A stretch of DNA of 64,000 bases from Hyphomonas atlantica corrig. (GTDB taxonomy: Bacteria; Pseudomonadota; Alphaproteobacteria; Caulobacterales; Hyphomonadaceae). Both the position numbers and the translations under genes were made by a program. Shown piece by piece: positions 1 through 64,000 of the stretch. Below the pieces are notes generated by a model. It saw nothing but the letters and a program-made list of their open reading frames with translations. It searched no databases and had not been told where the DNA came from. The stretch spans positions 1 through 64,000 of the forward strand of contig NZ_AWFH01000061.1 in assembly GCF_000682715.1 (NCBI RefSeq), read 5' to 3'. Within the stretch, counting starts at the first letter, position 1; each line of letters starts with the position of its first letter.

Positions 1-345
1 TCAAATCGCTACGCGACGCCGCTCTTCTCGAATGGCGCGAGCTTCTCGCTGCCTGAGACCTGCTCGTCCGTGAAAAACGGAGACTGGTTCGAGTTTGTCT
101 GACAGCACTCAGACGACAGCTCGCCAGTTATGGTCACGCGGAATTTGTGACGGATCCTTCTGAATACAAGCCGGTAGAATCTGCTGAGAGTTTGTAAGCA
201 TCGTCTGACTGCCGAAGGGGAAGGCGGCAATTGCGCGATTGGGCCATTCGATCGATGAAATCACACAGAGTATGCGAATTGTTCCCATTGTTTGTGAAGT
301 GCCAGGCCCTATTCAACGAGGTCAGGCGAGGAGGCGGGCGTGGAG
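1..345. other. Non-coding or unrecognised left edge
   Basis: No convincing gene is seen before the permease stop at 346. Two short minus-strand frames (9-230 and 134-316) have no recognisable motif and no clear ribosome binding site. The first three bases read as a stop codon on the minus strand; the frame behind it is open for only about 35 codons back to a possible GTG. I read this stretch as the trailer of the phn transporter operon plus unknown sequence. Confidence 0.4.
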
Positions 346-1359
346 TTAGACCAAGCGTTTTCGGAAGCGCGCCGAGATGATGTCAAGCGCGACGACAGTC
401 AGAAAGATCACAAGAAGAATCGTTCCGACTCGGTCGTATTGGAACATATCGAACCGGCCCTTGAGCTCTTGACCGATCCCTCCCGCGCCCACCAGGCCGA
501 TAACTGTAGCCATCCGTATGTTTCGGTCGAGTATGTAGAGAGACAGGCCGATATAGCTCGGCAACACTTGAGGCAGCACTGCGATTCTCAGAATTGTGAA
601 CGTTCCCGCTCCGGCGGCCTTCATGGCGTTCTGAGGGCTCACATTCGCTGCCTCGACGTCCTCGGCGTAGAACTTTCCAAGGAACCCAATACTGTGGAAG
701 GTTAGCGCCAGAATTCCGGCGATTGGGCCGAAGCCAAACGCGAGTACAAGAAACAGTGCACTGATGAGTTCAGGTATCGAACGAAGGAACGAGACAAAAC
801 CTCTTGCGCATGCATAGACGAGAGGGTGGGGAGAGTAGTTCGATGATCCAAGCCAGGCGAGCGGAAGGCTAAATATAATGGCGATCAGGCTTGCCCATAT
901 GGCAATCTCGATTGTTTCCAGCATTTTGCCCAGAACAAAGACGAGGTATCCAATTGGTTGGACAAGAAAACGTTGCTCTTCAGTGATGATGCCCATCTGA
1001 AGAGTATCCGGATCAAGGGTTGTTGTCTCTACGTACTCTGTCTCTATGCGGGCCCAAAACGGGAGAGCGTTCGCGTCAAAATCTTCGACCAGATCGAGTG
1101 GTCTTTTTTCCGATATGGCGATCGGAAACATATCGCGCGTCACACTTTCCACGCCGCGACCAATCTGTGATCCTTCAGAAAGACCTGCCAGCTCCAGCGA
1201 GAAACTGCCTATCTCGATAGCCATACGGTCCAATTGAACCCGTTCTGCCGAAAGGCAGGCCACAAAAAGTATGGCGAGCAGGCCGACAACCGATTTCCAT
1301 CCGAAAGGTTGCCTGAGACGCCAATCTGGTACGGAAGTCCTTGTGGTCATTATCGACAT
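346..1359 (-). CDS. phnE: PhnE-type phosphonate/phosphate ABC transporter permease
   Basis: Inner-membrane permease subunit of an importer for phosphonate, phosphite or a related phosphorus compound. The 337-residue protein has one N-terminal membrane helix (about 24-40), then a stretch of about 80 mostly polar residues, then a BPD_transp_1 core with several helices. The core includes an EAA-like loop (EAANVSPQNAMKAAGAG) and the C-terminal motif VGAGGIGQELKG usual in PhnE. The polar stretch after the first helix makes it longer than a plain PhnE of about 270 residues. Its ATG directly follows the stop of the ATPase gene (TAG then ATG), so the two are translationally coupled; a second in-frame ATG lies three codons downstream. 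It is the last gene of a D-C-E operon. The exact substrate cannot be told. Confidence 0.88.
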   Translation of the reverse strand: MSIMTTRTSVPDWRLRQPFGWKSVVGLLAILFVACLSAERVQLDRMAIEIGSFSLELAGLSEGSQIGRGVESVTRDMFPIAISEKRPLDLVEDFDANALPFWARIETEYVETTTLDPDTLQMGIITEEQRFLVQPIGYLVFVLGKMLETIEIAIWASLIAIIFSLPLAWLGSSNYSPHPLVYACARGFVSFLRSIPELISALFLVLAFGFGPIAGILALTFHSIGFLGKFYAEDVEAANVSPQNAMKAAGAGTFTILRIAVLPQVLPSYIGLSLYILDRNIRMATVIGLVGAGGIGQELKGRFDMFQYDRVGTILLVIFLTVVALDIISARFRKRLV

Positions 1360-2133
1360 CTAGGCGATCTCCAGCTGTCGTTCAGGTGCGCTGGCTTCGA
1401 TGTTGAAAATCGAACGGATCGTATCGTGTGTGAGCGCGTCCGGCGGTCCATCGAAAACAATGTGTCCATGCTTGAGGCCAATGATGCGGTCCGCATATGC
1501 TCGCGCGAGATCAATCTGGTGCAGGGAGCAGAGTACGGACGCGCCGCGTTCATTTGCTGCATTCTTCAGCAAGCTCATGACTTCGGCAGAGGATCTGGGG
1601 TCAAGGCTCGCAACCGGTTCGTCGGCCAAGATAAGACGTGGATCTGAGATGAGCGCACGCGCGATACCTACTCTTTGCTTCTGACCGCCAGATAGCTTGT
1701 CCGTGGTACGATTGGCATGCGCTTCGGTAAGTCCCACGCGCTCCAACAAAGCGCATGCTTTTTGTTGTGTTGTGCGAGAGTAGAGTTGAAGCGCGACGCG
1801 CCACCAACTGACCGAAGGGGCGGTGCCCGACATGACATTTTGCGCAGCGGTCAAACGGTCTGACAGCCCAAAATCCTGGTGCACCATTCCCATGTCTTGC
1901 AAGCGCTTTCGTGAAAGTGGTGTGCCGTGCAGCCGAATATCTCCGGCATCCAGCGGTGTCAGGCCAGCAATACACTTTAGCAGCGTAGACTTTCCCGATC
2001 CCGAGGCCCCTAACAGGACGCAGAACGATCCTGGTTGGATGGCGAGATTGAAATTGGAGAGAACATTGGTGCCAGTCTCGTACGATTTGAATACACCTGA
2101 GAGGGCGAGCGCCGGGGTGACTTGTTCTGTCAT
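1360..2133 (-). CDS. phnC: PhnC-type phosphonate ABC transporter ATPase
   Basis: Cytoplasmic ATPase (257 residues) that powers import through the neighbouring permease. Walker A is GASGSGKST at residues 42-50, followed by a Q-loop region (MVHQDFGLSDRLTAAQNV), the signature LSGGQKQR, Walker B LILADEPVASLD and a switch histidine in LCSLHQID. The NVMSG segment after the Q-loop resembles the PhnC subfamily, whose members often read NVLxG there. It lies between the binding-protein gene (27 bases upstream) and the permease (no gap), in the usual phnD-C-E order, so the three form one operon. The family assignment is secure; phosphonate, phosphite or phosphate ester as ligand remains open. Confidence 0.9.
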   Translation of the reverse strand: MTEQVTPALALSGVFKSYETGTNVLSNFNLAIQPGSFCVLLGASGSGKSTLLKCIAGLTPLDAGDIRLHGTPLSRKRLQDMGMVHQDFGLSDRLTAAQNVMSGTAPSVSWWRVALQLYSRTTQQKACALLERVGLTEAHANRTTDKLSGGQKQRVGIARALISDPRLILADEPVASLDPRSSAEVMSLLKNAANERGASVLCSLHQIDLARAYADRIIGLKHGHIVFDGPPDALTHDTIRSIFNIEASAPERQLEIA

Positions 2134-2160
2134 TTGAATTCCAGGTTTGGAGACAGGCGC

Positions 2161-3096
2161 TTAGCCGCGTTTTGCGGAATCGGCCTTGCGCAATAGTGCC
2201 GCCATGTAATCGTCGTTCAGAAACGACGTGGCGTCGACGACGCTATCGAACAGTGCTTCTCCCGTCTCTACGTTATATCGGTCCACGCGTTTGCCGCCAT
2301 ATCCGCGAATGGCTTCCGGATTGATATCTTTGTTCGTGTGGACATTGCCAATCGCCTGCCTGAGTTTCATTTTGATATCGCTGGGAAGTTGAGTGTGCAT
2401 TGCGATCGGCGGATTTGGAATGGGTGCGGACTTTGCAAGTATCTTGAAGCTGCGCGCGTCCAGGCCACCCTGGTTTACCGCGCGCTCGAATGAAATGAAG
2501 GAAGCACCTGCGGCGTCTACGTGTCCGTTTTTTAGCGCTAGCAGGCTGTTGGTATGACTTCCGGTAATTCGAATGCTCGACAAGTCTCTGAGCGGATCAA
2601 CATTGACCTTGCGAAGCATGGCGAGCGGGTAGGAAAAACTGCTGGCCGAGTGGCTGGACCCGAGCGCGATGGAGTGTTCCTTGAGGTCTGCTGTTTGTTC
2701 GAAATCTGAGTCTGCTGAAACGAACAGTCCCGCGAAATAGGTCGAAGAACCGTTTCTCTCTTCGACCGCGAGCAACTCGGCGCAGCCGCGGTCCCGCGCT
2801 TCGATGTAGGAGGCGGGGCCAAACCAGGCGATGTCTGTCAGTCCAGCGCACATTCCTTCAATTACGGCGGCATAACTTTGCCCCGTGCTGACTTGAAATT
2901 GCAAACCGCTTGACTGCGTGATGGCGTCGAACAATGGCTGAAAATCTGCCTTTGTCCCATCCTCGGTCCCGCCATCGGCAGGGATCAGCATGACTCGGAT
3001 TGGCTTTTTGTGACTTCCAATTTGGTCAGCTTGCGCTGTGACGGGCAGTATGAAGACAATACAGAGGAGCGTGAAGATTGCGGGTAGACTACGCAT
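2161..3096 (-). CDS. phnD: PhnD-type periplasmic phosphonate-binding protein
   Basis: Secreted solute-binding subunit (311 residues) that delivers ligand to the PhnC/PhnE importer. The chosen ATG gives a clean signal peptide (MRSLPAIFTLLCIVFILPV, cleavage probably after AQA). A longer frame opens at 3198, but its extra 34 residues would precede the signal peptide, so that start is rejected. The mature part shows the features of the phosphate/phosphite/phosphonate-binding family: an N-terminal strand with the FQPLFDAI region, GLTDIAWFGPASYIEA, LGSSHSASSFSYP and a GGKRVDRYNVETGE tail. It is the first gene of the D-C-E operon and is divergent from an RpiR regulator, with a dyad in the gap. Function as a phosphorus-oxyanion binder is well supported by family; the ligand is unknown. 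Confidence 0.87.
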   Translation of the reverse strand: MRSLPAIFTLLCIVFILPVTAQADQIGSHKKPIRVMLIPADGGTEDGTKADFQPLFDAITQSSGLQFQVSTGQSYAAVIEGMCAGLTDIAWFGPASYIEARDRGCAELLAVEERNGSSTYFAGLFVSADSDFEQTADLKEHSIALGSSHSASSFSYPLAMLRKVNVDPLRDLSSIRITGSHTNSLLALKNGHVDAAGASFISFERAVNQGGLDARSFKILAKSAPIPNPPIAMHTQLPSDIKMKLRQAIGNVHTNKDINPEAIRGYGGKRVDRYNVETGEALFDSVVDATSFLNDDYMAALLRKADSAKRG

Positions 3097-3213
3097 CTCG
3101 ATAACCCAATTCTCGCTTGGTGAGGCGCGTTCAGACCGCGCGAAGTTGATGTGGGATTGAGTAGCAGTCCGACATGACATTGGTGTTACGAAATTCATAT
3201 ATCTTTGATAAAA

Positions 3214-3235
3214 TTTGAGTAGTATTCAACTCAAA
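3214..3235. promoter_or_regulatory. Candidate operator dyad between phnD and the RpiR regulator
   Basis: A perfect inverted repeat with 7-base arms (TTTGAGT and ACTCAAA) and an 8-base spacer. It sits 24 bases upstream of the regulator start and 118 bases upstream of the phnD start. The length and place suit an operator for the adjacent RpiR protein acting on both divergent genes. This is inferred from position and symmetry only. Confidence 0.45.
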
Positions 3236-3259
3236 CGCTAACGATCTCGAGGAATGCGC

Positions 3260-4162
3260 ATGGCGCAGAGCAAAACAAAACGTAAATCGGCCCCTAAGAA
3301 GCGTTCCGATGTCGCGATAGTGGACAATGTGATGACTCGTATCCGGGTCAGGCATCCGTCCCTGGGTCCGAGTACGCGGTCCATTGCTGACTATGTATTG
3401 GAAAATCCTAGAAAAGTGGTCGGAATGTCTGTCACCGAACTTGCTGAGGCGACGGGGGCGAGTGATGGGAGTGTAATCAATTTCTGTCGTCAGCTGGATT
3501 TGTCCGGGTTTCAGCAGTTGAAACTGAGCCTGGCGCAGGAAGTTGTGCAGCCGGTTCAGTTCATTCATGAGGACCTGCAGCCGGGCGATGATACGGGCAC
3601 GGTTTGCCGCAAGATGTTTCATGCGGGCGTGCAGGCGTTGAAGGATACGATGTCGATCCTTGATGCGGATGCGGTTTCGGCGGCGGTCGACATCATACGA
3701 TCTGCAAAACGGGTCGAAATCTATGGAATAGGGTCTTCCGCACCGATTGCCGAGGATGCCCAGTATCGCATGTTGCGCATCGGCCTGGACGCGCGCGTCG
3801 TGGTGGACAGTCATGTTCAGGCGATCAGCGCATCCCGCACCGGTCCCGATGTGGCCGTTTTGACCATCTCCCATTCGGGGTCGACGCATGAAACTTTGGC
3901 GGCGACACGCCTGGCGAAGGATGCGGGGGCGAAGACGATCATTGTGACGAATTTCTCAAGTTCACCATTGCAGGCATATGCAGATGTGAAGCTGTTCACG
4001 ATGGCGCGGGAAACCAAGTTCCGCACCGAGGCCATGACCAGCCGCATCGCGCAATTGTGCGTGCTGGATGCCCTGATCGCAGCGCTGGCACTGGCTGATT
4101 ATGACCGTGCGACCGACACATTGCGCAAGACCTTCGACGTGTTGTCGCTGAAGCGGTTCTAG
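3260..4162 (+). CDS. RpiR/MurR-family transcriptional regulator (HTH plus SIS)
   Basis: Cytoplasmic regulator of 300 residues. The N-terminal HTH_6 domain (about residues 20-100) contains the pattern SVTELAEATGASDGSVINFCRQL, quoted here only as the span near residues 60-80. The C-terminal SIS domain (about 125-260) contains VEIYGIGSSAPIAEDAQYR and LTISHSGSTHETL, the sugar-phosphate-binding signature of this family. The ATG at 3260 has GAGGA six bases upstream and is preferred over the ATG at 3254. It is divergent from phnD and converges with the HAD gene, with stop codons overlapping by four bases. RpiR proteins usually sense phosphorylated sugars; here the neighbours suggest control of phosphorus-compound uptake, which is inference. 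Confidence 0.85.
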   Translation: MAQSKTKRKSAPKKRSDVAIVDNVMTRIRVRHPSLGPSTRSIADYVLENPRKVVGMSVTELAEATGASDGSVINFCRQLDLSGFQQLKLSLAQEVVQPVQFIHEDLQPGDDTGTVCRKMFHAGVQALKDTMSILDADAVSAAVDIIRSAKRVEIYGIGSSAPIAEDAQYRMLRIGLDARVVVDSHVQAISASRTGPDVAVLTISHSGSTHETLAATRLAKDAGAKTIIVTNFSSSPLQAYADVKLFTMARETKFRTEAMTSRIAQLCVLDALIAALALADYDRATDTLRKTFDVLSLKRF

Positions 4163-4935
4163 CGCGCATCGACGCCCATCAATGCCTCGAACACATCCGG
4201 TGACCGGGCGGAGGTGAGGATCGCCTGCATGCCAAGGGCCCTCGCGCCAGCGATGTCGGTCGCGGGATTGTCCCCCAGCATGGTGACCTTCTCTGGTGGC
4301 AGGCCGAGCGTGCGGCAACCTTCGTGAAACATGAGCGGCGAGGGCTTGCCAACGATGTCGATTTTTGTCGCGTCCAGTTCCACACAGGCGCGAATGGCCG
4401 CGAGGAGCGAGCCGGTTTCGGGTTTCAGGCCGCCATCCTGAGCCGGGTGAGTCAGGTCCGGATTGGCGACGATGAGGTGGGCGCCCTTCGCGAGCGCGTT
4501 CACCGCGCGCTCCAGCCGGCGGTAGGTAAAGCGCCGATCTCTCAACAGGACCACGACATTGGCGTCTTCCTGTGTGAGGCCCAATCCGAGCTTCCTGGCG
4601 ACTCCGCGCATGTGTGGATCCCCGAGGACCATAGTGTCGCCTTTGTCGAATTGTGTCGCGCGATGTAGCGCCTCGATGCCGGCAAGTCGTATTTTGTCGC
4701 GCGGGAGTCGTATTTCGTCGCGCTCCAGGATCTCCTGGAAGTCTTCCTGCGTGCAGGTTGAGTTGTTGGACACGATGGCGACGCGATCCTGATGAGCGCG
4801 GAGGAAGGCTGCTGCTTCCGGGGTGAGCGTGTTGCCAAGGGCGCAGCAGCCGTCCCAGTCGACGAGATACCCGGCGGTGGTCTTGCTGATATTGATTATT
4901 TCCTGCAGGCGCGAGGCAGCATTCTCGTAGGCCAT
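4159..4935 (-). CDS. HAD-superfamily (NagD/IIA-like) phosphatase
   Basis: Predicted cytoplasmic phosphohydrolase of 258 residues. Motif I is DWDG (Asp26 nucleophile, Asp28 acid/base), motif II is the VSNNST segment, motif III lysine is in VGKPSPLMF, and motif IV is LGDNPATDIAGA. This order, the large C2 cap between motifs II and III, and the length match HAD subfamily IIA (NagD, p-nitrophenyl phosphatase, glycerol phosphate phosphatase). The ATG at 4935 has GGAG seven bases upstream; an earlier in-frame ATG at 4956 lacks this. It lies among phosphorus-transport genes, so it may dephosphorylate an imported phosphoester or its product. The physiological substrate is not evident. Confidence 0.82.
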   Translation of the reverse strand: MAYENAASRLQEIINISKTTAGYLVDWDGCCALGNTLTPEAAAFLRAHQDRVAIVSNNSTCTQEDFQEILERDEIRLPRDKIRLAGIEALHRATQFDKGDTMVLGDPHMRGVARKLGLGLTQEDANVVVLLRDRRFTYRRLERAVNALAKGAHLIVANPDLTHPAQDGGLKPETGSLLAAIRACVELDATKIDIVGKPSPLMFHEGCRTLGLPPEKVTMLGDNPATDIAGARALGMQAILTSARSPDVFEALMGVDAR

Positions 4936-5146
4936 AGTCAACTCCGGTGACGGCATGTTCGTGATGAGTTTTCCTCAATTACAAAACCATCACGATGTAA
5001 ATATCATTCATACAATGTTTTCTTAATCTTCATGTAAGTGTCGCGTTGCGGCTCTAGAGCAGCCTCGTGGCAGAGAGCGCCCACCAGCGCCCGGCCACAA
5101 CCCGCCGATGGTGGCGGTCCCTGGGGTTAGATGAGAGAGACCAGCG

Positions 5147-7816
5147 ATGAGAATTGAGACAAGCAGAAGTTTGAGAGTGGGGTTGAGTGCCCTGATGGCG
5201 ACGGCAGCGATTCCCGCTGCACTGGCGCAAGAATCTGAGACGGGGGAGAACTCCCGCCGCCTTGAAACCATCCGCGTTGAAGGTCAGGCCGTTGATGCCT
5301 CCGTATCCGATATTGCCGTCGATTTTGCCGAGTTCGGAACGCAGGTTCAGCTGATCAGCTCCGACGAAATCGAGACCGGCGGCTTCACCAATTTCGGTGA
5401 ACTTGCATCGGGCCTGATCCGTGGAGCGAATATCGGTTATTCGCCGGATGAAGGCGAATTTACCATCCGTATCGATGGCGGTACTGATCGCGACACGCTT
5501 CTCCTCGTGGATGGCGCGCCTTTCTTTGATCGCTCTTCGCCACTGGAAGACCTTTGGCCAGCCACGGCAATCGATCCGCGCATGATCGAAAGTGTTGAAG
5601 TTTATCGTGGCGGCAACAGCCTGTACTTCGGATCAAATGGTGGTCTTGGTGTCGTCAGCGTGAAGACGAAGCGTCCGGATGGCACACTGAAGGGCGAGTT
5701 TGGTGTCTATGCCGGTTCGTTCAAGACGCGCGAGTATTACGGCAATATGTCCTTCCCGTTGGACAAGGATGGCAAGCACTCCGTTCTGGTTTACGGGCGT
5801 TCCTACGAAACCGACGCGCACGAACTATTCGATGAGTCCGCCTATAGCGACAATGTGCTGGCACTCGGCGGCCGCCACGAATTCCCTTACAGCTTCAACA
5901 GCCTCGGCATCAAATACCTCTGGGACATCGCCCCAGAGACCGAGTTGCTGCTGGGCGCATCCTACACCACGATCGATTTCCGGGACTCCTTCCCGCAAAG
6001 CACTGTGTTCCAGCCGAACTTCACTGAGTTCCCGATCTATACAGGTGAGTTCAAGCATCGCTTCAGTGACAAGCTGAAGCTGAATGTTGAGGCCCACTAT
6101 CAGGACCCCCAGCTGAAGAATAACGAGATTGACGCGCAAATCTGTCAGATCCCGCGCCTGCAAGACTTGCCGGCCGACATTCAGACGCTTGCCGCTGATC
6201 AAGGGATCTCAGGCTTCTCGACAGCATCTGCGTTTGAAAGCTTCGCTGCCGGTATTCCTGGCCTCTCCGCCGGGTGTGTCACCAATCCTGTCGGCAGTGC
6301 AGGTGGCGCATCGGATGATAACTGGAATGGCGGTAGCTCATTCTACATCAATCAGGACCCGGACAGCCCATTCTACGGTCAGCCCTATGGCACCCATGAG
6401 AACCCGTTCCCGATTGGCGCGCCGATGGGATATGTCATCCAGTCCACGGCTGGCTTCGGCGATGGCGGCCTGACAAAGGGTTTCGGTACCACGGACCAGC
6501 GTGAATCCGGTTATGTCGATTACGGCATCAATGCCCGCGCGACCTATACTGTGAACGAGTACCTTGAAATCGTTGCCGGTATCCAGAACACCAGCTACAC
6601 GGATAATTCCGACGACTCCTTCGGTGTTCGTGATGTGACGCTGACCAGCACAGGCATCTACGGCGACCTGCGTGTCTCCATGCCGGTACTGGACGGCTTC
6701 AGCGGCTCATTCGCGGCCCGTCAGGACTTCAACGACAATTTCGATGATCAGGCCGTCTGGAAAGTTGGTCTGCGTCAGGATTTCGGCCGTGGCATTTATG
6801 CTCGCGGGTCGGGCGGTACATCCTACAGCCTTCCCAAGATTGACGAGATCGGGGCGTTTGGTGCCGGGTCCAACATCAACCCGGGCCTGCAGCCGCAGGA
6901 AGTCAACGCATTCAACATCGGTGCAGGTATCGACGGCGAAATCTTTGGCGGCACGTACAATGTCGAGATCGGTTACTTCGAAACGGAGATCAAGAATCTG
7001 TTCTCCAGCCGGGCCGTCGGCGCGGTATGTTTTGAGTATGCCAATGATGTCGCCAATCCGCTGTTCAACAATCTGATCAACGATACGGCGACCATTGAGC
7101 GGAACCGCAACAACATTGTTGCGCCCGATGAGTTCTGCGGAACCGCAGCCGCGGGCCTGAGCGATCCGGGTGAAACGGTTGCAGTGAATACGATCCGCCA
7201 ACAGGACATTGAGGGCATCACCCTGGATGTCGCCTTCGACTTCGACAAGTGGCAGGCAGATTTCAGCTTCACAGACATGGAATCGCTCGAGCCGAACCCG
7301 GTCTACGGCGTTTCGGCACGCCTTGACGGCACAACCACCGATCTTGGCTTTGTCGTGCCGGGGCGGGCAGGGAGCGCTGAGTTCCGTCAGTCGTCCGAGC
7401 GTCCGGAGTGGACATTGTCTGGTCTGGTCTCCTACACACCAACCGACCGCTGGATCTTGTCACTCAACCCACGCTGGCAGGGGCCGGAATGGGCTTATGC
7501 CGGAACCAGCCTTGCCCGCATGGTGGACGAGGATGGCAACCGTGTTGTGGAAGACCTGAACTTCGGTGATTACTTTGTCCTCAACGGATCGGTTCAGTAC
7601 TTCATGGGTGATGAGAAGCAGCACCGCTTCCTGATCCGCGGCGTGAACCTTCTGGGTGAAGATTACTTCGAACGTGCTTCAGGCGGATCTGGCTATAGCC
7701 GTGATCGCGCGGTCGTGCGTGGGGAAATCGGACCGAACGACAGCGCTTATTACCGCCAGTACGGATGGAATGGTAAGCCGCGTTCCTTCTGGATCCAGTA
7801 CGAGTATTCGTTCTAA
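5147..7816 (+). CDS. TonB-dependent outer-membrane receptor
   Basis: Outer-membrane active transporter of 889 residues. The signal peptide ends near ALA-QE at about residue 26-28. A TonB-box-like segment (LETIRVEG) follows, then a plug domain with TLLLVDGAPFF and IESVEVYRGGNSLYFGSNGG, then a long beta-barrel that ends in the C-terminal aromatic FWIQYEYSF expected for insertion into the outer membrane. It stands alone, preceded by a 211-base gap after the HAD start and followed by two hairpins and phoD. Co-location with phnDCE, the HAD gene and phoD suggests uptake of a phosphorus-containing solute, but receptors of this type cannot be assigned a ligand from sequence alone. A catecholate or sugar ligand remains possible. 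Confidence 0.9.
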   Translation: MRIETSRSLRVGLSALMATAAIPAALAQESETGENSRRLETIRVEGQAVDASVSDIAVDFAEFGTQVQLISSDEIETGGFTNFGELASGLIRGANIGYSPDEGEFTIRIDGGTDRDTLLLVDGAPFFDRSSPLEDLWPATAIDPRMIESVEVYRGGNSLYFGSNGGLGVVSVKTKRPDGTLKGEFGVYAGSFKTREYYGNMSFPLDKDGKHSVLVYGRSYETDAHELFDESAYSDNVLALGGRHEFPYSFNSLGIKYLWDIAPETELLLGASYTTIDFRDSFPQSTVFQPNFTEFPIYTGEFKHRFSDKLKLNVEAHYQDPQLKNNEIDAQICQIPRLQDLPADIQTLAADQGISGFSTASAFESFAAGIPGLSAGCVTNPVGSAGGASDDNWNGGSSFYINQDPDSPFYGQPYGTHENPFPIGAPMGYVIQSTAGFGDGGLTKGFGTTDQRESGYVDYGINARATYTVNEYLEIVAGIQNTSYTDNSDDSFGVRDVTLTSTGIYGDLRVSMPVLDGFSGSFAARQDFNDNFDDQAVWKVGLRQDFGRGIYARGSGGTSYSLPKIDEIGAFGAGSNINPGLQPQEVNAFNIGAGIDGEIFGGTYNVEIGYFETEIKNLFSSRAVGAVCFEYANDVANPLFNNLINDTATIERNRNNIVAPDEFCGTAAAGLSDPGETVAVNTIRQQDIEGITLDVAFDFDKWQADFSFTDMESLEPNPVYGVSARLDGTTTDLGFVVPGRAGSAEFRQSSERPEWTLSGLVSYTPTDRWILSLNPRWQGPEWAYAGTSLARMVDEDGNRVVEDLNFGDYFVLNGSVQYFMGDEKQHRFLIRGVNLLGEDYFERASGGSGYSRDRAVVRGEIGPNDSAYYRQYGWNGKPRSFWIQYEYSF

Positions 7817-7920
7817 CCATTCGATGGCCGGACCCCGCGAGGGCGGGGTCCATGTCCAGCCCCGATCGAATGGTTCTGGTCACCGGCGAAATAGTCCCCT
7901 GCCGGTGACCACCCCTTTTC
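7815..7920 (+). terminator. Nested hairpins between the TonB receptor and phoD
   Basis: Two strong stem-loops. The first has an outer 11-base pairing (AACCATTCGAT with ATCGAATGGTT, 7815-7825 and 7865-7875) enclosing an inner stem GGACCCCGC/GCGGGGTCC (7830-7838 and 7843-7851). The second pairs GGTCACCGGC with GCCGGTGACC (7878-7887 and 7901-7910) and is followed by ACCCCTTTT. They fit a terminator or an attenuating/processing element between the two genes. Confidence 0.6.
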
Positions 7921-7943
7921 GAACTCAGATGAAAGGAAGTGCC

Positions 7944-9476
7944 ATGTTTTCCCGTAGACTGTTTCTGGCGTCGTCTGGCGCTGCGCTCTGGTTGCCCAAG
8001 ATGGCGGTCGCGCAAGGCGGCAAGCCTCATTTCACATTGGGGGTGGCATCCGGTTCGCCGCGCCCCAACAGCGTCATCCTCTGGACGCGCCTGGCCCCGG
8101 AGCCCCTGCAGGGGGGCGGTATGCCGGTTGGCTCCGCGCAAGTGCGCTATCGTGTGTGCTCAGATGAAGCCATGCGAAACACGTTGCAGGATGGTGTGGC
8201 AGAGACATCTGATGCCAAGGGGCATTCGGTGCATGTGCGCATTGAAGGCCTGAAGCCGGGTCGGGAATACTTCTATCAGTTCTATTATGGCGACGAGGAA
8301 AGCCCGGTCGGCCGTACACGCACCTCAAGCCCTGACGATGCGTCCGCCAAGATCGCGCTGGCCTATTGCCAGCACTATGAAACGGGTCGCTATGCGGCCT
8401 ATCGCGATATGGCGGACTGGTTGCCCGACTGTGTGATTCATACGGGTGACTATATCTATGAAGGCGGCGTCAGTCCGCTTGGCGCGAAGATGCGCGATGT
8501 CGGCGGTGGCGAGCGCCGTCTGTTCGAGATTGTCCGCCAGCATGATGGCAACGAGATCACGTCGCTGTGGGATTATCGCAATCGTTATGCGCTCTATCGG
8601 TCAGACCCGCATCTCCAGGCGGCCCATGCCTGTGCGCCATGGATCGTCGCGATGGACGATCATGAGGTCGACAATAACTGGGCGGCACAGATTCCGCAGG
8701 ACCCGGAAAAGCAGACGCCACTGGAGTTCCAGGTCCGGAAGTACATGGCGTTCAAGGCGTATTATGAGCACATGCCGATTGAGCAGCCGCCAATCCTGCG
8801 CAACATGGAACCGGCCTTGCAGATGTATGGCAAGTACGTGTTCGGGCCGGCGCAGGTTCACTTGCTGGACACGCGGCAATTCCGGTCAGACCAGCCGTGT
8901 GGCGACGGGCGCAAGCCCTATTGCGCGGACGCGCTCGATCCGTCCCGGACCATGCTGGGCAAGACTCAGGAGGCGTGGCTGACACAAGAGCTGAAGCGGT
9001 CCGATGCGCCATTCAATGTGATTGCGACGCAGATCTGGTACACGTCCTATCGCTACAATGCGCCACCCGAGGGAGCCGTGACCAATCTCGATTCCTGGGA
9101 CGGATACCCGGCAGCCCGGGAGCGGTTGAACTCGGTTCTGGCCAATGATGTGTCCAACCCTGTGTTCCTGACCGGGGATTGGCACACGGCCATGGCGTCC
9201 ACCATTCACGAGGATCCGTTCGATACGACCTCAAAACGCATTGGCCACGAACTGGTCGGAGGGCCGATCTCGTCCTACTGCCCGTGGGCCCGTGATATGG
9301 AAATCATGCGCGACGCCAATCCGCACGTGGCGCACCTGAATGGGAAGCAGCGAGGCTATCTGCGCGCGACCTTCACGAAGGACAATTGCCGCGGCGAGTT
9401 CCGGGTAGTGGAAGATTCCGGGCGTGCCGACTCTCCGGTTTCGACGGATATCGACATCCGCACCAGCGATATGTGA
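7944..9476 (+). CDS. phoD: Alkaline phosphatase D (PhoD), Tat-exported
   Basis: Secreted metallophosphoesterase of 510 residues that releases phosphate from organic phosphodiesters and monoesters. The N terminus is a twin-arginine signal (SRRLFLASSGAALWLP). The mature protein has the PhoD N-terminal beta domain (FTLGVASGSP, SVILWTRL) and the catalytic region with HTGDYIYEGG, MDDHEVDNNW and LTGDWHTAM, which carry the metal ligands of the Fe-Ca PhoD family. The ATG at 7944 has AAAGGAAG upstream at good spacing. The frame is open further upstream, but that part lies over the hairpins and the receptor gene. Its place after the receptor and near phnDCE supports a phosphate-starvation role; no clear Pho box was found. 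Confidence 0.93.
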   Translation: MFSRRLFLASSGAALWLPKMAVAQGGKPHFTLGVASGSPRPNSVILWTRLAPEPLQGGGMPVGSAQVRYRVCSDEAMRNTLQDGVAETSDAKGHSVHVRIEGLKPGREYFYQFYYGDEESPVGRTRTSSPDDASAKIALAYCQHYETGRYAAYRDMADWLPDCVIHTGDYIYEGGVSPLGAKMRDVGGGERRLFEIVRQHDGNEITSLWDYRNRYALYRSDPHLQAAHACAPWIVAMDDHEVDNNWAAQIPQDPEKQTPLEFQVRKYMAFKAYYEHMPIEQPPILRNMEPALQMYGKYVFGPAQVHLLDTRQFRSDQPCGDGRKPYCADALDPSRTMLGKTQEAWLTQELKRSDAPFNVIATQIWYTSYRYNAPPEGAVTNLDSWDGYPAARERLNSVLANDVSNPVFLTGDWHTAMASTIHEDPFDTTSKRIGHELVGGPISSYCPWARDMEIMRDANPHVAHLNGKQRGYLRATFTKDNCRGEFRVVEDSGRADSPVSTDIDIRTSDM

Positions 9477-9498
9477 TCACCCCCGGTAGGTGAAACAA

Positions 9499-9528
9499 GA
9501 GGGGGCAGAGTTTGAACTCGGCCCCCTC
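9499..9528. terminator. Bidirectional hairpin between phoD and acnB
   Basis: A long stem: GAGGGGGC pairs with GCCCCCTC, and inside it GAGTT pairs with AACTC. It lies in the 60-base gap between the converging ends of phoD and acnB. Short T-rich stretches flank it on both strands (ACTTTGTC on plus, TTGTTTC on minus), so it probably terminates both transcripts. Confidence 0.65.
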
Positions 9529-9536
9529 ACTTTGTC

Positions 9537-12308
9537 TTAGTGCACCGGAGGCGCGTACGATGTCAGGTTGATGCCATCTACGGCCGCGATGTACTCGTCG
9601 ATAGTCGGCGTACGGCCGAGAATGGATGAAAGGACAACGACGGGCGTTGAAGCCAGCAGGGACTCGCCCTTCTTCTCGTCGGAGTCGCGCACAACACGTC
9701 CCTGGAACAGGCGTGTGGACGTGGCCATGACGGTGTCGCCCGGCTCGGCCTTTTCCTGGTTGCCCATGCAGAGGTTACACCCAGGGCGCTCGAGATAGAG
9801 AATGTTCTCATATTTCTTGCGCGCGGTGTCTTTCGGATTGGCGTCGTCGAACACGAAGCCGGAATACCGCTCCAGAACCTCCCAGTCGCCTTCTTCCTTG
9901 AGCTCATCGACGATGTTGTAGGTTGGCGGAGCAACAACGAGCGGCGCGTTGAACTCAACCGAGCCGTTCTGCTTTTCGATATTGCGCAGCATCTGGGCGA
10001 GGATCTTCATGTCACCCTTGTGCACCATGCAGGAGCCGACGAATCCAAGATCCACTTTGCGGTTTCCACCATAGTATGAGACCGGACGAATGGTGTCGTG
10101 AGTGTAGCGCTTGGACACGTCCTCATTGTTGACGTCCGGGTCCGCAATCATTGGCTCGTTGATGGCGTCGAGGTCTACAACGAACTCAGCGAAGTATTTC
10201 GCATTTTCGTCTGGAACCAGTGGTGGGGTTTCGCCGGACTTGATCCCGGCAATCCTGGCTTCGGCCAGATCGATCAGGCCCTGAAGGACCTTCTTGTCAT
10301 TGTCCATGCCCTTGTCGATCATGATCTGGATACGGTGCTTCGCGATCTCCAAAGATTCCACAAGCGTGTCCGGCTCGGAAATACAGATCGACGCCTTGGC
10401 CTTCATTTCGGCAGTCCAGTCAGTAAACGTGAATGCCTGATCGGACAGTAGGGTGCCGATATGCACCTCGATGATGCGCCCCTGGAACACGTTCTCGCCA
10501 TTGAAGTGGTCGAGCATCTGCGCCTGCGTGGCATGCACCACGTCACGGAAATCCATATGGTCCTTCAGCGTGCCCTTGAACGTCACCTTGACCGATTGCG
10601 GGATAGGCATAGTCGCTTCACCCGTCGCGAGCGCGAGTGCGACCGTTCCGGAGTCAGCGCCGAAGGCAACGCCCTTGGACATGCGGGTGTGGGAATCGCC
10701 GCCGATGATGACCGCACGATCATCAACCGTGATATCGTTCAGAACCTTGTGGATCACGTCCGTCATGGCGGGGTAGACGCCCTTGGGATCACGCGCGGTG
10801 ATGAGGCCGAACTTGTTCATGAAGCTCATCAGTTTCGGGATGTTCTGACGAGCTTTCTGATCCCATACGGATGCTGTGTGACAGCCGGACTGATATGCGC
10901 CATCTACGCTTGGTGAAATCACCGTCGCGGCCATCATTTCTAGTTCCTGGGCCGTCATCAGGCCTGTCGTATCCTGTGAGCCGACGATGTTCACCTTGAC
11001 GCGAACGTCTGACCCCGCGTGAAGAACCTTACCGGGCGCGACACCGACCGCGTTCCGGTTGAAGATCTTTTCGACGGCGGTGAGGCCTTGCCCCTCGTGA
11101 TGGATCTCTTTGGATTCCGCATAGACGGCCGGGGCTTCAACGCCGAGGATTTCAGCGGCAGTCGTTTGAAGCTTCTTCCCGAAAACCACGGCATAAGAGC
11201 CGCCCGCTTTCATGAACTCCACTTTCTGTGGAGTCAGAGCGTTCGAAATGTCGACGAGCTCTTTGCTGCCGTCTTCATTGTAGAGTTTCTTGGTTTTCGT
11301 GTTGATCGTCAGGACTGTGCCATTGTCGACGGAATAGAGCTGTTCCAGAACAGGTTCGCCATCTTCATCGAGAACCGGGCCACCATTGTGGTTCAGCTTC
11401 TTGGCCCAGTTCTGCAGGTCCACACCGATGCCGCCGGTCACGCCAACAGTCGTGTAGAAAATCGGGGAAATACCGTTCGTGCCGCCAACAACTGGAGCGA
11501 TATTGATGAATGGAACGTAGGGGCTGGCTTGCTTGCCTGTCCAGAGCGCCACATTGTTGACGCCGGACATGCGGGACGAACCAACGCCCATCGTGCCTTT
11601 TTCGGCGACCAACATGACGCGCTTGTCGGGGTGCTGAGCCTGAAGCTCTTTGAGGGCGGCTTGCTGTTCCTTGTTGTGCTCGAACATGCACTGGCCATGC
11701 AGTTCGCGGTCAGAACGGGAGTGGGCATCCGCGCCCGGCGAGAGCAGGTCAGTCGAGACATCGCCTACGGCGACGATGAAGGTGACGACTTTGATTTCTT
11801 CTTCGATGTCAGGAAGGTTCGTGAAAAACTCAGCCTTGGCATAGCTTTCAAGAATTTCGGTCGCCAGGGCGTTGCCACTCTTGTGGGCGGCTTCAAGGCG
11901 GTCTGTGTCTGCTTCGTACAGGAAGACCTGGGATTTGAGGACGTCCGCTGCCGCGCGTGCGATCGCCTGATCGTCGCCCAGCGCCAGATCAATAAGCACC
12001 TCAATTGAGGGGCCGCCCTTCATGTGCGAGAGCAATTCGAAGGCGAATTCTGGTGAAATCTCTTCAACCTTATGGGTCCCAAGGATGATTTCTTTCAGGA
12101 ACCGGGATTTGGCGCCCGCCGCGCTGGTTGTGCCGGGGAGCACGTTGTAGATGAAGAAGTTCAAGGAGTCGGCGCGATGTTCGTGAGCGGGATCAAGGAT
12201 CTGAGCAACAAGTGCATCTACGAGCTCGGCGTCTTCGATAGGTTTTGGATGCAGACCCTGAATTTTCCGGGTTTCGATTTCATCAAGGTAAGTTGTGTAG
12301 ATATTCAT
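9537..12308 (-). CDS. acnB: Aconitate hydratase B
   Basis: TCA-cycle enzyme that interconverts citrate and isocitrate through aconitate, with a [4Fe-4S] cluster. At 923 residues it is somewhat longer than E. coli AcnB (about 865). The N-terminal helical repeat domain characteristic of AcnB is present (about 1-160). The swivel domain follows, unlike AcnA, where it is C-terminal. Cluster ligands are visible as Cys760 in VGSCMVHKG and Cys844/Cys847 in PGCNLCMGNQ. The ATG at 12308 starts MNIYTTYLDEI, a normal AcnB start. The gene stands alone. An upstream Fur-like dyad at 12456-12470 suggests iron control, which would suit an iron-sulfur enzyme. Aconitase feeds isocitrate to the glyoxylate shunt encoded further right. 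Confidence 0.96.
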   Translation of the reverse strand: MNIYTTYLDEIETRKIQGLHPKPIEDAELVDALVAQILDPAHEHRADSLNFFIYNVLPGTTSAAGAKSRFLKEIILGTHKVEEISPEFAFELLSHMKGGPSIEVLIDLALGDDQAIARAAADVLKSQVFLYEADTDRLEAAHKSGNALATEILESYAKAEFFTNLPDIEEEIKVVTFIVAVGDVSTDLLSPGADAHSRSDRELHGQCMFEHNKEQQAALKELQAQHPDKRVMLVAEKGTMGVGSSRMSGVNNVALWTGKQASPYVPFINIAPVVGGTNGISPIFYTTVGVTGGIGVDLQNWAKKLNHNGGPVLDEDGEPVLEQLYSVDNGTVLTINTKTKKLYNEDGSKELVDISNALTPQKVEFMKAGGSYAVVFGKKLQTTAAEILGVEAPAVYAESKEIHHEGQGLTAVEKIFNRNAVGVAPGKVLHAGSDVRVKVNIVGSQDTTGLMTAQELEMMAATVISPSVDGAYQSGCHTASVWDQKARQNIPKLMSFMNKFGLITARDPKGVYPAMTDVIHKVLNDITVDDRAVIIGGDSHTRMSKGVAFGADSGTVALALATGEATMPIPQSVKVTFKGTLKDHMDFRDVVHATQAQMLDHFNGENVFQGRIIEVHIGTLLSDQAFTFTDWTAEMKAKASICISEPDTLVESLEIAKHRIQIMIDKGMDNDKKVLQGLIDLAEARIAGIKSGETPPLVPDENAKYFAEFVVDLDAINEPMIADPDVNNEDVSKRYTHDTIRPVSYYGGNRKVDLGFVGSCMVHKGDMKILAQMLRNIEKQNGSVEFNAPLVVAPPTYNIVDELKEEGDWEVLERYSGFVFDDANPKDTARKKYENILYLERPGCNLCMGNQEKAEPGDTVMATSTRLFQGRVVRDSDEKKGESLLASTPVVVLSSILGRTPTIDEYIAAVDGINLTSYAPPVH

Positions 12309-12639
12309 ATTTTTCCCGGCGCTATGTTATTGATTTCAGCTAGAATACTGGCTCAAGCAGTATCATAGCCGGCCGGTTCTTCGCTTTTGTGAAGATGTAT
12401 TATTTTAGTCAGTTTTCCCTTGCAAGACATTTCCTGCTGAGCGTCGGCTCTCGTTTGAGAGGCGTTCTCAAACGGCTGTACTTCTGGCGCCGTTTTTGAA
12501 TGAATCCCTTGATCCAAGCGCCGCGCGCTATTCGTTCGTCTCCGAACAATCAGGGATTGGTGGAAATTGACGGCCTTTGAGTATGGCGAGAGACGCAGGG
12601 GAAGAGAAATCTAGCTGACTTGACCACGCCGCGTGACGC
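12309..12639. other. Intergenic region upstream of acnB
   Basis: A 331-base gap between the acnB start and the end of the amidohydrolase gene. It should hold the acnB promoter. I see one clear element, the inverted repeat at 12452-12474, and no coding frame with a good start. Confidence 0.5.
12452..12474. promoter_or_regulatory. Fur-like dyad upstream of acnB
   Basis: Perfect inverted repeat with 9-base arms (CGTTTGAGA and TCTCAAACG) around GGCGT. Its core TGAGAGGCGTTCTCA (12456-12470) follows the 7-1-7 pattern of a Fur box and matches TGAG..GC.TTCTCA seen twice before the siderophore receptor at the right edge. It lies about 150 bases upstream of acnB. Regulation by Fur is inferred from this similarity. 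Confidence 0.45.
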
Positions 12640-14055
12640 TCAGATGACTGGCCAGGCGGGTGTGCTCTTCCTGTCGAGACGCGCGACCAGAGTGTCGCTT
12701 GCCTGCTGAATCTCGGAATAGAGTTTTTCTTCGTCGATCAGGGTGGATCGGTAATTGTCGATTACGCGAACGCCGTTTATCCACACACTATGAACGCCTC
12801 GCCCATCAGCGGCGTAGACAAGTTGGTTCACCGGATCAATGAGCGGGCTCCATTCCGGTCGCTTGCGGTCGTGAAGAACAAAATCTGCTTTCTTGCCTAC
12901 TTCCAGCGAGCCAATCTGGTCAGACATTTGGGCGGCTTTGGCACCGTTAATGGTCGCCATTTCCAGAATTTGGGTGGCAGGGAAAAGGTTCGGATTTTGG
13001 CGACTGTCCTTGAAGATGCCCGCGGAGCAGAACATCGCCCGCATCAAGTCGGACGAGTTGCCGTTATTGGCGCCATCCGTGCCAAGCAGAATGTTGACGC
13101 CCTTTTCTGACATCTCGGGGAACAGGCCAGTTGCCGTCGCGCCATATCCGCCTTTCATCGCTGTCATCGGGCAATGTGTGACGCTTGTTTCCGTTTGGGC
13201 CAGCAGGTCCACTTCGTGCGTATCCAGATGAACGGCATGTGTGAGGGACAGGTGTGGGCCCAGTGCATCCAAATTGGCGAGGTGTTCAATTGCGCGCGCA
13301 CCGGCAGTTTCCAGATAATAGTTCGGATCGGCCGGGTCAGCGCTCATATGGGCTGTGACACCAACATGTGCATCTTGGGCGAGATGCGTCGCTTCGCGCC
13401 ATAATTCATCAGTTGCCGTATTGTGCCCGACCAGACACGGCGCTGCGGCCAGAAGTGTGTCTTCAGTGGCAGGGTATCGGTCTTGCTGGGCCACCATCTT
13501 GGCGACGGCGTTTTTTGTGAGTTCGGACTGGTCATCATTTGGATCGAACGCGCGATCCTGCAGCCACTGCCCAAGCCTGCCGCGGATGCCAGTTTCGTTC
13601 AACGCTTGGACCGTGGCGTCAAGATCGAGAATTGTGCCGGCCTCGACGAAGCAGGTTGTGCCGGTGCGGAGCATTTCCAGCGCCGCGAGTTTGGCCGAGA
13701 GTTGTTCATCCTGCGGCGTTTGGGAGAGATAGGTTGGGATAAGCCAACCGAATACGTTTTCCTGCCAATCGGTATTGTCGGGAACCAGGCCGCGCGTAAT
13801 GGGCTCGCCCGTAACATGCACATGGCCATTCACAAGGCCCGGCGTGATCACAAATTTGTCCGTGCCGTCGATGACCGTGTCGGCGCGGAAGTTCTGGAGA
13901 ATATCCGGAGATGGTCCAACGCCGGTGATCCTGTCGCCTTTCACCGCGATGGCGCCATCGCGAAAGATGCGCCGTTCCTCATCCATGGTGACAATCCAGA
14001 CATGCTTGATGATCAAGTCAGCAGATGCAGGCGAGTTTGGCTGATTGGTATCCAT
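12640..14055 (-). CDS. Amidohydrolase (TrzA/AtzA/SsnA-like deaminase family)
   Basis: Cytoplasmic metal-dependent hydrolase of 471 residues, amidohydrolase superfamily subtype III. Metal ligands are visible in NGHVHVTGE (first His-x-His), GVTAHMSADP (third His), SLTHAVHLD (fourth His) and ILLGTDGANNG (Asp). The family removes amino or chloro groups from N-heterocycles such as triazines, guanine, adenosine and related compounds. GGAG lies eight bases upstream of the ATG. It is divergent from an EamA transporter and opens the catabolic island, so it probably deaminates a heterocyclic intermediate or nucleobase analogue. The substrate cannot be assigned from sequence. Confidence 0.85.
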   Translation of the reverse strand: MDTNQPNSPASADLIIKHVWIVTMDEERRIFRDGAIAVKGDRITGVGPSPDILQNFRADTVIDGTDKFVITPGLVNGHVHVTGEPITRGLVPDNTDWQENVFGWLIPTYLSQTPQDEQLSAKLAALEMLRTGTTCFVEAGTILDLDATVQALNETGIRGRLGQWLQDRAFDPNDDQSELTKNAVAKMVAQQDRYPATEDTLLAAAPCLVGHNTATDELWREATHLAQDAHVGVTAHMSADPADPNYYLETAGARAIEHLANLDALGPHLSLTHAVHLDTHEVDLLAQTETSVTHCPMTAMKGGYGATATGLFPEMSEKGVNILLGTDGANNGNSSDLMRAMFCSAGIFKDSRQNPNLFPATQILEMATINGAKAAQMSDQIGSLEVGKKADFVLHDRKRPEWSPLIDPVNQLVYAADGRGVHSVWINGVRVIDNYRSTLIDEEKLYSEIQQASDTLVARLDRKSTPAWPVI

Positions 14056-14223
14056 CGCGTTCTCCGACCGTTCGAGGAGCTGGTTCTCTTGCGACCGATG
14101 TTAAACGCGTTTGAGGCGCTGCAATTGACGCCAGGCGAAGGAATTCCTGACAGCCTACAATCTTTGATGCAGACAAGTAACTGGCCGCGCTGGGGCAAGA
14201 CCCGTCGGGTGACTTGCATCATC

Positions 14224-15156
14224 ATGAGGCGGATAAGTTGCCCTGATCCAGATAAAGTGAACATCGTGAACAGCCAGACAAATGACCTATCGAGAGGCGT
14301 CACACTGGCGCTTGTTTCATTCTCTCTGTTTGCAACAAAGGATGCCGTGGTTCGCTTTCTGGGCGGCCAGGTTCCGCCATTCATGCTGGGATTTCTCGGG
14401 TGCCTGCTATGCTTGGTGCTGGCACCCCTTGTGCGCGGGCGCGGAGAACGACTGATCCACATCATTCGGCCGAGGCGTCCGAAACTGTGGATTTTGCGCG
14501 GCGTGATTCAGACTGTCGGCATCATAGCTGGCATCATCGCATTCACTGAATTGCCTATGGTTGAGGCGTTTTCACTGGTCTTCCTCATGCCGGTCATGAT
14601 TTCGCTGATGTCGATCGTGTTTCTGAACGAGAAGGTGACACGGTCGACCTGGCTTACGATATTCGTCTGCTTCGTTGGCACCTTGATTGTGCTGCGTCCG
14701 GGCATGCGGGAGCTTACGATCGGGCATCTCGCTGCGTTCGTGCTGACCATATGTTCGTCGTCGGTTTTCGTGATCCTTCGCCATATAAAGCATGACGAGC
14801 ACACGATCTCCCATTTCGGTGCCGCCACGCTTCTTCCGATGGTCTTCTGCGGAATCATGATCATTCCCGACTTTCGGCTTCCTGACCTTTCGCTTTGGCT
14901 GCCTATCGCAGTTTATGGTGTTTTCATTGCGCTGGGGAATCTGACAATCATGTTTGCGTCCAGATATGCACCAGCCAACCTTCTGGGCCCCATGCAATAT
15001 TCACAAGTCGTCTGGGCTGTGGGCTATGGTGTATTCCTCTTTCATGACCCGATCGACGCGCCGACCGTTTTTGGGCTCGTCCTGATCATCGTGGCAGGTG
15101 TCTGGAAGTACACGCCGCTTGCCGGAATGCTACGTACTTCGCGAACGCCCGCGTGA
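14224..15156 (+). CDS. EamA/DMT-superfamily transporter
   Basis: Inner-membrane carrier of about 310 residues with ten predicted helices in two EamA repeats, as in the drug/metabolite transporter superfamily. Repeat 1 includes IAFTELPMVEAFSLVFLMPV and FLNEKVT; repeat 2 includes MFASRYAPANLLGPMQY and FLFHDPI, the usual paired motifs. The start is uncertain: ATG 14167, ATG 14224, GTG 14257 and GTG 14266 are all in frame and none has a strong ribosome site. The frame runs open far upstream, but that part overlaps the amidohydrolase on the other strand. It is divergent from the amidohydrolase and converges with rutE. It may export or import a metabolite of the island; direction is unknown. Confidence 0.8.
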   Translation: MRRISCPDPDKVNIVNSQTNDLSRGVTLALVSFSLFATKDAVVRFLGGQVPPFMLGFLGCLLCLVLAPLVRGRGERLIHIIRPRRPKLWILRGVIQTVGIIAGIIAFTELPMVEAFSLVFLMPVMISLMSIVFLNEKVTRSTWLTIFVCFVGTLIVLRPGMRELTIGHLAAFVLTICSSSVFVILRHIKHDEHTISHFGAATLLPMVFCGIMIIPDFRLPDLSLWLPIAVYGVFIALGNLTIMFASRYAPANLLGPMQYSQVVWAVGYGVFLFHDPIDAPTVFGLVLIIVAGVWKYTPLAGMLRTSRTPA

Positions 15157-15166
15157 ACCTGTTTCG

Positions 15167-15766
15167 TTAGGCGATCTGACACGCATCTTCGAAAGAGAGG
15201 CGCGGCAGTCTCGGGTGCAGGTTCGAAGGCTCCCCATATCCGATATTGACCAGAAAGTTCGATTTGACGTTCGTGCCGCTGAAGAAGGCTTTGTCCAGTC
15301 CTTGCGGGTCAAAGCCTGACATGGGGCCGCAATCAAAACCCAGGCTGCGTGCGGCCAGAATCAGGTAGGCGCCTTGCAGGCTGCTGTTTCTGAAGGCGGT
15401 TTCAAGCTTGATGTCTTCTGGAGCGAACCATTTCGCGGCGGCGGGGAAATGCGGGAACAGCTCCGGTATCCTGTCCGCGAAATCCAGATCATGCGCCACG
15501 ATGACTGTCAGTGGAGCCGACATTGTTTTTTCCAGATTGCCAGAAGAGAGAAAGGGTTTGAGCTTGTCTTTTCCCTCGCTGGTCCGAATGAAAACGAACC
15601 TTGCCGGCGAAGCGTTTGAAGACGTCGGGCCCAGTTTTGCGAGTTCGTAGATACGTTTGCAGTCCTCGTCCGAAATCGGCTTGTCCTGCCAGTCTGAGAA
15701 GGTGCGAGCCTCAAGGAAAAGTTGCTCAAGGGCGCCGCGGCCCAGTTCTGCTTTGGTCAAATTCAT
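15167..15766 (-). CDS. rutE: RutE-type malonic semialdehyde reductase (nitroreductase fold)
   Basis: FMN-dependent NADPH reductase of 199 residues. It resembles E. coli RutE throughout: [42 protein letters not shown] and [11 protein letters not shown] have direct counterparts there. RutE reduces malonic semialdehyde to 3-hydroxypropionate at the end of the Rut pyrimidine pathway. Here it is not next to rutA or rutB; instead it ends ten bases from the EamA gene on the opposite strand and is divergent from an M20 hydrolase. RutA- and RutB-like genes lie 17 kb to the right in the same island, so a shared pathway is plausible. The family also contains reductases of other small aldehydes or quinones, so the exact substrate is inferred. 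Confidence 0.83.
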
Positions 15767-16055
15767 GTCTATCTCGCATATCAGGCTGCGAATGCAGCGG
15801 CGGTTGGGTGCTGGTATGCAATGTGATCGCGGTCGCTGCGCGTTTCTTTGCGGCTACGGCCCTATTTCTTGCGGACGTCGGCAGTGCCAGATATCTGCGG
15901 TTGCGACCAGTTGTGCGCGCTTGTTGCGGCGGGCTGCTCAAATATCCATCTGAAGCGGGCAAGAAACTGTGCGGCGCAGATCAAGACTTGCTGCGGCTTG
16001 AAATGATTTCTTTTCTGGCAGAGTAGAACGACCCCCAAACGGATCAGGTACCAGC

Positions 16056-17462
16056 GTGACAGAAGCAAGCCCGGCATTCAAAAATCTGCCCCCTGTCGCG
16101 TATGAAGTGACACCGGAAGAACGAGAGGCCATCGAAGCGGCCATCGACAAGGATGAGTTGACGCGCACCGCCTTGGAGCTTGGCAACATCGATAGCCCTT
16201 CAATGCAGGAAGCATCTGCAGCTGAATACGTGTTTGATTGGCTGACCCGTGAAGGGTTCGCGCCAAGGAAAGTGGGGGCGACGCCCGAGCGCCCAAACAT
16301 TATCGCCACGTACGGAGGTAAGGGAGACGGGAAAAGCCTTCTCTTTACGGCCCACCTCGATACTGAGAGCCCGACCTGGGACCCTGATCTGGATGCGCAG
16401 AAATTCAGGCCCGAAACGTTGGCGAACCCGGAGTGGAACCAATGCTGGTTGCAGGATGGTGCCTTTCATGGCTTCCCGATTTCGAACGATCGCGGCCCGA
16501 TGGTGTGCTTCCTGATGGCGGCAAAGGCCCTGAAAGCCTGTGGTATAGACTTGTCAGGGCGCCTCTATCTGACCGCGTCGCCCGGAGAGATCGGCCCCGA
16601 GCCGATCGAAGAGGCACGAGGCGTTCAGTACATGGGCAAGGAAATCGGCACGCACTACGCCTTCTATCACGGCGGCGTCGCGCCGGATTATGCCATTGCC
16701 GCGGAAGGCTGTGACTTCGGGCTGACTTGGGTCGCATGCGGTTACGCCGTCTTCCGAATTCAGCTTTTCGGGGAAGGGGTATTCACTCCACTTCTCGACA
16801 ATCCGGAGCGTGCGTCTGATCATCCGAACCCGATCTACCGGTTGGGCGATGCGATCCAGTCGTTACTGGACTGGGGACGAGTGTACGAACAAGAGAATAT
16901 CTATTCGTCCGATGGCGGCGTTGCGAAGCCGAAAACCCAGATCTCTTCGGTGCGCGGGGGAGTGCCCTATGCGTTCGGAGCTGGCACCGAAATTTGCTCT
17001 TTGTATCTTGAGGTCGGCTTGCCGCCGCATGTTGAAGTCGGTCAGGTCTTCAGAAGCTTGCAGGCTCATTTGCGAAAACAGGGACTCGGCGAATTCGATA
17101 TTGAGCCGGTGGTCGTGCGGCATGGATTTGCTGCCGACGAGACGCGCGTGGGGCCATTGGTGGCCGCTGTGGATGCCGCCACTCGGGACACGCTTGGCGA
17201 GCCATTGCAACTTGCCCACCCGGTCTATTCCAGCATGTGGCGCGACCACAACGTTTTCAACATGAACCGTATTCCAGCCGTGACAACCGGGTTCCCCCGT
17301 TGGCGCCCGACCCCGGAGGACATGATCAAAAGCACGTTGATTTACGCGCTGACAGCCCTGTCACTCTGTGGCCGGGCGTCAGAATCCGAAGGGGGCGAGA
17401 TGACTTCCCGGTCTGATGTGTATGGAGACAACCCCTTCGCCAAGCAGGAGCAGGCAGAATGA
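16056..17462 (+). CDS. M20-family metallohydrolase (amidase/peptidase-like)
   Basis: Cytoplasmic zinc hydrolase of 468 residues of the M20/M28 type (dipeptidases, deacylases, carbamoyl-amidases). TAHLDTESP gives the first His-x-Asp, NDRGPMVCF the bridging Asp, TASPGEIGPEPIEEA the Gly-Glu region, AAEGCDFGLTW a further acidic ligand and WRDHNVFNM the late His. The spacing deviates from classical ArgE/DapE, so I give only the family. The start is GTG. It overlaps the next gene, an MFS carrier, by four bases, so the two are co-translated; the carrier may import the amide or peptide-like substrate the hydrolase cleaves. The pair heads the plus-strand part of the catabolic island. Confidence 0.72.
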   Translation: MTEASPAFKNLPPVAYEVTPEEREAIEAAIDKDELTRTALELGNIDSPSMQEASAAEYVFDWLTREGFAPRKVGATPERPNIIATYGGKGDGKSLLFTAHLDTESPTWDPDLDAQKFRPETLANPEWNQCWLQDGAFHGFPISNDRGPMVCFLMAAKALKACGIDLSGRLYLTASPGEIGPEPIEEARGVQYMGKEIGTHYAFYHGGVAPDYAIAAEGCDFGLTWVACGYAVFRIQLFGEGVFTPLLDNPERASDHPNPIYRLGDAIQSLLDWGRVYEQENIYSSDGGVAKPKTQISSVRGGVPYAFGAGTEICSLYLEVGLPPHVEVGQVFRSLQAHLRKQGLGEFDIEPVVVRHGFAADETRVGPLVAAVDAATRDTLGEPLQLAHPVYSSMWRDHNVFNMNRIPAVTTGFPRWRPTPEDMIKSTLIYALTALSLCGRASESEGGEMTSRSDVYGDNPFAKQEQAE

Positions 17463-18811
17463 TCAAAGCCGCAATCCCGTTCAAGGCAGGCAGCCAACTC
17501 GTCGCGATGAGTTCTCTGGAGCTGCTGCTGGCCGCGGCGACATATTCATCCCTGGGGGTCGTACTGCCATTCATGGTGATGGATCTTGAATGGAGCTGGT
17601 CGCAAGCCGGGCTCGGTTTCACCGTGCTTGGCGCCGTCACCGGGCTCGCCTCATCCGTTCCGCCATTTCTCATTCGCAGAATCGGCGTACGAAACACCAT
17701 TCTCCTTGGGGGAGTGCTCGCCAGTCTCGGCTTGTATCTGCTTCATGGCGTCGACAATCTCATCCAGTACTATCTGGCGGCGGCAATTTGCGGTCTGGCC
17801 TATCCGATGATGGCGTCAATCCCGACGACTTTCATGGTCAGTCGTTTGTTCAAGCGCCAGTCCACCGCGCTTGGAGTGGCCGCAACCATCAGCGGCCTGG
17901 GCACAGTGGTGGGGCCGCTCATGGTTTTGGGAGTGCTTGCCCTGAAAGGGCAGACCTGGCGAAATTACTGGGAATACCAGGCGCTTGCGATTTTGGCTGC
18001 GGCGATACTCTGTGCCGTTATCATTGGTCTCGAACGGAGTTTTCGCCGACCTGCCAAAGAGGAGCTTGAAGTTCCAGAGGTGGAGGATCCCGCTCCGGTC
18101 ATCATGCCCGACCAGGCGGACTCTCCAGCTTCGCGGTTTGGGCGGAATATTTACCGCACCACCAAGGACTGGCCCGCCAAGCTGGCGATGCAGACCACGC
18201 AGTTCAAAATCCTGGCAGCCGCTTATTGCCTCAATATGATGTGTCTCGTCACAGTCACGAGTCTGTCGGTGGGCCATTTGATCGAGCGCGGCGTTTCCGA
18301 AACCGTGGCCGGGGGAATGCTGAGCATTGAGGCATTGATTGCCGTGCTCATCCGAGGGTTTTCGGGCGCGTTGGGAGATATTTTCGATCCGAAGCATCTG
18401 GCGACGTTTGCGCTGTTCGCGACGATGATCGGGTGCGCTGTGCTCGCGCTGACAACCGATCATGTGATGCTGTTGCTGTATGCGTTCGGGACGGGGATTG
18501 GATTTGGCACCACCCAGTTGGCTTGTACCGTTTTGCTGCTCAATTATTTCGGGAGAAAGTACAATCTCGAACTTTTCTCCGCCATGTGTGTGACGGGGGC
18601 GATTTCGGCGCTGGGCCCGGTGATCGGAGGGGTCATCCGCGATGTATCCGGCAGTTTCTCTCTTATCTTCCTGATCCTTTCTGTCCTGTCCGCGCTTGTT
18701 TTCATGTTCGTTCTGTTCATGAAGCCGCCATATCCGGCGGAAGCGCAAGAGGGGCAGGTTGATGTGCCTGCGGACGCGAATGACGTGCCATATCGTCAAC
18801 CCGCGGAGTAG
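17459..18811 (+). CDS. MFS transporter (island copy 1)
   Basis: Inner-membrane carrier of 450 residues with twelve predicted helices and a cytoplasmic loop between helices 6 and 7 (about 200-245). It belongs to the MFS; the opening helices carry YSSLGVVLPFMVMDLEWSW and GLGFTVLGAVTGLASSVPPF. The same arrangement (ASLGVVLFVMADDLGWSY, GLGFTVLGLAVGLTGFLPAF) occurs in the MFS gene at 34090, so the two are paralogues. It overlaps the M20 hydrolase by four bases (ATGA). The family handles monocarboxylates and aromatic acids among others; a substrate related to the hydrolase is likely but not shown. Confidence 0.85.
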   Translation: MIKAAIPFKAGSQLVAMSSLELLLAAATYSSLGVVLPFMVMDLEWSWSQAGLGFTVLGAVTGLASSVPPFLIRRIGVRNTILLGGVLASLGLYLLHGVDNLIQYYLAAAICGLAYPMMASIPTTFMVSRLFKRQSTALGVAATISGLGTVVGPLMVLGVLALKGQTWRNYWEYQALAILAAAILCAVIIGLERSFRRPAKEELEVPEVEDPAPVIMPDQADSPASRFGRNIYRTTKDWPAKLAMQTTQFKILAAAYCLNMMCLVTVTSLSVGHLIERGVSETVAGGMLSIEALIAVLIRGFSGALGDIFDPKHLATFALFATMIGCAVLALTTDHVMLLLYAFGTGIGFGTTQLACTVLLLNYFGRKYNLELFSAMCVTGAISALGPVIGGVIRDVSGSFSLIFLILSVLSALVFMFVLFMKPPYPAEAQEGQVDVPADANDVPYRQPAE

Positions 18812-18870
18812 CGATCCAGATATTTGGCCAACTCAAATTCGGGTGTGATGAGCCCGATTGCGGAGAACTT

Positions 18871-19896
18871 ATGTCCCCTCACCCTGAAGCGTCAGACCCG
18901 AACCCGCCAAAGGGGATGCCGCGTTCTGGCTGGGTCAAATGGTTGAAGCCGGACCCGTATGCGTTGGTGCTGCTTGGCGTCGTCGTGACCGCGAGCATTC
19001 TTCCATGTCGCGGCGATGTGGCGATCGGATTCGAATGGTTGACGAAGGGGGCGATTTTCCTCCTCTTCTTCATGCACGGTGCGAAACTGTCACGCGAAGC
19101 CATTCTTGGCGGAATTGGCGCGTGGCGGCTACATGGCCTTGTCCTGACAAGCACATTCGTTCTTTTTCCGCTGCTCGGCCTCGCGGTCAGCTGTCTGCCC
19201 GATATGCTGATCAGTCCCAGCGTAAAAATGGGCTTCCTGTTCCTGACCATTCTGCCGTCTACGGTGCAATCGTCTATCGCATTCACATCAATGGCTCGTG
19301 GAAACGTCGCTGCGGCAGTCTGCACGGCGTCTCTATCCAACATGCTTGGCGTTTTCATCACGCCCTTGCTCGCGGGCTTGCTCATGCGTTCGGAGTTGCA
19401 ATCGGGTGGCGGGGACATGCTGGGCGTCATGCGCTCGATCATGCTGACGCTTTTAGCGCCCTTTATCATCGGACATCTCAGCCGTCCTCTTATCGGACGC
19501 TGGATTGATCGGAACAAGGCGATTCTGTCAAAGCTTGACCGCGGAGCTATCCTTTTGGTTGTCTACACGGCGTTTAGCGCGGCGGTGGTAGAGGGTATCT
19601 GGCAGAGAGTGTCCGCTTTGGATATCGCAACGATCTTGCTCGTGAGTGCGGTTGTCCTGACAGTCGTGCTGCTGGTGACACGCAGGACAGCTCACTTGAT
19701 GGGATTGTCGAAAGAGAACGAAATCACCCTCGTCATGTGTGGATCCAAGAAAAGCCTGGCGAGCGGTGTGCCGATGGCTGCGGCGATGTTTGCACCAGCG
19801 CAGGTAGGAGTCATAATCCTTCCCCTGATGATATTTCACCAGCTTCAATTGATTGTCTGCGCAATTATCGCTCGTAACTATGGAGAGCGAGACTAG
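18871..19896 (+). CDS. Bile acid:sodium symporter-family transporter (SBF-like)
   Basis: Inner-membrane carrier of 341 residues with about nine or ten helices. The residues FLLFFMHGAKLSREAI, FLTILPSTVQSSIAFTSMA and VMCGSKKSLASGVPMA match the SBF-like/YfeH branch of the bile acid:sodium symporter family. GGAG is seven bases upstream of the ATG. It follows the MFS gene after 59 bases and may share its transcript. Members of this branch move organic anions; the substrate here is unknown. It converges with the ring-cleavage dioxygenase gene. Confidence 0.82.
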   Translation: MSPHPEASDPNPPKGMPRSGWVKWLKPDPYALVLLGVVVTASILPCRGDVAIGFEWLTKGAIFLLFFMHGAKLSREAILGGIGAWRLHGLVLTSTFVLFPLLGLAVSCLPDMLISPSVKMGFLFLTILPSTVQSSIAFTSMARGNVAAAVCTASLSNMLGVFITPLLAGLLMRSELQSGGGDMLGVMRSIMLTLLAPFIIGHLSRPLIGRWIDRNKAILSKLDRGAILLVVYTAFSAAVVEGIWQRVSALDIATILLVSAVVLTVVLLVTRRTAHLMGLSKENEITLVMCGSKKSLASGVPMAAAMFAPAQVGVIILPLMIFHQLQLIVCAIIARNYGERD

Positions 19897-19921
19897 GCCC
19901 CCAGTCCGGCGAATGGCCGGG

Positions 19922-20746
19922 TCAGCCGAACTGGAAGGCGGAGACTGTGGCATTCATCACATTGTCCGAGAAAATCTTGCGCCCAGCATCATCGCGGGCT
20001 GCGCCGGCCGCAATCATTAGCGGAATGAAGTGTTCTTCCCTCGGGTGAGAATTGCGTGCCTGGGGGGCTGACAGCCAATTGCTCAGGCGATTCCATCGCG
20101 CGTCTCCTGAATCGGATTCGATTGTGTCCGTCAGCCAGTGGTCAAATTCTTCTGACGGGGCGGTTGCCGCGGGTGTCCGAAACGCGCGCATATTGTGGTA
20201 ACTCATGCCGCTGCCGATAATCAGCACACCTTCATCTCTGAGGGCAGAAAGCGCCTCGCCAAGGATAAGGTGTTTTTCCGGTGACAGATCCTTGGTCAGC
20301 GACAAAGTTAGGATTGGGATGTCAGCATCTGGAAATGCCACCAGAAGCGGCACGAACACGCCATGGTCAAAGCCGCGATCCGTGTTGCGCGGCTCCGGCA
20401 ACCCTTGTTGCGTGATGAGCTGCGACACTCGTGTTGCCAGTTCGGGGGCGCCCGGGGCCGGATAGTTCAATTCGTAAGTGTGCGGTGGAAAGCCGTAATA
20501 GTCAAAGATCATGCCGGGTTTCGACGCTGTCGAGAGCGTGAACTCGTCTTCTTCCCAATGCGCCGAAATCACCAGAAGCGCCTTTGGCTTTTCGGGCAGA
20601 CTTTCCGGAATACTCTTCAGCCATGCAGCGGTCTGGTCCCACGTATCGGCAGGGCCACCCATCAGACTCCAGTCCATGAAGAAGCAGGGACCTCCGCCAT
20701 GCGGAATGAACAAGGTGGGCATTCTGGTGGACGGTGTCTCTGGCAT
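19922..20746 (-). CDS. DODA-type class III extradiol ring-cleavage dioxygenase
   Basis: Non-heme iron dioxygenase of 274 residues in the LigB/DODA (YgiD) family, which opens catechol-like rings. Visible signatures are TLFIPHGGGPCFF near the N terminus, LLVISAHWEED, NTDRGFDHGVFVPL and IIGSGMSYHN, which carry the metal and acid/base histidines. The chosen ATG at 20746 starts MPETPSTRMPTLFIPHGGG; the frame continues 60 codons upstream without family similarity. It is the only minus-strand gene in this part of the island and is divergent from the free FmdA-type amidase, so it could cleave an aromatic ring before amide hydrolysis. Whether it has a true ring-cleavage role is inferred. Confidence 0.86.
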   Translation of the reverse strand: MPETPSTRMPTLFIPHGGGPCFFMDWSLMGGPADTWDQTAAWLKSIPESLPEKPKALLVISAHWEEDEFTLSTASKPGMIFDYYGFPPHTYELNYPAPGAPELATRVSQLITQQGLPEPRNTDRGFDHGVFVPLLVAFPDADIPILTLSLTKDLSPEKHLILGEALSALRDEGVLIIGSGMSYHNMRAFRTPAATAPSEEFDHWLTDTIESDSGDARWNRLSNWLSAPQARNSHPREEHFIPLMIAAGAARDDAGRKIFSDNVMNATVSAFQFG

Positions 20747-20950
20747 AGTCTGTTCCCGATACTGATCCAAAAGGGATTGGTAGGCGACATGGTGACGATT
20801 GTCTTGTTGGTGGACGACCGCAAACTTGAACCTGCTCCCCATTTGAGGGGGGTGACAAGCATGCGCAACTAGTTGGGCGCATTTGAACAAGACCAAGTGC
20901 CGGCCTTGCAGCCAGATTTCGTACACGGCGTTTGGTTCAAGGAGTTAGGT

Positions 20951-22042
20951 ATGGCGTTGATTGAAGACACCCGGAAAAGCAAGGTTCAGGTCCAGCCCGA
21001 AAATCTGCATCATCTGAAGGCGACGCCTGAAACGGTTCACTGGGGATACTTCCATCCAAACATAAAGCCAGCCTTGCACGTCAAGAGCGGCGACCTCATT
21101 CAGGCCGAAGCAATTACGCACCATGCGGGCGACGCGCCGGATCTGATGATGGATGAAACCGTCAAGGCGATCTGGGAAGGGGTGAAGCCAGAAGACCGCG
21201 CTCCCGGTGTGCATATCATGACCGGGCCGATCTATGTCGAAGGTGCTGAACCAGGCGATATGCTGGAAGTTCGGTATTTTCGCATGGTGCCAAGATGCAA
21301 TTATGGCTCGAACCTTGCCGCCAATTGGGGGCATCTCTACCAGGAGTTTGGCGAGAAAGAGCGCGTAACAATCTACGAGCTAGACCCGAATTCCAATACG
21401 GCTCATGCGCTGTACGCCTATGATTTTGAAGGCAAGTATCTGATTCCGGGGACAATCACGCATTGCCCTGATTGTGACAAGGAGCCCGCTCTGACCGGCG
21501 TTCGCGTGCCCGCCCGGCCCCATCTTGGAACGGCTGGGGTGGCACCGGCCGTTGATGAACGCGTCAGCACCATTCCGCCGGGCCTGCATGGCGGCAATAT
21601 CGACAATTGGCGCATCGGCGCAGGCGCGACGATGTATTATCCCGTGCAGGTAAAGGGTGGCCTGTTCTCGATTGGCGACCCACACGTCAGCCAGGGAGAC
21701 GGCGAGATCAGTGGCACAGCCATCGAGGCATCGTTGGACGTTTTGTTCCAGATTGTCTTGCGCAAGGATTTCAAATTCCCTTCCCCCTTGCTTGAGACGC
21801 CGGACCACTGGATCGTGCACGGGTTCGATGAAGACCTGAACAAGGCGATGAAGAATGCGTCGCTGGATATGCTCCACCTGCTTACCGAGCATCAGGATCT
21901 CAGCCGCAATGATGCCTATTCCCTGATGAGCGTCGCGACGGATTTCGGAATCACGCAAGTCGTCGATGGGACGCAGGGAATTCACGTTAAGATTGATCGC
22001 AACATCTTCCCGGAGAAGGGCGTCGTGAAAGATCCGGATTGA
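20951..22042 (+). CDS. Acetamidase/formamidase (FmdA/AmdA family)
   Basis: Cytoplasmic amide hydrolase of 363 residues, PF03069 family, which releases ammonia from formamide, acetamide or related short amides. Signatures include TPETVHWGYF, ITHHAGDAPD, VHIMTGPIYVEGAEPGD, RPHLGTAGVAP, IPPGLHGGNIDNWRI and FSIGDPHVSQGDGEISGTAIE. AAGGAG precedes the ATG at good spacing; an upstream in-frame start at 20873 has none. It is divergent from the DODA gene and upstream of the AraC-amidase fusion, with which it shares the domain, so the two amidase domains are paralogous. The natural amide is not known. Confidence 0.9.
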   Translation: MALIEDTRKSKVQVQPENLHHLKATPETVHWGYFHPNIKPALHVKSGDLIQAEAITHHAGDAPDLMMDETVKAIWEGVKPEDRAPGVHIMTGPIYVEGAEPGDMLEVRYFRMVPRCNYGSNLAANWGHLYQEFGEKERVTIYELDPNSNTAHALYAYDFEGKYLIPGTITHCPDCDKEPALTGVRVPARPHLGTAGVAPAVDERVSTIPPGLHGGNIDNWRIGAGATMYYPVQVKGGLFSIGDPHVSQGDGEISGTAIEASLDVLFQIVLRKDFKFPSPLLETPDHWIVHGFDEDLNKAMKNASLDMLHLLTEHQDLSRNDAYSLMSVATDFGITQVVDGTQGIHVKIDRNIFPEKGVVKDPD

Positions 22043-22141
22043 TCCTGCGCGTCGGTGACCCCTGTCAGCCCGGCCAAAATGGGCGTGATCGGCGGCGGAA
22101 TGGGTAGATGCTGCTCAAAAGTCAGGCAGCGTCACCTGTGT

Positions 22142-22187
22142 CCTGCAGTGTGAGATGCAGGTTTCATTGACCGCTGTAGTGGCGGTC
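22142..22187. promoter_or_regulatory. Two adjacent dyads upstream of the AraC-amidase gene
   Basis: Inverted repeats CCTGCA/TGCAGG (22142-22161) and GACCGC/GCGGTC (22169-22187) lie in the 198-base gap before the fusion gene. They could be regulator sites or a leader hairpin. No conserved AraC box is known to me for this regulator, so the assignment rests on symmetry alone. Confidence 0.25.
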
Positions 22188-22240
22188 CGAGGATCAGCAT
22201 TGGGTGAGGACTGAGAGCGAGAGCGGAACGGAGCCAGTCG

Positions 22241-24565
22241 GTGCAGTTTACAACCAATGCGTATCCGAAGGAGCAGCGGAAGGACGCTTGGCACTTCGCG
22301 TTACAGCGATTTTCCATGGAGCTTCTGGAGCATGAGGGAGAGCTGTATGGCGAATTGGTCAGCTATCGAAGTGCTCAGGATTTCACATTTGTCCGCATCA
22401 CGTCCACGGAACACGTCATCCGCCTGGACCTGTCGCAGGGCCCCTCCCAGTTCTGGTTGATCATGCTGCTGGAAGGTGACCTCGTCGCCAAAACGGAAAC
22501 CAACTCCATCGATGTCTCCGAGGGCGATATCGTTTATGGAATTGGCGATCTGGATGTCACGCTCGATTTCAAGCGCGACAATCGCTTCTTGATGGTTCAG
22601 GTGCCGGTCACGCATCCGGCACTGCGTCTGCGTTCAAAGCCGCAAGCTGACATCTCCAATCTTGTCTCTGAAACAGGCGTTGGGCGCATGTTGTCAGGAT
22701 TGTTGCGATCTGTCGCCGACACGATCATGGATGTCGACGATGACCAGATGCGTCCCATTGAGGTGGCGCTGCCTGAATTCATTTCCACGGCGCTTATGAG
22801 CGAAGCTTCTACCAAGGAGTTGGGCGGCGCGGCCGGCGTCCGGGCGGCGTTGCTGGAGCGAATTTTCCAGACCATCGAGATGCGTTTGAGTGATCCTGAC
22901 CTGAACCTTCATCAGGTCGCCAAGGAACACAATATCTCACCGCGCTACCTTCAGAAATTGTTCGAATCTGTTGGCGATAGTTTCGGTCATTTTGTGAAAC
23001 TCAGGCGGCTGGAGCGGTGCCGGCTGGACCTTCGTAGCCCGTTACATGCACAGCGTTCCATCTCGGACATCTTGTTCCAGTGGGGCTTCAACGATAGCGC
23101 GTCTTTCAGCCGAGCGTTTCGAGAACAGTACGGGATGAGCCCGCGGGAGTATCGCAGAGCGCCGCAAGAGGAAGAAGCGCAAGCCGAAGCCCCGCAACGG
23201 GGACGGCCGCCGACAGCGAAAGATCAGGCGATCGAATCCCAGGCTGACGAGATGCTGGATGACATCGAACAGGAAACTTCTGACGTATCGGATCTGCCGC
23301 ACGTTCCGGTCCAGCATGGAGCCCGGCATCACTATTTGCCAGTTACGCCTGAAACCATTCACTGGGGGCATTTCAGCAGTTCGCTGAAGCCAGTCCTGAC
23401 CGTGGAATCCGGGGATTATGTGACGGTTGAAACCCTGACGCATCATGCGAATGACGACCATGAGCGTATGGTCATGGGAGACCCGGCGATTGAGGATATC
23501 TATCGCTGGACTCCGGAGGGTAAAACCATCAACCGACGAGGGGCGGGCGCCCTGGATTCGTCTTCCTCAACAGGGCGCGGCGCGGGTGAGGGCTTTGGTG
23601 TTCATATCTGCACTGGCCCGATTGAGATCGCGGGGGCAGAGCCGAATGACATTGTCGAGATCCGTATTCTGGAACTGAAGCCGCGGACCAGCGGGAACCC
23701 GAAATATGCGGGGCAGTCATTCGGCAGCAATGCTGCAGCGTATTGGGGATTTCAGTATAATGATCTTCTGACGGAACCGAAACAACGCGAAGTCATTACC
23801 ATTTATGAAGTCGAGAGCGAGATGGGGCGGTCCTGTGCACGTGCCGTCTACAATTATCGCTGGACCCCTCAGACAGATCCGTTTGGTATTGTGCATGAAT
23901 TGTACGATTATCCCGGCTTGCCTGTGGACACGAGCACGATCAAGAAAAACTATGATGTCCTTCGCAACATCGAGATTCCGGTGCGTCCGCATTTTGGGGT
24001 GATTGGTGTTGCTCCGCCGCAATCCAAACTGGTCGACTCCATTCCGCCAGGCAATTTCGGAGGTAATCTCGACAATTGGCGTATTGCGCCGGGGTCCAGC
24101 CTGTTTCTGCCTGTCGGTGTGGCGGGTGCGCTGTTGTCCCTCGGTGATCCGCATGCGTCGCAAGGAGACTCGGAGCTGTGTGGGACGGCAATCGAGTGTT
24201 CAATGACAGCGCTTATCCAGCCTATTCTGCATCGGGCGAGCGACAAGAGAGGGCATATCCGGGATCTCGATTATCCTCTTCTGGAAACCCAGGACGAATG
24301 GGTGATCTTCGGCTTTAGCCATCCGAACTATCTCAAAGAGCTCGGGGCATCTGCACAGAGTGACATCTATAAGAAGTCTTCAATTGATCTGGCCATGCGG
24401 GATGCGTTCCGCAAAGCGCGTCGTTTCCTGATGACCGCACGCGACCTTGATGAGGATGAGGCGATCTCGCTGCTCTCTGTCGGCGTGGATTTCGGGATTA
24501 CTCAGGTCGTCAATGGGAACTGGGGAGTCCATGCCATTATCCGCAAGGAATTGTTCACGGCGTAA
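22241..24565 (+). CDS. AraC-family regulator fused to an acetamidase/formamidase
   Basis: A 774-residue protein with two complete parts in one frame. Residues about 20-190 are an AraC ligand-binding domain of the XylS/NahR-like kind (FWLIMLLEGDLVAKTE, DIVYGIGDLDVTLDF). Residues about 205-315 are the double helix-turn-helix, with ISPRYLQKLFESVGDSFGHF and WGFNDSASFSRAFREQYGM. A Glu/Ala/Gln-rich linker (about 316-365) leads to an FmdA domain (about 366-774) containing VTPETIHWGHF, LTHHANDDHERM, VHICTGPIEIAGAEPND, IPPGNFGGNLDNWRI and LSLGDPHASQGDSELCGTA. The start is GTG with GGAG upstream. No stop or frameshift separates the parts. The enzyme half retains the motifs of the free amidase at 20951, and the regulator half resembles the AraC protein at 25908. 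Such a protein could couple amide sensing or hydrolysis to transcription; that role is inference. Confidence 0.9.
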   Translation: MQFTTNAYPKEQRKDAWHFALQRFSMELLEHEGELYGELVSYRSAQDFTFVRITSTEHVIRLDLSQGPSQFWLIMLLEGDLVAKTETNSIDVSEGDIVYGIGDLDVTLDFKRDNRFLMVQVPVTHPALRLRSKPQADISNLVSETGVGRMLSGLLRSVADTIMDVDDDQMRPIEVALPEFISTALMSEASTKELGGAAGVRAALLERIFQTIEMRLSDPDLNLHQVAKEHNISPRYLQKLFESVGDSFGHFVKLRRLERCRLDLRSPLHAQRSISDILFQWGFNDSASFSRAFREQYGMSPREYRRAPQEEEAQAEAPQRGRPPTAKDQAIESQADEMLDDIEQETSDVSDLPHVPVQHGARHHYLPVTPETIHWGHFSSSLKPVLTVESGDYVTVETLTHHANDDHERMVMGDPAIEDIYRWTPEGKTINRRGAGALDSSSSTGRGAGEGFGVHICTGPIEIAGAEPNDIVEIRILELKPRTSGNPKYAGQSFGSNAAAYWGFQYNDLLTEPKQREVITIYEVESEMGRSCARAVYNYRWTPQTDPFGIVHELYDYPGLPVDTSTIKKNYDVLRNIEIPVRPHFGVIGVAPPQSKLVDSIPPGNFGGNLDNWRIAPGSSLFLPVGVAGALLSLGDPHASQGDSELCGTAIECSMTALIQPILHRASDKRGHIRDLDYPLLETQDEWVIFGFSHPNYLKELGASAQSDIYKKSSIDLAMRDAFRKARRFLMTARDLDEDEAISLLSVGVDFGITQVVNGNWGVHAIIRKELFTA

Positions 24566-24687
24566 GGGCGCGTTTCCCGGTGATACGGCGAAAATCGCGA
24601 GCCCAACAAGTTCTTGTGCGCGCAGAGACAAGAATGGACGGGCCGCCAATGACAGGGTGATGCTGACAAGAAGAGGACATTCAGGGC

Positions 24688-25893
24688 ATGCCGATCACCA
24701 TCACCGAAGAGTTCATCCAGTCTCTGGCATCTTCAAAAGGAGATGTTCTCGAAGCTGAAACGCTTCCGCCAGAATGCTATACGGACGCCAATTTCTACGA
24801 GTTTGAGAAGGAAGCCCTCTTTACGCATGACTGGTTGTGTGTCGGCCGGGAAGAATGGGTGAAAGAGCCGGGCGACTATTTCACCACCTCCACCGTAAAC
24901 GAACCAATTGTCGTGGCCAGAAATCGCAAAGGCGAATTGAAGGCAATGTCGTCTGTTTGCCAGCACCGCGCGATGCTGGTTGCCGAAGGCAGCGGAAATG
25001 CGCGTGGATTTGTTTGCCCCTATCATCATTGGAGCTACTCGCTGGATGGTGATCTGGTCGGCGCGCCGGCGATGAACAAGACTTGCGAATTCGACCGCAA
25101 GGCAAATGGGCTTCCGAATTTCAAGGTTGAGGTGTGGGAAGGGTTCATCTTCATCAATTTCGATCAGAATGCTGCGCCACTGGCGCCCCGTCTGACGCAT
25201 GTTCAGGAAGCGATCAGTGGTTACGACCTGGCCAATGCGGAAGGGCCCCGACCTGACCCGGCGCCACGCCTCATGTGGAACTGGAAAGTCATGTTCGAGA
25301 ACAACAATGATGGCTATCACGCCAGCCGCCTGCACCACGGCCCGTTGCATGATTTTGTGCCGTCAGAACAGGCAAGTTTCCCCGATGCGCCGAAAGGGGC
25401 CGCAGGCTATCTGCGGTTCAACGGTACGCTTCATCCTGACGCGAGCTTTAATCCCACGCAGAAGGCAGTACTGCCGGTTTTTCCGGGACTGTCCGATGAA
25501 GCCCGCAACCGGATGACGTTTGCAAATATCCCGCCCAGCCTGTCACTGGTCATGACCAGCGACATGGTCATCTATCTGATCATCCGGCCTGACAGTCCTG
25601 AAACGCATTACATGGACACGGGCGTACTTGTGGCGCCCGGCGCGATGGCGGATGAGGCGTATGAGCACAAGATGGAGATGATCATGAATTCGACATCTCA
25701 TATCATCGCTCAGGATTGGCATGTGGACGAGATGGTTCAACTGGGCCTGCGCTCCCGCTTTGCAAAACGTGGGCGGTATTCCTGGCAAGAAGGCGCGCAA
25801 GCGCAATTCAATGAATGGCTTGTCGACCGCTATCTGGCGGAATGGGATAGGCGCGATCCGTCTGCTGTCGGGGCTGCGGTTGCTGCCGAATAG
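24688..25893 (+). CDS. Rieske non-heme iron oxygenase, alpha subunit
   Basis: Terminal oxygenase of 401 residues that uses electrons from a ferredoxin to hydroxylate an aromatic ring or cleave an N- or O-methyl group. The Rieske [2Fe-2S] ligands are Cys91, His93, Cys110 and His113 (CQHRAML and CPYHHW). The catalytic iron site has Asp208 bridging to His211 and His216 (NNNDGYHASRLHH) and a likely third ligand Asp343 in AQDWHVDEMVQ. No small beta subunit is nearby, so an alpha-only oxygenase is likely. A 2Fe-2S ferredoxin is encoded at 31761, but no reductase was found in the window. It lies between the AraC-amidase fusion and the second AraC gene, 14 bases before the latter. Confidence 0.92.
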   Translation: MPITITEEFIQSLASSKGDVLEAETLPPECYTDANFYEFEKEALFTHDWLCVGREEWVKEPGDYFTTSTVNEPIVVARNRKGELKAMSSVCQHRAMLVAEGSGNARGFVCPYHHWSYSLDGDLVGAPAMNKTCEFDRKANGLPNFKVEVWEGFIFINFDQNAAPLAPRLTHVQEAISGYDLANAEGPRPDPAPRLMWNWKVMFENNNDGYHASRLHHGPLHDFVPSEQASFPDAPKGAAGYLRFNGTLHPDASFNPTQKAVLPVFPGLSDEARNRMTFANIPPSLSLVMTSDMVIYLIIRPDSPETHYMDTGVLVAPGAMADEAYEHKMEMIMNSTSHIIAQDWHVDEMVQLGLRSRFAKRGRYSWQEGAQAQFNEWLVDRYLAEWDRRDPSAVGAAVAAE

Positions 25894-25907
25894 GGCGGAG
25901 CAGGCAC

Positions 25908-26945
25908 GTGCACCCTTCAGAACACCCCACGACCTGGCGGTTCCAGACACGATCAGTGCCTACCACGCAGAGGAATGCGGCCTGGGCCAACGCCATGCGG
26001 CGGTTGCGACTGCCTTTCGTGTCAGATCCGGAAGGGCAACCGATTGACGGGCGGATGACCATTCAGTCTTCGGCGCTGGGCTTGCAATTCGCACGCATCG
26101 AGTCTGGACGCCAGGTCATTGATGGGCGTGAGTTGGAGCAGGGCGCGGGCATATGGTTGCTTGTCCTGCTGAAAGGGAATGCGCGCTTCAGTTCTGACGG
26201 CGTGGCTGTAGACGTGACGCAGAATATGATCGTGTACGGCGCGACGCGACACGACTCCCGTCTGGAAGTGAGTGAAGATAATGCGATCCTGTTTGTGCGC
26301 ATTCCGGATGTGGCGTTGGGTGGCCGACTGATTGCGCCAACCCATTACAAATCCGGCACAATTGACGGCAGCGTTGGTGTTGGACGAATGCTGCTGGGCA
26401 TGCTTCTCGTCATGGCCGATGAGCTTGGCGACATCTCGACTCAGGACCTGCCCCCGGTTGAGCTTGCCTTGATCGAGTTGCTGACGAGCAAGCTGCTTGA
26501 AATTGCAGACACGCGATCGCTTGGTGGCGCGCAGGGCGCAAGAGCGGCCCATCTCCACAGAATCCAACAGACATTGGAAACGCTCCTGTGGGATCCTGAT
26601 CTGACGATTGTGAAGGCGGCAGATGAGGTTGGTGTTTCTCCCCGTTATCTGCAACGCCTGTTCGCTGCGGATGGGCACAATTTCAGCGGATATCTCAAGA
26701 AACGTCGATTGGAGCGGTGTCATGCGGACCTGATCAGTCCGCTCCACGCGCAGGAATCTATTTCCGAAGTGGCGTTTCGCTGGGGCTTCAGCAGTTCAGC
26801 TCATTTCAGTCGCAGCTTTCGGGAGCAGTTTGGTTTGTCGCCGCGCGAGCATCGGCGGACAGGGCTGGCAAACCGCGCCCAGGATGAGGCTGAGGTCAAC
26901 AAATTATGGGGCGAGTATCAAGAGTTTGCCCAAGGTCGCGCCTAG
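25908..26945 (+). CDS. AraC-family transcriptional regulator
   Basis: DNA-binding regulator of 345 residues. Residues about 45-220 form the ligand-binding domain (IWLLVLLKGNARFSSDG, MIVYGATRHDSRLEV) and about 225-330 the double helix-turn-helix (VSPRYLQRLFAADGHNF, WGFSSSAHFSRSFREQF). It aligns along its length with the regulator half of the 22241 fusion, including LERCHADLISPLHAQ against LERCRLDLRSPLHAQ, so the two share ancestry. The start is GTG with GGAG upstream. It follows the Rieske gene at 14 bases and ends 51 bases before the VOC-led operon, which it may control. The inducer is unknown. Confidence 0.88.
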   Translation: MHPSEHPTTWRFQTRSVPTTQRNAAWANAMRRLRLPFVSDPEGQPIDGRMTIQSSALGLQFARIESGRQVIDGRELEQGAGIWLLVLLKGNARFSSDGVAVDVTQNMIVYGATRHDSRLEVSEDNAILFVRIPDVALGGRLIAPTHYKSGTIDGSVGVGRMLLGMLLVMADELGDISTQDLPPVELALIELLTSKLLEIADTRSLGGAQGARAAHLHRIQQTLETLLWDPDLTIVKAADEVGVSPRYLQRLFAADGHNFSGYLKKRRLERCHADLISPLHAQESISEVAFRWGFSSSAHFSRSFREQFGLSPREHRRTGLANRAQDEAEVNKLWGEYQEFAQGRA

Positions 26946-26996
26946 CATGACACTATGCATCATTTGATACCGAATAAGTAAGTACAGGGAATTTAT

Positions 26997-27488
26997 ATGC
27001 CAAATCCAAACACACTCATCTTCGTTGACTTGATGTCGGACGATCCCGTGGCGGCTGGAAAGTTCTATGCCGAAGTCATGGGTTGGGAAGACGACGTCCG
27101 GATGGATGGCCAGTACTGCCGCATGGTGCCGGGTGGAAACTTCAAGAATCCGGATGGGTCGGACAGCGAGATCGGCAATTTGCATATCGGGATCGGCAAT
27201 GTGAAGAACTTGCGCCCCAACCCTGATCCGGCAGGAGTGGATCCCCGGGCGCTATCGACAGAGACCCGCACATCCCGGCTCTGGGTTTTGGTCAGCGAAG
27301 ATGATTCGGTTGACCGGATCATGGAAGCGGCGGAGGCGCGCGGAGCAAAGACGCTTTGGCGAAATCATTACTGGAAGGAATTCAATGGCTTCAATGATTC
27401 CTTTCAAGACCCGTGGGGCAACCAGATCATTCTTTGGCGCAAAGGCGGAGCAGATCCGGTGATCCCAGAGGGGTATACCAGCGAATGA
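26997..27488 (+). CDS. VOC-superfamily (glyoxalase-like) protein
   Basis: Small cytoplasmic protein of 163 residues with the VOC fold: a first half LIFVDLMSDDPVAAGKFYAEV typical of the family (span near residues 7-27) and a second half ending in FQDPWGNQIILW. The family covers glyoxalases, extradiol dioxygenases, fosfomycin-type resistance proteins and epimerases; the residues here do not settle which. It is the first gene of a tight run that continues with an MFS carrier through a four-base overlap, and its promoter should lie in the 51-base gap after the AraC gene. A catabolic isomerase, lyase or dioxygenase step is possible. Confidence 0.75.
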   Translation: MPNPNTLIFVDLMSDDPVAAGKFYAEVMGWEDDVRMDGQYCRMVPGGNFKNPDGSDSEIGNLHIGIGNVKNLRPNPDPAGVDPRALSTETRTSRLWVLVSEDDSVDRIMEAAEARGAKTLWRNHYWKEFNGFNDSFQDPWGNQIILWRKGGADPVIPEGYTSE

Positions 27489-28774
27489 CCGACCTGGCGG
27501 GCGCAGACGCTATCGGGCAGCAGGCGGTAACTCGCAAGACGGGTGTGGTCGTTGCTGCAACGGTGGGGAATATTGTCAGCACAACGCCCGCCGTCAGTGC
27601 GGTCTTCAGCTTGTTCCTTGTGCCGATTTCGACAGAGTTTGGTTGGCCGCGGTCAGTTGTGTCTGGAGTCCTGCTGCTAACGGCTGTCATGTCGGCGATC
27701 ATATATCCCATCGCCGGTCGATTGTCCGACAAATGGGGCTCACGGCGCATTATCCTTTTCGGATGCGCTGTGTTTGCTCCGGCAATTGCGGGATTGGCGC
27801 TGGCGAATGGTTCCGTACTTCAGTTCTACGCCCTGTTTGCGCTTGTCGGCGCGGCGGGGGCCATCCCGTCAACGCCTGCTTATTCCAAGGTGATTTCCGA
27901 GTGGTTCGATGAAAAGCGGGGACTGATGCTTGGGGTGGCAGCAGGGTTCGGCAATGGGCTTGGATCGACCTTGATGCCAATTGCGGCGGGGTTGATGCTG
28001 GTACAGTTCGGGTGGCGTGGCGCCTATATCGGGATTGGCCTGATTGTCTTCTGTCTTGGGTTCCCTGTTCTTTTCGCCTTGCTGCGGGACGCGCCTGGCC
28101 GGCTGGCGGTGATCCAGAAGGGCGAAAGAGGTGCGCGAGTTTCTCCCGCAACGGAGACGCTATCCGGCGTTAGTCTTGGCGAAGCAGCGTCCATGCGGAC
28201 ATTCTGGATTCTCATGGCGGCTGTCGCCCTTGGCGCCGGATGCATGACCGCCATTTTTACCCATGTGGTGCCCATGCTGATGGATCGCGGCATTTCCCTT
28301 CAATCCGCGACCTTGGCCATCAGTATCTTCGCCTTGGTAACTGCGGGGTGGCAAGTCATGACGGGATACTTCCTGGACCGTTTTTATACGCCAAAAGTAG
28401 CGGTGCCCATGTTTGCTGCGGCGATCCTTGGCCTGCTTTGTTTCCAGTATGGAACGGCCCTGCCGACCATCTACATCGGCGCAGCTTTGATGGGCATTGG
28501 GCTTGGGGCAGAGTTTGGCTGTCTGTCCTATTTTGTGTCCCGCTATTTCGGGCTTCGCTCATTCGGAACGATCATTGGGGTCTTCTACTCCGTCGTCATA
28601 GTCTTCCAGGGAGGGGCGCCGGTCTTGATGGATATCGGCTTTGACGTCACGGGCAGCTATGTGACGTCGGTATGGGTGCTCGCAGGTCTGCTCTTGCTTG
28701 GCACTGTCCTGATCCTGTTGCTTCCGGAGTTCAGCAAGAACTCATCTGCTCACGATCAGGAGGTGATCAGCTGA
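27485..28774 (+). CDS. MFS transporter (island copy 2)
   Basis: Inner-membrane carrier of 429 residues with twelve predicted helices. It resembles the monocarboxylate/oxalate branch of MFS: FLVPISTEFGWPRSVVSG, GRLSDKWGSRRIILFG and SEWFDEKRGLMLGVAAGFG are characteristic. The ATG overlaps the VOC stop by four bases (ATGA) and the gene ends with TGATG at the kinase start, so VOC, carrier and kinase are translated in series. It probably moves the substrate of this operon across the inner membrane. Confidence 0.86.
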   Translation: MTDLAGADAIGQQAVTRKTGVVVAATVGNIVSTTPAVSAVFSLFLVPISTEFGWPRSVVSGVLLLTAVMSAIIYPIAGRLSDKWGSRRIILFGCAVFAPAIAGLALANGSVLQFYALFALVGAAGAIPSTPAYSKVISEWFDEKRGLMLGVAAGFGNGLGSTLMPIAAGLMLVQFGWRGAYIGIGLIVFCLGFPVLFALLRDAPGRLAVIQKGERGARVSPATETLSGVSLGEAASMRTFWILMAAVALGAGCMTAIFTHVVPMLMDRGISLQSATLAISIFALVTAGWQVMTGYFLDRFYTPKVAVPMFAAAILGLLCFQYGTALPTIYIGAALMGIGLGAEFGCLSYFVSRYFGLRSFGTIIGVFYSVVIVFQGGAPVLMDIGFDVTGSYVTSVWVLAGLLLLGTVLILLLPEFSKNSSAHDQEVIS

Positions 28775-29706
28775 TGGCAGACCTGACCATATTGGGAAGC
28801 GTCAATCTGGATGTTGTGCTTCGTGTTGCCAGCTTGCCAAGGCCGGGGGAAACTGTTTCTGCAACAGGCTCTGATCATTATCTCGGTGGGAAGGGAGCCA
28901 ACCAAGCGGTTGCCGCCGCGCGGTCTGGGGTCAATCTGGAATTCTATGCCTGCCTTGGAGATGATGAGGACGGGGCATGGCTCATTTCAGAGTTGGAGGT
29001 ACTTTCTGTGCCTTCGGGCGATATCGAAAAGTTGCCATCCATGCGGAGCGGTCGCGCTTATATCTGCGTGGACGCAGCAGGCGAAAATCACATCGTCGTC
29101 GATGCCGGCGCAAATGCTCAGCTCAAGGTCGTTCCGCCAAAGCGGGCCGACGCGAAAGTTGTCTTGTCCCAATTGGAGACGCCGATCGAAACGACACTTG
29201 CGTATTGTGCGTCGCTTGCAGGTTCCAATACGACAGCTGTGTTGAATGCGGCGCCAGCAATATTGCGGGCGCGCGATGACTTGTTCCACGTGATGAACAT
29301 CATCGTGATGAACGAGTCTGAACTCGCATTCTATGCAGAAATTGAGAGCCTTCCGGAAGATATTGAAGATATCACCCGAATTGCGAGGACGCTGCTCTCG
29401 CGTGCGGATCAGGTTATCATCGTGACTTGTGGTGCCGCGGGTGCGCTGGTAATCAGTCGCAATCACCTGCACGTAACACCCGCGCGACGCACGAAAGCGC
29501 GAGACACAACCGGTTCAGGCGACTGTTTCTGTGGAACCTTGTGCGCGCGACTTGCCATGGGCGACCAACTTGATGCAGCGATGCAATACGCATCCATAGC
29601 GGCATCCTTGTCCGTTGAGAAAGATGGCGCCGCCGCATCCATGCCCTCGCGGGAAGATGTTGAGCTGATCATCTTCGAGATGGAGTCGGAGGAGGTTCCC
29701 GGATGA
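28774..29706 (+). CDS. PfkB/ribokinase-family sugar or nucleoside kinase
   Basis: Cytoplasmic ATP-dependent kinase of 310 residues. PfkB signatures are GSVNLDVVLRV at the N terminus, GGKGANQAVAAARSG (first signature, residues about 34-48) and DTTGSGDCFCGTL (second signature with the catalytic Asp). The overall length and the early GGKGANQA block are closest to ribokinase. It starts inside the carrier stop (TGATG) behind AGGAGG, and overlaps the SDR gene by four bases. A ribokinase beside Rut-like enzymes could mean that the substrate carries a ribose, as in a modified nucleoside, but no nucleoside hydrolase was seen here. Confidence 0.85.
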   Translation: MADLTILGSVNLDVVLRVASLPRPGETVSATGSDHYLGGKGANQAVAAARSGVNLEFYACLGDDEDGAWLISELEVLSVPSGDIEKLPSMRSGRAYICVDAAGENHIVVDAGANAQLKVVPPKRADAKVVLSQLETPIETTLAYCASLAGSNTTAVLNAAPAILRARDDLFHVMNIIVMNESELAFYAEIESLPEDIEDITRIARTLLSRADQVIIVTCGAAGALVISRNHLHVTPARRTKARDTTGSGDCFCGTLCARLAMGDQLDAAMQYASIAASLSVEKDGAAASMPSREDVELIIFEMESEEVPG

Positions 29707-30536
29707 AGACCTGGTTGATTACCGGCGTCAGCAAGGGGCTGGGAAAGCAGATCGCTTTACAAATGCTGGAGCAAGGCGACCGTGTGATCGGCACGGTGCG
29801 TTCTGAACAGGATCACAAGGAATTTTCCAGTCAGGCGGGCGGGCGCGCCATTGCGCTGCTGCTTGATGTGACTGACTTCGATGAAGTCTCTGAGAAAGTA
29901 GCTGAAGCTGAAAGAGAACACGGTCCGATTGATGTGCTTGTGAACAATGCCGGATACGGATTGACTGGAGCCATTGAGGAAACCTCTATTCAGGAAATCA
30001 GATCGCTTTTCGACGTAAACGTTCTTGGCGCCATCGCCATGATCCAGGCCGTGCTTCCAGGAATGCGCCGGCGACGCGCGGGGCACATTGTGAATGTTTC
30101 CTCCGCCAGCGGGCTTGCGCCGTGGGCAGGAACCGGAATTTACGGCGCAAGCAAGTATGCGCTCGAATGTATTGGTCAGACATTGGCGGACGAGGTTTCG
30201 CCACTTGGCATTCATGTGACGAATGTGGCGCCGGGGGGAATGCGCACGGATTTCGCCGGCGGCTCCTTGCGCGCAGTCGAGCCGACTATTCCGGACTACG
30301 AAACGACGGCCCATATGGCCCATCAAGTGCTTTCGGAAGGCAAGGGCCGGGAACCAAGCGCCCCTGGCAAGATCGCATCGGCGATTGCGCACCTGGTGGA
30401 GATGGATGTGCCGCCGCGGCTGCTGCTATTGGGCGCGGATGCGTACAAATACGCGACCGACCATCTCAGAAGCCAGCTTGATGCTATGGATGCGTTCAAA
30501 GAGCTCACGCATTCTGTGTCAGTGGAGGCAGTGTGA
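29703..30536 (+). CDS. Short-chain dehydrogenase/reductase
   Basis: Cytoplasmic NAD(P)-dependent oxidoreductase of 277 residues with the classical SDR pattern. The cofactor motif is TGVSKGLGKQ near residue 7, followed by NNAGYG, the catalytic serine in NVSSASG and the Tyr-x-x-x-Lys pair in YGASKYALE. It overlaps the kinase by four bases and its stop overlaps the start of a 43-codon frame, so it sits in the middle of a tight operon. It probably oxidises or reduces an alcohol or carbonyl intermediate; the substrate is not evident. Confidence 0.88.
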   Translation: MKTWLITGVSKGLGKQIALQMLEQGDRVIGTVRSEQDHKEFSSQAGGRAIALLLDVTDFDEVSEKVAEAEREHGPIDVLVNNAGYGLTGAIEETSIQEIRSLFDVNVLGAIAMIQAVLPGMRRRRAGHIVNVSSASGLAPWAGTGIYGASKYALECIGQTLADEVSPLGIHVTNVAPGGMRTDFAGGSLRAVEPTIPDYETTAHMAHQVLSEGKGREPSAPGKIASAIAHLVEMDVPPRLLLLGADAYKYATDHLRSQLDAMDAFKELTHSVSVEAV

Positions 30537-30667
30537 TGCCTTTTTCAGCAATTCAGCACGCCACAAGAATTCATGTCGCTCGGTGCAAGACCGATGCATC
30601 CGGCGTTGATATTCTCAATTCCGAATTTGCTGAATTTCCTGAGCCTGGAGGCCATGATGACGACTGA
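30536..30667 (+). CDS. Candidate small protein, 43 residues
   Basis: A short frame whose ATG overlaps the SDR stop (TGATG) and is preceded by GGAGG at about seven bases. It begins MPFSAIQHATRIHV and ends EFPEPGGHDDD, and its stop lies 11 bases inside the following oxygenase gene. No transmembrane segment or known motif is seen. The ribosome site and the stop-start overlap on both sides suggest it is translated, if only to couple the SDR to the oxygenase. I do not recognise it. Confidence 0.4.
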   Translation: MPFSAIQHATRIHVARCKTDASGVDILNSEFAEFPEPGGHDDD

Positions 30668-31736
30668 AACTGTGTGCAAACCTGTGACGACCGCGGCGGC
30701 CTGGCGTGGCGATGAGATCAAGGCGGGCGAGGAATGGATCTACCATCTTTCACCTGAGCAGGTAGAGGAATTGGAGGACCTCGGAGCCCGGTTTGTTGAG
30801 GTGGATCCAGACCTTCGATTCGTGCAGGCATCTGAGTACCCGCTGACCGCCTGCGCGAATGCGGTGGAAGCCTGGGGCCGGGATGTCGACACGGGGCGCG
30901 GCTTCGTGCTGGTGCGAGGATTGCGTACCCATTTGTATTCGGATGCCCTGTCCTCGGCGATCTATTACATTCTCGGCCTGCACATGGGCGATCCGATCCG
31001 TCAAAATGAGATGGGAGATTTGATTGACCATATCTACGCGACATCCGACAAGACGATGGATGACCCGACGGCGCTCTCATCAAAGGTGCGTGACAAGCTC
31101 GTCTATCATTCCGACAGTTCTGACATTGTCGCATTGATGTGCCTGAGGCCAGCCAAGGAAGGGGGCGCATCCTGTCTGGTGTCAGGAGCCGAGATCTATA
31201 ATGAAATTCTGCGCCGCCGGCCCGACCTTGCGCCATTGTTGCTGGAGCCGTTTCACTGGGATTGGCGGCGGCAAGATCACAATGCCCCGGCCAACACGTA
31301 CACATCGCCGGTGATCAGTATCGAAGAAGGCGTGTTCAGCATGTATGCGGGCTCGCTCTATATTCTGACGGCGCAGGAATATCCGGGGGTGCCGAAGCTG
31401 ACGGACGCACAAAAGGAAGTGCTCGCGCTGTTTGACGAAATTACCTATGAGCCAGGCATGGCGATCGATATGGATTTCCGCCCCGGTGATATTCAGTGGC
31501 TATCCAACTACGCCGCACTTCATTCTCGTACGGAGTTCTTTGATCATCCTGAACCGCAACGCAAACGCCATCTTCTGCGCTTGTGGCTCAGCCGGGATGC
31601 AGGGCGACCGGTTGTGGAGGGTTTTGGCAAGAATGGTGTCGTGCAGGTCAGGGAAAAGCCTCGGGAAGGTGTCGATGATGAAGTGATCGGCAAATTCCAT
31701 GTCGCGGACGCTGCCGTGCCCAGAATGATTTCCTGA
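30657..31736 (+). CDS. TauD/TfdA-like 2-oxoglutarate-dependent oxygenase (copy 1)
   Basis: Predicted cytoplasmic non-heme Fe(II)/2-oxoglutarate oxygenase of 359 residues. The facial triad is His151-x-Asp153 (YHSDSSD) and His289 (NYAALHSRTEF), with Arg308 (HLLRLWLS) for the 2-oxoglutarate carboxylate. It is longer than TauD (about 280) with an extended N-terminal part and resembles the TauD/TfdA-like group that includes gamma-butyrobetaine-type and antibiotic-synthesis oxygenases. GGAGG precedes two adjacent ATG codons (30654 and 30657); the second has better spacing. It lies in the VOC-MFS-kinase-SDR operon, 24 bases before the ferredoxin gene. Such enzymes often hydroxylate or remove an N-alkyl, sulfonate or ether group. 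Confidence 0.84.
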   Translation: MTTETVCKPVTTAAAWRGDEIKAGEEWIYHLSPEQVEELEDLGARFVEVDPDLRFVQASEYPLTACANAVEAWGRDVDTGRGFVLVRGLRTHLYSDALSSAIYYILGLHMGDPIRQNEMGDLIDHIYATSDKTMDDPTALSSKVRDKLVYHSDSSDIVALMCLRPAKEGGASCLVSGAEIYNEILRRRPDLAPLLLEPFHWDWRRQDHNAPANTYTSPVISIEEGVFSMYAGSLYILTAQEYPGVPKLTDAQKEVLALFDEITYEPGMAIDMDFRPGDIQWLSNYAALHSRTEFFDHPEPQRKRHLLRLWLSRDAGRPVVEGFGKNGVVQVREKPREGVDDEVIGKFHVADAAVPRMIS

Positions 31737-31760
31737 TCAAGCCACAGAAGAAGACGCTGA

Positions 31761-32081
31761 ATGCCCGAACTGAAAGTGATCAAGCGCTCCGGAGAAGAGG
31801 TCGTCATAGAGGCAACCGCTGGCCATAGCGTAATGGAGGCCATATCTGCTTCTGGCGCCGAAGATATCGCTGCGATTTGCGGGGGTGCCTGCGCGTGCGC
31901 AACCTGTCATGTCTTCGTGGGGGATGAGTTCCTGGATCGTACGGGGGCGGCATCCGAACCGGAAAAAGAGTTGCTCGATTTCTCCGACAATGCACGGCCC
32001 CAATCCCGGCTATCATGCCAGATCATCATGACGGAAGAGCTGTCGGGTTTGTGCGTGGAAGTTGCGCCTGAGGAAATGTGA
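31761..32081 (+). CDS. 2Fe-2S ferredoxin (adrenodoxin type)
   Basis: Electron carrier of 106 residues. The cluster cysteines are Cys40, Cys46, Cys49 and Cys86, in the pattern C-x5-C-x2-C-x36-C typical of adrenodoxin/putidaredoxin ferredoxins; an extra Cys44 lies inside the loop. This type passes electrons to P450s or Rieske oxygenases. No P450 is in the window, and the Rieske oxygenase at 24688 is the obvious partner, though 6 kb away. It is 24 bases after the 2-oxoglutarate oxygenase and 106 bases before the flavin monooxygenase. No ferredoxin reductase was found nearby. Confidence 0.9.
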   Translation: MPELKVIKRSGEEVVIEATAGHSVMEAISASGAEDIAAICGGACACATCHVFVGDEFLDRTGAASEPEKELLDFSDNARPQSRLSCQIIMTEELSGLCVEVAPEEM

Positions 32082-32187
32082 GCGCCTGTGGAAGATGGTC
32101 GCCGATCAATAGTTGAGGCGCGAGAAATCAAGAACCGGATGGCTTGTCTTGGTGATAGTACGGTATCGAAATGAGGGAATTGAAGAC

Positions 32188-33306
32188 ATGTCAGAGCCAG
32201 TTTCTCCAACCAAGTTTGACTTGCCATCCGATACCGGAGGCAAGGATCTGGGCATCTTCATGCCGATCGCCAATGGGGGGTGGATCCTGTCGAGAAACAA
32301 GCCGGAGCTCGATGGGTCATATGCCTACAACCGCAAAGTCGCGGTTTTGGCAGAAGAGCTGGGATACGACTTCATCATGTCCATGGCAAAGTATCGCGGA
32401 TATGGCGGCGAAACCAAACAGTGGGATGCGACACTCGACGCGACGGTCACGATGGCAGCGCTGGCAGAAGTCACCAAAACCGTGAAGGTCTGGACCACTG
32501 TCCACACGATCCTGCAAAATCCGGGAACGGTCGCGAAAATGATTGCTACGCTGGATCAGGTATCGAACGGACGGGCAGGGCTCAATGTGGTCACGGGTTC
32601 CTACAAGGGCGAGTTCTCCCAAATGGGTATGTGGCCGGACGATGTTGACCACGACGCCCGATACGACCTTGCCGACGAGTGGATCAAGGCCATCAAGGGC
32701 TTGTGGACCGAGCCTTCTGTCACGATGGATGGCAAGTATTTCCAACTGGATGACTGTGTTTCGAACCCCAAGCCTTCAAAAAAGCCATTCCTTGTTTGTG
32801 CGGGTACGTCTGAAAAGGGAATGCGATTCAGCGCGAACGAAATGGACGCGATCTTCTTGTCTGGCGACGTTCCTGAAGTGCTGGCCGCTGCCAGTAACAA
32901 GGTGAAAGGCATCGCCGCCGAAATGGGGCGGTACATCCGCACGTACGCGATGATGACCGTTGTCCTCGGCGACACAGATGAAGAGGCTCAAGCGACGGCG
33001 CAGCACTATCGGGATGGTCTCGATGAAGAGGCCCTGCGCGGTATGATGCGCGCCTACGGGTTCCTGGATGCCGAAATCGGCAAGGAGAATGCGTTCGTGA
33101 AAAAGGCCAGATCATCGTTCATGTCGCCGCACGTTGCAGGATCGCCTGATACAGTTGTGGAGCGTCTGTCACAGCAATTGGAAGTGTCGGGTCTGGATGG
33201 CCTCATGCTGATCTTCCCCGACTATATTGAGGGAATGCCGAAATTTGCGGAAGAAGTGCTTCCAAAGTTGCGCGCAAAGTTTCCGTCTCTCGCCGGGGCG
33301 GCATAG
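32188..33306 (+). CDS. RutA-like flavin-dependent monooxygenase (LLM class)
   Basis: Luciferase-like (TIM-barrel) FMNH2-dependent monooxygenase of 372 residues. It aligns with E. coli RutA through IFMPIANGGWILS, NPGTVAKMIATLDQVSNGR and GLNVVTGSYKGEFSQMG, where RutA reads VNLVTGWQKPEYEQMG. The Asn of that strand, which RutA uses in amide cleavage, is kept. RutA opens the uracil ring between N3 and C4. GAGGGAATTGAAGAC precedes the ATG; a TTG further upstream is rejected. The stop directly abuts the next gene, a cysteine hydrolase, as rutA abuts rutB in the rut operon. Similarity to RutA is only moderate, so uracil is not assumed as substrate; dimethyl-sulfone, riboflavin or other heterocycle enzymes share this family. 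No flavin reductase was seen. Confidence 0.85.
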   Translation: MSEPVSPTKFDLPSDTGGKDLGIFMPIANGGWILSRNKPELDGSYAYNRKVAVLAEELGYDFIMSMAKYRGYGGETKQWDATLDATVTMAALAEVTKTVKVWTTVHTILQNPGTVAKMIATLDQVSNGRAGLNVVTGSYKGEFSQMGMWPDDVDHDARYDLADEWIKAIKGLWTEPSVTMDGKYFQLDDCVSNPKPSKKPFLVCAGTSEKGMRFSANEMDAIFLSGDVPEVLAAASNKVKGIAAEMGRYIRTYAMMTVVLGDTDEEAQATAQHYRDGLDEEALRGMMRAYGFLDAEIGKENAFVKKARSSFMSPHVAGSPDTVVERLSQQLEVSGLDGLMLIFPDYIEGMPKFAEEVLPKLRAKFPSLAGAA

Positions 33307-33969
33307 ATGACAGCTTTGCCGTCTGTATCTGACTTGCCGCATGTCGGGTCCGAGTTGCTCAGCGAGATACTTGATCCTGCACGTACCGCTTTGGTCCTGG
33401 TCGATGTTCAGGTGGATTTCGTTTCGCCAGATGGCGTGATCGGGCAGGCGGGCGTTGACCTTCGCCCAGCGCACATCGCAATGGCCCAGATGGCTCGTCT
33501 TCGTGAGGCGCTCAAGCAAAAGAGCGGAACCATCTGTTTCCTGAAGGTCGTGACCCGGGATGAAACAGACACGGACGCCTTGAAGAACCTCTATGCTTGG
33601 CGCGGCAAGCCGGGCCAGCACGCGATATGCCGTGCGGATGAGGCGGGGTCAGACTATTATCAGCTTGTCCCGGAGGATGGTGATCTCGATATAGCGAAGG
33701 TTCTGTTCGATGGGTTTCATGGCACGGAACTCGACGCGGAATTGAAGGCGCGCGGCATTGATACTGTGTTGATGGCGGGCGTGACGACGGATTGCTGTGT
33801 CGACCAGACCGCTCGGTCTGCCTTTCATCACAATTTCAACGTCGTCGTCGTTTCTGATGCGTGCGCGGCTTATGAAGAGATACTTCATGTCGGTGCGCTC
33901 ATGGCATTGGAGAAGAATTGCGCTTTGCTGGCTGACACGCAAACAGTCCTGGACACCCTGGAAGGGTAA
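33307..33969 (+). CDS. RutB-like cysteine hydrolase (isochorismatase fold)
   Basis: Cytoplasmic amide hydrolase of 220 residues in the isochorismatase family. The triad is visible as Asp in LVLVDVQVDFV, Lys in DIAKVLFDGFHGTEL and Cys in GVTTDCCVDQT, with the cis-peptide region just before the cysteine. RutB hydrolyses (peroxy)ureidoacrylate after RutA. The ATG follows the stop of the RutA-like gene with no gap, which is the main reason to think of RutB; the sequence alone would also fit other N-carbamoyl or maleamate amidases. A perfect 7-base hairpin follows at 33977-33996, marking the probable end of the operon. Confidence 0.82.
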   Translation: MTALPSVSDLPHVGSELLSEILDPARTALVLVDVQVDFVSPDGVIGQAGVDLRPAHIAMAQMARLREALKQKSGTICFLKVVTRDETDTDALKNLYAWRGKPGQHAICRADEAGSDYYQLVPEDGDLDIAKVLFDGFHGTELDAELKARGIDTVLMAGVTTDCCVDQTARSAFHHNFNVVVVSDACAAYEEILHVGALMALEKNCALLADTQTVLDTLEG

Positions 33970-33976
33970 CACGAAA

Positions 33977-33996
33977 TCGGAGCACGACCGCTCCGA
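33977..33996 (+). terminator. Hairpin after the RutB-like gene
   Basis: Inverted repeat TCGGAGC/GCTCCGA around ACGACC, eight bases after the stop codon. There is no T-run behind it, so it may be a 3'-end stabiliser rather than an intrinsic terminator. Confidence 0.35.
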
Positions 33997-34089
33997 CTGG
34001 GCGCAAATACAAACTCGGAGTGCGCACAGCGACAATATTGATCGCCCCCGATGTGAGACCTTTGATGCTTGGTCCCTCACATTGACAGG

Positions 34090-35349
34090 ATGGCGAGCAT
34101 GTTTCGAAAGTGGTTGGTCTTTGCCATTCTGGTCGGCGGCTTCTTCGTGCTCAATGCCAGCACATTTGCATCACTCGGCGTCGTCCTGTTTGTTATGGCG
34201 GACGATCTGGGGTGGAGCTACACGTCCGCCGGATTGGGTTTCACCGTGCTTGGGCTCGCCGTCGGGCTGACAGGGTTTCTGCCGGCCTTTCTGCTTCCGC
34301 GTATTGGTGCACGACAGACATTTGCACTCGGCTTCGTCCTGGTCGGTGCCGGGTTTGGTCTGGCGAGCGCGAGCGAAGCGCTGATGACCTTTTTTGCGGC
34401 CATGTGCTTTGTCGGAGCGGGATTCTCCCTTGCCGGAAATGTCACGGCGGTGTGGTTGATCGGAGAATGGTTCCCGATCCGAACGGCCCGGATGATCGGC
34501 CTGTATCTCATGCTTGGCGGCATTGGCGATATCGTGGGCCCAGGCTTGAGTTACTACGTGGTCGAGTGGACGAGTTGGCGTGCAAACTGGACCATTCTGG
34601 CCGGGGTTTGTGGCATGCTGGTAATCCTTGGCGCGCTGGCCATTCCAAAGGACAAGACGTCGTATCGGGAACGGGAGACCAATGAGGGCGCGCTGGAGGG
34701 CTCGGCGGCAAGAAGTTCCGAGAACTGGAAAACGGCAGTGTTTCGTCCGCTCTTTCTGGTCATTGCGGCGGCGGTAACCTTCAATCTCGCATGCGTCACG
34801 ACCGTCCACTCAATGGCTGTCAGTCATTTGAAGTTGATTGGGCTATCGCCTTCCGTTGGGGCACTTGGCCTCAGCTTCATGGCGTTTGTATCCTTGGCAT
34901 TCAAAGGCCTGGCTGGACCGCTCTGTGAGCGGTTTTCGTCGAAACACTTGCTGGCCGTGAGTATGGCCTTGCAAGCTGTAGGGATTGTGCTGTTTGCGAT
35001 CGCCATGAGCCCGGCCATCGTTGTGGTGTCTTCCTTGCTGTTTGGCGCGGGGTGGGGGATCACCGTTGTCGCGACGATGGTCGTGCTCATTGAGCGTTTC
35101 GGCAGGGTACTGGGTGCCCAATTGCTGGGCGTGTCGCACCAGATTTCCTCGGTTGCCGCCTTTGGTCCCTTGGCAGCTGGACTGGCCGCTGACAAGGTCG
35201 GCTCATTCGCGCCAGTTTTCTTCGTGTTCGCAATTGCGCTGGGGCTTTTGGCATTGTTTATCCAGGTTTTGAGGGACCCGGGATTGTCAAAGCTTCAACT
35301 CACAGGCACGACACAGGAAACTGGTTCCGCCGATGCTCTCAAAGCGTAA
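34090..35349 (+). CDS. MFS transporter (island copy 3)
   Basis: Inner-membrane carrier of 419 residues with twelve predicted helices and a long loop between helices 6 and 7 (about 195-220, KDKTSYRERETNEG). Its first helices (ASLGVVLFVMADDLGWSY and GLGFTVLGLAVGLTGFLPAF) match the MFS gene at 17459, so they are paralogues. The start may be ATG 34090 or ATG 34099. It lies between the RutB-like gene and a TonB receptor, so it may complete uptake across the inner membrane for the compound that enters through that receptor. Confidence 0.84.
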   Translation: MASMFRKWLVFAILVGGFFVLNASTFASLGVVLFVMADDLGWSYTSAGLGFTVLGLAVGLTGFLPAFLLPRIGARQTFALGFVLVGAGFGLASASEALMTFFAAMCFVGAGFSLAGNVTAVWLIGEWFPIRTARMIGLYLMLGGIGDIVGPGLSYYVVEWTSWRANWTILAGVCGMLVILGALAIPKDKTSYRERETNEGALEGSAARSSENWKTAVFRPLFLVIAAAVTFNLACVTTVHSMAVSHLKLIGLSPSVGALGLSFMAFVSLAFKGLAGPLCERFSSKHLLAVSMALQAVGIVLFAIAMSPAIVVVSSLLFGAGWGITVVATMVVLIERFGRVLGAQLLGVSHQISSVAAFGPLAAGLAADKVGSFAPVFFVFAIALGLLALFIQVLRDPGLSKLQLTGTTQETGSADALKA

Positions 35350-35537
35350 GTCCTTGTGAAGCGTCCGCTGTGGCTGCGAATACAACCTGTTGGTGTGTGT
35401 GGAGAGTAAGTTTCGTGTTTCTGGTGGTTCAGCTTTTGCAACTATTTTGGCGCTCCAAATCAAGTCAGGACGAGAACCCCAATCTAGCGTGAGATATCGC
35501 AAAGTTTGTGATTTTCTGCAGCTTGAGGGGTAATGTC

Positions 35538-37835
35538 ATGGGTCGGAACAAAAGAAGTTTTATGAAGTGTGGTGCTGCTGTTGCAGCGCTGAGTGTTGCG
35601 CTGGTTCACGGTGGTGTTGCATTTGCCGATGATGCGGCGGGTGATGAAGATGACATCCGCAACATGAACCAGATAACAGTGTACGGAGAGAAGCGGGAAA
35701 CCACTCTTCAGGATGCGCCAATCGCGCTGAGCGCTATCACCGGGGATATCCTGGAGCAGGCGGGCATCACGGATCCGAGCCAGCTGAATGGGTATGTTCC
35801 CGGCCTCATGATCACGAAAAGTGGCGGGTCTGAGCGCATCGTCACCATTCGCGGTGTAGGCCAGCAGACTCCAGAGAACTTCGCGACAATTCCGGGTGTG
35901 TCGTTTCATGTCGACGGCGCGTTCCTGCCAAATTCCATCGCGCTCAATATGGGGTTCTTTGATGTAGATCGCATCGAAGTCCTTCGCGGCCCGCAGGGCA
36001 CTGTGTTCGGACAGAGTTCAACCGGTGGGTCGATCAACGTGATCACGAACCAGCCAACGCTTGGAGAGTCGAAGGGCACGTTTAAGGCAACTCTGGGCGA
36101 CTACAACTACGTTCAGGGATTTGCCTCCTATAATGTGCCGATTGGTGAAACAGCGGCGATCCGCGGGTCAATCCAGCAAACGTCTCATGATGGCTATGCG
36201 ACGGCCACCAGTATTGATGGCGGTTATGAGCTGGATGACGCAGACAATGAGCATTATCGCCTCGCCGCCTTGTGGGAGCCAACGGACAAGCTGTCCACAA
36301 CGCTTTCCTATACGCTATACAATGACAAGCATAATGGCGGAGCACTGAAGAATATTGAGGACCCCAATCCTGATATTCGCGAAGTCACGCAGGACTTTCC
36401 CGCAAAGTTCAAGCTGAGGTCGGAACTTGCCACGCTCAACGTATCGTACGAGCTTCCTTTCGCGACGCTGAAGTCTGTGACGAGTTATCAGGACATGTCG
36501 CATGACCAGTCGTTTGACGCCGATCGCCTCGATCTGGCGACCTATGGCGGCTACGATCATGTTGCGACGTGGGCTACAGAAGCCGAAACCTTCATGGAAG
36601 AACTGACAATCAGCTCACTTCCGGAATCCGGAATCGACTGGATTGCAGGCGTATTCTATTCGAACACGGACTCGGCTCAATATGTGGTCGAATACCGGGA
36701 GCTTGGCGTCACCTCCATTCCCGGCCTCCCAGTTCTGCCTCGTGACACCACTCCGGCGGAAATTCCTTCAAACCTTGCCTATGAAAACATTTCGACCGTC
36801 AATCGTGAGTCGATTGCTCCGTTCTTTCAGGCGACAATCCCGCTGATGGAAAACCTGAGCGCAACAGTCGGCGCGCGTTACAATGACGACAAGTATGACG
36901 GCGAGGGTGCTTCGTACTATTCAACGCCGACCGCCAGTTCGTTCGCAACACAGACTTGGACCGGGAAAGTCGGGCTTGATTACGATATATCCGAAGACTC
37001 GATGGTGTATGCGAGCTGGTCACGCGGTTACAAGCCGGGCGGACTGAATGGCGGAACGTCAGGCGCACTTGTTGTCTCCTCGACATATGATGAAGAGACT
37101 GTGGAGGCGATCGAGTTCGGCTCCAAGAACACATTTCTTGATGGCCGCGCAACGCTCAACGCCTCGGTCTTCTTCAATCAGTATGAAAACATGCAGTTCA
37201 TCGAAGAGGATCCGATCCCCTATGCCGGGGGCATTGGCAACATTCCTGAAGCTGAAACATATGGTATCGAACTGGAGGGCAGCTATCTGACCTTCAACGA
37301 CCAGCTCATGCTTGGCGGCAATATGGCCATGCTGGACGGGGAGGTCACTGCTGACTATGTGGCGCTGGATCGCCGCCTTGCTGACCTCGCCGGAGATGAA
37401 GCGGTGAATTCAGGCGCTACATATCCTTGGTCTTATGACTGGTTTCTCGCGCGTCAGTCTGCAGGCGTGCAGGTCGAGGGCAACACCCCGCCAAATCTCG
37501 CTGACCTGACATACAATCTGTATGCGGCCTGGTTCCAGCCAGTTGGTGATCATGGTGAGCTGACGTCTCGCATCGAGAATGTATATGTTGGAGAGTATGA
37601 GGCGCGCATTTTCAACACGGCTGGCGCGGATGATGTGCCATCATACAGCCTCTGGAATGCGTACTTCCAGTATCAGCCGAATGAAGCGCCGTGGTTCGTG
37701 TCGGCTTCGATCACGAATATTGGAGATGAAGAGGGTATCTCGGGCCGGTTCGTGGATCCTTACTCAAGCGGAACTGTGAGCAATGAGTATGTCCCTCCGC
37801 GGCAATTGCTCGTCACATTCGGATTTGAGTTCTGA
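35538..37835 (+). CDS. TonB-dependent outer-membrane receptor
   Basis: Outer-membrane transporter of 765 residues. A signal peptide (AAVAALSVALVHGGVAFA) is followed by a TonB-box-like NQITVYGEKRE, a plug domain with PGLMITKSGGSERIVTIRG, DVDRIEVLRGPQGTVFG and STGGSINVIT, and a beta-barrel ending in LLVTFGFEF. The plug wording is that of the large sphingomonad/caulobacter group often found in gene sets for plant or aromatic compounds. GAGGGG precedes the ATG at 35538. It sits next to the MFS carrier and 36 bases before the second TauD gene, so it is the likely entry port for the island's substrate. Confidence 0.92.
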   Translation: MGRNKRSFMKCGAAVAALSVALVHGGVAFADDAAGDEDDIRNMNQITVYGEKRETTLQDAPIALSAITGDILEQAGITDPSQLNGYVPGLMITKSGGSERIVTIRGVGQQTPENFATIPGVSFHVDGAFLPNSIALNMGFFDVDRIEVLRGPQGTVFGQSSTGGSINVITNQPTLGESKGTFKATLGDYNYVQGFASYNVPIGETAAIRGSIQQTSHDGYATATSIDGGYELDDADNEHYRLAALWEPTDKLSTTLSYTLYNDKHNGGALKNIEDPNPDIREVTQDFPAKFKLRSELATLNVSYELPFATLKSVTSYQDMSHDQSFDADRLDLATYGGYDHVATWATEAETFMEELTISSLPESGIDWIAGVFYSNTDSAQYVVEYRELGVTSIPGLPVLPRDTTPAEIPSNLAYENISTVNRESIAPFFQATIPLMENLSATVGARYNDDKYDGEGASYYSTPTASSFATQTWTGKVGLDYDISEDSMVYASWSRGYKPGGLNGGTSGALVVSSTYDEETVEAIEFGSKNTFLDGRATLNASVFFNQYENMQFIEEDPIPYAGGIGNIPEAETYGIELEGSYLTFNDQLMLGGNMAMLDGEVTADYVALDRRLADLAGDEAVNSGATYPWSYDWFLARQSAGVQVEGNTPPNLADLTYNLYAAWFQPVGDHGELTSRIENVYVGEYEARIFNTAGADDVPSYSLWNAYFQYQPNEAPWFVSASITNIGDEEGISGRFVDPYSSGTVSNEYVPPRQLLVTFGFEF

Positions 37836-37871
37836 TCTGAAGCGAAGCCAAATTATTAGAAGGAAATAGAC

Positions 37872-38708
37872 GTGTCCGAATTTGACGGCGACAAGACGTA
37901 CCAGCATTTCACCGCAAATCGAGTCACGCCCTACATGGGGGCCGAGTTGGATGGAATTGATCTGACCCGGCCCCTCTCACCCAGCCAGGCAGACGAATTG
38001 CGAGATGCGCTGGCCAGGTTCCAGGTTATCTTCTTTCGTGACCAGGAAATCAGTCATGACGCGCACAAGGATCTGGGGCGATTGTTTGGGCCTCTCGCGA
38101 TCCATTCGGCGGTGGCTGGCATCGATGGACATCCAGAGATTGTGGCCATTCATGCCGATGCGGACTCAAAATATGTTGCCGGAGAGAGCTGGCATTCGGA
38201 TTTGAGTGCAGATGAAGAACCTCCACTTGGTAGTATCCTTTATCTTCACACCGTTCCGGAAACGGGCGGGGATACGATGTTTTCCAGCATGTACAAAGCC
38301 TATGACGCCTTGTCTGAACGGATGAAAACATATCTCGAAGGATTGGAGGCGGTGCATGACGCCAATCCGGTTTATCATGCTCTGTTCAAGGATTATGATA
38401 AACGGTATCCGGTTGCGACCCATCCGGTCATTCGCAGGCATCCGGTGACCGGAAAGAAATGTATCTTCGTCAATTCGTCCTACACGACCCATATTGAGGG
38501 ATTGTCGGATGAGGAGAGCAAGGCGGTTCTAAACTTCCTGTTCGACCACGTGAAGAATCCGAACTTTCAGATACGGTTTCGATGGAAACCGCACTCCATC
38601 GCCTTTTGGGACAACCGTGCCGTCCAGCACCTGGCGGTTTGGGACTATTTCCCGGAAGTCAGATCCGGTTTCCGGGTCACGATCGCGGGTGACAAACCCG
38701 TTTCCTAG
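37872..38708 (+). CDS. TauD/TfdA-family 2-oxoglutarate dioxygenase (copy 2)
   Basis: Non-heme Fe(II)/2-oxoglutarate dioxygenase of 278 residues, the normal length for TauD/TfdA. The triad is His108-x-Asp110 (SWHSDLSAD) and His253 (NRAVQHLAVWDYF), with Arg268 (SGFRVTI) for 2-oxoglutarate. The strands TPYMGAELDGIDL and FQVIFFRDQEI are typical of the family. The start is GTG with AAGGAAA upstream. It follows the TonB receptor after 36 bases, so they are probably co-transcribed. TauD relatives cleave sulfonates, sulfate esters and aryloxy ethers; which applies here is unknown. It ends 19 bases from the ScfR gene on the other strand and is the right boundary of the island. Confidence 0.9.
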   Translation: MSEFDGDKTYQHFTANRVTPYMGAELDGIDLTRPLSPSQADELRDALARFQVIFFRDQEISHDAHKDLGRLFGPLAIHSAVAGIDGHPEIVAIHADADSKYVAGESWHSDLSADEEPPLGSILYLHTVPETGGDTMFSSMYKAYDALSERMKTYLEGLEAVHDANPVYHALFKDYDKRYPVATHPVIRRHPVTGKKCIFVNSSYTTHIEGLSDEESKAVLNFLFDHVKNPNFQIRFRWKPHSIAFWDNRAVQHLAVWDYFPEVRSGFRVTIAGDKPVS

Positions 38709-38727
38709 GGAATGCGATTGTGGTCCG

Positions 38728-40167
38728 CTAGTCGTGCTCGAAGCTGAAGACAGAGATACCGCGCGATCTTGTATCGAAGACAAGTTTCTTGTTTAGCGGA
38801 GCGTGGGCCCTGGATGGGCAATTGTTCCGGTCGCACATATAGCAATTCACTCCAATGGGCGTCGCCTGCATGGCGGGCAGATTGAGTGTCTGCGCATATA
38901 TCAGGCGGGGGGCGTAGGCGATGTCACACCCAAGGCCGATGGCGTACTTGGTTGGCGGCCGGTCAAAGGCGCCTTCCGACCGTGACATCGTGCGGGCGAT
39001 TGAGAAATAGGTCGTATTGTCCGGCATCTGAATGATTTGGGTGCGAACCTGGTCAGGCGTCGCAAAGCAATCATGGATATTCCAGAGCGGGCAGGCGCCA
39101 CCGAATTTCGAAAAATGAAACCGCCCCGCGCTGAAACGCTTGGACACATTGCCGGCGCTGTCCATTCGGACGAAGAAGAAGGGGATGCCGCGTGCATCCG
39201 GTTTCTGAAGTGTGGTGAGGCGGTGGGCGACTTGTTCAAAGCTTGCGCCGAACCGATGGCTGAGCAGCTCAATGTCATATTTCGTTGTTTCGCATTCACG
39301 GAGGAAGCGCGCATACGGCATCAGCAACGCGGCGGCGAAGTAATTTGCCAGGCTGACGCTGGCCAGGTTTCGCGCGCTGCGATCCGGGAATTTGGCTTTC
39401 TCGACATGCGCTTCAATAAGGGGGGCATATTCCAGCATGGCGATCTGGACGGCCAGCTGAAAGCGTCGTCCGGATTGGTGGAGCAGTTCTGACAGATCGA
39501 TCCTGCGATGGTGCCGATCAAAATAGCGTAGCCTGTCTGGCATGACATGAGCCGGGACAATCCGGACCTGGTAATTGTGTTGCTTCTTCAGGCGGTCTGT
39601 CAGGGTGGTATGAGGTTCATCCGTGGTCAGAAACAATTCGGCTGAGAGCGCTTCTGCCGCTTCGTCGATTTCGGGGAAGTAGTTCCGGTTTTCGTGGAAA
39701 TATTCACGAACGGAATCCACGCTCCGATCCGTCTGTTCCAGCACTTCGACCTTTTCCCGGTCTGCCATTGGGTTGGCGTCCGAATAGAGCCGGATATTCA
39801 TCTCCTGATGGCGCGAATAGAGACGGAGGAACGCCTTCGCGATGTCCGGATTGGCGTTGACGACATCTTCGACGTCATTCTTGCCAATCGGCCCGGCTTC
39901 AAAAACGGGGTCGCGAAGCGCTTCCATGAGTTCGGAGGCCAGTCGGGCGTCGCTTGCGCCGCCCACATCGCTCAGATCGAAATCGTAGATTTGTGCGAGG
40001 GACACGAGCAGTTTCGCGCTCACGGGGCGCTGATTGCTCTCGATCAGATTGATGTAGCTGGCTGAGACATCGAGGTCTTCGGCCATTTGGGCCTGCGTCA
40101 GTCCAAGCGTGCGGCGAAGCCGTCGAAGCTTCGCGCCAATGAGGAGTTTCTCTTTTCGCTGGCTCAT
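38728..40167 (-). CDS. ScfR/RamB-type transcriptional regulator of short-chain acyl metabolism
   Basis: Cytoplasmic regulator of 479 residues. An XRE helix-turn-helix opens the protein (LRRLRRTLGLTQAQMAED, ISYLINLIESNQRP region, about residues 10-65). A middle IrrE/ImmA-like domain follows, and the C-terminal DUF2083 domain ends with the cysteine motif GVNCYMCDRNNCPSRA. This architecture is the short-chain fatty acyl regulator family; RamB of Corynebacterium, which controls acetate and glyoxylate genes, is the known member. The ATG at 40167 is preferred over a TTG one codon earlier. It is divergent from aceB-aceA, the expected targets. Confidence 0.9.
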   Translation of the reverse strand: MSQRKEKLLIGAKLRRLRRTLGLTQAQMAEDLDVSASYINLIESNQRPVSAKLLVSLAQIYDFDLSDVGGASDARLASELMEALRDPVFEAGPIGKNDVEDVVNANPDIAKAFLRLYSRHQEMNIRLYSDANPMADREKVEVLEQTDRSVDSVREYFHENRNYFPEIDEAAEALSAELFLTTDEPHTTLTDRLKKQHNYQVRIVPAHVMPDRLRYFDRHHRRIDLSELLHQSGRRFQLAVQIAMLEYAPLIEAHVEKAKFPDRSARNLASVSLANYFAAALLMPYARFLRECETTKYDIELLSHRFGASFEQVAHRLTTLQKPDARGIPFFFVRMDSAGNVSKRFSAGRFHFSKFGGACPLWNIHDCFATPDQVRTQIIQMPDNTTYFSIARTMSRSEGAFDRPPTKYAIGLGCDIAYAPRLIYAQTLNLPAMQATPIGVNCYMCDRNNCPSRAHAPLNKKLVFDTRSRGISVFSFEHD

Positions 40168-40182
40168 CAAATACCCTGAAGA

Positions 40183-40199
40183 TTTACAAACTTTACAAT
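40183..40199. promoter_or_regulatory. Candidate RamB-like site between scfR and aceB
   Basis: AAACTTTACAAT at 40188-40199 agrees in 10 of 12 positions with the C. glutamicum RamB core AAACTTTGCAAA, as I recall that consensus. A second TTTACA half starts at 40183, nine bases before the inner one, and GTTTAC/GTAAAC words follow at about 40209 and 40222. The site lies about 20 bases upstream of the regulator start, fitting autoregulation and control of aceB. Confidence 0.45.
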
Positions 40200-40320
40200 T
40201 ACCGTTGGGTTTACCTTACATCGTAAACATAAAAACCCAATAGAAACAATTGCATACTCGATATTCGGAAGAAGTGTAAATAGTGTTGTGTCAATTCGAG
40301 TTTGATTGATGAGGCACATT

Positions 40321-41958
40321 ATGACTTTTGTCGAAGCGTTGGAGCGGGCCCCCAAAGAGGCTGACCATATTGAAGTCCTGAAGCGGGTAGAGGGCGTAGA
40401 CCGGGTGCTGACCGAGGGTGCGCTCGACTTTCTGGTTCGCCTTGAGCGCCGTTTCGGTTCCCGGCGTCGTGAGCTTCTCGCTGCGCGCCGCGCACGTCAG
40501 GCGCGGTTCGATGCCGGGGAGCTGCCGGATTTCCTGCCTGAAACGAAATCAATCCGCGATGGCGTCTGGGAAGTTGCCCCGATCCCGGCGGTTCTCCAGG
40601 ATCGCCGCGCGGAAATCACGGGCCCTGTTGATCGCAAGATGATGATCAACGCGCTGAACTCTGGCGCCAAGATGTTCATGGCTGACTTCGAGGATGCGTC
40701 GTCACCGACCTTCGGGAACATGATCGACGGTCAGGTGAACATGCAGGATTATGCCAATGGCAGCCTGGATTACACGGACCCGAAGTCTGGCAAATCCTAT
40801 GCGCTCGGCGAAGAGACCGCTGTGATGATCGTGCGCCCTCGCGGATGGCACATGGAAGAGGCGCACCTCCTCATTGACGGCCAACCCATCTCCGCCAGCC
40901 TGTTCGATTTCGGACTGCACATCTTCCACAATGGCGCGAAACTGCACGCCTCGGGCCTTGGGCCTTTCTACTACTTGCCGAAGATGGAGAGCCATCTGGA
41001 GGCACGCCTGTGGGATGAGGTCTTTGAGTTCGCGCAGGAAACGCTCGGAATTCCAGTAGGCTCCATCAAGGCGACCGTACTGATCGAAACGCTTCCCGCT
41101 GCATTCGAGATGGATGAAATCCTTTACGAACTCCGCCGCCACATCGCTGGCCTCAATTGTGGCCGGTGGGACTATATCTTCTCCTACATCAAGACGCTTC
41201 GGAAGAACGCAGCCTACGTGCTGCCAGACCGTGCGCAGGTCGGCATGGACCGCGCATTCCTGAATGCTTATTCCTTGCTGCTGATCAAGACGTGCCACAA
41301 TCGCCGCGCCCATGCGATGGGCGGCATGGCGGCGCAGATTCCGGTCAAGAATGACGAGGCGGCAAACACGGCGGCCTTTGAAAAGGTGCGCGCCGACAAG
41401 CTGCGCGAAGTGAAGGCGGGTCATGATGGCACTTGGGTGGCTCACCCTGCGCTCGTGCCTGTGGCGATGGAAGTCTTCAACGAGCACATGCCGGCCTGCA
41501 ATCAAGTACGCAGCCAGCGGACTTTCCCGCCGATCCGTCGGGACGACCTTCTGCGTCCGCACACCGGGGACATCACCGAGGCGGGTGTGCGCACCAATAT
41601 TTCCGTCGGCATTGAATACACCGCCGCCTGGCTGAATGGTCGCGGCGCTGTGCCGATCCACAATCTGATGGAAGATGCCGCAACAGCTGAGATCTCCCGC
41701 AGCCAGATCTGGCAGTGGTTGCATCATCAGGCCAGCATCATCGCGCAGAATGGTGAAGCCCGTTCGTTCTCACAGGACTGGTTCATGGAAATTCTCGGCG
41801 AGGAGCTCGCCAAGATCCGCGAAGCCATCGGCGCAGATGCCTATGAACAGGGCCGCTACGAACTTGCCGCAAACATCTTCACCGAAACGGCAACCGGCGA
41901 AGACCTGCCAGACTTCCTGACAACCCCCGCTTACGAGGCGCTGCGAAAGCTCGCCTAA
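40321..41958 (+). CDS. aceB: Malate synthase A
   Basis: Glyoxylate-shunt enzyme of 545 residues that condenses glyoxylate with acetyl-CoA to form malate. Length and motifs are those of malate synthase A: FMADFEDASSPTFGNMIDGQ, GPFYYLPKMESHLEARLW, SIKATVLIETLPAAFEMDEI, RDHFGLNCGRWDY-type region read here as GLNCGRWDYIFSYIKT, and GRGAVPIHNLMEDAATAEIS. The ATG at 40321 has GAGG six bases upstream; earlier TTG and ATG codons lack this spacing. It is divergent from the ScfR gene and 40 bases before aceA, with which it forms an operon. Confidence 0.96.
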   Translation: MTFVEALERAPKEADHIEVLKRVEGVDRVLTEGALDFLVRLERRFGSRRRELLAARRARQARFDAGELPDFLPETKSIRDGVWEVAPIPAVLQDRRAEITGPVDRKMMINALNSGAKMFMADFEDASSPTFGNMIDGQVNMQDYANGSLDYTDPKSGKSYALGEETAVMIVRPRGWHMEEAHLLIDGQPISASLFDFGLHIFHNGAKLHASGLGPFYYLPKMESHLEARLWDEVFEFAQETLGIPVGSIKATVLIETLPAAFEMDEILYELRRHIAGLNCGRWDYIFSYIKTLRKNAAYVLPDRAQVGMDRAFLNAYSLLLIKTCHNRRAHAMGGMAAQIPVKNDEAANTAAFEKVRADKLREVKAGHDGTWVAHPALVPVAMEVFNEHMPACNQVRSQRTFPPIRRDDLLRPHTGDITEAGVRTNISVGIEYTAAWLNGRGAVPIHNLMEDAATAEISRSQIWQWLHHQASIIAQNGEARSFSQDWFMEILGEELAKIREAIGADAYEQGRYELAANIFTETATGEDLPDFLTTPAYEALRKLA

Positions 41959-41998
41959 TCCCCACACTGACTTCACCAAATTTCAAGGAGACAAAACT

Positions 41999-43621
41999 AT
42001 GTCCAACCGCCCAACTTACTCTGAACTGCGCGCCGAGGCGCTCAAGCGTTATCCCGACGGCGTGACGCGCGCCGGGATCAGCATAGACGATATCGTCCAG
42101 CTGAAAATCCAGAACACATACTCCACGCATCTCGACATTGCCCGCGAAATGGCCGGCGTGATGAGAGCTGACATGGCGGCCTATGACGCCGACCACTCAA
42201 AGTTCACCCAGTCTCTGGGCTGCTGGTCCGGCTTCCACGCGCAACAGATGATCAAGTCTGTCAAGCGCATGCGCGGCACGGCAAAAGGCACCTATGTGTA
42301 CCTGTCCGGCTGGATGGTCGCTGGCCTGCGCAACACCTGGGGTCACCTGCCGGATCAGTCCATGCACGAAAAGACGGCTGTCGCAGAGCTTATCGAAGAG
42401 ATCTATGTTTCCCTTCGTCAGGCCGACGAAGTTGCTCTGAACGATTTGTTCCGCGAACTGGCCGCCGCCCGGGAAGCGGGTGCAAGCCAGGATGTCCTGG
42501 ATGAGATCATCTACCGGATCGACACGTTCGAGACCCATGTGGTTCCGATCATTGCTGACATCGATGCTGGCTTCGGCAACGAGCATGCGACGTATCTGCT
42601 GGCCAAGGAGCTGATCAAGGCTGGCGCGTGCTGCCTCCAGATCGAGAACCAGGTCTCTGACGCGAAGCAGTGTGGCCACCAGGATGGCAAGGTCACAGTT
42701 CCCCGCGAAGACTTCATCGAGAAGCTGCGCGCCTGCCGTCTGGCATTTGAGGAGCTTGGGGTAGACGATGGTGTGATCGTCGCGCGTACAGACAGCCTCG
42801 GCGCCGGCCTGACCCAGAAGGTTCCGGTATCTCAGGGGCCGGGCGACCTGGCTTCGGAATACATCAAATGGCTTGAAACCGAAGAGATCTCCGACTCCAA
42901 TCCGCTTCAGGATGGCGAGATGGCGCTGCAGAAAGATGGTAAGCTGGTCAAGCCAGTCCGTCTGCCAAACGGCCTCTATCGCTTCCGCGAAGGAACGGGC
43001 ACCGAGCGCGTGATCGAGGATTGTATCGCCAACCTTACGCTTGGCGGCGCAGACCTGCTCTGGATCGAAACTGATACGCCGAACGTCGACATCATCGCGG
43101 GCATGGTGAACCGTATCAAGGAAGTCGTGCCAGATGCGAAGCTGACCTATAACAACAGCCCAAGCTTCAACTGGACCCTCAATCTGCGCAAGCAGGTCCG
43201 GGCAGACTGGATCGCGGCTGGCAAGATCTCCGAGAATGAATATCCGGAGGCAGAACTCATGTCGGCCCGCTTTGACGATACCGATCTCGGCAAGGAAGCT
43301 GACGCACGCCTGCAACGTTTCCAATATGACATCAGCGAACGCGCTGGCGTGTTCCACAACCTGATCACGCTGCCAACCTTCCACATGACGGCCTTCGCCA
43401 TGGACGAATTGTCGAAAGGGTACTTCGGCGAGAACAAGATGGCCGCCTATGTGCAGACCATCCAGCGCCGCGAAATCCGCAATGGTGTGTCTGCCGTGAA
43501 GCACCAGCACGAAGTGGGCTCAGACCTTGGCGATACGTTCAAGGAAATGGTTGCCGGCGAACGCGCGCTGAAGGCGGGCGGTGTTCACAACACGATGAAC
43601 CAGTTCGAGAACGTCGACTGA
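41999..43621 (+). CDS. aceA: Isocitrate lyase (long form)
   Basis: Glyoxylate-shunt enzyme of 540 residues that splits isocitrate to glyoxylate and succinate. The active-site signature is Lys223-Gln-Cys225-Gly-His227 (DAKQCGHQDGKVTVP). The length and this wording correspond to the long isocitrate lyases such as the Pseudomonas aeruginosa enzyme, rather than the 430-residue AceA of E. coli. AAGGAG precedes the ATG. It follows aceB after 40 bases, and a clear intrinsic terminator follows at 43649. ScfR next to the operon and acnB elsewhere in the window fit growth on acetate, fatty acids or other two-carbon yielding substrates. Confidence 0.97.
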   Translation: MSNRPTYSELRAEALKRYPDGVTRAGISIDDIVQLKIQNTYSTHLDIAREMAGVMRADMAAYDADHSKFTQSLGCWSGFHAQQMIKSVKRMRGTAKGTYVYLSGWMVAGLRNTWGHLPDQSMHEKTAVAELIEEIYVSLRQADEVALNDLFRELAAAREAGASQDVLDEIIYRIDTFETHVVPIIADIDAGFGNEHATYLLAKELIKAGACCLQIENQVSDAKQCGHQDGKVTVPREDFIEKLRACRLAFEELGVDDGVIVARTDSLGAGLTQKVPVSQGPGDLASEYIKWLETEEISDSNPLQDGEMALQKDGKLVKPVRLPNGLYRFREGTGTERVIEDCIANLTLGGADLLWIETDTPNVDIIAGMVNRIKEVVPDAKLTYNNSPSFNWTLNLRKQVRADWIAAGKISENEYPEAELMSARFDDTDLGKEADARLQRFQYDISERAGVFHNLITLPTFHMTAFAMDELSKGYFGENKMAAYVQTIQRREIRNGVSAVKHQHEVGSDLGDTFKEMVAGERALKAGGVHNTMNQFENVD

Positions 43622-43648
43622 TCATACTGAACTTTTCAAACGGACCTA

Positions 43649-43680
43649 AAGCCCAGCCAGTTTGGCTGGGCTTCTTTTTA
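43649..43680 (+). terminator. Intrinsic terminator of aceBA
   Basis: Perfect 11-base stem AAGCCCAGCCA/TGGCTGGGCTT with a three-base loop, followed by CTTTTTA. It lies 28 bases after the aceA stop and is a textbook Rho-independent terminator. Confidence 0.92.
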
Positions 43681-43714
43681 TGGGCCAGAGACCGGAATCC
43701 TGCCGGGTGAGTTC

Positions 43715-46129
43715 CTATTCAAAGGGAGGATCTTGTATCTGCACACCGGGATGCTCAAAGCCGATTTTCCGCCGGCTCCAGACTGGAGCGAAAGCCTCCG
43801 TCTGTGAGCTGAGTTTGGCATAAACCGTAAAGGCGTCCAGGTCCGGAATGTTCAGCGGCGCGTTCAGCTCTACCCGGCCCAGAGGCGGGATGGTGACGGG
43901 AAGGAGATCTGAAGACGAGGCGTTCCCGGCAGCATCGGCGACGTATAGGCGGACATTTCCGGCGACCGCCTCATACTCATCATTGATGAGGATAAGCGGC
44001 ACGTCGACGTCTTGCCCGCGCGGATAGGCTTGGTCACGCCATTCCTTCAGATACACAAGCTGAGGCGCGAAAACATCTTTCGCATAGCGTTCCCAGCGTG
44101 GTTCGAGTTCAAGATTGGTGACGTCCAGGAAGCTGTCGCATGTCGCGCTGGTTGTGCGAACTTCCCACGTATCCGGCAGCAGGTCCTCATCATTGCATTT
44201 CGACAAATACACAAAATGCTGGACACCTGCATAGCCGCGCATGGCCCGCCAATAGGCCGTCAATTCAGAGGTGACGTAGGCGTAGGCTTCCCGGTACTCG
44301 TCCGGTGACAGATCCAGTCCGCCTGTCATCGTGTCGAATGCACTCTGTGCCAAGGGTGTCGGGCGACCGAGCTGCGTGATCCAGAGAAAAGCATACTCAT
44401 TATTGATGAAGGGGTGCTCTGGCGCGTCCGCATAAGTGGCGAACAGGCCCCAAACGGCCTGTGGCGGCTGGCCGTCCATTGTTGAAAAATCATCAAGTGT
44501 ATAGGCACGATCATTGAGGTTCAGCGCTCCGCCGGAATTCAGCTTGTACGGATGTTCTTCGATAGGGTCATTCGGGCCTTCGGGGCGCTGGTAGCCACCA
44601 TTCTCCCATTGCCGCGTCGGATCAATCGAGCGAACCCGCGCGATCACCTCGGTCGACATGGGATTATTATTTTCGTTGGCCGCATCCCACCAACCAATGG
44701 AAGGATGGTTCCAGCTTTCCCGCACCCAGCCCCGGAACTCTTTCTCAAGCTCGACAATCGACCAGTCCGCAGACTCCGTTCCGCGCGCGACAGACCAGAA
44801 GCTGTACTCATCGGCAATGATCAGGCCGACCTCATCAGCAATGTCGTACCAGAAGTTCGGTACCCGGCCATTGTGTGTTCGGATTGAGTTCCAGTGGAAG
44901 TCCTTGGGATGACCAGAGAGAAGTTCACGAACCCAGTCCTCATTCCACGGAAGGGTCTTACGTTCCGCATCGCCGAAGAAGCGGTGCAGCGCGACATTCG
45001 TCCCGCGCAAATAGTATTTTCGATTGTTCAGATAGAAGCCCTTATCGTCTCCGCTACGCCACTCGGATTTTCTCATCCCGAAACGTGTGGCGCGATCGTC
45101 GGTGGCGACCCATTCGCCATCAGCGTTTGCGGTTTCAACTCTGGTCGACACCAGGTACAGATGGGGCGTCTCCGGGCTCCAGAGCTTGGCGTCTTCTATC
45201 GTGAAGGTCTGGGTCAGGCTCGTATTGCTACCCGGTGCCAATGTAACCTCGTCAGATATTTGTGGCACGAATTCCTGCGAGACCGGCCAGGAAGCGGCGG
45301 ACTGGGACACGCGGGCGCCAAGGGCGGTATCGGACGAATTGTGAAGCTCCGTAATGACCGTCACCTGACCTGTGTCGACATCCGTTTCGACCTTCACATT
45401 TGCAATGGACGCATCCCCGGTCATGACGAGACTGACACTATCCCAAAGCCCCGGATACCACCGCGCGACCTCATCATCGTCGCCAGCGGGAACAAAGTCG
45501 GGCAACTGGCTTCGGTCTGCGCCGAGCCGGACGATGAGTTCATTTTCGCCGCCGTATTTGATGGCCGTGCTGGCGTCGTACTCTGACAGGGTAAACGGTC
45601 CGAAATGCTCGCCCAGCTCTTGACCGTTCAGCCAGACTTTGACGCCATAGGCCGCCTTGTGCAGGCAGATATGAGCTTGTGCAGACGGAGTGTTCGGCGC
45701 GCTGAATCGTGTGCGATACCAGAACGCGTCGCGTTGTTTGCTCTTTTTGCCCATCTCGCTGAATGAGGGCGTGGCCTTGGTGATCAATCCGGGGACGGGG
45801 GCGCGATGAGCAAAAGCTTCGGGCGCGGTGTCTGAAAGCGGGCCTTCCTCCACGTCCCAGACCCCATCTAGCGAGACCGTTCTGCGTACGGCTTCACCAA
45901 AGTCCACATGACTGTTCTGGCAGGCGGCCACCGGATAAGAGCCTTGCAGGCTGGCGGTGTAATTCTCGCCCGGTTCAAACGTTCCTGCCCATTCCACAAA
46001 GGCGTCATTCTTCATCAGCGCGACGAGAATGTGAACCCGATTGAAATAGGCGACAATGGCGAGAAGAACCACGAGGGCGATCAGGCCAGCCAATATTCTG
46101 AGGGGCCATTTCAATCTTTTGAGCAACAT
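43715..46129 (-). CDS. Membrane-anchored glycoside hydrolase family 2
   Basis: Glycosidase of 804 residues of the GH2 type (beta-galactosidase, beta-mannosidase, beta-glucuronidase). An N-terminal anchor or uncleaved signal (ILAGLIALVVLLAIVAYF, about residues 12-30) places the enzyme in the periplasm. The sugar-binding jelly-roll domain (AYGVKVWLNGQELGEHFGPF), an Ig-like domain, and the TIM barrel follow. The likely acid/base Glu is in WWDAANENNN and the nucleophile Glu in FINNEYAFLW. ATG 46129 is chosen; a TTG at 46183 lies inside a palindrome thought to be an operator. It is divergent from a TetR gene that probably controls it. The bond cleaved is not evident; the nearby rhamnose genes hint at a rhamnose-containing polysaccharide. 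Confidence 0.88.
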   Translation of the reverse strand: MLLKRLKWPLRILAGLIALVVLLAIVAYFNRVHILVALMKNDAFVEWAGTFEPGENYTASLQGSYPVAACQNSHVDFGEAVRRTVSLDGVWDVEEGPLSDTAPEAFAHRAPVPGLITKATPSFSEMGKKSKQRDAFWYRTRFSAPNTPSAQAHICLHKAAYGVKVWLNGQELGEHFGPFTLSEYDASTAIKYGGENELIVRLGADRSQLPDFVPAGDDDEVARWYPGLWDSVSLVMTGDASIANVKVETDVDTGQVTVITELHNSSDTALGARVSQSAASWPVSQEFVPQISDEVTLAPGSNTSLTQTFTIEDAKLWSPETPHLYLVSTRVETANADGEWVATDDRATRFGMRKSEWRSGDDKGFYLNNRKYYLRGTNVALHRFFGDAERKTLPWNEDWVRELLSGHPKDFHWNSIRTHNGRVPNFWYDIADEVGLIIADEYSFWSVARGTESADWSIVELEKEFRGWVRESWNHPSIGWWDAANENNNPMSTEVIARVRSIDPTRQWENGGYQRPEGPNDPIEEHPYKLNSGGALNLNDRAYTLDDFSTMDGQPPQAVWGLFATYADAPEHPFINNEYAFLWITQLGRPTPLAQSAFDTMTGGLDLSPDEYREAYAYVTSELTAYWRAMRGYAGVQHFVYLSKCNDEDLLPDTWEVRTTSATCDSFLDVTNLELEPRWERYAKDVFAPQLVYLKEWRDQAYPRGQDVDVPLILINDEYEAVAGNVRLYVADAAGNASSSDLLPVTIPPLGRVELNAPLNIPDLDAFTVYAKLSSQTEAFAPVWSRRKIGFEHPGVQIQDPPFE

Positions 46130-46177
46130 GCAGACCTGCCGGATTCTTTGATGAAGAGCGATGGTGCGCCAAAAGTC

Positions 46178-46221
46178 GTCCAATTGGACTATTTGTCAAT
46201 TGAAAATTAGTCCGTTTGGAC
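46178..46221. promoter_or_regulatory. Paired operator palindromes between GH2 and TetR genes
   Basis: GTCCAATTGGAC (46178-46189) is a perfect 12-base palindrome; GTCCGTTTGGAC (46210-46221) repeats its arms. Their centres are 32 bases apart, about three helical turns. Both lie in the divergent gap and have the GTCC-N4-GGAC form expected of a TetR-type dimer site. Confidence 0.6.
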
Positions 46222-46326
46222 GTATTTTGTGTTCAATCGCCATCGGCCCGCTGCCTGCTCGCGGTGGGCGTGTGCGTTGACCCCGTGCGGCGATCTTCTA
46301 GGGTCGGCGCGGTAGCAATAACCTTT

Positions 46327-47007
46327 TTGAAGAAGACCAAGTTGAGCCAGACCGCCGAGACCCGAAAGCACCGCACTCCGGCTCAGGACCGGTCCGAAAA
46401 GAAGCGGGCCCGTATCCTTCATGAGGCGCGTATCGCCTTCGCGCAGGAAGGGTTCGAGGCGGCGAATGTCCGCGACATAGCAGCGGCCGCTGGCACTCGG
46501 CATTCAATGATCCGATACCATTTCGGCACGAAAGAACAGCTCTGGCGAGAGGCGGTTCGGGACATGTTCCAGATGCTCGATCAGGCGCTGGCGCTTGACG
46601 ACTCTGATGGCGAGCCATCTGGCGGTGTCGAGGGGTACAAGGATTTTCTGCGGCGCTATATTCGCCACTGCGCTGCCCATCCGGAGCATGCCCGGATCAT
46701 GATCTCCGAAGCCATGCGCGGCGGGGAACGACTCAACTGGATTGTCGAGAACTTCCTCGCCCCGCGGCGCGACCTCGTGGAGCGACAGATGGCGACAGCG
46801 GGCAACATTCAGCAAATGCCAAAGATGCACCCGCTGTCATTGGTCTACATCGTCTCGTCGATCTGCCAGATGCCCTATGTCCTGGCCAAGGAGTCGGAGG
46901 CATTGTTCGATGTGGACGTGCAGGCACCTGAACTGGTCGACGCTCACATAGAGTCTGTGATCAATCTCTTCTTCCAGTATCGAGAGTCGGACGCATCGGG
47001 CCAGTGA
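46327..47007 (+). CDS. TetR-family transcriptional regulator
   Basis: DNA-binding repressor, about 226 residues from this TTG start. The helix-turn-helix is ARILHEARIAFAQEGFEAAN followed by VRDIAAAAGTRHSMIRYHFG and KEQLWREAV, the standard TetR_N pattern near residues 25-75. The C-terminal domain has no recognised ligand motif. The start is not clear: a frame is open back to a TTG at 46216, but that codon lies inside the second operator palindrome, and GTG codons near 46261-46276 are also possible. It is divergent from the GH2 gene and overlaps the following MFS remnant by four bases. Confidence 0.82.
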   Translation: MKKTKLSQTAETRKHRTPAQDRSEKKRARILHEARIAFAQEGFEAANVRDIAAAAGTRHSMIRYHFGTKEQLWREAVRDMFQMLDQALALDDSDGEPSGGVEGYKDFLRRYIRHCAAHPEHARIMISEAMRGGERLNWIVENFLAPRRDLVERQMATAGNIQQMPKMHPLSLVYIVSSICQMPYVLAKESEALFDVDVQAPELVDAHIESVINLFFQYRESDASGQ

Positions 47008-47393
47008 CGGCCGTGTGTGTTTTGATGTTCGTCAGCGTTGCGCTGTTTTCGCAAGATATGAGCCTCGGCATTTTCTACGTGGCCAGCTGCCTGTTTCTCT
47101 TCGCTTGGGGTGGTGGTTTGCCCCTGATGATGGGCGCCGTGGCGGAAGTGGATATCACTGACCGGGTGACATCATTACGACCGGTTCTGGCGTTCGCCGG
47201 AATGGGGATCGGCCCTGCGCTTGTCGGCTTCAGCCCGGGTGGGCAAGACTTGTTTCAAAGGGTTTTGCTGACGACCAGTTTCCTGGTTGCTATCGCGCTC
47301 GCACTGTTCTGCCTGGCACAGGTGGGGCGGCGCTTCATGCTTCGGCACCAGGGTCCGGATTCCGAATTTGTCTTGGTCAGGCGTCGGCGATGA
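47004..47393 (+). pseudogene. C-terminal remnant of an MFS transporter
   Basis: A 129-residue frame with three or four hydrophobic helices that reads like the last third of an MFS carrier: FYVASCLFLFAWGGGLPLMM, ITDRVTSLRPVLAFAGMGIGP and a C-terminal helix ending LAQVGRRFM. The first two-thirds of such a carrier are missing; the GTG start overlaps the TetR stop by four bases. Its 3' end overlaps the DeoR gene by 17 bases on the opposite strand. It is most simply a truncated gene left by a deletion, though the overlap might still allow translation. Confidence 0.6.
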
Positions 47394-48165
47394 TCAGCCG
47401 GATGCCAGCTGCTTCGATGGTGCTGGCGTCCTTGTCGCCAAGTCGCGCGTCTGTGACGAGCACATCGATTTCATTCAGTGGGCATACGACATTGCCTGAC
47501 GAGCTTTCGAATTTGGACGCATCGGCGAGCACGATCACCTCTTCTGCTCGCTCCATGAAGCGGCGCTCGCTGGCGACCAGAACCACATCATCCTGCATCA
47601 GGCCTCGCGCGCTGAGAGCGGCGGCGCCCATGAACAATTTGGGAGCGTGGAAGGCGGGAGTGAGGTCTTCACCGAACAGGGGTAGCACTATGTTCTGTTC
47701 TGGAAACACCGCCCCGCCCGGTATCAGCACGCGTGTGCCGGGCTGGCCGCCCAGAGCCTGGACGATGTGTAGAGAATTGGTCAGCACCTGCAGATTGAGC
47801 CCCTCAAGGAATGGACACATCTGTAATGTGGTTGACCCGCCATCGATCATGATGCCTTCGCCCGCATTGCATAATTGCGCTGCGGCCTGGCCAATGGCTT
47901 TTTTCTGCTGGGTGTTCAGAACGACATTCTCATGAAATGGCGTGCCGAACAGTTTCAGATCCGCTTTCGCCTGACCGTCGCTGGACGAAACAGATTTTGC
48001 CCCGCCGCGAACGCGGATGATCTTGCCTTCCTCGTCCAGTCGCTCAAGGTCGCGCCGGATCGTGGCCGGTGATCCGTCCAGCTTTGCTTCTATGTCCCGA
48101 AAGCTGACAAAGCCGTGCTCTGCCAGCAGGTCCAGAATGATCGATTCACGTTGTGTCGCATGCAT
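47377..48165 (-). CDS. DeoR-family transcriptional regulator of the rhamnose cluster
   Basis: Cytoplasmic repressor of 262 residues. The N-terminal DeoR helix-turn-helix spans about residues 6-60 (ILDLLAEHGFVSFRDIEAKL, SPATIRRDLERLDEEGKI, RVRGGA). The C-terminal sugar-phosphate sensor domain contains IMIDGGSTTLQM, VLTNSLHIVQAL, LIPGGAVFPEQN and LADASKFESS. It is the last gene of the minus-strand run rhaD-rhaI-deoR and most likely responds to a rhamnose pathway phosphate such as rhamnulose-1-phosphate. A CAATCA-TTTCG word 33 bases upstream recurs before rhaK and may be its operator. Confidence 0.88.
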   Translation of the reverse strand: MHATQRESIILDLLAEHGFVSFRDIEAKLDGSPATIRRDLERLDEEGKIIRVRGGAKSVSSSDGQAKADLKLFGTPFHENVVLNTQQKKAIGQAAAQLCNAGEGIMIDGGSTTLQMCPFLEGLNLQVLTNSLHIVQALGGQPGTRVLIPGGAVFPEQNIVLPLFGEDLTPAFHAPKLFMGAAALSARGLMQDDVVLVASERRFMERAEEVIVLADASKFESSSGNVVCPLNEIDVLVTDARLGDKDASTIEAAGIRLIIADA

Positions 48166-48197
48166 GAGCGGTATTTTGAACGACGAACGCTAAGAAT

Positions 48198-48209
48198 CAA
48201 TCAATTTCG
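48198..48209. promoter_or_regulatory. CAATCA-TTTCG motif upstream of the DeoR gene
   Basis: CAATCAATTTCG lies between the deoR start and the rhaI stop. It matches CAATCATTTTCG at 51679-51690 in 11 of 12 positions. A regulator site for the DeoR protein is inferred from recurrence in the same cluster. Confidence 0.3.
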
Positions 48210-48210
48210 A

Positions 48211-49503
48211 TCAGACAATTCCAGCGCCAAGCCCGACCGCGGCACGTTCCTGGCTCTTTCGTTCACGGTATTGGCTTGCGCGATAGGTGGCGATCATGTC
48301 GATTGCGCCGCCCTTGTCTGCTCGCACGGCCGCGAGAAGCGGGGACACGTCCGTCTTGTAGGCGTCCCTTAGCGTCTGGAAGGCAAGCATGACATCATTC
48401 GTTTCCTGCGCTGCATGCAATGCGTCTCGGTCTACAAGCAGGGCTTTCGAATACGCCGTCACAATGGCGTCAGCCGAGGACATCATGGACTCGATCGGGT
48501 CAGTCACATTGTGCGACTGGTCGATCATGTAGGACGGGCTGAAACCGCCGCGTGGATTGCGTTCGGCTTCGACGAGTTCGTTGAACACAAGGAACAATTG
48601 GTGCGGATTGATTGATCCGGAATCAAGATCATCATCGCCATACTTGCTGTCATTGAAGTGAAATCCGCCGAGCTTGTCGAAGCGGTGGAGGCGGGCAACG
48701 ATTTGTTCAATGTTCACGTTCGGCGCATGGTGACCAAGATCGATAAGGCATTTGCATTTCTCGCCAAGCGTCTGGGCGGCCAGGATGGATGAGCCCCAGT
48801 CAGAGATGACGGAAGAATAGAAAGCCGGTTCGAACATCTTGTGTTCAAGCAGCATGCGCCAATCATCCGGCAGGGCAGCGTAGATCTCTGCCGCCGCGTC
48901 CAGATACCGGTCAAGCGACCGTCCCAGATCCTGCTGGCCTGGAAAGTTGGTTCCGTCGCCAACCCAGACGGTCAGGTCTGTCGCGCCAAGTTTCTTTCCG
49001 ATTTCGATACACTCGATGTTGTGGGCAACGGCTTGTGCGCGGGTGGCCGCGTCCGTCGATGCAAGTGATCCGTTGGCGTATGAATGTGACTGGCCCGGCT
49101 GATCCTGAAATGTGTTGGAGTTGATCGCATCGAAGCCCAACCCGAGGGCTTCGGCGTCGCGGCGCAGGGCGGAATAGTCTTGGACCTTGTCCCACGGGAA
49201 ATGAGGACTGACGCGCGGAGTCGCCTGCGACAGCTGGTTGATCACCGCGCAGTCTTCCAGTTTCTCGTGAATATTGGTCGGCTCTCCGGGGATCGGAAAT
49301 TTCGCGAACCGGGTGCCGCCGCGGCCGGTGCCCCAGCTTGGAACCGCGACGCTGAAATCAGACACTTTCTGGCGTACGTCGCTGATGTTGATGCCGTTGC
49401 GCGTCAGTTTTCGTGACAAGGCGGCGTAGTCTTCCTCGACAGCTTCGAGGCGTTTGTCATTCTGTTCGGCGATCAGGTCCGCGGAAATGGGAAGATGTGT
49501 CAT
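48211..49503 (-). CDS. rhaI: L-rhamnose isomerase (RhaI type)
   Basis: Cytoplasmic metal-dependent aldose-ketose isomerase of 430 residues that converts L-rhamnose to L-rhamnulose. It is the RhaI type of rhizobia and Pseudomonas stutzeri rather than E. coli RhaA. TIM-barrel signatures include NTFQDQPGQSHSYANGSL, DLTVWVGDGTNFPGQQD, LLEHKMFEPAFYSS, CLIDLGHHAPNVNIEQI and GGFHFNDSKYGDDDLDSG, which carry the metal-binding Glu, Asp and His residues. GGGAGC precedes the ATG. It follows rhaD after 15 bases and precedes the DeoR gene, giving a compact operon for rhamnose use. Confidence 0.93.
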   Translation of the reverse strand: MTHLPISADLIAEQNDKRLEAVEEDYAALSRKLTRNGINISDVRQKVSDFSVAVPSWGTGRGGTRFAKFPIPGEPTNIHEKLEDCAVINQLSQATPRVSPHFPWDKVQDYSALRRDAEALGLGFDAINSNTFQDQPGQSHSYANGSLASTDAATRAQAVAHNIECIEIGKKLGATDLTVWVGDGTNFPGQQDLGRSLDRYLDAAAEIYAALPDDWRMLLEHKMFEPAFYSSVISDWGSSILAAQTLGEKCKCLIDLGHHAPNVNIEQIVARLHRFDKLGGFHFNDSKYGDDDLDSGSINPHQLFLVFNELVEAERNPRGGFSPSYMIDQSHNVTDPIESMMSSADAIVTAYSKALLVDRDALHAAQETNDVMLAFQTLRDAYKTDVSPLLAAVRADKGGAIDMIATYRASQYRERKSQERAAVGLGAGIV

Positions 49504-49518
49504 CGAGGCTGCTCCCGT

Positions 49519-51624
49519 TTAGCGCGTGAAGGCTTGTGCGTTGCCAGCATCTACATTGAGCATGTTTCCAGTCGATTTGGCAGACATGTCGCTGGCGAAA
49601 AAGTACACAGCCTCGGCAACGTCAGCCGGCAACACGTCCCGCTTCAGCATTGAGCGTAGCCTGTAGTGCTCTTCCAGTTCCTTGCCCGTATCAATGCCAT
49701 GTGCGCTGGCGCGTTCCTTGCGCCAGTCGCCATCCCAGATACGAGACCCCTTGATTACAGCGTCCGGGTTCACTGTGTTCACGCGGATGCCGTGCGCGGC
49801 GCCTTCCAGGGCGAGGCAGCGGGCGAGGTGGTTCGCTGCAGCCTTGGCAGAGGCATAGGCGGCGGCGCCATTTGCGGCGGCCACGCCATTCTTCGAACCA
49901 ATAAAGACCATTGAGCCTTCGCCCTGTTGCTTCATCAGCGTGAAGGCGGAGCGCGCCGTCAGGAAATAGCCTTCAGCCAGTACGTCAAAGTTCTTTTTCC
50001 ACATTGCGGACGTGGTCTCCTCGAATGGCGCAGACGAGGCAATTCCAGCGTTCGCGACGAAGATATCGCAGCCCCCGAACTCGACCGCGCACGACTTGAA
50101 TGCCGCAGCAACGGCGGCTTCGTCGGTCACGTCGCAGATTGCGGTTCTGATGACATCCTTGCCGAATTCGCTCTGAAATCCAGCCGCCGCTGCGTCCAGC
50201 GCAGCTTCATCGCGATCAAGCAACATCACGCAAGCGCCTTCGCGCATCAGGCGCGCGGCGGTCGCGGCGCCAATTCCGCCAGCGCCTCCGGTGACGACTG
50301 CAATCTTGCCGACCAATGGTTTTGGCTTTGGCATGCGCTGCAGTTTTGCTTCCTCCAGCGCCCAATATTCGATGTTGAATGCCTCTTGTTCATCCAGCGC
50401 GACATATGCGCCGATGGCTTCAGCGCCGCGCATGACATTGATAGCGTTTCCGTAGAACTCGCCCGCGATCCTGGCGGTGGCCTTGTTTGCGGCAAAGGTG
50501 ATCCGACCAACGCCCGGAACAAGGACCACGACAGGGTTGGCATCGCGCATGGCCGGGTCATTCGGGCCCGCGCAGCGTTGGTAATATCCGGCATATCCTG
50601 CGCGGTAGTCTTCCAGGGAGGATTGCAGGTAGGCCTGATCGTTCAAACGTTCGGGATCGAGCGTGAGTGGTGCGATCTTGGTACGCAGGAAATGATCCGG
50701 ACACGATGTACCAAGGCGGGCAAGTCGTTCGAAATCGGCTGACCCAACAAATTCCAGTGTTTCTGCATCGTCGGAATAATGGGCAAGTTTCGGCCGGTCC
50801 CCGGTCATCAGCGCGCGCAGTTTCGGCATCAGGGCGGCGGCTATGGCGCGCCGCTCCGGATTTGGTGCCACGATCTCGCCACCGAATGCGGGCGCATCTC
50901 CGAGTTTCTCATTCAGGTAACTCGCCGCGTCTGCAATCAGCTGGATTGTGTGCTCATAGCAATCCTTGGCGGTATCCGCCCAGCAGATGATGCCGTGACC
51001 GGCCAGCATCACGCCCTGAACGTCAGGGTTCTGTTTTACATAGTCCCGGATCATGACGCCCAGCGTGAAGCCTGGCCGTTTCCACGGAAGCCAGCCGATC
51101 TTGCCATTCCATATTTCCTGCGTGGCGGCTTCGCCTTCGGACGATGCCGCCAGTGCGATGATGGCGTCCGGGTGGACGTGATCAATATGCGCAAAGGGCA
51201 AAAGCGAATGGAGCGGTGTGTCGATGGAGGCCGCGCGGGTGTTCAGATTGTAGGTGCAATGCGGAAGGTAGCCGACCATCTTGTCGTCATCGTCGGGGCC
51301 GGAATAATGCTTTTCCAGTTCAAGCAGTCTGGATTGGTAGAGCGTAGCGAACCCCTCGATCTTCATGGAGCCGATGTCGCCACCGGATCCTTTTACCCAC
51401 AAGACGTCAACAGTCTCACCCGTTAGCGGATCAACACCTTCAAGTTTCGCCGATGTGTTGCCACCGCCAAAGTTCGTTACGGTGAGATCCGATCCCAGCA
51501 GGTTGGATCGATACAAGAGCAGCTCAGGAGGGGACAAATCAGCGGCCACATCGTCGTTCCACAGGCTTTCGGGAACGGCGAACTTTGTGGCGGAGCGGGC
51601 GAGAGCTTCGGTATCAGTGGACAT
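49519..51624 (-). CDS. rhaD: Bifunctional rhamnulose-1-phosphate aldolase / lactaldehyde dehydrogenase
   Basis: A 701-residue fusion enzyme. The N-terminal part (about 1-420) is a class II aldolase with zinc histidines in FAHIDHVHPDAI and MLAGHGIICW; it splits rhamnulose-1-phosphate into DHAP and L-lactaldehyde. The C-terminal part (about 430-701) is a short-chain dehydrogenase with the cofactor motif TGGAGGIGAATA, NAGIASSAP, and Tyr-x-x-x-Lys in YASAKAAANH; it oxidises lactaldehyde to L-lactate. This arrangement is the normal RhaD of alphaproteobacteria. GGAGG precedes the ATG. It is the first gene of the minus-strand operon and is divergent from rhaK. Confidence 0.95.
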   Translation of the reverse strand: MSTDTEALARSATKFAVPESLWNDDVAADLSPPELLLYRSNLLGSDLTVTNFGGGNTSAKLEGVDPLTGETVDVLWVKGSGGDIGSMKIEGFATLYQSRLLELEKHYSGPDDDDKMVGYLPHCTYNLNTRAASIDTPLHSLLPFAHIDHVHPDAIIALAASSEGEAATQEIWNGKIGWLPWKRPGFTLGVMIRDYVKQNPDVQGVMLAGHGIICWADTAKDCYEHTIQLIADAASYLNEKLGDAPAFGGEIVAPNPERRAIAAALMPKLRALMTGDRPKLAHYSDDAETLEFVGSADFERLARLGTSCPDHFLRTKIAPLTLDPERLNDQAYLQSSLEDYRAGYAGYYQRCAGPNDPAMRDANPVVVLVPGVGRITFAANKATARIAGEFYGNAINVMRGAEAIGAYVALDEQEAFNIEYWALEEAKLQRMPKPKPLVGKIAVVTGGAGGIGAATAARLMREGACVMLLDRDEAALDAAAAGFQSEFGKDVIRTAICDVTDEAAVAAAFKSCAVEFGGCDIFVANAGIASSAPFEETTSAMWKKNFDVLAEGYFLTARSAFTLMKQQGEGSMVFIGSKNGVAAANGAAAYASAKAAANHLARCLALEGAAHGIRVNTVNPDAVIKGSRIWDGDWRKERASAHGIDTGKELEEHYRLRSMLKRDVLPADVAEAVYFFASDMSAKSTGNMLNVDAGNAQAFTR

Positions 51625-51678
51625 GTGGGGCCTCCAAACGACATCTTTCGGCTCGCTAGCATTTCAAATTGCCAAATT

Positions 51679-51706
51679 CAATCATTTTCGCTTAATAATG
51701 ATCATT
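51679..51706. promoter_or_regulatory. Candidate DeoR sites between rhaD and rhaK
   Basis: CAATCATTTTCG (51679-51690) repeats the word upstream of deoR. Seven bases on, AATGATCATT (51697-51706) is a perfect 10-base palindrome. Both lie in the 111-base divergent gap between rhaD and rhaK, where the regulator of the cluster should bind. Confidence 0.35.
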
Positions 51707-51735
51707 GTTGTGGAATCAATTGTTGGAGTATCCGA

Positions 51736-53151
51736 ATGAGTGCCGTCATCGTGCTCGACGTCGGCAAGACGGTCAGCAAGCTCAGTCTTTGGTCTCCTGA
51801 CGGAGATATCCTGGCGCGGGAGACCCGGGCGAATGAGCGTGTGAGTTCAAATGGGCGCGCCACGCTGGACGTTGATGGCATCTCCGAATGGCTGATTTTC
51901 ACGCTCAAGAAATTCGCGCCTCTCGCAGAAGTCGCCCACATCATCCCGGTCGCGCACGGGGCAGGACTTGTTGTGGTGAAGTCTGGCCGACATGTCATTC
52001 CGCCGTTCGATTACGAAGTTCCCATTCCGGACGATGTTCGGCGTGGCTACGCGGCGGAGAGGGATCCGTTCGAAATTACTGGTTCGCCCTTTCTGGCCGA
52101 CGGTTTGAATGCGGGGGCGCAACTATACTGGGCGGTGCAGGAGAATGATGCGGTCCTGGATGACGCGACAATCATGCCGTGGGCGCAATACTGGGCATGG
52201 TTTCTGTCAGGGGAAATGCGCTCGGAAGGCACCAGCCTGGGCTGCCACACGGATTTATGGGCGCCGATGGAGCGGGACTTTTCGCCCATGGCGAAGCGGT
52301 TAGGCTGGGCGCAGCGTTTTGCGCCGGTCGTCTTTGCGGGAGAGCCCATTGGACAATTGCGCGGCGACCTGGCCCACAGGACCGGATTGAGTCCAAACGC
52401 TGTCATTCATTGCGGACTGCACGATTCGAATGCGGCGCTCGTGGCGGCGATGGGATTCCCTCAGTTCGCTGAAGACGAGATGAGCATCGTTTCAACGGGT
52501 ACATGGTTCGTAACGATGCGGCGACCGGAAAAGTCTGCTGACTTGCCCGCTTTGTCTGATGAAAGAGATTGCCTCGTCAATGTGGATGCGTGGAACCGGC
52601 CAGTCCCATCTGCACGCTTCATGGGCGGGCGGGAGATTGAGCGACTCGTCGCGCCGGATGCGCAGCGAGTGGACCGGAGGCAGGATCAGGCGCGGTTGAT
52701 GGACGCTGTGCCGGACGTGATGAGGTCTGGCGCGCAATTGATGCCCTGTTTTGCGCCGGGATTTGGTCCTTATTCAAAGCGCTCAGGTCATTGGATTTCA
52801 AAACCCGGAACGGCAGATGCCAGAGGGGCGACCATCAGTCTGTATGCCGCTCTGATGACGAATACCTGTCTTGACCTGGTTGCTTCAACGGGGCCCGTCC
52901 TGGTGGAAGGGCGTTTTGCAGGGGCTGAGGTTTTCGTGCGTGGGCTGGCATCCTTGCGGGGTGATGATCAAGTGTTTGTATCGAGTGCGCAGAACGATGT
53001 TTCCTTCGGGGCGCTCAGGCTGATCTATCCTGATCTGGAGCCGCAAGGCGTTCTGGAGAGGGTTGAGCCTCTTCCCGAAGACCTCGGCAAATATGCATCT
53101 GGATGGGAAAGTCGTCTGGCCGAAGCGGAGTATGACACGGAGGGGCGCTGA
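51736..53151 (+). CDS. rhaK: L-rhamnulokinase (FGGY family)
   Basis: Cytoplasmic kinase of 471 residues that phosphorylates L-rhamnulose. FGGY features are the N-terminal phosphate loop VIVLDVGKTVSKLSLW, HCGLHDSNAALVAAMG with the catalytic Asp, SIVSTGTWFVTM and, near the C terminus, EVFVRGLASLRGDDQVFVSS. It differs from E. coli RhaB and fits the RhaK branch of alphaproteobacteria. GGAG lies eight bases before the ATG at 51736; the frame is open 37 codons further upstream, but that part overlaps the operator region. It is divergent from rhaD and abuts the lldD stop with no gap. Confidence 0.9.
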   Translation: MSAVIVLDVGKTVSKLSLWSPDGDILARETRANERVSSNGRATLDVDGISEWLIFTLKKFAPLAEVAHIIPVAHGAGLVVVKSGRHVIPPFDYEVPIPDDVRRGYAAERDPFEITGSPFLADGLNAGAQLYWAVQENDAVLDDATIMPWAQYWAWFLSGEMRSEGTSLGCHTDLWAPMERDFSPMAKRLGWAQRFAPVVFAGEPIGQLRGDLAHRTGLSPNAVIHCGLHDSNAALVAAMGFPQFAEDEMSIVSTGTWFVTMRRPEKSADLPALSDERDCLVNVDAWNRPVPSARFMGGREIERLVAPDAQRVDRRQDQARLMDAVPDVMRSGAQLMPCFAPGFGPYSKRSGHWISKPGTADARGATISLYAALMTNTCLDLVASTGPVLVEGRFAGAEVFVRGLASLRGDDQVFVSSAQNDVSFGALRLIYPDLEPQGVLERVEPLPEDLGKYASGWESRLAEAEYDTEGR

Positions 53152-54288
53152 CTATTTTCTGTCGAGCAGATCGCCGGACAGGTCAGGCACGGACTTCGCG
53201 CCCATCAGCACCATCGCAATGCGCATCTCATGTTCGATCAATGAGATGAATTGCGATACGGCAGTCTCTCCCCCCGCGGCCAGTGCGTAGATGTAAGCCC
53301 GTCCGAACATGACGGCATCCGCGCCGAGGCAGAGCGCTTTTAAAACATCCAGCCCGTTGCGAAATCCGGAATCGACGAGCACTTTCATTCGTCCGTCGAC
53401 GGCATGGACGATGTCAGGCAATGCTCTGATGCTGGACGACACGGTGTCGAGTTGGCGGCCGCCATGATTGGAGACGATGATGCCATCGGCCCCGAGGCGG
53501 ACGGCGTCGTCCACATCGTCACGATCCAGAATGCCTTTTATCACCAGGTTTCCCGACCAGGTGTCGCGAATCCATTCCAGGTCGCGCCATGAGATCTCGG
53601 GGTCGAAATTCGCGCCCAGCCATCCGATATAGTCCGACAAGTTTGTCTTTTTCCCTCGGTAGACAGATATGTTGCCCAAATCATGCGGGCGCCCCATCAG
53701 CCCGACTGACATGGCCCATTCGGGATGTGTGATGGCTTGGTACATGCGCTTCAACGGCGCGTTGGGCCCGCTCATGCCAGAGTGGGCATCGCGGTAGCGC
53801 GCCCCGGGTACAGGCATGTCTACAGTAAAAACAAGAGTGCGCACACCAGCGGCTTCGGCGCGCTCAAGCACATTCTTCATGAAGGCGCGGTCTTTCAGAA
53901 CGTAGAGCTGAAACCAGATCGCGCGATCTGTCTTGCTTGCAACTTCTTCCAGTGAGCAAACCGAGACCGTTGAAAGTGTGTAGGGAATGCCCGCCCGCTC
54001 GGCAGCCTTGGCGGCCTGTACTTCGCCCCTGCGTGCATACATGCCTGTCAGGCCGACCGGGGACAGGCCGATAGGGGCAGCGAGCGTTTCGCCGAACACG
54101 GATGTGCTCAGGTCAATCGAATCTGATCCCCGCAAGACGCGTTGCCGTAACCGGATCGACTGCAGATCGGATGTATTCCGCGCGAGGGTTTGCTCCGCAT
54201 TCGCGCCGCCATCTATATAGTCGAACAGGAATTTTGGCAGCTTGCGAAGCGCGGCAGCACGAAAGTCTTGTGGTGATGAAATGATCAA
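53152..54288 (-). CDS. lldD: FMN-dependent L-lactate dehydrogenase
   Basis: Membrane-associated flavoenzyme of 378 residues in the alpha-hydroxy-acid oxidase family; it oxidises L-lactate to pyruvate and passes electrons to the respiratory chain. Signatures are [56 protein letters not shown]-type region read as [14 protein letters not shown], and [11 protein letters not shown] with the catalytic His and the FMN-phosphate Arg region [12 protein letters not shown]. The start is TTG 54288 behind GGGAGGCG; this gives the usual N terminus ([17 protein letters not shown]). An ATG at 54381 would add 31 residues not seen in the family. It lies in the rhamnose cluster, where it would use the lactate made by RhaD. 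Confidence 0.92.
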
Positions 54289-54378
54289 GGCCGTCGCCTC
54301 CCTGATGGTTTGCCGACCACTCTGGCGTGTTCGTGCTTGACGTACAATAAATCGAATGCAATCAACAATGATAATAAT

Positions 54379-54390
54379 CAATCAAAATAT
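54379..54390. promoter_or_regulatory. CAATCA-rich AT block between lldD and the NCS1 gene
   Basis: The divergent gap holds several ATCAA words, among them CAATCAAAATAT at 54379-54390, which share the CAATCA core with the sites near deoR and rhaK. The DeoR protein may bind here; the match is partial. Confidence 0.22.
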
Positions 54391-54429
54391 GTCATACATG
54401 TGCATGTGATTCAGGGGAGGAACATCGCA

Positions 54430-56202
54430 ATGTCGATTGCTGGAGCGGACGCCGCAGGCGCCGTCGAAACCGGTGAGCCGCAGAATCTGGACTTCCACCC
54501 GGTTCCGCCTCGCAAGCTTCAACCCGCTGGATATTTCGCCGGAAACTATTCGGGGGAGCATGTTGCAGGTACGGAATTTGTCATCGGCGCATTGTTTGCC
54601 GGGGCAGGCGCGGCTGCATCCGATGTGATTCTCGGTTTGCTCGTCGGAAACTTGCTGGCAGTTCTGACATGGGCCTTCATCACCGCACCGATTGCGGTCG
54701 ACACACGCCTGACACTCTACGCCTATCTCGAGAAGATTGCAGGTCGCCATTTCCTGAAGATCTATTCGGTTGTAAACGGCGTGATGTTCCTCGGGCTGGC
54801 CGGATCCATGATCACCGTGTCTGCCTCAGCTGTGCGCGTATTCTACAATTCGGCAGTCCCCGGTGCGCCAATTGCTCCGCAGACCGGAATGTTCCCCACC
54901 GACATTCGGTTTGTGCTCATCGCCTTGGCCGTGGGGGCCGTCGTGGTCGCGCTTGCTGTCTTGGGCTTCAAAAGGCTCGCGCAGTTTGCAGGCGCGGTCG
55001 TACCCTGGATGATCTGCATCTTCCTTGTCGGCGCCCTGGTGCTCTATCCCTTGCTGGCTCAGGCAACCGGAAGTGCCTTGCCCGCGGTATCAGGCGATGT
55101 GTTCTGGCAGGTCCTCTCAACACAAGTGTACCAGCCCACCCCGATGGAGGGCGCTTTCTGGTCCATCCCGAACGAAGCCAAGAGTTTCTGGTCCATTGCG
55201 GCCTTTGCGTGGGTCGCCAATCTCGCAATGCACGGATCCCTGGGAGACATGACGCTGCTGCGCTTTGCGAAGAAAAAGTCTTACGGTTGGTTCTCCGCAC
55301 TCGGCATGTTCATAGGTCATTTTGTCTGTTGGGTCTGCGCAGGCGCGATGGGGGCGGGCGCGGCCTATGCGCTCAATACACAGATAGGTCTGCTGGACCC
55401 CGGCGCGGTGGCGACACAGGCGCTAGGCCTTGCGGGGGTTATCGCAGTCATCATCGCCGGCTGGACCACATCCAATCCGACGCTTTACCGGGCAGGACTT
55501 GCGTTTCAGAGCCTGAACCCTGCCTGGAAGCGTACCCATGTCACCATTCTCGTTGGCCTCGTCACCATGGTGCTGGCGTGTTCACCCTTCGTGTTTACCC
55601 AATTGCTTGGTTATGTCGGGTGGATGGGGCTGATCCTGTCGCCGGTAGGCGCGATCATCGTCGCGGAGCATTGGTTGTTTCCGCGCACAGGGCTTCGTCG
55701 GTACTGGACTTCGTATCGCAAGTCGGGGCTGAATGTGCCCGCAGTTCTTGCCTGGGGCGCGGCTCTTGCCATCATCTCTGTGCTGTATTTTGGCGCCGGT
55801 GTGCACCAGTTCTTTCTTCTGCTGCCTGCATGGGCCACCGCGACGATTGCCTATCTGGTACTCGCGCGCAGCTTCGGTGCTGCGAAACAATATCCGCAGG
55901 CGGAGATTGAGGAAGAGACGCTCGCGATGCGGAAGGCGGAGGAGGCTCGCTATCTGGCGTCGGGCGCGCCAATTGACGAGTCTGGCGGGCACACACTCTT
56001 GTGGTGGGGTTTGCAAGCAATCGGCTTCCTATCCCTCGCATGGATGCTGGTGTCCGGCGCGCAACTCCTTTTCGTCGATGCGGCTGCTTACCCAGGTGCC
56101 CTTGCCGCATTCCGCGAGAACGTCATCTGGCCAAGCCTTGTCTTCTTCGCCTGCGCGGCGCTGGCGGTGATCATTCGTGGGGAGAAGCGGGAGCTGTCCT
56201 GA
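54430..56202 (+). CDS. NCS1-family permease (candidate rhamnose-cluster transporter)
   Basis: Inner-membrane carrier of 590 residues with about twelve to fourteen helices. It belongs to the purine-cytosine permease (NCS1) family: GTEFVIGALFAGAGAAASD, GLLVGNLLAVLTWAFITAPI, LRFAKKKSYGWFSALGMF and GWTTSNPTLYRAGLAFQ are typical. A long C-terminal loop (about 495-535) carries many Glu and Arg. GGGGAGG precedes the ATG at 54430. NCS1 members usually carry nucleobases, hydantoin or related ring compounds; here it is divergent from lldD within a complete rhamnose cluster that has no other transporter, so sugar or lactate uptake is a possible new role. Confidence 0.85.
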   Translation: MSIAGADAAGAVETGEPQNLDFHPVPPRKLQPAGYFAGNYSGEHVAGTEFVIGALFAGAGAAASDVILGLLVGNLLAVLTWAFITAPIAVDTRLTLYAYLEKIAGRHFLKIYSVVNGVMFLGLAGSMITVSASAVRVFYNSAVPGAPIAPQTGMFPTDIRFVLIALAVGAVVVALAVLGFKRLAQFAGAVVPWMICIFLVGALVLYPLLAQATGSALPAVSGDVFWQVLSTQVYQPTPMEGAFWSIPNEAKSFWSIAAFAWVANLAMHGSLGDMTLLRFAKKKSYGWFSALGMFIGHFVCWVCAGAMGAGAAYALNTQIGLLDPGAVATQALGLAGVIAVIIAGWTTSNPTLYRAGLAFQSLNPAWKRTHVTILVGLVTMVLACSPFVFTQLLGYVGWMGLILSPVGAIIVAEHWLFPRTGLRRYWTSYRKSGLNVPAVLAWGAALAIISVLYFGAGVHQFFLLLPAWATATIAYLVLARSFGAAKQYPQAEIEEETLAMRKAEEARYLASGAPIDESGGHTLLWWGLQAIGFLSLAWMLVSGAQLLFVDAAAYPGALAAFRENVIWPSLVFFACAALAVIIRGEKRELS

Positions 56203-56257
56203 GCGATTTGAACACGATTTGCCTGATCGCCCGACCAGGGCGCAGCAGCTAGAATGA

Positions 56258-56431
56258 ATGGCAGCTTTCAGGAACAATGAGGCGCGACCGAGCGAGAAGG
56301 ACTCTGACCTAGAGAAATGTTCTGCATTTCTGGAATTCAGACCATTCCTGGCGGGCGCGAAGGAATTTGTGTCCGCCAAGTCTCGTGCGCTGCTAAAGGC
56401 CAAACGGAGGTGGAGGCGCGCGCTACCCTAA
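56258..56431 (+). CDS. Candidate small basic protein, 57 residues
   Basis: An open frame in the 322-base gap before the efflux operon. It begins MAAFRNNEARPSEKD, contains SAFLEFRPFLAGAKEFV and ends with a basic tail KAKRRWRRALP. Its stop codon overlaps the AAGGAGG ribosome site of the next short frame. It lacks a clear ribosome site of its own and I know no family for it. It may be a real small gene or chance. Confidence 0.25.
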   Translation: MAAFRNNEARPSEKDSDLEKCSAFLEFRPFLAGAKEFVSAKSRALLKAKRRWRRALP

Positions 56432-56446
56432 GGAGGACTCCGTAGA

Positions 56447-56500
56447 ATGAGTTATAACGAACATGTGAGGAGTTTCTCGACAACTATCACTGGATATTAA
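56447..56500 (+). CDS. Possible 17-codon leader peptide before the efflux operon
   Basis: MSYNEHVRSFSTTITGY, preceded by AAGGAGG 10 bases upstream, the strongest ribosome site in this gap. It ends 24 bases before the chosen outer-membrane factor start. Its position suggests a leader that could tune translation of the operon; no repeated codons for an obvious attenuation signal are seen. Confidence 0.3.
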   Translation: MSYNEHVRSFSTTITGY

Positions 56501-56524
56501 GGGCCAGTGCGGTACATGCGCGGC

Positions 56525-57955
56525 ATGAAAGCCGTTTTCAATCTGTCCCTTCCTGTAGCTGCTGTAGCGATTTTGGCAGGATGTGCCTCTGTGCCGCAGC
56601 GGCCGGAGGAGGCCGCTTTACCTGTGGGCGGAGATTTTCTCAGTGTGGAGGCAGAGCTTCCGTTCAACACTCAATGGTGGACGCAATTTGGTGACCCCGA
56701 ACTGACCGCGCTGGTCGATCGCGCCCTGTCTGCCAACAAGTCGCTTGAGCTGGCCTCTGCCAACTTGCGTGCAGCAGAGGCCTCTGCGCTCGGGGCGCGT
56801 CTTGGGCGGAGTTATTCGACGTCGGCCAATACGACAGCCGAAGTCGGCCGGGCAGCTCGGTCGGGCGAAGATGTCGATTTGTCTGTTCAGGGCGGACTAG
56901 GCGCCAGCTGGGAGTTTGATGCGTTCGGTCGGATTGAGGCTCAGATCGCGGCGGCAGAGTTCGATGTTGAGGCTGCGCGACAGGCACGCCGAGACGTGGC
57001 GGTGATCGTCGCCAGCGAAACGGCACGTAATTATGTGCAGATGCGCGGGGCGCAAACACGGCTCGAAGTTGCGCGCAAGAATGCCCAAACCCAGGCTGAA
57101 GGGCTCGAATTGCTTCAGACCCTTTTTGACAATGGCCGTGCAACCCGGCTGGACCTTGAGCGTGCTGAGGCACAATACCGGACAACGCTCGCCTCATTGC
57201 CCCGCTACGAAGCGACGATCCAGTCGTCTCGAAATGCTCTGGCAGCGCTGACAGGGCGGGCGGCGAACGATCCGGATGCCTCTTTGGCGAACCTCGTCTC
57301 CACGCGTTTGGATATTCCGGAACATGAGGGAGCCATCGCAACGGGCTCCCTGGCTGAACTGGTACGGAGACGCCCGGACATCCGCGAAGCTGAAGCGACC
57401 ATTGCCCGGCAACTGGCCCTTGGAGAGGCGGCGCGGGCCGATTTGTTTCCAACAATTACGCTCAACGCAGATCTGTTCGCGCTGTTCGACGACAGCAACA
57501 ATGTCGGGGATCTGTCGAGCTTCGGGTTCGGTATTGGGCCGTCCATCAGCTGGGCTGGTCCCGACCTCAGACGCGTCCGCGCTGATATCGCGGTTGCGGA
57601 TGCCGTCTCCGAAGCGGCAATTGCGCAATATGAGCAGACAGTGTTGAATGCGCTCAGTGAAGTGGAGTCGGCGCTGACCGACTACACCAACGAATTAAGG
57701 CGGCGCGACGATCTTCAGCGCGCCGCCGCCTCAGCGCGCCGTGCGATTGATCTGGCGCGACTGCGTTTCGAAGAAGGCCTCGATGACTATCTCGACGTTC
57801 TGGAGGCCCAGAGAACCCTGCTGACTGCGGAAGACCAGTTGGCGGAGAGTAGATTGCAATCATCCAGCCTCGCGATTGCTGCGTATAGAGCGTTGGGTGG
57901 AGTAGAGTTGATGGACGGAACTCCGCAAGCCGATCCAGAAATGGCATTGGAATGA
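56525..57955 (+). CDS. RND efflux outer-membrane lipoprotein (NodT/OprM family)
   Basis: Outer-membrane channel of a tripartite efflux pump, 476 residues. The signal peptide ends in the lipobox ILAGC, with Cys20 the lipid-modified residue. Two OEP repeats follow (about 70-260 and 280-470), with EFDAFGRIEAQIAAAEFDVE and LRFEEGLDDYLDVLEAQRTL in the usual places. ATG 56525 gives the best signal peptide; GTG 56507 and ATG 56516 are in frame. It overlaps the adaptor gene by four bases, so the three pump genes form one operon. The exported compound is unknown. Confidence 0.93.
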   Translation: MKAVFNLSLPVAAVAILAGCASVPQRPEEAALPVGGDFLSVEAELPFNTQWWTQFGDPELTALVDRALSANKSLELASANLRAAEASALGARLGRSYSTSANTTAEVGRAARSGEDVDLSVQGGLGASWEFDAFGRIEAQIAAAEFDVEAARQARRDVAVIVASETARNYVQMRGAQTRLEVARKNAQTQAEGLELLQTLFDNGRATRLDLERAEAQYRTTLASLPRYEATIQSSRNALAALTGRAANDPDASLANLVSTRLDIPEHEGAIATGSLAELVRRRPDIREAEATIARQLALGEAARADLFPTITLNADLFALFDDSNNVGDLSSFGFGIGPSISWAGPDLRRVRADIAVADAVSEAAIAQYEQTVLNALSEVESALTDYTNELRRRDDLQRAAASARRAIDLARLRFEEGLDDYLDVLEAQRTLLTAEDQLAESRLQSSSLAIAAYRALGGVELMDGTPQADPEMALE

Positions 57956-59061
57956 ACATGTTGAACAGATTTGCCTCTCTTTTCGTAAGTGCTTTGCTCT
58001 TTTCCGGGCTGGTTGCGAATGCTCAGCGCAACAGTCCTGCAAGTGTGTTTGTCGAACCGGTTCAGGAACGCCATTTCTCTATGCGGATCGAAGCGCTCGG
58101 TACTCTGGAACCGAATGAGCAGGTGGATTTGACCCTGAATGCGGCAGACCGTGTCCGTGCGATCTATTTTGACGATGGCGACCGTGTGCATCAGGGCAAG
58201 ACATTGCTGTCTCTGGCTCAGCGCGAGCAGGTTGCCCTGGTAGAGGCCGCTGAGGCGACTTACGATGAAGCACGCCGCCAGCAGGAACGTCTTGCTCGGC
58301 TCGCAGAGCAGCAGGCCGTTTCACAATCCGAACTTGATCAGGCCAATCGCAATCTGGATAGCGCGGCGGCTCAGTTGCGCGCAGTTCAATCACGCCAGCG
58401 CGATCGTGTGCTCGTTGCACCTTTTGATGGCGTGCTCGGGTTCCGGATGGTCAGTGTGGGATCATATGTTCAGCCGGGTGATGTGGTCGCCAGGTTGATT
58501 GATGACAGCGAAATGAATCTCGATTTCTCGGTGCCATCCACATTCTTGCGGACCCTTGAAAAGGGCACCGCGATTGAGGCGCGCTCTGACGATTTTCCTG
58601 GCGAGACTTTCGAAGGCACTGTTGCCTCTATCGACAATGCGATTGATCCTGTCACTCGGTCCGTTCGCGTGCGAGCCACCTTGCCAAATCCAGACCGTCT
58701 GTTGATCGCGGGCATGTTCGTGCAGGTCACGCTGGTTGCAGATCCGCGTGTCTCACTGTCCATTCCGGAGGAAGCCGTTCAGCCGGTCGGGCCGCGTACA
58801 TTCGTGTTCGTCGCCGCCGAAGAAGGTGGTGAGCGCGTTGCACGGCGCAAGGAGGTCACGCTGGGCCTACGCCAGGCGGGACAGGTGGAAGTGCTCTCCG
58901 GACTGGTCGAAGGTGAAGAGGTCATCACGGAAGGCGTGATCCGGGTTCGTGAAGGCGGCGCTGTCAGTATTCGCGACAAATCCATGCTGGAGCCGCAGGC
59001 AGTCAGCGGGAAGAAAAGATCAGGCAGTTCAAGCGGTTCTTCATCATCTGCGGGACGCTAG
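57952..59061 (+). CDS. RND efflux periplasmic adaptor (membrane fusion protein)
   Basis: Periplasmic linker of 369 residues between the inner-membrane pump and the outer-membrane channel. A signal peptide (LFVSALLFSGLVANAQ) is followed by the lipoyl-like domain (MRIEALGTLEPNEQVDLTL and VLVAPFDGVLGFRMVSVG), a coiled-coil hairpin (about 92-145) and the beta-barrel domain (ATLPNPDRLLIAGMFVQVTL). The tail after residue 345 is Ser/Gly-rich and probably flexible. It overlaps the outer-membrane factor gene by four bases and ends three bases before the pump gene. Confidence 0.93.
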   Translation: MNMLNRFASLFVSALLFSGLVANAQRNSPASVFVEPVQERHFSMRIEALGTLEPNEQVDLTLNAADRVRAIYFDDGDRVHQGKTLLSLAQREQVALVEAAEATYDEARRQQERLARLAEQQAVSQSELDQANRNLDSAAAQLRAVQSRQRDRVLVAPFDGVLGFRMVSVGSYVQPGDVVARLIDDSEMNLDFSVPSTFLRTLEKGTAIEARSDDFPGETFEGTVASIDNAIDPVTRSVRVRATLPNPDRLLIAGMFVQVTLVADPRVSLSIPEEAVQPVGPRTFVFVAAEEGGERVARRKEVTLGLRQAGQVEVLSGLVEGEEVITEGVIRVREGGAVSIRDKSMLEPQAVSGKKRSGSSSGSSSSAGR

Positions 59062-59064
59062 AAA

Positions 59065-62000
59065 ATGCTGCTGTCCGATACATCCATCAAGCGGCCGGTA
59101 TTTGCGTCGGTTCTCGCGCTCATCCTGGTGATATTCGGTCTGGTCTCGTTCGAGCGCTTGCCACTCCGGGAATACCCGGACATTGATGCGCCGATCGTCT
59201 CGATTGATACGAGATACCCCGGTGCATCTGCCAGCGTTGTTGAAACGCGCATCACGCAAATTATCGAAGACCGGATCGCGGGTGTTGAAGGCATCAGATA
59301 TATCGACTCCAACTCCAGTGATGGACGTTCTCGTATCAGCGTCGAGTTTGGAATTGACCAGGATATCGATGTTGCCGCGAATGACATCCGGGACCGAATT
59401 TCCGGAGTAATGGATAATCTTCCCGAGGACACGGACCCGCCAGAAGTCGAGAAGGCCGATTCCAATGATGATGTGATCATCTGGTTGAACCTCGCTAGTG
59501 AAACGATGACGACGCCCGAGCTTTCTGACTATGCGCAGCGTTATCTCGTGGATCGGTTCTCGGCGCTTGATGGGGTGGCGCGTGTACGGGTGGGCGGTTC
59601 CCGCGACTATGCGCTTCGGGTCTGGATTGACCGTCGCAAACTGGCCGCGAGAAATCTGACCGTTTCCGAGATCATTCAGGCGCTCCGTAGCGAGAATATC
59701 GAAGCCCCGGCAGGCAGTCTTGAGTCCGAGAAGCGAACGTTTACGGTTCGTATCGACCGGACCTTCCGGACACCGGAAGAGTTTGCGGCGCTCGTCATTG
59801 CTGAAGGCGCAGACGGATATCTCGTCAGATTGGGCGATGTGGCCCGCGTCGAGCGCGGCACCGTGGAAGACCGCAACATGTTCCGGGGCAATGGTGTCCC
59901 GATGGTGGGGCTAGGCATTATCAAGCAATCCACCGCCAATACGGTCGAGGTCGCTGCGGGTGCGAGGGATCTTGCTGAAAGGCTCAACGAAACCTTGCCG
60001 GAAGGCATGATCATCGCGCGCAGCTTCGACAGCTCGGTTTTCATCGATGCTTCCATTCGCGAAGTCTACACGACATTGGCCATTGCGGTCGGGCTTGTCA
60101 CGCTCGTGATCTTCATCTTCCTGGGAAGCATTCGAGCGACCATCATACCGGCCATTACCGTGCCGATTTCCATCGTCGCCACATTCATCGTGCTCTACGC
60201 GCTCGGCTTGTCGGTAAACTTGCTCACCTTGTTGGCTCTGGTTCTGGCAATCGGGCTCGTCGTGGATGACGCGATTGTCGTTCTAGAGAACATTGTCCGA
60301 CGGATTGAGGAAGAGGGTGAGACACCGCTCGTCGCCGCGTTTCGCGGGACGCGGCAGGTTGGCTTTGCAGTCGTTGCAACCACGCTCGTCCTGATTTCGG
60401 TATTCGTGCCGATCACCTTCATGCGGGGCGACGTTGGGCGACTGTTTACGGAGTTCGCGCTGACTATGGCGGCTGCGGTCGCGTTTTCGAGTATTCTTGC
60501 TCTGACTCTGGCACCGATGCTCGCCTCCAAATTGCTGAAGCGCGAGAAGAATACTGGCGTGATGGCGGCGCTGCCAAACGCCATTGATCGTGGGTTTGGT
60601 CGCTTGCGCGTTGGGTACGCCTGGGTTCTGGACAAGCTGATTATGCGACCCATCGCCGTCGGCGCCATACTCATCGCCCTGTTTGGCGGGGCTTATGGGC
60701 TCTCCCAGACCATCGAACAGGAATATGTCCCCATCGAGGATCGCGGAGCGTTCTTTGTATCCATCCGCGGCCCTGAAGGGGCGTCCTATGATTACATGGA
60801 ACGCTACATGGACGAGATCGAACGCCGTATGCTTCCTTATACCGAGAGCGGCGAGGTCAACCGTTTGCTCCTGCGCGCCCCAGGTTTCGGAAGCTCATCG
60901 TTCAATCAGGGCTTCATGATCGTTGTGCTAAATGACTGGTCCGAACGCCGACCTGCGGACGAGATCATTGGTGAAGTGAATGGAAAGCTCTCTGACCTGC
61001 CCGGCATTCGCGCTTTTGCCATCATGCGGCAGGGCTTGGGCGGCGGAACGGGAAAACCGATCCAGTTCGTGCTGGGTGGACCGTCCTATGAAACGTTGGT
61101 CGAATGGCGAGACACGTTCATCGCAGCGCTTGAGGAAAACAATCCCGGCCTCGTCGATATTGATTGGGACTACAAGGAGACGCAGCCGCAATATCGTATT
61201 CAGGTGAATTACGACCGTGCGGCCGATCTTGGTGTGACCGTATCGGACATTGGCGAGACACTTCAGACGATGCTCGGCTCGCGACAAGTGACGACATATA
61301 TCGACGATGGCGAAGAGTATGACGTCATTCTTGAGGGGCTGAGGTCAGAGCAGAATACGCCGAATGATGTGCAGAACATCTATGTGCGGTCTGCCCGTTC
61401 TGGCGAACTCATCCCCTTGTCCAACCTTGTAAGCATCATGCCAATCGCCGATAGCCCGACGCTCAATCGCTACAATCGCGTCCGGGCAATCACGATCGAG
61501 GCCGGCCTGGCTGATGGTGCCGCGCTCGGAACTGTGCTGGACGCCATGCAGGCGACAGCGCGCGACGTGCTGCCCCAGGAAGCCATCATCGATTTCAAAG
61601 GCCAGTCGCTCGACTTCAAGACGTCGGGACAGTCGATCCTGTTCGTTTTCGCAACAGGGCTGGTCATCGTCTTTCTCGTGCTTGCAGCGCAGTTCGAAAG
61701 CTATCGCCACCCGATCATCATCATGCTGTGCGTACCAGCCACGCTGGCGGGTGGCATGCTGGGCATCTGGCTGACCGGGAATTCCTTGAATATCTACACG
61801 CAGATCGGATTGATCATGTTGGTGGGGCTGGCCGCGAAGAATGGCATTCTGATCGTGGAATTTGCAAACCAGCTGCGGGACGAAGGGCGAGAGTTCCACG
61901 ACGCGATCAAGGAAGCCTCTCTTGCGCGGTTCCGTCCGATTGTCATGACCAGTTTGACAACGGCTGCAGGGGCGTTGCCGCTCATCTTGTCGAGCGGCGC

Positions 62001-62193
62001 GGGCGCCGAAACGCGGTCAGCGATTGGTGTCCTCATCCTGTTTGGTGTGATTGCAGCAGCGCTGGTGACAGTGCTGTTCGTTCCAACTGCGTATGCGCTG
62101 ATTGCACGTGGCAGCGGCTCTCCCGGAGATGTCGCCCGGAAGCTGGAAGCGGAAAGTGCGAGCGTCGATCAGGCGGCTGTGCCGGCCGAATAG
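59065..62193 (+). CDS. RND efflux pump, inner-membrane transporter (AcrB/HAE1-like)
   Basis: Proton-driven pump of 1042 residues. It has the duplicated RND layout: TM1 (VFASVLALILVIFGLVSF), a large periplasmic porter domain, TM2-TM6 including the proton-relay Asp pair in GLVVDDAIVVLEN, a second porter domain, and TM7-TM12 ending near GVIAAALVTVLFVPTAYAL. The sequence is nearest the HAE1 family that exports drugs, dyes and hydrophobic acids. It follows the adaptor gene by three bases. No local TetR or MarR regulator lies next to the operon. The adjoining siderophore receptor raises the possibility of a link to iron, but there is no direct sign of it. Confidence 0.95.
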   Translation: MLLSDTSIKRPVFASVLALILVIFGLVSFERLPLREYPDIDAPIVSIDTRYPGASASVVETRITQIIEDRIAGVEGIRYIDSNSSDGRSRISVEFGIDQDIDVAANDIRDRISGVMDNLPEDTDPPEVEKADSNDDVIIWLNLASETMTTPELSDYAQRYLVDRFSALDGVARVRVGGSRDYALRVWIDRRKLAARNLTVSEIIQALRSENIEAPAGSLESEKRTFTVRIDRTFRTPEEFAALVIAEGADGYLVRLGDVARVERGTVEDRNMFRGNGVPMVGLGIIKQSTANTVEVAAGARDLAERLNETLPEGMIIARSFDSSVFIDASIREVYTTLAIAVGLVTLVIFIFLGSIRATIIPAITVPISIVATFIVLYALGLSVNLLTLLALVLAIGLVVDDAIVVLENIVRRIEEEGETPLVAAFRGTRQVGFAVVATTLVLISVFVPITFMRGDVGRLFTEFALTMAAAVAFSSILALTLAPMLASKLLKREKNTGVMAALPNAIDRGFGRLRVGYAWVLDKLIMRPIAVGAILIALFGGAYGLSQTIEQEYVPIEDRGAFFVSIRGPEGASYDYMERYMDEIERRMLPYTESGEVNRLLLRAPGFGSSSFNQGFMIVVLNDWSERRPADEIIGEVNGKLSDLPGIRAFAIMRQGLGGGTGKPIQFVLGGPSYETLVEWRDTFIAALEENNPGLVDIDWDYKETQPQYRIQVNYDRAADLGVTVSDIGETLQTMLGSRQVTTYIDDGEEYDVILEGLRSEQNTPNDVQNIYVRSARSGELIPLSNLVSIMPIADSPTLNRYNRVRAITIEAGLADGAALGTVLDAMQATARDVLPQEAIIDFKGQSLDFKTSGQSILFVFATGLVIVFLVLAAQFESYRHPIIIMLCVPATLAGGMLGIWLTGNSLNIYTQIGLIMLVGLAAKNGILIVEFANQLRDEGREFHDAIKEASLARFRPIVMTSLTTAAGALPLILSSGAGAETRSAIGVLILFGVIAAALVTVLFVPTAYALIARGSGSPGDVARKLEAESASVDQAAVPAE

Positions 62194-62353
62194 CCTGTGT
62201 CGCTTTTTGTCGCTTGGTGTCGCCGAGACTAATCGAACTGTCTGCGCAGCTACAAAACATGATTGGCTTGGCCGCGCGATGCCCAGGGGCACGCACCAAT
62301 GCTGTGAGCGAAGTGTGGCTTCTTCGTCACGACGATTGATATTCCAAAGAAAA

Positions 62354-62368
62354 TGAGCCGCATTCTCA
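62354..62368. promoter_or_regulatory. Fur-like dyad 1 upstream of the siderophore receptor
   Basis: TGAGCCGCATTCTCA, 7-1-7 symmetry with conserved TGAG/CTCA ends. It lies 75 bases before a second copy that matches it in 13 of 15 positions, and 114 bases before the receptor start. Confidence 0.5.
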
Positions 62369-62428
62369 GGAATGCGTGTGCTGTGCGATTGACTTGCAAT
62401 AGCATGGCTCGTAGGTGCCCTCTAGTAT

Positions 62429-62443
62429 TGAGATGCATTCTCA
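62429..62443. promoter_or_regulatory. Fur-like dyad 2 upstream of the siderophore receptor
   Basis: TGAGATGCATTCTCA, with perfect 5-base arms. It lies 39 bases before the receptor ATG, a good place for repression of a promoter. The similarity to TGAGAATNATTCTCA-type Fur sites and the receptor's family both point to iron control. Confidence 0.6.
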
Positions 62444-62467
62444 CATCTGTTTTCTAGAGGTTACATC

Positions 62468-64000
62468 ATGAGTATTTCGAAGGTTGGCGCAGTCAGCACT
62501 GTCGCGCTTGTTATCGGCATGGCTGCCGCGTCGCCGGCATTGGCACAAAGCAGCGACGATGAGAGCCGTCAGGAGACCGTGATCGTCACGGGCACGACAG
62601 GTTCGTTCGGCGCGACAAAGAACGAAACGCCCATCGTTGAGACCGCACGATCGCTGTCGGTCGAAACGTCTGACATGTTCATCGACAAGGGGGCGCTGCG
62701 TCTCGCTGATACGCTGACCTATGTCGCGGGTGTGACCGCCGAGCCTTATGGCTTTTCCACACGGGGTGACTTCCCGTTCTCCCGTGGCCTCAGCATCCCT
62801 CGCTATCGCGACTCCGTTCAGGAATTGTTTGGCAGCTATAATTCGACCCGCGCCGACGTTTACACGATTGAGCAGGTTGAGGTTCTGAAAGGGCCCGCCT
62901 CTGTCCTTTACGGTCAAGGATCCCCTGGCGGGATCGCAAACTATGTTTCCAAGACTCCTCAGGAAGATTTCGGTGGTGAAATCGCTGCGGAGCTCGGCAA
63001 CTTTGATCGCTACCAGATTGCAGGTGACGTGACCGGGCCAGTCGCTGGATCGGACGGAAAGCTGCTTTATCGTGTCGTTGGCGTCTATCGCGATACGGGT
63101 ACACAGATTGACGAAGTCGACGAGACCACCACGGTCTTCATGCCATCCCTTTCCTGGCTACCGACACCTGATACGAAGTTCACTATCATCGGCTTGCTGC
63201 AGGAGACTGACAGCGACGCGGCCGCCCAGTTCATTCCGATTGAAGGGACGCTGGAGCCTCACAATGTGACGGGCGAGTTCATCGACACGGACGTCTATGT
63301 TGGCGAGCCTGGTTTCAATCGATACGACACAGATTCCCAGCAGGTCACCTTGCTGGCTGAGCATCGCATCAATGATGTGTTCAAACTCGAAGCAACCGCC
63401 CTGTGGCGCTCTGGTGAGGCTGACTACCACCAGGCGTGGCCAACATTCACAGGTGCCAGCCGCTATCTGAATCAATATCTGGGCGCGCCTCTCTTTACCG
63501 AGACAACCGTAGCTCGAACCTTCTATCAGGGCGACAACACGTTTGATCAGCTGGCGGGCGATGTCCGCGTGCGTGCGGACTTCACGACGGGCGCGTTTGA
63601 GCATCAATTGCTTGCAGGCGTACAATATCAGGACGTCGAAACGGACAGCGATTCTTCGTACTATTTTGCCGGTGGCGTGTTGCAGGGCGATTTCAGCTAT
63701 GTCTTCGACCTGGCAAATCCGGTGTACGGAAACTACCCAGACCAGGCCGTGTTTGACGCCATCTATAACGACAATCCGGCTTCTACAGTTCAGGATCTCG
63801 GCATCTATGTTTCCGACCAGATTTCCTACGAAAACTGGCGCTTCACGCTTGGCCTTCGTAGCGACAATGTCGAAAATGACAGCGGCACAGTCGTTCAGGA
63901 TGATGATGCCATTTCAACCAGCGTCGGTGTGCTCTACCGGTTCGACAATGGCTTTGCGCCTTATGCGAGCTATTCGGAATCCTTCGAGACTGTCGTTGGT
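62468..64000 (+). CDS. TonB-dependent siderophore receptor, cut by the window edge
   Basis: The first 511 residues of an outer-membrane receptor; the gene continues past 64000. A signal peptide (VALVIGMAAASPALAQ) is followed by a TonB-box-like QETVIVTG, and a plug with TARSLSVETSDMFIDKGA, FPFSRGLSIPRYRDSVQELF, VYTIEQVEVLKGPASVLYG and GQGSPGGIANYVSKTPQ, which is the standard siderophore-receptor plug. The barrel has started. AGAGG precedes the ATG. Two Fur-like dyads upstream agree with iron-regulated siderophore uptake. The siderophore class cannot be told. Confidence 0.92.
   Translation, partial: MSISKVGAVSTVALVIGMAAASPALAQSSDDESRQETVIVTGTTGSFGATKNETPIVETARSLSVETSDMFIDKGALRLADTLTYVAGVTAEPYGFSTRGDFPFSRGLSIPRYRDSVQELFGSYNSTRADVYTIEQVEVLKGPASVLYGQGSPGGIANYVSKTPQEDFGGEIAAELGNFDRYQIAGDVTGPVAGSDGKLLYRVVGVYRDTGTQIDEVDETTTVFMPSLSWLPTPDTKFTIIGLLQETDSDAAAQFIPIEGTLEPHNVTGEFIDTDVYVGEPGFNRYDTDSQQVTLLAEHRINDVFKLEATALWRSGEADYHQAWPTFTGASRYLNQYLGAPLFTETTVARTFYQGDNTFDQLAGDVRVRADFTTGAFEHQLLAGVQYQDVETDSDSSYYFAGGVLQGDFSYVFDLANPVYGNYPDQAVFDAIYNDNPASTVQDLGIYVSDQISYENWRFTLGLRSDNVENDSGTVVQDDDAISTSVGVLYRFDNGFAPYASYSESFETVVG

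Follow-up and report, generated by a model that had tools for sequence, protein, structure and literature searches.

Few proteins are known to be both transcription factor and enzyme. The stretch of DNA analysed here, 64,000 nucleotides of the Hyphomonas atlantica genome (hereafter the window), contains a reading frame that appears to join an AraC-type regulator to an acetamidase/formamidase, raising the question of whether such a fusion is genuine and, if so, what a regulator would do with an amidase of its own. The gene (22241–24565, + strand) starts with GTG and encodes 774 amino acids in a single open reading frame (ORF); translation at these exact coordinates gives zero internal stops, bearing out the uninterrupted frame proposed in a preliminary description of this DNA. 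All 87 fusion loci that we read in detail are likewise full length and in one frame and, having been chosen for a full match, show that the fusion is widespread but cannot show how rare split copies are.

The domain order is an AraC-type sensor region (a weak match), a double helix–turn–helix (HTH), a linker and a full FmdA/AmdA amidase. The N-terminal AraC_binding_2-like ligand-binding region covers residues 1–195 (22241–22825, +). Its PF14525 match in the window protein (residues 43–166) reaches 19.9 bits, under the Pfam cut-off of 27, so the ligand-binding domain of the preliminary description is a weak assignment in this protein; 46 of the 49 fusions scanned match AraC_binding_2 at E ≤ 0.001. 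The double HTH (residues 227–306; 22919–23158, +) scores 73.2 bits with HTH_18 (PF12833; cut-off 33.6), a domain present in 49/49 fusions scanned. The amidase half spans residues 358–774 (23312–24562, +), with a PF03069 (FmdA_AmdA) match of 88.8 bits at residues 454–758 (cut-off 27), and is complete, because alignment with the solved structure 3b9t extends over residues 358–772 (E = 7.4e-180). The GGNxD and GDPHASQGDSE motifs are common to the fusion and 3b9t, and the residues of GGNxD and GDxHxxxGDxE occur in 87/87 fusions, the same motifs being found in the aligned solved homologues 3b9t, 2f4l and 5ubu. The double HTH and the full FmdA-type amidase with its motifs kept, both proposed in the preliminary description, are thus confirmed by profiles above their cut-offs and, as described below, by invariant residues. 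Among NCBIfam models, the regulator half is best matched by FeaR (119 bits, short of the cut-off of 199), Ada is a weak match to the fusion, and the FmdA formamidase equivalog NF045496 gives 48.1 bits against a cut-off of 500. Under a nearest-start rule, the start codon is TTG or GTG in 72/87 fusions, versus ATG in 23 scorable separate FmdA genes, which suggests regulator-like expression; the fusion starts themselves are unsure, because 53/87 have no Shine–Dalgarno-like sequence before the chosen start.

The preliminary description had proposed a search of other genomes for the same domain order, and this recovered full-length fusions in many relatives. They were found in 6/299 genomes of the order, 4/385 of the class and 8/398 of the phylum (overlapping sets, the window's own genome counted in each), and these counts are lower bounds because two to three first-look candidates were scored per genome. 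Of 520 relatives from a scan of genomes with species names, the best 80 were kept, and each of them aligns along almost the entire query, with identities of 49–92% (best segment). Titles among these 80 include Hyphomonas, Asticcacaulis, Caulobacter, Novosphingobium, Sphingomonas, Sphingobium, Parvibaculum, Caballeronia, Paraburkholderia, Ramlibacter, Variovorax and Rubrivivax, along with a metagenome-assembled genome (MAG) under the title Nevskia and a short contig, possibly misassigned, under that of Actinobacteria. The fusion spans alpha- and betaproteobacteria. The loci are not fully independent: L047 and L115 are apparently one record, their coordinates agreeing, and, judged by titles, L118 and L127 come from one genome, as do L124 and L141.

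Both halves have been maintained. Against three orthologues of the Hyphomonas group (L065–L067), dN was 0.040–0.064 for the sensor region, 0.040–0.048 for the HTH and 0.028–0.032 for the amidase, compared with 0.42–0.44 for the linker; against the more distant L036, the corresponding values were 0.391, 0.13, 0.18 and 0.75. With dS saturated, we claim no dN/dS ratio. N-half and C-half distances are correlated (r = 0.914 over 3741 pairs), the N-half evolving faster than the C-half (mean distance 0.50 versus 0.28). Eight HTH residues (R235, Q238, K239, R256, L257, F283, D285 and F289) and seven amidase residues (N609, D611, D636, H638, D643, E645 and E652) are invariant in 87/87 fusion loci. By these sequence measures, every domain of the fusion is under constraint. 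We found no paper in the open-licence literature that names the catalytic residues of FmdA/AmdA, and those discussed here are presumed catalytic; because the GGNxD/GDxHxxxGDxE motif residues are invariant in 87/87, we infer that the fused amidase is catalytically competent. Of 79 columns invariant in three separate-FmdA groups, 12 drop below 95% in the fusions (one a gap column); these include H401, A500, L663 and T754, and none lies in the motif. Residues 401, 500 and 663, near-invariant in separate FmdA, vary among fusions from H401 to Q (28/87 fusions), A500 to T and L663 to H, and this variation perhaps marks different amide substrates.

The preliminary description had proposed binding at 22043–22240, a suggestion that finds no support, as the region is poorly conserved and contains no motif match. 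Promoter alignment of close relatives instead revealed a conserved element ahead of fmdA and of the Rieske gene, and none ahead of the fusion gene. The resulting candidate operator pattern, TTGKGCGY-N5-RACAAG, is 19 bp long with a second half-box 22 bp upstream. Before fmdA, the candidate operator (20866–20891, +) consists of an exact motif at 20873–20891 and an upstream half-box CAAC at 20866–20869, leaving 59 bases to the ATG at 20951; before the Rieske gene (24607–24632, +), an exact motif at 24614–24632 and an upstream half-box CAAG at 24607–24610 leave 55 bases to the ATG at 24688. A weak candidate before a TonB-dependent receptor gene (35444–35466, +; 13.4 by position weight matrix (PWM), 42 bp upstream) may be due to chance. 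The window's own 3.6 Mb genome contains two exact matches to the pattern, both in this cluster, before fmdA and the Rieske gene. Only exact matches are meaningful in this genome, because the 6 matches with one mismatch allowed fall below the 12 of a reversed control.

Across 93 fusion loci, the exact pattern occurs 28 times at spacing 5 and 0 times at each of spacings 2–4 and 6–9, and 500 permuted patterns over the same loci averaged 0.1 matches and never exceeded 7. Nine of the 28 matches lie in the five loci from which the pattern was read (the window, L036 and L065–L067) and 19 elsewhere. Over whole genomes, the pattern shows no enrichment: 120 genomes of the order gave 30 exact matches and, by our count, 41 for the reversed control, and 7 of the 30 are in the fusion genomes G000, G031 and G110. 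Fourteen other fusion genomes divide into four with an exact site in the fusion region, three with one only elsewhere and seven with none; six genomes of one family (f174) have no exact operator in the fusion locus. In three genomes of one genus (G655, G973 and G815), an identical exact match is located far away from the fusion, the fusion loci themselves (L048, L145 and L147) having none, and the fused N-halves of these loci are divergent in the N-half tree. G110 carries a further exact match about 20 kb from its fusion gene (contig C1, 2727451–2727469), possibly marking another regulon member.

A PWM built from the 28 sites returned 112 matches at a score of at least 12 in the 93 loci, compared with 2, 14, 4 and 9 for four shuffled matrices; the 112 include the 28 training sites, and one site is counted twice as L047 and L115 coincide. 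At this score, at least one match is present in 61/93 loci and none in 32/93. On the same strand and −20 to 169 bp from the start of a named gene lie 83 of the 112, 20 of them at 54–60 bp, placement figures that have no control and for which gene starts were partly estimated. The genes behind these 83 sites encode FmdA (16), LigB (13), an ABC-type binding protein (12), Rieske (9), TauD (9) and others (24). In columns outside training, CAA 22 bp upstream of CAAG is conserved at 0.85, 0.80 and 0.81 over 81 sites, and a full CAAG occurs at −22 in 23 sites, compared with no more than 3 at any other offset. By sequence, a tandem direct-repeat layout with two boxes in each repeat fits, the far box A being degenerate and 32/93 loci having no site. 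Like AraC/XylS activators (FeaR, XylS), the fusion thus has a double HTH and candidate tandem direct repeats with box A and box B in each, as described for XylS at Pm (PMC5481539); unlike them, it carries a whole amidase after the HTH, and the box sequences differ.

Which protein would read these sites? Among the 87 loci, 39 of the 52 with a score of at least 15 hold no other ORF resembling the fused N-half, and in eight of nine genomes searched the fusion is the sole N-half homologue above 100 bits (one genome with two fusions), weaker AraC homologues occurring in 7/9. A variant of the motif appears in seven loci whose nearby AraC is only of the separate kind (9 matches at a score of at least 10, versus 0–3 in ten shuffles). 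Since AraC-only loci carry this variant, the fusion and the separate AraC regulator of the window may both read the same candidate sites, and in the window the separate AraC might even be the actual binder. We regard it as probable that the AraC half controls catabolic genes next to it via a definable candidate operator, which makes the regulatory half directly testable.

The genes around the fusion point to catabolism. In the window, Pfam matches identify a separate FmdA/AmdA protein of 363 amino acids (20951–22042, +), a Rieske-type ring-hydroxylating oxygenase alpha subunit (24688–25893, +), a separate AraC regulator (25908–26945, +) and a LigB-type extradiol dioxygenase (19922–20782, −); the genome has two PF03069 genes by profile search, both in this cluster. 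A separate FmdA lies inside the fetched locus in 77/87. Rough ORF clustering of the 87 loci gave as neighbours ribokinase-like PfkB (47), SDR (43), Rieske (41), an MFS transporter (41), LigB (38), a second MFS (32), two TauD types (31 and 27), VOC (29) and an isochorismatase-type hydrolase (27), followed by a RutA-like monooxygenase (25), a 5-nitroanthranilate-aminohydrolase-like protein (23) and a TonB receptor (23). In many Burkholderiales loci, the fusion is instead paired with FmdA and an amino-acid-type ABC transporter, a PuuE-like protein also being present in some. The fusion therefore occurs in two settings, one an aromatic cluster with Rieske and LigB genes and the other a cluster with an amino-acid-type ABC transporter; the amidase is the element shared by both, which fits a regulator answering to an amide or its product.

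We consider it somewhat more probable than otherwise (about 0.55) that the fusion is a bifunctional regulator–enzyme of one catabolic pathway, in which turnover of an amide by the fused enzyme resets the switch. In such a mechanism, the AraC/XylS-type N-half would bind the tandem direct repeats ahead of neighbouring genes for an amidase, Rieske, LigB, TauD or an ABC transporter, and a compound of the pathway, once present, would lead it to turn the pathway on, activation being presumed rather than repression. The C-half would be a cytoplasmic amidase of the same pathway whose nearest relatives are Tat-exported amidases. Regulator and amidase would form one molecule, probably at a low level, and because they are one molecule, turnover by the fused enzyme would probably lower the inducer, presumably an amide or its product, and reset the switch. 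The fusion may thus act as a switch and at the same time use up a compound of the very pathway under its control.

How the halves might be coupled turns attention to the linker. The motif RG.P, RGRP at residues 320–323 in the window (23198–23209, +), is conserved across fusion linkers: it occurs exactly once in each of the 91/91 scored (of 93, two lacking the anchor used), compared with a mean of 6.5/91 in shuffled linkers, and in 0/46 tails of separate AraC proteins. Its forms are RGRP (54), RGLP (15), RGWP (13), RGSP (4), RGKP (4) and RGVP (1), and overall the linkers vary in sequence and abound in A, R, E and P. We take RGRP to resemble an AT-hook core; RGLP, RGWP, RGSP and RGVP do not, and a docking or signalling role for RG.P is as likely as an AT-hook-like one. 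We tentatively propose, at less than even odds, a natural and widely conserved regulator that terminates its own signal, the amidase of the promoter-bound AraC protein destroying the inducer and RG.P coupling turnover to DNA binding. If true, nature would here offer a parallel to BzdR-Q1, the engineered bifunctional chimera discussed below.

The two halves could also sit side by side with no regulatory coupling, two genes of one pathway having been fused and the fusion being kept for a fixed ratio by tethering or being simply harmless. Separate fmdA and araC genes adjoin in relatives without a nearby fusion (L040–L046), showing that the functions are linked even when unfused, and separate AraC relatives manage without an amidase. 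We nevertheless regard this reading as rather doubtful, given that the fusion is spread over alpha- and betaproteobacteria and that RG.P stands at the joint and is absent from the separate AraC tails, a motif that a passive linker would not need.

A third reading, that the amidase half is mainly a sensor whose amide binding is relayed through the linker to the HTH, has its counterpart among known regulator–enzyme proteins. Ada combines an AraC-type HTH with a methyltransferase, its target being DNA damage instead of a catabolic amide. Ada and PutA resemble the fusion in uniting regulation and catalysis in one polypeptide, with enzymes unrelated to the amidase. According to PMC3602430, BzdR joins an HTH to a shikimate-kinase-like domain that has lost enzyme activity and serves as effector domain, a loss that reportedly was essential to its becoming a regulator, and the engineered chimera Q1 is one protein that both binds DNA and keeps enzyme activity, which can prevent induction by its substrate. 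The fusion resembles BzdR and Q1 in joining a DNA-binding domain to an enzyme fold, Q1 being both regulator and active enzyme. An enzyme domain has thus become an effector domain before, and the conserved RG.P motif could carry a signal of the kind that shikimate provides in Q1. We judge a mainly sensory amidase unlikely, however, since BzdR lost its activity, whereas the fusion keeps its presumed catalytic residues in 87/87 loci and has a separate AraC sensor region as well, detected in 46/49 fusions scanned. In contrast to BzdR, both functions seem to have been kept in nature, across alpha- and betaproteobacteria and in two quite different gene settings. The preliminary description's statement that it knew of no described system with this layout agrees with our search: none appeared among the matches listed in the open-licence literature, and the AraC–FmdA fusion would add a layout of its own to the known regulator–enzyme fusions.

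A fusion that is only genetic, with cleavage of the protein inside the linker or production of the amidase from an internal start, is very improbable. The variable linker composition would allow it, and a methionine occurs elsewhere in the linker in two of nine aligned fusions (P0007 and P0008), but the M338 of the window linker is matched in none of the eight others aligned and the linker contains an invariant motif. An assembly or frameshift artefact has a negligible chance of producing the fusion and is already refuted by its occurrence in independent isolates, MAGs and annotated plasmid records, because the 80 loci kept match nearly the whole protein and RefSeq calls one gene in three plasmid records. 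Eighteen plasmid records hold a match, nine of them covering at least 80% of the query. Of 15 such records listed, six carry the name 'acetamidase/formamidase family protein', five have no feature and four no annotation; in the three RefSeq records examined, the fusion is a single CDS under that name and nothing more, so the regulatory half is hidden there.

As to the origin of the enzyme half, we built a tree by a quick method without bootstrap from 83 amidase cores, taking 42 of the 85 fused ones together with 31 long separate ones and 10 of the 72 short separate ones. In this tree, where the 92% identical L065 represents the window, the fused cores fall into a single group (SH-aLRT 93) beside nine Tat-type cores (88; joint group 97), with cytoplasmic and short FmdA groups outside. 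The Tat class comprises nine separate long-core relatives defined by a simple twin-arginine leader pattern, which also flagged two short FmdA. The nearest solved structure, 3b9t, is named a twin-arginine translocation pathway signal protein in the PDB. Its full-length alignment and shared motifs place the fused amidase in the FmdA/AmdA family, yet unlike 3b9t the fusion has no signal peptide, the twin-arginine signal ahead of the amidase core being absent and an AraC regulator sitting there. Because fused amidases group beside Tat-exported ones, the AraC regulator seems to occupy the place of the signal peptide.

An origin by tandem duplication of the fmdA–araC pair was rejected, as the fused amidase groups with the Tat type and not with the neighbouring short FmdA. 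Identity within the window is 36% between the separate FmdA (20951–22042) and the fused amidase, and 42% between the separate AraC (25908–26945) and the fused N-half. In the N-half tree, which carries long-branch warnings, separate AraC proteins of Rieske–LigB–FmdA–AraC operons are nested among fused ones. With eight long-branch rows removed, an AU test did not reject a single clade of fused N-halves (P = 0.075), and given this value and those warnings we do not claim that the separate AraC relatives descend from fusions.

Several neighbours bear on the substrate of the pathway. The protein encoded at 16056–17462, weakly matched by peptidase M20, closely resembles 5-nitroanthranilic acid aminohydrolase (278 bits), which hints that the pathway involves an aromatic amine. 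At 32113–33969, a RutA-like flavin monooxygenase is immediately followed by a biuret-hydrolase-like isochorismatase protein, a pair that recurs in other fusion loci. For 5-nitroanthranilate, pyrimidine and other substrates, single genes resemble NaaA, RutA and biuret or RutB hydrolases, and no complete known pathway fits. Breakdown of lumichrome or riboflavin was set aside, because the P450, thiamin-dependent decarboxylase and xanthine-oxidase-type enzyme of the published operon, as given in the part of PMC12746152 drawn on here, were not seen among the annotated genes of the window, which are part of its genes. In Caballeronia zhejiangensis (L170), a nitrile hydratase gene lies about 6 kb from the fusion, suggesting that the amide there is made from a nitrile. 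Farther along the window, a short-chain acyl-CoA regulator-type protein (ScfRs, Peptidase_M78) is encoded divergently from a malate synthase gene (38728–41958), in what looks like an ordinary glyoxylate-cycle arrangement.
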